Assembly (NCBI GenBank): GCA_030040175.1 | Contig: JASHUF010000270.1 | Coordinates: 1 to 11,750 of the forward strand | Source of the DNA: Acidobacteriaceae bacterium | Lineage (GTDB): Bacteria; Acidobacteriota; Terriglobia; Terriglobales; Acidobacteriaceae | Reading direction: 5' to 3' | Length of the DNA: 11,750 bases | Shown: positions 1-11,750 of the stretch, one piece after another | Numbering within the stretch: position 1 is the first letter of the stretch | Layout of the letters: every line of letters starts with the position of its first letter | Program-made: the position numbers and the translations under genes | Notes under the pieces: generated by a model | Told to the model about the DNA's origin: nothing | Database searches by the model: none | The model's input: the letters and a program-made list of their open reading frames with translations, nothing else

Positions 1-1886
1 CTAGGGGCTAGGGACTGATCCGATGGGTCCTCTTCAACGAACAATTCGTCGACATCTTGCCGCTGCCGGCCTCTTTTGCTCCTTCGCTCCCTTGCTCCCT
101 CGCTCCCTGCGCTTTCGTTCCCTCGCTCCCTTGTTCCCCTGTTCCCGGCTTTCACCGGCGGCGCTGCGCAGATGGCGACGAGCTGCTGGCAGAGCACATC
201 GAGGGGATTGCGCGGGTAGCGCGTGGACTCGATGTGGCCCTCATGCATGGCGCGGGTGACGGCGGCGCAGGCGACGAGGTCGGCGCGGTATTTCGGAAAC
301 AGAATGCCCTCGCTGACCGCATCCACTGTATGGCCGGCGCGGCCGATGCGCTGCATGCCGCTCGCGACCGAAGGCGGCGATTCGATCTGGATCACCAGGT
401 CGACGGCGCCCATGTCGATGCCCAGCTCGAGAGTGGACGTGGCGCAGAGGGCGCGAATCTGGCCGGCCTTCAATTGTTCTTCGATCACCGCGCGCTGCGC
501 GGCGGCCAGCGAGCCGTGGTGAGCGCGGGCCACGGGCTGACACCCCACGGACGAAGACCTGTCCGTGGGGGCCCCGTTTTCGCCGGCCAGATCGTTGAGC
601 GCCCCGGCCAGCCGCTCGGCGATCTGCCGCGCGTTGACGAAGATGATAGTGGAGTTGTGCTGGCGGATGATTTCAAGCAGGCGGGGATGAATCGCGTTCC
701 AGATCGACATGCGGCGCGGGGTTTGCGAGGCCGGACCGGTGGGAATCTCTTCCATCTCGCCCAGGCGCGCCATGTCCTCGACCGGGACCTCGATGCGCAG
801 CTTGAGCTGCTTGGGCGCGGAGGCGTTGACGATGGTGACAGGGCGATAGGCCACCCCATCGAGCAAAGATCGCTCGATGGGGGCCCCGGTTGAAAGCGGC
901 TCCGCTTCGTTATCGCCGGGGGTCAGGGAACAGGGATCAGGGATCAGACCCTCCGTGCTTGCTCGATCTTCTCCTTTTTGCGCAAGACGAACATCCTCGT
1001 GTGAAGACATCCTCTCTTCCGGCTCGCTGGCTTGCCGGCTTGCTGACTTGCTGACTTGCTGCTTTTCTGTTCCCTGATCCCTGATCCCTGTTCTCTGTAC
1101 TTCCACTCCGCCCAAAAACCGCGCCACCTCTTCGAGCGGGCGCTGCGTGGCCGAGAGGCCGATGCGCTGAAGGGGCTTCTTGGCGAGGGCTTCGAGGCGT
1201 TCCAGGGAAAGAGCGAGGTGGGCGCCGCGCTTGGTGGGGACAAGAGAGTGGATTTCGTCCACGATCACGGTTTCGACAGTGCAAAGGGCGTCGGCGGCCT
1301 GCGAAGTGAGGATCAGGTAGAGCGACTCCGGGGTGGTGATGAGAATTTCGGCAGGACGGCGGGCGAAGCGGGCGCGCTCGCGCTGGGGGGTGTCGCCGGT
1401 ACGGACGCTGATCTCGGGCTCGCGGAAGGGCACGCCCATGCGCCGCGCCATGTTGGCCATGCCGATGAGCGGCGAGCGCAGGTTGCGCTCCACGTCCACG
1501 GCGAGGGCCTTGAGCGGCGAGATATAAACGATGCGGCAGCCGGCTCGGTCTCTCTGACCCCCGATCCCTGAACCCTGAACCCTGGCGTGCAGCATGAGCC
1601 GGTCCAGGCACCAGAGAAAGGCGGCCAGCGTCTTGCCGGTGCCGGTGGGCGCCAGGATGAGCGTGCTTTCGCCGCGGGCGATCACCGGCCAGCCCAGCCG
1701 CTGGGGCGCGGTGGGCGCGTCAAAGACGGCGCGGAACCAGGCAGCGGTGACGGGATGGAAGCAGGCGAGCGAGTCGGCGGGAGCAGCGGAGCTAGCGGGG
1801 TTAGCGGAGTGGGCGGAGTTAGCCGGCGCGGCCGGATGGGGGAAATCGGGACCAGGGGTTCCGGGAGTCGGCCGGCGCGGAGGCAT
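1..1886 (-). CDS. lhr: Lhr-type ATP-dependent DEAD/DEAH helicase, C-terminal part beyond the left edge
   Basis: Superfamily 2 helicase of the Lhr family, expected to unwind DNA or DNA-RNA hybrids in genome maintenance. 628 codons are visible and stay open to the edge. Motifs in order: Walker A APTGTGKT (79-86), YISPLKALA (motif Ia), TTPESL (about 184), DEIH (210-213, motif II), LSATQR (motif III, about 244), TIIFVNARQ (motif IV), HHGS (about 456), CATSTLELGIDMG, and QRIGRAGH (512-519, motif VI). RNPLDVLCQQLVAIC then follows, as in Lhr. ATG 1886 is the only usable start: TAA lies four codons upstream, and the next in-frame start (GTG at 1685) would remove the conserved FHP...QRLGWP segment. 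No clear Shine-Dalgarno is visible. The odd feature is repeat-derived segments between motifs, at about residues 103-116, 261-347, 438-449 and 581-609, none of which breaks the frame. It could instead be a pseudogene kept open by chance, but the intact motifs argue against that. Confidence 0.9.
   Translation of the reverse strand, partial: MPPRRPTPGTPGPDFPHPAAPANSAHSANPASSAAPADSLACFHPVTAAWFRAVFDAPTAPQRLGWPVIARGESTLILAPTGTGKTLAAFLWCLDRLMLHARVQGSGIGGQRDRAGCRIVYISPLKALAVDVERNLRSPLIGMANMARRMGVPFREPEISVRTGDTPQRERARFARRPAEILITTPESLYLILTSQAADALCTVETVIVDEIHSLVPTKRGAHLALSLERLEALAKKPLQRIGLSATQRPLEEVARFLGGVEVQRTGIRDQGTEKQQVSKSASRQASEPEERMSSHEDVRLAQKGEDRASTEGLIPDPCSLTPGDNEAEPLSTGAPIERSLLDGVAYRPVTIVNASAPKQLKLRIEVPVEDMARLGEMEEIPTGPASQTPRRMSIWNAIHPRLLEIIRQHNSTIIFVNARQIAERLAGALNDLAGENGAPTDRSSSVGCQPVARAHHGSLAAAQRAVIEEQLKAGQIRALCATSTLELGIDMGAVDLVIQIESPPSVASGMQRIGRAGHTVDAVSEGILFPKYRADLVACAAVTRAMHEGHIESTRYPRNPLDVLCQQLVAICAAPPVKAGNRGTRERGNESAGSEGARERRSKRGRQRQDVDELFVEEDPSDQSLAP
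75..145. repeat. Octanucleotide tandem array (YTYGYTCC) inside lhr
   Basis: Four 8-nt units run from 75 to 106 (TTTGCTCC, TTCGCTCC, CTTGCTCC, CTCGCTCC). A 15-nt interruption follows, then three more units at 122-145 (CTCGCTCC, CTTGTTCC, CCTGTTCC). On the helicase strand this encodes an Arg/Glu/Gly/Ser-rich stretch (about residues 581-609) between the conserved VAICAA and DVDELF segments, where Lhr proteins normally have only a few residues. Confidence 0.75.
543..570. repeat. Palindromic hairpin H1 inside lhr
   Basis: A perfect 10-bp stem (CCCCACGGAC at 543-552 with GTCCGTGGGG at 561-570) encloses an 8-nt loop. The flanks CACCCCA (541-547) and TGGGGGCCCCG (566-576) are identical to those of the hairpin at 854-882. 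On the helicase strand it encodes GAPTDRSSSVGC (residues 438-449), inserted just before the conserved AHHGS motif. Confidence 0.85.
854..882. repeat. Palindromic hairpin H2 inside lhr
   Basis: A perfect 11-bp stem (CCCCATCGAGC at 854-864 with GCTCGATGGGG at 872-882) encloses a 7-nt loop. The flanking CACCCCA (852-858) and TGGGGGCCCCG (878-888) match H1 exactly, while the inner stem is different yet still fully paired. It encodes GAPIERSLLDG in the helicase frame. Confidence 0.85.
924..947 (-). repeat. Heptamer array TCCCTGA/T, left inverted copy, inside lhr
   Basis: Three head-to-tail 7-nt units of the TCCCTGA/TCCCTGT type, read on the minus strand. The 24-nt block is the reverse complement of 1074-1097 with one mismatch (23 of 24), so the two blocks form long inverted repeats around a 126-bp segment inside the helicase gene. 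Confidence 0.8.
1020..1059. repeat. Octanucleotide tandem array (NNRCTYGC) inside lhr
   Basis: Five contiguous 8-nt units: CGGCTCGC, TGGCTTGC, CGGCTTGC, TGACTTGC, TGACTTGC. On the helicase strand they encode a Ser/Ala/Lys/Gln-rich stretch (QQVSKSASRQASEP). The array lies just left of the heptamer block at 1074-1097, within the large insertion between helicase motifs III and IV. Confidence 0.75.
1074..1097 (+). repeat. Heptamer array TCCCTGA/T, right inverted copy, inside lhr
   Basis: Units of the TCCCTGA type repeat head to tail; the whole tract runs from about 1070 to 1097 and ends with TCTCTGT. It forms a 24-nt inverted repeat with 924-947 (one mismatch). Confidence 0.8.
1551..1585 (+). 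repeat. Heptamer array (NCCCTGA) inside lhr
   Basis: Five consecutive 7-nt units: TCTCTGA, CCCCCGA, TCCCTGA, ACCCTGA, ACCCTGG. They encode part of VQGSGIGGQRDRAG (residues 103-116), which lies between Walker A and the YISPLKALA motif where the family has a short loop. The unit is the same type as the inverted pair at 924-947 and 1074-1097. Confidence 0.75.
1780..1824. repeat. Nonanucleotide tandem array in the 5' end of lhr
   Basis: Five 9-nt units: GGAGCAGCG, GAGCTAGCG, GGGTTAGCG, GAGTGGGCG, GAGTTAGCC. Because 9 is a multiple of 3, they give a Ser/Ala/Asn-rich repeating leader (ANSAHSANPASSAA) before the helicase core. No alternative start lies between the array and the core, so it must be translated if the helicase is. 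Confidence 0.65.
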
Positions 1887-2051
1887 GTCTTGAGATTAGC
1901 GCAGAGGGCGAGCGAATACAAAGCGAAGACGCAAACCGCATCGGAATCCGACGCTTGCGGGCCGATCGAGCCATTGTGACACTGGAAGGAAGTGCCTGGA
2001 TGGGCGGCAATCGGCCCGGCGTATCCCTTACCATGAACGTCGAGAGGGCGC
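1887..2051. promoter_or_regulatory. Divergent intergenic region lhr / acyl ligase
   Basis: A 165-bp spacer between two divergent genes, which must hold both sets of 5' signals unless the transcripts start elsewhere. I could not find a convincing -35/-10 pair on either strand. A purine stretch AGAGGG at 2043-2048 serves as a closely spaced ribosome-binding site for the gene on the right. Confidence 0.4.
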
Positions 2052-4940
2052 ATGCGCGAGAATCTGGCCTCGTTGCTCGACGACTTTCGCCGCAACGGAG
2101 ACGACGTGGCTGTGGTCCATTACCGCGGCAACCGGCGCCGGGTGACGACGTATGCCGAGCTGGCGCGGCTCGCAGGGCGATTTGCGGCGCTGCTCGAGCA
2201 GCGCGGGATTGCAGCCGGCGACCGGGTGCTGGTGTGGGGCGAGAACAGCGCGGAGTGGATTGCTGCCTCCTGGGGGTGCTTGCTGCGCGGCGTGCTGGCA
2301 GTTCCGCTGGACGCGAACGGGACGGCGGAGTTTGCGCGGCGCGTGGCGGAAGACGTGAAGCCGAAGCTGGCGCTAGGGGATGCGCTGCTGCTGCGGCAGT
2401 TGTCTCCCACCCTTTCGCAGAAAGCGCGAAAGGATGGGGCAACCGCAGCCGCAATCGGGCAGCTCGATTCCGCCTCTGCGCGACAGGATGACGAAGGTCC
2501 CTCCCACCCGAACGACCAAAGCCAAGACGTCGCGAGGACGGGACACCCGCCCGGGATGGGGCACCCGGATGAGGTATCTGCAAGAGGGGCGGCTTCCACC
2601 CTGCCGGCAGAGATGAGCGGAGAGGATGGCGCGGGGGAGGAACCAGCCGGAGATATTCCGCGGCTCAAGTTTGAGGAGTGGCTGAGCGAGCTGCCGGCGG
2701 AAGAAGCGGGAGCGGCAGCGGGACTGGGGCGCGACTCCCCGCTTGCGATCCTGTTCACTTCAGGAACGACGGGCGACCCGAAGGGCGTGGTCATCACGCA
2801 CGGCAACGTGCTGGCGAGCGTGGGCCCGATCGAAGAGGGCGCGCGGCCCTATATGCGCTACGAGTGGCTGATTCATCCGCTGCGCATCCTGCATACTCTG
2901 CCGCTGAGCCACGTCTTCGGGCAGACGATGGGCTTATGGATTCCGCCCATTCTCCGCGCCGAGGTGCATTTCGAGAGCCGGCTGGCGGCGCCGCGGCTGA
3001 TTCAAATCATCAAGGAAGAACGCATCTCTGTGCTGGCGACGGTGCCGCGGGTGCTGGCGATTCTGAAGGCGCGTCTTGAAGCCGGCGACCCCGGGCTTGG
3101 CGCACGGCTGGAGCAATCGCAGGGGATCGGGCCGGCGAAGCGATGGTGGCGGTTCCGGCGGGTGCATCGGGCGCCCGGGCTCAAGTTCTGGGCATTTGTG
3201 ACCGGCGGAGGCGCGCTGGCCGCCCCGTTCGAACAATTCTGGAATGCGCTGGGCTTTGTGCTGGTGCAGGGCTACGGGATGACGGAGTCGACGGCGCTGA
3301 TCACGCTGAACCATCCCTTTCACGTGGCCAGGGGAACGATCGGCAAGCCGCTCGCGGGGCGCGAGGTGAAGCTGGGACCCGATGGCGAGGTGCTGGTGCG
3401 CGGGCCGATGATCTCCGGGGCCACGTGGCAGGGCGGCAAGCTGACGCAGCGGGAGGACGAGTGGCTGGCGACGGGCGATCTGGCCGAGCGGCAGGAGTCA
3501 GGGGAGCTCAAATTTCTGGGGCGCAAGAGCGAGGTGATCGTGACCGCGTCGGGGGTGAACCTGCACCCCGAAGACATGGAGGCCGCGGTCGAAAGTCAGC
3601 CGGGCGTGGCCGCGTGCGCAGTCGTGGCGGTGGAGACGGCAAGCGGGCCGGAGCCGTGCGCGGTGCTGGCGGTGCGCGGCGCGGGCGCACCGGCGGCGGC
3701 GATTGAAGGCGCGAACGCGCGCCTCGCGGACTTCCAGAGGATCCGGCGCTGGGTGGTTTGGCCGGAGCCGGATTTGCCGCGTACCTCGACGGGCAAGGTG
3801 AAGCGCAAGGCGGTTGCCGATTGGGTCAAGGAATGGATCCGGCAGACGCAGGCTGCGCCGAACGGAAAAGCGCAGGCAGGGGAGGGGGCGCAGCCGGATT
3901 GGCTGCTGGCGCTGATTGCGCAGGTAACGGGCGAGACGCAGGAGGATGCGGGCGATGCGGCGCGCCTGACCGAGGACCTGCATCTGGACAGCCTGGCGCG
4001 GGTGCAACTGGCGTCGGCCATCGAACAGCGGATGGGGATGGTTTCGGGTAACGGGACGCTGGAAGAGGTGGGGACGCTGGGCGAATTGCGCAGGCTCGTC
4101 AACGGCGGAGACGAGGCGGGAGTACCGGAGTCTGAACCCACCCTTGCGCAAAGAGTGCGAGAGGAAGGGGCATCCGCTGAAGCGCGCAAAGCAATGGCCC
4201 CGAGACCGGCGGAAGAGACGCAGCCGCATTTTCTCTATCCCACGTGGCCATGGTGGAAGCCGGTCGAGTGGATGCGCATGGCGTTCATCGAGCTGGTGAT
4301 GCGGCCGCTGGTGTGGTTCCTCGCCGCACCGCGGGTGAGGGGACCGGAGAGACCGCTGCCGGCGGAGCCCATGCTGATCGTGGCCAACCATGTGACCGCG
4401 TACGACCCGCCGCTGCTGCAGTATGCGCTCAAGGGGCGGATGCGGCGGCACGTGGCGGCAGCGATGATGGGCGAGATGCTGGAGGACTTCCGGCACTGGC
4501 GCGATCCTGACCGCGCGCCGGGAACGCGGAGATTTTATGTTTGGGGTCCGGCGTCCTATTTCCTGGTGACCCTGCTGTTCAATGTGTTTCCGCTGCCGCG
4601 CTCGCGCGATTTTCAGAGCAGCTTTTTTCACGCGGGAAAGGCGCTCGATCGTGGCTATCATGTGCTGGTATTTCCCGAGGGCACGCGCTCGGCCGAAGGC
4701 AGGTTGGCCAGGTTCCGGCCGGGGATCGGCCTCCTGGTAAAGCAGAGCGATGCACCGGTGCTGCCGGTGGGGATCCGCGGGCTGGGCGAGCTGAAGGTGA
4801 AAGGGCGGGGATGGTTCCGCTCGGGGAAGATCGAGGTGCATGTGGGCGAGGCGATCCGCTTTGCGCCGGAGGAGACGGAGGCGGCGATCACGGAGAGACT
4901 GCATGAAGAGGTGGGAAGCCTGGTGGGAGGGAGCTTATAG
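2052..4940 (+). CDS. Tri-domain acyl-acyl carrier protein synthetase - ACP - PlsC acyltransferase
   Basis: A 962-residue fusion likely to make or repair membrane phospholipid. Residues 1 to about 600 are an ANL-superfamily ligase that activates a fatty acid with ATP: P-loop SGTTGDPKG (237-245), YGMTES (408-413), TGDLAE (from 474), GRKSE, and STGKVKRK with the likely catalytic Lys582. About 610-690 is an acyl carrier domain with DSL, the phosphopantetheine site being Ser647. About 735-962 is a PlsC/LPLAT acyltransferase with NHVTAYD (His780, Asp785), FPEGTRS (874-880) and LPVGIRG. ATG 2052 is the first start after an in-frame TGA at 2034-2036. E. coli Aas joins the same two enzyme types in the opposite order without a carrier domain. 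Residues about 117-198 and 696-707 are repeat-derived insertions. The acyl acceptor is not visible from sequence; lysophosphatidate or another lysophospholipid is inferred from the family. Confidence 0.9.
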   Translation: MRENLASLLDDFRRNGDDVAVVHYRGNRRRVTTYAELARLAGRFAALLEQRGIAAGDRVLVWGENSAEWIAASWGCLLRGVLAVPLDANGTAEFARRVAEDVKPKLALGDALLLRQLSPTLSQKARKDGATAAAIGQLDSASARQDDEGPSHPNDQSQDVARTGHPPGMGHPDEVSARGAASTLPAEMSGEDGAGEEPAGDIPRLKFEEWLSELPAEEAGAAAGLGRDSPLAILFTSGTTGDPKGVVITHGNVLASVGPIEEGARPYMRYEWLIHPLRILHTLPLSHVFGQTMGLWIPPILRAEVHFESRLAAPRLIQIIKEERISVLATVPRVLAILKARLEAGDPGLGARLEQSQGIGPAKRWWRFRRVHRAPGLKFWAFVTGGGALAAPFEQFWNALGFVLVQGYGMTESTALITLNHPFHVARGTIGKPLAGREVKLGPDGEVLVRGPMISGATWQGGKLTQREDEWLATGDLAERQESGELKFLGRKSEVIVTASGVNLHPEDMEAAVESQPGVAACAVVAVETASGPEPCAVLAVRGAGAPAAAIEGANARLADFQRIRRWVVWPEPDLPRTSTGKVKRKAVADWVKEWIRQTQAAPNGKAQAGEGAQPDWLLALIAQVTGETQEDAGDAARLTEDLHLDSLARVQLASAIEQRMGMVSGNGTLEEVGTLGELRRLVNGGDEAGVPESEPTLAQRVREEGASAEARKAMAPRPAEETQPHFLYPTWPWWKPVEWMRMAFIELVMRPLVWFLAAPRVRGPERPLPAEPMLIVANHVTAYDPPLLQYALKGRMRRHVAAAMMGEMLEDFRHWRDPDRAPGTRRFYVWGPASYFLVTLLFNVFPLPRSRDFQSSFFHAGKALDRGYHVLVFPEGTRSAEGRLARFRPGIGLLVKQSDAPVLPVGIRGLGELKVKGRGWFRSGKIEVHVGEAIRFAPEETEAAITERLHEEVGSLVGGSL
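2400..2640. repeat. Composite repeat-rich insertion inside the ligase domain
   Basis: About 80 codons between the ligase segments ending LALGDALLLRQ and starting IPRLKFEEWL do not look like ANL ligase sequence. They include the hairpin at 2406-2441, an ACACCCGCCCGGGATGGGGC block near 2543-2562 that shares ATGGGGCA with that hairpin, and low-complexity filler. The frame is preserved. Boundaries are approximate and based on where recognisable ligase sequence stops and resumes. Confidence 0.55.
2406..2441 (+). repeat. Palindromic hairpin H3 inside the acyl ligase
   Basis: Inner 8-bp stem CCTTTCGC (2411-2418) with GCGAAAGG (2426-2433), 7-nt loop, then one mismatch and four more pairs (CCCA with TGGG). 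It encodes PTLSQKARKDGA (residues 119-130). It matches 4137-4172 at 30 of 36 positions, in the same codon phase. Confidence 0.8.
4137..4172 (+). repeat. Palindromic hairpin H4 (partly decayed) in the ACP-PlsC linker
   Basis: A second copy of the 2406-2441 element with six substitutions. The stem is weakened by one internal mismatch and one G-T pair. It encodes PTLAQRVREEGA (residues 696-707) between the carrier domain and the acyltransferase domain. Confidence 0.75.
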
Positions 4941-4972
4941 CTGCTAGCTGCTAGCTTCTAGCTGCTAGCTCG
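4938..4972 (+). repeat. Heptamer array TAGCTGC at the 3' end of the ligase gene
   Basis: Five units: TAGCTGC, TAGCTGC, TAGCTTC, TAGCTGC, TAGCTCG. The first TAG is the stop codon of the tri-domain enzyme. A shorter array of related TAGCNNN units lies in opposite orientation at 5173-5193, so the two bracket about 200 bp. Confidence 0.8.
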
Positions 4973-5019
4973 TGTTTGCGGGGAGACGTCCGGCCTTGAG
5001 GAGTTCACGATGCTCTTGA

Positions 5020-5157
5020 GAGACGCATTTGCTTTTCCAGTGGTTCGTGACTCACGGCGGAAGCGAAGGGCGCCTCCCTGCTCTCGCGGAGATGGAGCTG
5101 TTCCAAGCGCACGTGGACGAGTTTGGCTACCTGCCAATGAAGAACGAGTGCGTATAG
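5020..5157 (+). other. Short decayed reading frame, function not recognised
   Basis: After an in-frame TGA (5017-5019) the frame is open to TAG 5155-5157 and reads ETHLLFQWFVTHGGSEGR..., ending in ...HVDEFGYLPMKNECV. The composition is protein-like rather than repeat-like, but there is no start until ATG 5092, which would give only 21 residues. I do not recognise the family. It may be the tail of a gene lost by deletion, since it sits between two inverted heptamer arrays. The rest of the 495-bp gap (4941-5435) holds only the repeats listed separately. Confidence 0.2.
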
Positions 5158-5172
5158 AGCACGAGGAGACTG

Positions 5173-5193
5173 AAAGCTAAAAGCTAGAGGCTA
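5173..5193 (-). repeat. Short heptamer array AAAGCTA (inverted relative to 4938-4972)
   Basis: Three units, AAAGCTA, AAAGCTA and GAGGCTA. Read on the minus strand they are TAGCCTC, TAGCTTT, TAGCTTT, related to the TAGCTGC units at 4938. The array ends one base before the inverted-repeat module that starts at 5195. Confidence 0.6.
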
Positions 5194-5194
5194 G

Positions 5195-5304
5195 AGCGTT
5201 TTCGGTTCACATGTTGACAAGCCGGGATTATGCAACGTGGCTCTTTCTTGAGGAAAGAGCCACTCGGCAGCATCGACCTTGTAAAAACTTGAACCGAAAA
5301 CGCT
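5195..5304. repeat. MITE-like module 1 with 15-bp terminal inverted repeats
   Basis: The ends AGCGTTTTCGGTTCA (5195-5209) and TGAACCGAAAACGCT (5290-5304) are perfect inverted repeats. The 110-bp interior contains a strong hairpin at 5237-5263. There is no coding potential beyond chance, and I found no obvious target-site duplication. Confidence 0.65.
5237..5263. other. Internal hairpin of module 1
   Basis: A perfect 11-bp stem GTGGCTCTTTC (5237-5247) with GAAAGAGCCAC (5253-5263) around a TTGAG loop. It lies between convergent genes but no T-run follows on either strand, so it does not qualify as a classical intrinsic terminator. Confidence 0.6.
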
Positions 5305-5309
5305 GTAAC

Positions 5310-5418
5310 GCATTTTCTGAGTAGCTGTATCCCGAAGACGGAAGGCAGAGTCGACGCGACCAACAGGGAACGGCGACCTTACGAGGAAATGAAAAGGACA
5401 CAGTAACTCAGAAAATGC
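5310..5418. repeat. MITE-like module 2 with 13-bp terminal inverted repeats
   Basis: GCATTTTCTGAGT (5310-5322) and ACTCAGAAAATGC (5406-5418) are perfect inverted repeats 109 bp end to end. The module starts 5 bp after module 1 and its end sequence (GCATTTTC) resembles that of module 1 (GCGTTTTC), suggesting one family. Confidence 0.6.
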
Positions 5419-5435
5419 CGTAGAAGCTGCTTTCC

Positions 5436-6275
5436 TCAACTGGGCTCGCGGGGCTTGAAGTAGCAGGCGCCGCCGGAGAGGACCGGGGTCCAGAGCGAGA
5501 GATCGGCAGGCTGCTCGCTGGAGCCGAGAATGAGGACGCCGTCGGGTGAAAGCAGGCTATGGATGCCGGTGAGCAGCGCGCGGCGGTGTTCCTGAGAAAA
5601 ATAAAGCATGACGTTGCGCAGGAGAATGACGTCGAAGCGATCGGAGGCGCGGCTGAAGGGCAGCCGCGGGCCACAGATATTGGCCTGGCGGAAGTGACAG
5701 AGACTGCGCAGCGCAGGTTTCACCATCCAGGCTTCGCCCTGGCCTTCAAAATAGCGCAGGACGTGGCGGGCGGCGAGGCCGCGGTCGATCTCGATGCGGT
5801 TGTACAGCCCGGCCCGGGCGCGCTCGATGGCCTGGTTCGAAATGTCGGTGCCTTCGACGCGGATGTTCCAGCCGGCGAGCGACGCCGAGCGATCGAGAAG
5901 GAGCATGGCGAGACTGTAGACCTCCTGGCCGGTGGAGCAGGCGGCACACCAGAGGCGCAGAGTGCGCCAGGAGCGGCGGGCCTCGATCAACCGGGGCAGC
6001 AACTCCCGGCGCAGGACTTCGAAGGGGTGGCCATCGCGGAAGAAGCTGGTTTCCTTGATGGTCATGGCCTCGGCGACGGCGTGCTCGAGAAGGGGATTCT
6101 TCTGCGCGCGGAGATGATGGACGAGCTCGCCGATGCGGGTCATCCCCTGATTGCGCAGCAAGGCGGAGAGACGGGATTCAAAGAGGTAATCGTGGGCAGG
6201 GTCAAGGACATTTTGCGAGAGGCCGAAGACGAGTTTGCGGAGATAGGAGTAGTCGGCGCTTGCCGTCGGATCCAT
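5436..6275 (-). CDS. cheR: CheR, chemoreceptor glutamate methyltransferase
   Basis: 279 residues. CheR uses S-adenosylmethionine to methylate glutamates on chemoreceptors, opposing CheB during adaptation. An N-terminal helical domain (about 1-75) leads into MTIKETSFFRD (71-81), the CheR signature. The SAM-binding loop WCAACSTGQEVYS (109-121), EGTDIS with Asp144, and LLRNVMLYFS (about 218-227) complete the Rossmann methyltransferase. ATG 6275 lies 2 nt after the cheB stop, with GGGG 7 nt upstream. An upstream in-frame start at 6329 would overlap cheB by 52 nt and add 18 residues unlike the family, so it was not used. It is the last gene of the che operon and converges with the ligase gene across a 495-bp repeat-rich gap. 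Confidence 0.93.
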   Translation of the reverse strand: MDPTASADYSYLRKLVFGLSQNVLDPAHDYLFESRLSALLRNQGMTRIGELVHHLRAQKNPLLEHAVAEAMTIKETSFFRDGHPFEVLRRELLPRLIEARRSWRTLRLWCAACSTGQEVYSLAMLLLDRSASLAGWNIRVEGTDISNQAIERARAGLYNRIEIDRGLAARHVLRYFEGQGEAWMVKPALRSLCHFRQANICGPRLPFSRASDRFDVILLRNVMLYFSQEHRRALLTGIHSLLSPDGVLILGSSEQPADLSLWTPVLSGGACYFKPREPS

Positions 6276-6277
6276 GG

Positions 6278-7444
6278 CTATACCCCTATCTTTCGGATTT
6301 CGTGAATCATCCGACGAATTTCCTGACACTGGCGGGAGGCGGCCGCGCGGCCGGCATAGCGGAGAATCTCACCAGCCATGGCCGTAAGAGGGACAATGCG
6401 ATTGACCAGGCCGGCGTTGGCCACCGCGCCGGGCATTCCCCACACGGTGCTGGAGGCTTCGTCCTGGGCAAGCACGGAACCCCCGCGATGCCGGATGAGT
6501 CGGCAGCCGTTGAGACCGTCGGCGCCCATGCCTGTGAGCACCACGGCCAGCACGCCGGCACCGTAAACGCGCGCGGCCGAGCGGAAGAGCACGTCGGCGG
6601 CGGGTCGGCAGTGGTTCTCCGGGGCAGCCTGGGTAAGATGCAGCCGGGGGTGCGCGGCCGAATCGTCGGCCCCTGCCACTTCGAGGTGCCAGTCGCCACG
6701 GGCAATAAACACGGTTCCCGGCGTGACGGGCTCGTCCTCGGCAGCCTCGGCGACGCGCAGGGAGCAGCGGCTGTCAAGACGCTCGGCAAGAAGACGCGTG
6801 AACAGCTCGGGCATGTGCTGCACAACAAGAACGGGAAGGGGAAAGTCCGCCGGAAGCGAGGGGAGAACGGTTTCGAGCGCGGCCGGCCCGCCGGTGGAAA
6901 CAGCGATCACCACGACCGAAGGAGCGGCGCCGGGCGACTGCGGGTTCGCGGCAAAGTGTTCCGGGGCGAGGGAGGGAAACGGCAGCGCCGAGTGCGAAGC
7001 GGCCGGGGATGCGGATGGCGGTTGCGCGGGACGGGTGAGTGCGTGAATTCTGGGAAGCAGGTCGGCGGCCAGAGCGTCCACGGCCTCCTGACGGCTGGCT
7101 TGCGCCAGGGGCTTGGCCACGTAGTCGGAGGCGCCGGCGGCCAACGCTTCCAGCGTGACCTGGGCGCCGCGCCGCGTGAGCGAACTGCACATGACCACCG
7201 GAATCGTGTAGCCGCGCGCGCGCAGGTCGCGCAGAGTGGCCAGGCCGTCCATCACCGGCATATCCACGTCGAGAAGAATCAGGTCGGGACGGGCAGTTTC
7301 GAGGCAGGCGAGCGCGGAAGCGCCGTCGGCCGCGGTGGCAGCCACTTCAAGATGAGGGTCTTTGAAGAGCACGGAGCGCAGCAGGCTGCGGATAACAGCG
7401 GAGTCGTCGACGATCAGGATCCGTTTCCGGCGGCGGAGGGTCAC
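6278..7444 (-). CDS. cheB: CheB, chemoreceptor methylesterase/glutamine deamidase response regulator
   Basis: 388 residues. CheB removes receptor methyl groups once phosphorylated by CheA. The receiver domain (about 7-130) has acidic DD (13-14), phosphoacceptor Asp59 in LLDVDMP, Ser87 and Lys111. A Pro/Ala-rich linker (about 139-175) follows. The esterase domain carries the catalytic triad Ser183 (STGGP), His210 (VVQHMP) and Asp309 (TGMGADG). The GTG start at 7444 is well supported: GGAGG at 7457-7453 with 8-nt spacing, and an in-frame TGA two codons upstream. It lies 58 nt downstream of cheW, with a 21-codon frame in between, and 2 nt upstream of cheR. Confidence 0.94.
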   Translation of the reverse strand: MTLRRRKRILIVDDSAVIRSLLRSVLFKDPHLEVAATAADGASALACLETARPDLILLDVDMPVMDGLATLRDLRARGYTIPVVMCSSLTRRGAQVTLEALAAGASDYVAKPLAQASRQEAVDALAADLLPRIHALTRPAQPPSASPAASHSALPFPSLAPEHFAANPQSPGAAPSVVVIAVSTGGPAALETVLPSLPADFPLPVLVVQHMPELFTRLLAERLDSRCSLRVAEAAEDEPVTPGTVFIARGDWHLEVAGADDSAAHPRLHLTQAAPENHCRPAADVLFRSAARVYGAGVLAVVLTGMGADGLNGCRLIRHRGGSVLAQDEASSTVWGMPGAVANAGLVNRIVPLTAMAGEILRYAGRAAASRQCQEIRRMIHEIRKIGV

Positions 7445-7506
7445 GGCTCAGGCCTCCAGCCGCGCACCCTGCGGCAGCAGCCGGCAGTCAGGGCACGCGC
7501 GTTCAT
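7441..7506 (-). CDS. Possible 21-codon coupling frame between cheW and cheB
   Basis: ATG 7506 overlaps the cheW stop as ATGA, and the frame's TGA (7443-7441) overlaps the cheB start as GTGA. The peptide (MNARALTAGCCRRVRGWRPEP) resembles nothing I recognise. The geometry would let ribosomes pass from cheW to cheB by translational coupling. A GGGAAAG lies upstream of the ATG but about 13 nt away. It may be chance in high-GC DNA. Confidence 0.25.
   Translation of the reverse strand: MNARALTAGCCRRVRGWRPEP
7453..7457 (-). promoter_or_regulatory. Ribosome-binding site of cheB
   Basis: GGAGG on the minus strand, 8 nt before the GTG at 7444. It fixes an otherwise uncertain non-ATG start. Confidence 0.75.
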
Positions 7507-8036
7507 TGATTCGCCGGCTTTCCCTGCGGTTGTTGCGCCTGAGCGGCTTCCAGGCGCAACGGATCGAGCCGCTCGGGATCGAGCATGACGAGGAGATTGC
7601 CGTTGAGCTTGTAGGCGCCGGCGAGCAGCACCCTCGAGCGCTCGTCGAGGATGGAGGGATTGGGCTCGTAGTCGGATGCGGAAACCGTAAGCACTTCGCC
7701 CACCGCATCGACGAGAAGGCCGAAGTTACCGCCCTGCCCGCTCATCACGAGGAAATCCGGCGCGCCGGCGGAGGGCGGCAGACCGAGCAAATGGCGCAGG
7801 TCGACGGTGGTCAGCACATCGCCGCGATAATGCACGAGGCCGCCGATGAAGCCGGGAGCGAGCGGAACCGGGCGGGGGCGAGTGCCGCCGACAATTTCAT
7901 AGATGTGGCGGATGGGCACGCCGAAGAGGGATTCGCCCACGCGCACGGAACAGACTTCTTCGAGCACCGCGGCATTTTCATCTGAGCTCGATGCCAACGT
8001 CCGAGAGTTTGGCGCGTCGCGATCGGGAGCACTCAT
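7503..8036 (-). CDS. cheW: CheW, chemotaxis coupling protein
   Basis: 177 residues. CheW links chemoreceptors to the kinase CheA in the sensory array. After about 25 variable residues comes one CheW (SH3-like) domain: VCSVRVGESLFGVPIRHI, then GFIGGLVHYRGDVLTTVDLR with the GLVHYRGDV core, then GLLVDAVGEVLTV. It ends in a Gln/Pro-rich tail. ATG 8036 overlaps the cheA stop as ATGA and is preceded by GGAGG (8048-8044) at 7 nt. A longer in-frame extension to 8255 reads through the cheA 3' end and gives an Arg-rich artefact. Confidence 0.93.
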   Translation of the reverse strand: MSAPDRDAPNSRTLASSSDENAAVLEEVCSVRVGESLFGVPIRHIYEIVGGTRPRPVPLAPGFIGGLVHYRGDVLTTVDLRHLLGLPPSAGAPDFLVMSGQGGNFGLLVDAVGEVLTVSASDYEPNPSILDERSRVLLAGAYKLNGNLLVMLDPERLDPLRLEAAQAQQPQGKPANQ

Positions 8037-10285
8037 GGGAGAACCTCCGCCACCGGATTCCAGTCGAGGGACGCCTCGCCGGTGAAGGCGAGCGCGGGCA
8101 CGCTGCCGAAGCCGACCACGGCGGTGACGCGCTCGTCGAGCAGGGTGATGCCGCCGGCCGGGATGCCGGCGCCGGCGAGAGAAAGCCTGCCGCCTGCGGC
8201 CGCATCGAGCACTTGCGAGACCACCATACCGATTTGCCGGTTGCCTTTCCGGCAAACGACGACGATGACGGGCGCATGGGAACCGGCGGGTGCGGAAGAG
8301 AGAATGCCGCCGGAATCAACGAGCGGGAGCAATTGGCTGCCCAAGTTAAGAACCGGCCGGCGGCCGACGATCTCGATGCGCGAAAGGGGAAGCTGCTCGA
8401 TGCGCAGCACCTCATCGAGCGGCACGGCTGCGCGGCGGCCCGAGGTTTCGACCAGCAGGTACTCCAATTTCGCGGCGCTGCCTGCGTCTTCATCCGCAGG
8501 CGCGGCGTCTTCTTCGGCTCCGAGAGCAAGGCCGGCTTTCAAGGCGATGGAGCCGGGATCGAGAATGAGCGCAAGATCGGCATTGCCGAGCACGGTCGCG
8601 CCGGAATAAAGACCGATGCCCTTGAGCACAGGAGAGAGAGGCTTGACGACGATTTCTTCGGGATCGGCGAGGCCGTCGACGACCAGGCCGAAGCGGCGGC
8701 CGTCCGCGTTGAGGACAGCGATGAAGCGGTCGCGATCGGAAGCCGGGGCGGGCGCGCACCCGGGCGCGAGCAGGCGGTCGAGAAAGACCAGCGGCAGCAG
8801 TTTTCCGCGAAGACGGTAGAGCGGCGCGTTCTGCATCCACCGGATGGCCGTGGCGGCCTGGCCGTGGGGGATGTGCACCAGCTCAGAAAGCGCGGCTTGC
8901 GGCAGGGCGAAGCTCTGGTCCAGGCTGCGCACGATGAGCGCGGGGACGATGGCCAGCGTGAGCGGAATGCGCAGGCGCAGCGTGGTTCCGTGGCCGGGGC
9001 GGGACTCGATTTCGACCTTGCCGCCGATGCGCTCGACGTTGGTGTGGACCACATCCATGCCCACACCGCGGCCGCTCACGCGGGTGACCGAAGCCGCGGT
9101 GGAAAAACCGGGGAGAAAGAGGAGACGCAGCAGCTCGCGCTCGCTGAGCAGCGCGGCGCGGTCGGGCGTGAGCAGCCCGCGCTCGATGGCTCTGGAGCGA
9201 ACTTTTTCGACGGCGATGCCGGCGCCGTCGTCGGTGACTTCAATGAGGACGTAGCTGCCTTCCTGCAGCGCACGCAGACGCAGCGTGCCTTCGGGATTTT
9301 TGCCCGCGGCTTCGCGCTCCGCGGGCGGCTCGATGCCATGATCGAGGGCATTGCGGACGGCGTGGGTGAGCGGGTCCTTGACGGCTTCGAGCAAACTCTT
9401 GTCGAGTTCGGTCTCCTGGCCTTCCATCTCCAGGCGAACGCGGCGGCCGAGCTCCTGCGACAGGTCGCGCACGGCGCGCGGGATTTTGGAAAAAATGTAA
9501 GAGACCGGCTGCAGGCGCGCTTTCATCACCGCCTCGCGCAGGTCGGCAGTGACCATGTCGAGACGGCGGGAGAGCGCAGTCATGCGCGCATCGGCGGCCG
9601 TGGCCTGGAGCACCTGGTTGCGCGCCAGCACCAGTTCACCGACCAGGTTCATCATGCGATTGAGCAGCGCGACATCGACGCGCAGCGTGCTTTCTGCGGT
9701 TCCTTGAGACGGGGTGTGCGGAGGCGCGGCATCGGCCTGAGCAGGGAGGGCCTGCCCGGCTGCTGAAGAGAACGCAACGGGGGGAGGGGAGGGTTCGGAC
9801 GCGGACGCGGCGGCAGAGTCCGGCGCAGGAGCAGAGGGCACGGGTTGCGCTTTGTGCTTTCGGCGAGCGCCGGCGAGGGCGTGCGCCGGCTGTCTGGCGG
9901 CGGCTAGAGCCGGAGCCTGCAAGCGATCGAGCTGGGCAATGAGTTTGCTGTCGTCGCCGGCGCCTTCGCCGGCTTCGGTCTCGATGGCCTTGAGAATTCC
10001 GCGAAGAGCGTCGAGGAGTTTGAGCAGGACGGTTATGATGCGCGCGTCGGCGGGGAGCTTGCCGTCGCGCAGAGCCCCAAGCAGGTTTTCTCCGGAGTGG
10101 GCGAGCTTTTCCAATCGCCCGAAGCCAAGAAATCCCGTGGCCCCCTTGATGGTGTGCACAGAGCGAAAGATCTCCGCAAGAAGCATGGCATCCTGCGGGC
10201 TCTGCTCGAGCTCGGTGAGGCACCGCTCCATGCGGTCGAGTCCCTCCTGGCTCTCGATGAGGAATTCGCGCGTCAGATCGTCCAT
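8033..10285 (-). CDS. cheA: CheA, chemotaxis histidine kinase with two C-terminal CheW-like domains
   Basis: 750 residues. The kinase autophosphorylates and passes phosphate to CheB and to CheY, which is not in this window. Domains: P1 Hpt (about 1-105) with phosphoacceptor His44 in HTIKGATGFLG; an Ala/Pro-rich linker (about 120-205) with no recognisable P2; P3 dimerisation (LLNRMMNLVGELVLARN); P4 ATPase with N box HAVRNALDHG (about 307), DDGAGI (about 352) and GRGVGMDVV (about 405). Then follow P5 (about 448-582) and a second CheW-like segment (about 605-728, EYLLVETSGRRAAVPLDEV... to QIGMVVSQVLDAA). The start was set at ATG 10285, preceded by AGGA at 5 nt; a GTG 27 nt upstream is possible. 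It is the first gene of the operon. Confidence 0.93.
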   Translation of the reverse strand: MDDLTREFLIESQEGLDRMERCLTELEQSPQDAMLLAEIFRSVHTIKGATGFLGFGRLEKLAHSGENLLGALRDGKLPADARIITVLLKLLDALRGILKAIETEAGEGAGDDSKLIAQLDRLQAPALAAARQPAHALAGARRKHKAQPVPSAPAPDSAAASASEPSPPPVAFSSAAGQALPAQADAAPPHTPSQGTAESTLRVDVALLNRMMNLVGELVLARNQVLQATAADARMTALSRRLDMVTADLREAVMKARLQPVSYIFSKIPRAVRDLSQELGRRVRLEMEGQETELDKSLLEAVKDPLTHAVRNALDHGIEPPAEREAAGKNPEGTLRLRALQEGSYVLIEVTDDGAGIAVEKVRSRAIERGLLTPDRAALLSERELLRLLFLPGFSTAASVTRVSGRGVGMDVVHTNVERIGGKVEIESRPGHGTTLRLRIPLTLAIVPALIVRSLDQSFALPQAALSELVHIPHGQAATAIRWMQNAPLYRLRGKLLPLVFLDRLLAPGCAPAPASDRDRFIAVLNADGRRFGLVVDGLADPEEIVVKPLSPVLKGIGLYSGATVLGNADLALILDPGSIALKAGLALGAEEDAAPADEDAGSAAKLEYLLVETSGRRAAVPLDEVLRIEQLPLSRIEIVGRRPVLNLGSQLLPLVDSGGILSSAPAGSHAPVIVVVCRKGNRQIGMVVSQVLDAAAGGRLSLAGAGIPAGGITLLDERVTAVVGFGSVPALAFTGEASLDWNPVAEVLP
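8044..8048 (-). promoter_or_regulatory. Ribosome-binding site of cheW
   Basis: GGAGG on the minus strand inside the end of cheA, 7 nt before ATG 8036. It supports the short CheW start. Confidence 0.75.
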
Positions 10286-10340
10286 TGGGGTCCTACGATC
10301 GCACACGCGCACCTTGGCCCGCGGCGAGCAATCAAGGGGT

Positions 10341-10368
10341 TTATCGGCAAAATGGGCCGCTTACTTGA
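10341..10368 (-). promoter_or_regulatory. Sigma-28 (FliA)-like promoter for the che operon
   Basis: On the minus strand GCCGATAA (10348-10341) is an exact match to the FliA -10 element. TCAAGTAA (10368-10361) lies 12 nt upstream and matches 5 of 8 of TAAAGTTT; the usual spacing is 11. The -10 box is 55 nt from the cheA ATG and points into cheA. If functional, it would place chemotaxis under the flagellar sigma factor. Confidence 0.5.
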
Positions 10369-10513
10369 GCGGAAGGCAGGGCCGCGTTAATTACCGGCGC
10401 GTCGAGCGGCACGGTCGATCACGAGGCCCGAGACCGGCGGCTTTTCGCGACAATCGGGGCCGAGTGTACAGGACGGTGTGGAATGGATTAGCCTCATATC
10501 TCACCCTGCGCCC

Positions 10514-10945
10514 ATGCGCGAACCTGGATCCAAGACGAATCCTCTCGATCCGGCGCTCGAAGAGCTGCTCAAGCGGGCGCGGGAGGCGGCGCAGCGCGCC
10601 TACGCGCCTTATTCGAAGTTCCGCGTAGGAGCGGCGCTCCGGCTCAAGAGCGGCGAGATCGTGACCGGAACCAACGTGGAAAACGTGAGCTACGGCTTGA
10701 CGATCTGCGCGGAGCGCACGGCGCTGGTGCGCGCGGTCGCCGAGTTCGGCCCGGACATTCGCATTGCGGCCGTGGCCGTGGCCAACCTCAACGACGCGGC
10801 CAGCCCACCCTGCGGCGCCTGCCGGCAGGTGCTGGCGGAGTTTGCGCTGCCCGAGGCGCCGGTGGTGTTCCCGGCAGCAGACGGCGTGCGCACCATGGCG
10901 TTTCGCGATCTTCTGCCGCTGGCGTTTGAGATGAAATTGAAGTAG
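10514..10945 (+). CDS. cdd: Cytidine deaminase
   Basis: 143 residues, the usual size of the tetrameric class. It hydrolyses cytidine and deoxycytidine to uridine and deoxyuridine in cytosolic pyrimidine salvage. AYAPYSKFRVGAAL (29-42) and NVENVSYG (54-61) form the substrate pocket. CAERTA supplies zinc ligand Cys65 and catalytic Glu67, and PPCGACRQ supplies zinc ligands Cys100 and Cys103. A GTG at 10478 would add 12 residues (MEWISLISHPAP) with AGGA 4 nt before it. The ATG at 10514 was preferred because it matches family length, though its own ribosome site is poor. The stop lies 12 nt before deoA, so the two are probably co-transcribed. Confidence 0.93.
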   Translation: MREPGSKTNPLDPALEELLKRAREAAQRAYAPYSKFRVGAALRLKSGEIVTGTNVENVSYGLTICAERTALVRAVAEFGPDIRIAAVAVANLNDAASPPCGACRQVLAEFALPEAPVVFPAADGVRTMAFRDLLPLAFEMKLK

Positions 10946-10957
10946 GTCCGGTACTTG

Positions 10958-11750
10958 ATGAAACTTTCTGGCGACGCCCACGACCTCACCGCATCAGCTC
11001 CCCTGCACATAATCGACATCCTCCGCAAGAAGCGGGACGGCGCGGCGCTCACCGCGCGCGAGATTAAGTTTGTCGTAGCCGGTGCGGCTTCGGGCGCGAT
11101 TCCGCCGGAGCAACTGGCGGCGTGGCTGATGGCAGCGTGGATCAGGGGTTTGACGCTCGACGAGACACACGCGCTGACGCTGGCCATGCGCGACTCCGGG
11201 GAGAGGTTTTCGCCGGCGCGGCTGGGCAGGACCGCGGTCGACAAGCACTCTACGGGCGGCGTGGGCGACAAGACCAGCTTTCTGGTGGCGCCGCTGGCGG
11301 CGGCCTGCGGCGTGGTGGTGCCCATGATCAGCGGGCGCGCGCTGGGCCACACCGGCGGTACGCTGGACAAGCTGGAGTCGATCCCCGGCTACCGCACCGC
11401 GCTTTCGCTCACGGAGTTTGAGGCGGTGCTCAAGAAATGCGGCTGCTCGATCGTGGGCCAGACACCGGCGCTGGTGCCCGCCGACCGCGTGCTCTACGCG
11501 CTGCGCGACCGCACGGGGACGGTCGAGAATCCCGGACTCATCTGCGCGTCGATATTAAGTAAGAAGCTGGCCGCGGGGCTGGACGCGCTCATTCTCGACG
11601 TGAAGACGGGCTCGGGCGCGTTTCTGCGCAACGAAAGGGATTCCGCATTTCTGGCGGCGCTGATGGTGGCCACAGCCGAGGCCGCGGGCACGCGCACGGC
11701 GGCGCTGCTCACCGATATGGGCCAGCCGCTGGGACGCGCGGCGGGCAACT
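10958..11750 (+). CDS. deoA: Thymidine/pyrimidine nucleoside phosphorylase, C-terminal part beyond the right edge
   Basis: 264 residues are visible of an enzyme usually about 430-440 long. It phosphorolyses thymidine and deoxyuridine (or, if of the Pdp type, uridine too) to the base and (deoxy)ribose-1-phosphate. The N-terminal helical domain begins IIDILRKKRDG. The phosphate-binding loop KHSTGGVGDKTS (96-107), SGRALGHTGGTLDKLES (from 125) and LDVKTGSGAF (213-222) are the family signatures, and ALLTDMGQPLG near the edge is also typical. ATG 10958 has only a weak TAGG upstream, overlapping the cdd stop, so translational coupling to cdd is plausible. DeoA and Pdp cannot be separated with confidence from this part. 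Confidence 0.92.
   Translation, partial: MKLSGDAHDLTASAPLHIIDILRKKRDGAALTAREIKFVVAGAASGAIPPEQLAAWLMAAWIRGLTLDETHALTLAMRDSGERFSPARLGRTAVDKHSTGGVGDKTSFLVAPLAAACGVVVPMISGRALGHTGGTLDKLESIPGYRTALSLTEFEAVLKKCGCSIVGQTPALVPADRVLYALRDRTGTVENPGLICASILSKKLAAGLDALILDVKTGSGAFLRNERDSAFLAALMVATAEAAGTRTAALLTDMGQPLGRAAGN

What the first reader, a model, noticed from the sequence alone, without database searches (positions are those of the whole stretch)
541..888. Two hairpins in lhr with identical ends and loop core but different, fully compensated stems
H1 (543-570) and H2 (854-882) share CACCCCA on the left and TGGGGGCCCCG on the right, and an AAGAYC-like loop core. The inner stems differ (CGGAC/GTCCG versus TCGAGC/GCTCGA) but pair perfectly. 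Both sit in the same helicase gene and enter in the same codon phase, giving GAP[TI][DE]RS peptides. Conserved ends with covarying stems suggest a mobile or templated palindromic element that tolerates, or is selected for, insertion in coding DNA, comparable in concept to the palindromic elements found within Rickettsia genes.
Basis: partly seen in the sequence, partly recalled or inferred. Interest (0 to 1): 0.72.

Follow-up and report, generated by a model that had tools for sequence, protein, structure and literature searches.

The report
Tiny mobile hairpins inside bacterial genes
Two hairpins in a helicase gene of an acidobacterium belong to a large family of tiny, apparently mobile DNA palindromes that have inserted, typically as an apparently tolerated 14-codon block, into many genes, and whose stems vary while mostly staying paired.

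Summary
H1 and H2 are two of 82 covariance-model matches in the window's own genome; all 59 sampled genomes of the genus have matches. The element is CCA-CCCCA-[variable stem]-loop-[paired stem]-TGGGG-[G/A]CCCC, about 36 nt, flanked by an imperfect ~6-nt direct repeat: 215 of 432 positions match against 153.9±7.6 shuffled. A typical insertion therefore adds 42 nt, 14 codons. Relatives' lhr genes lack both hairpins where readable. Empty relatives show +42 nt in GlyQ, MtnA, HutH, PcrA and GltX, +39 in HisS, but +27-30 in GlmM. In-gene copies favour one of six frames, encoding GAP(T/S)DRSSS(V/L)G: 17 of 28 sites; target composition alone does not explain it. Inner stems covary. One GltX site, filled in 7 of 30 loci read, carries two different fully paired stems. 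Same-ended palindromes recur in other phyla. I read it as a non-autonomous mobile palindrome that works like Rickettsia palindromic elements but fits neither the GTAG nor the CGTC class. Its enzyme is unidentified; a REP-type tyrosine transposase is not supported. New variant of a known kind.

The parts
540..575 (+). H1 element, 36 nt (ACA + CCCCA-CGGAC-GAAGACCT-GTCCG-TGGGG-GCCCC); the usual left end is CCA
   Evidence: direct reading; R1 match G000:C104:538-579, E 1.4e-13; site empty in 9 of 9 readable relatives, net +42 nt
534..539 (+). putative left copy of target-site duplication at H1 (GGGCTG; the empty site reads GGGCTC in 3 of 9 relatives, the others differ)
   Evidence: family statistics; this individual site is degenerate
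576..581 (+). putative right copy of target-site duplication at H1 (GTTTTC), decayed
   Evidence: family statistics
851..887 (+). H2 element, 37 nt (CCA + CCCCA-TCGAGC-AAAGATC-GCTCGA-TGGGG-GCCCC), 6-bp inner stem
   Evidence: direct reading; R1 match G000:C104:849-891, E 3.4e-13; hairpin absent in 19 of 19 readable relatives
845..850 (+). position where the left duplication would lie at H2 (GATAGG); no duplication recognisable here
   Evidence: relatives' linker is hypervariable
888..893 (+). position where the right duplication would lie at H2 (GGTTGA); no duplication recognisable here
3..1886 (-). lhr (large helicase-related protein; 3' part beyond the window), host gene of both inserts
   Evidence: Pfam PF00270, PF00271, PF19306; best solved relative 5v9x, whose chain has a long linker near the H1 site

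Best explanation
H1 and H2 are copies of a non-autonomous, very small mobile palindrome. The element is about 36 nt: an outer CCCC/GGGG clamp, a 5' CCA tail, a 3' [G/A]CCCC tag, and an inner stem whose sequence is free as long as it pairs. SHOWN computationally: it is multicopy, occurs at unrelated sites including conserved genes, leaves empty orthologous sites, is bounded by an imperfect ~6-nt direct repeat, and its stems covary. INFERRED: an unidentified enzyme recognises the constant ends and the folded shape rather than the inner sequence, and inserts the element at staggered breaks that prefer GG-starting targets, which creates the duplication. INFERRED: 36+6=42 nt keeps the reading frame, the typical copy has no stop codon in any frame, and selection removes copies whose peptide is harmful. 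What survives in genes is mostly one antisense frame, which encodes a hydrophilic glycine/serine-rich linker. Outside genes, copies are often found in loops of other palindromes and in tandem arrays of mostly 42-nt period. Stem variants arise because only pairing is constrained (INFERRED).
For: Copies: 23 exact, 82 by model, 59 of 59 sampled genus genomes. Empty sites: lhr H1 9 of 9 readable; GlyQ 6/6, MtnA 4/4, HutH 4/4, PcrA 8/9 and GltX 4/6 at exactly 42 nt, HisS 6/6 at 39 nt. Host genes named over NCBIfam's cut-off: GlmM, GltX, GlyQ, HisS, MtnA, HutH, HolA, LysA, Cmk, PEP carboxylase. Direct repeat at distance 42: 215/432 matches against 153.9±7.6 shuffled, 0 of 5000 shuffles as high; 17 of 72 sites match at >=5/6 positions against 1.8 expected. 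Tandem arrays of 42-nt period: own C50 x4; G047, G041, G043, G051, G019. Covariation: 31 double-sided changes against 9.7 shuffled. With a pattern that leaves the inside free, 43 of the 58 genus matches that I recounted (78 outside the own genome) have 4 of 4 inner Watson-Crick pairs and 13 have 3. Frame bias: 17 of 28 in one of six frames, p=2e-7 against 1/6, 1e-5 against a GG-target model. 63 of 82 own copies are open in all six frames. Same GltX site with AAGGAC/GTCCTT in three genomes and AACGAC/GTCGTT in two.
Against: No enzyme was identified. No recent insertion between near-identical strains was seen; lhr relatives are 71-81% identical in protein for the long matches. The direct repeats are degenerate and poor at H2, GltX, C532 and the L001-type repeat. 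GG at the right is commoner than at the left (61 against 20 of 72), so the repeat could be 4 nt plus an element-owned GG. Some of the 72 sites lie in related outer repeats and are not fully independent. At GlmM the net difference was 27-30 nt (4 of 4). For 34-nt cores the signal is weak (n=10; 25/60 against 16.6±3.4, 63 of 5000 shuffles as high). Tandem periods of 40, 41 and 43 also occur. Frames were called with a codon score trained on one window, which agreed with the window's gene list at 244 of 300 test positions; two of the 28 in-gene sites are neighbours in one array. Many inner-anchored copies have an A-C mismatch at the fifth pair (12 of 31), so pairing is not perfect.
Confidence: 0.74

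Rival explanations
1. It is a REP/REPIN-type element moved by a REP-associated tyrosine (Y1, HUH) transposase, as single-stranded DNA.
For: Size, hairpin plus tag architecture and in-gene copies resemble REPs (PMC3733652). The own genome has 3 Y1_Tnp loci and 34 of 41 genomes (own included) have some. One (L024) has an H2-like palindrome at its 3' side.
Against: Of 32 Y1 loci scanned (L023-L025, L201-L229; 114 matches) only L024 had the palindrome nearby, inside a larger repeat. The RAYT-like genes at L025 and L225 are bracketed by a different family, CCCA..TGGGGCACCC. G024, G025 and G036 have pattern matches but no Y1_Tnp match, though only G025 is over 90% complete and its hits are a 29-nt form. 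Copy number and Y1 count correlate weakly (Spearman 0.35, p=0.09, n=25). A ~6-nt duplication is not expected of HUH single-strand transposition (recalled).
Confidence: 0.13
2. No dedicated enzyme: copies spread by template switching or repair synthesis at hairpins, or by gene conversion, possibly carried by larger repeats.
For: 18 of 83 sites have a stem of >=6 bp across the empty junction against 2.4% for swapped flanks and 6 of 166 for a shifted cut. Fourteen own copies are inside one larger repeat. Scattered presence at the GltX site fits gene conversion or transfer.
Against: Sites called in-gene are not at hairpin tips (1 of 23). Sharp units with conserved ends and duplications at unrelated sites are hard to get without defined ends.
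Confidence: 0.1
3. An RNA-level element (terminator, attenuator or structured RNA) conserved for regulation.
For: Stable covarying hairpins.
Against: No Rfam family matches at 400-1100 (one hit far below its cut-off). Copies lie in both orientations within unrelated genes, and the relatives examined mostly lack them.
Confidence: 0.02
4. The peptides are ancestral parts of Lhr.
For: Both are in frame.
Against: Absent in the relatives that could be read; the same element is in many unrelated genes.
Confidence: 0.01

Closest known systems
Rickettsia palindromic elements (RPE)
   Same: Palindromes inserted in frame into conserved protein genes as well as between genes (PMC2229807, passages read).
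   Different: RPEs there are 105-146 bp, although RPE-4/6 are short CGTC repeats (PMC3733652, passages). Ends differ. RPE target duplication is marked '?' in that review's table, whereas here a ~6-nt repeat is statistically clear.
GTAG- and CGTC-tagged REP families (2013, PMC3733652)
   Same: 20-40 nt hairpins with a conserved end tag, subfamilies with alternative complementary stems, some inside genes including UvrD-type helicases and tRNA synthetases (passages; section 15 read).
   Different: Tag here is [G/A]CCCC with a CCA tail; arrays found are head-to-tail at about 42 nt, whereas head-to-head dimers predominate there; a ~6-nt duplication and a reading-frame preference are seen here.
REPIN/RAYT systems (PMC3116915, two passages read)
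   Same: Dispersed palindromes; RAYT-like genes present in the same genomes.
   Different: The RAYT-like genes seen bracketed here are bracketed by another palindrome family.
Small dispersed repeats of cyanobacteria (Elhai 2008; recalled, paper not held)
   Same: Very small (tens of nt) apparently mobile repeats without a known enzyme (recalled).
   Different: Sequence and host phylum; I do not recall an in-gene frame bias for them.
PARCELs (PMC2996958, abstract read)
   Same: Palindromic DNA that encodes protein repeats and is thought to spread horizontally.
   Different: 25-residue amphipathic tandem domains, not short linker insertions in housekeeping genes.

Membership tests
GTAG-tagged REP | GTAG (or near variant) at one end of the hairpin | tested here: not met
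   Ends are CCACCCCA and TGGGG[G/A]CCCC in alignment A1 and in most of the own-genome list
GTAG-tagged REP | Associated with RAYT genes | tested here: not met
   1 of 32 Y1 loci scanned (of 114 matches) has the palindrome, inside a larger repeat
CGTC-tagged REP (incl. RPE-4/6) | CGTC at one end, 8-9 bp stem, 4-5 nt loop | tested here: not met
   No terminal CGTC; H1 and H2 have 10-11 bp stems and 7-8 nt loops
Rickettsia palindromic elements | In-frame insertion into conserved protein genes | tested here: met
   GlyQ, MtnA, HutH, PcrA, GltX, HisS, Lhr
Rickettsia palindromic elements | Sequence homology with an RPE family | not tested
   No RPE sequence was compared
MITE of a DDE insertion sequence | Target-site duplication of fixed length | tested here: inconclusive
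   Significant but imperfect ~6-nt repeat at distance 42
MITE of a DDE insertion sequence | Terminal inverted repeats shared with a full insertion sequence in the genome | not tested
   Transposase searches were limited to Y1_Tnp

The most novel reading that the evidence does not exclude
A previously undescribed class of hairpin mobile elements, defined by CCCC-clamped ends and a [G/A]CCCC tag with a structure-only inner stem, occurs in several phyla (Acidobacteriota, Nitrospirota, Thermus, Bacillota and others). It is inserted by an unknown enzyme that reads shape plus ends, as a frame-preserving 36+6 nt package, so that protein-coding genes are part of its normal habitat.
Probability: 0.3. 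Interest if true: 0.82.

Novelty: new variant of a known kind. Interest (0 to 1): 0.62.

Why it matters
In-gene palindromes are best known from Rickettsia, where target duplication is listed as unknown (PMC2229807). Here one genus offers up to more than a hundred copies per genome, with clean empty sites, a measurable duplication, a near-fixed insert length and a strong reading-frame preference. The questions of how such palindromes move, whether coding sequence is tolerated or exploited, and why stems change yet mostly stay paired become directly testable. It also shows a route by which proteins such as aminoacyl-tRNA synthetases and helicases gain 14-residue blocks.

Tried and rejected
RAYT as mobiliser: looked for in own and relatives' genomes and not supported. 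Known RNA families: none over threshold. Ancestral Lhr feature: rejected. Hairpin-tip targeting as a general rule: holds for sites not called in-gene (17 of 60) but not for in-gene sites (1 of 23). Target composition as the only cause of the frame bias: computed and insufficient. Single inherited GltX insertion: all 7 inserts share an unusual CCACAACCCC-like left end, which suggests one origin, but the gene tree scatters them (5 changes; at least 3 forced by supported branches; 59 of 500 shuffles as low), so losses, gene conversion/transfer or repeated insertion remain open. Literature: searches (listings) and the passages read gave no description of this family in the held library. Cyanobacterial SDR paper: not held. 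One search (dRS3) gave a listing only, not read.

My first relaxed scan for other tags was uninformative because most loci had been selected by the tag; the inner-anchored search replaced it. The 191 copies (167 with 4 of 4 inner pairs, 25 different 5-nt insides) come partly from loci found with a structure-aware model, so I rest the free-inside claim instead. An earlier count said '10 relatives' for the H1 site; one search shows 9.
Full report
THE OBSERVATION. The window contains the two hairpins as described. They lie in the minus-strand lhr ORF at 3-1886, share ends and loop core, and have different but fully paired inner stems. Both fold well. A search of the window's own genome (3.37 Mb in 562 contigs, 80% complete) for CCCCAN{10,24}TGGGGGCCCC gave 23 exact matches and none for the reversed pattern. 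In 41 genomes (own included) 26 had matches, with no control hits. The pattern leaves the inside free. Of the 78 same-genus matches outside the own genome I recounted 58: 43 have all four inner pairs Watson-Crick, 13 have three and 2 have fewer, with 12 different 5-nt insides among the fully paired.

THE FAMILY. A covariance model built from 29 sequences finds 82 copies at E<=0.01 in the own genome and at least one in 59 of 59 sampled genus genomes, 1 to 109 per genome (109 is also the number of candidates scored, so high counts are lower bounds). Over the 29 sequences the four inner pairs scored all show double-sided change: 31 cells against 9.7 in shuffles, and sliding the partner by one to three columns largely removes the signal (related sequences can exceed such shuffles). 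Because those searches fixed or favoured the ends, I also searched by the inner sequence GACGAAGACCTGTC. Of 31 copies in the 30 loci returned, CCCC is kept in 27, GGGG in 23, the [AG]CCCC tag in 21 and the CCA tail in 22; one copy looks unrelated. The fifth pair is A-T in 11, G-C in 5, the mismatch A-C in 12 and other in 3. So the outer clamp and tag are conserved, but the stem is not always perfect.

INSERTION, LENGTH AND DUPLICATION. lhr orthologs in same-genus genomes (71-81% protein identity for the long matches) lack both hairpins where they can be read. Of 21 relative loci, 9 show readable anchors at the H1 site and all 9 are exactly 14 codons shorter there. At H2, 19 show the anchor and none has the hairpin in the stretch printed, but this linker is hypervariable in them, so the net length there is only consistent with 42. 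In the solved Lhr 5v9x the H1 position also falls in a long linker. I then took seven further in-gene copies. NCBIfam names their hosts over its cut-off as GlmM, GlyQ, MtnA, GltX, HutH and HisS; the seventh is PcrA-like, below the cut-off because the locus is partial. HolA, LysA, Cmk and PEP carboxylase also carry copies and are named over the cut-off. Against 39 relative sequences the net difference is exactly 42 nt in GlyQ (6 of 6), MtnA (4 of 4), HutH (4 of 4), PcrA (8 of 9; the ninth has other extra sequence with a CCACCCCA-like start) and GltX (4 of 6; the other two carry an insert themselves). It is 39 nt in HisS (6 of 6) and 27-30 nt in GlmM (4 of 4, variable linker). For 72 non-tandem, non-redundant sites with a 33-nt core, the six bases at -9 to -4 and the six right after the core match at 215 of 432 positions against 153.9±7.6 for shuffled partners (0 of 5000 as high). 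Of these sites 17 match at five or six positions (1.8 expected), and distance 42 is the best of the offsets tried. Perfect examples are GGGATC, GGCATC and GCGTTT. Element plus duplication is thus 36+6=42. Head-to-tail arrays have the same period: four copies in own C50 and arrays in five further genomes; 40, 41 and 43 are also seen. Limits: the copies are degenerate, the right GG is commoner than the left GG (61 against 20 of 72), and for 34-nt cores the signal is weak.

IN GENES. By a codon-score rule 18 of 82 own copies lie inside open frames on both sides (6 of the 82 have under 120 nt of flank and could hardly be called), against 189 of 410 random positions in the same loci. Genes are thus under-used but far from avoided. 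H2 is not among the 18: its upstream flank scores below the cut. Among 28 unique in-frame sites from own and genus loci, 17 are antisense in one phase, encoding GA/VP(T/S)DRSSS(V/L)G; 6 are sense in one phase, encoding HP(T/S)DxDLSVGAPV-like peptides; and 5 fall in three of the other four frames (p=2e-7 for the first against 1/6; other cut-offs give 16 of 25, 11 of 18 and 18 of 33). If only GG target composition mattered, about 6 of 28 would be expected in the favoured frame (p=1e-5). Stops hardly limit the choice: 63 of 82 own copies, with their flanks, are open in all six frames. Selection against worse peptides is the simplest reading.

THE SAME SITE WITH DIFFERENT STEMS. In GltX, 30 loci were read out of 78 genomes with a match (80 searched). 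They are the best matches to a query that contains the insert, so filled sites are over-represented. Seven carry an insert at the identical position: AAGGAC/GTCCTT in G000, G066 and G041; AACGAC/GTCGTT in G011 and G078, a full G-C to C-G swap; and two decayed forms in G045 and G015. Twenty-three are empty. All seven share an unusual left end, which suggests one origin followed by a compensated change. The GltX tree does not group them, however, so gene conversion, transfer, loss or repeated insertion must be involved.

OUTSIDE GENES. Of 60 sites not called in-gene, 17 lie at the tip of another palindrome (stem of >=6 bp across the empty junction); swapped flanks give 2.4% and a shifted cut 4 of 120. 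These outer palindromes include REP-like CCCA..TGGGGCACCC hairpins, which bracket RAYT-like genes at L025 and L225, and larger repeats such as the L001 type, which holds 14 own copies. The palindrome itself was near one of 32 scanned Y1 loci, L024 (114 matches), and copy number correlates only weakly with Y1 count.

DISTRIBUTION. In 396 genomes drawn from the phylum, 30 match CACCCCAN{16,24}TGGGGRCCCC: 22 of 44 in the window's family and 8 of 352 elsewhere (one of these, G419, with insides that do not look paired). The reversed control hits 4, once each. In 15 genomes reached through 16 such loci, the 12 outside the Acidobacteriota hold 58 (Defluviitaleaceae, control 0), 51 and 51 (two Thermus, controls 3 and 4), 40 (Nitrospirota, control 0), 25 and 22 matches, and 3 to 14 in the other six. 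The insides of these were not all checked, and whether they are one lineage or convergent is not known. Oscillospiraceae copies have different flanks.

READING. A small non-autonomous mobile palindrome, recognised by ends and shape, fits best. The mobilising enzyme is unknown. It works like Rickettsia palindromic elements but fails the end-tag tests of the GTAG and CGTC classes (PMC3733652; passages and section 15 read). I found no description of it in the held library (listings).

Noticed in passing
window 2406-2446 and 4137-4177: A sister palindrome (CCCACCCTTTCGC..GCGAAAGGATGGGGCA and a variant, 83% alike) sits twice inside the acyl-CoA synthetase/acyltransferase ORF (2052-4940). The same CCCA..TGGGGCACCC style brackets RAYT-like genes at L025 and L225.
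   Followed up: partly
window 924-947, 1066-1097, 1553-1584: Seven-nt tandem repeats (GGGATCA-like, both orientations) lie within lhr; the Lhr linker between LGGVE and YRPVTIV holds similar repeats in several relatives.
   Followed up: no
window 5192-5307 and 5310-5418: Two adjacent MITE-like inverted repeats in the intergenic stretch; in other own-genome copies of similar repeats the palindrome sits in the central hairpin (L020, L009).
   Followed up: partly
L293 (G000:C50:3505-3672): Four tandem copies of the palindrome (168 nt, 56 codons) in frame inside a PEP carboxylase gene.
   Followed up: partly
L024 1402-1890 (minus strand): RAYT-like Y1 transposase gene with an H2-stem palindrome (TCGAGC/GCTCGA) in its 3' flank, in a repeat whose other copies carry the GCGAC/GTCGC stem at the same place.
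   Followed up: partly
L099 7214-7289: In a rumen Clostridia contig two head-to-tail units share linkers (GGAGATTT[C/T]A) but carry completely different insides.
   Followed up: no
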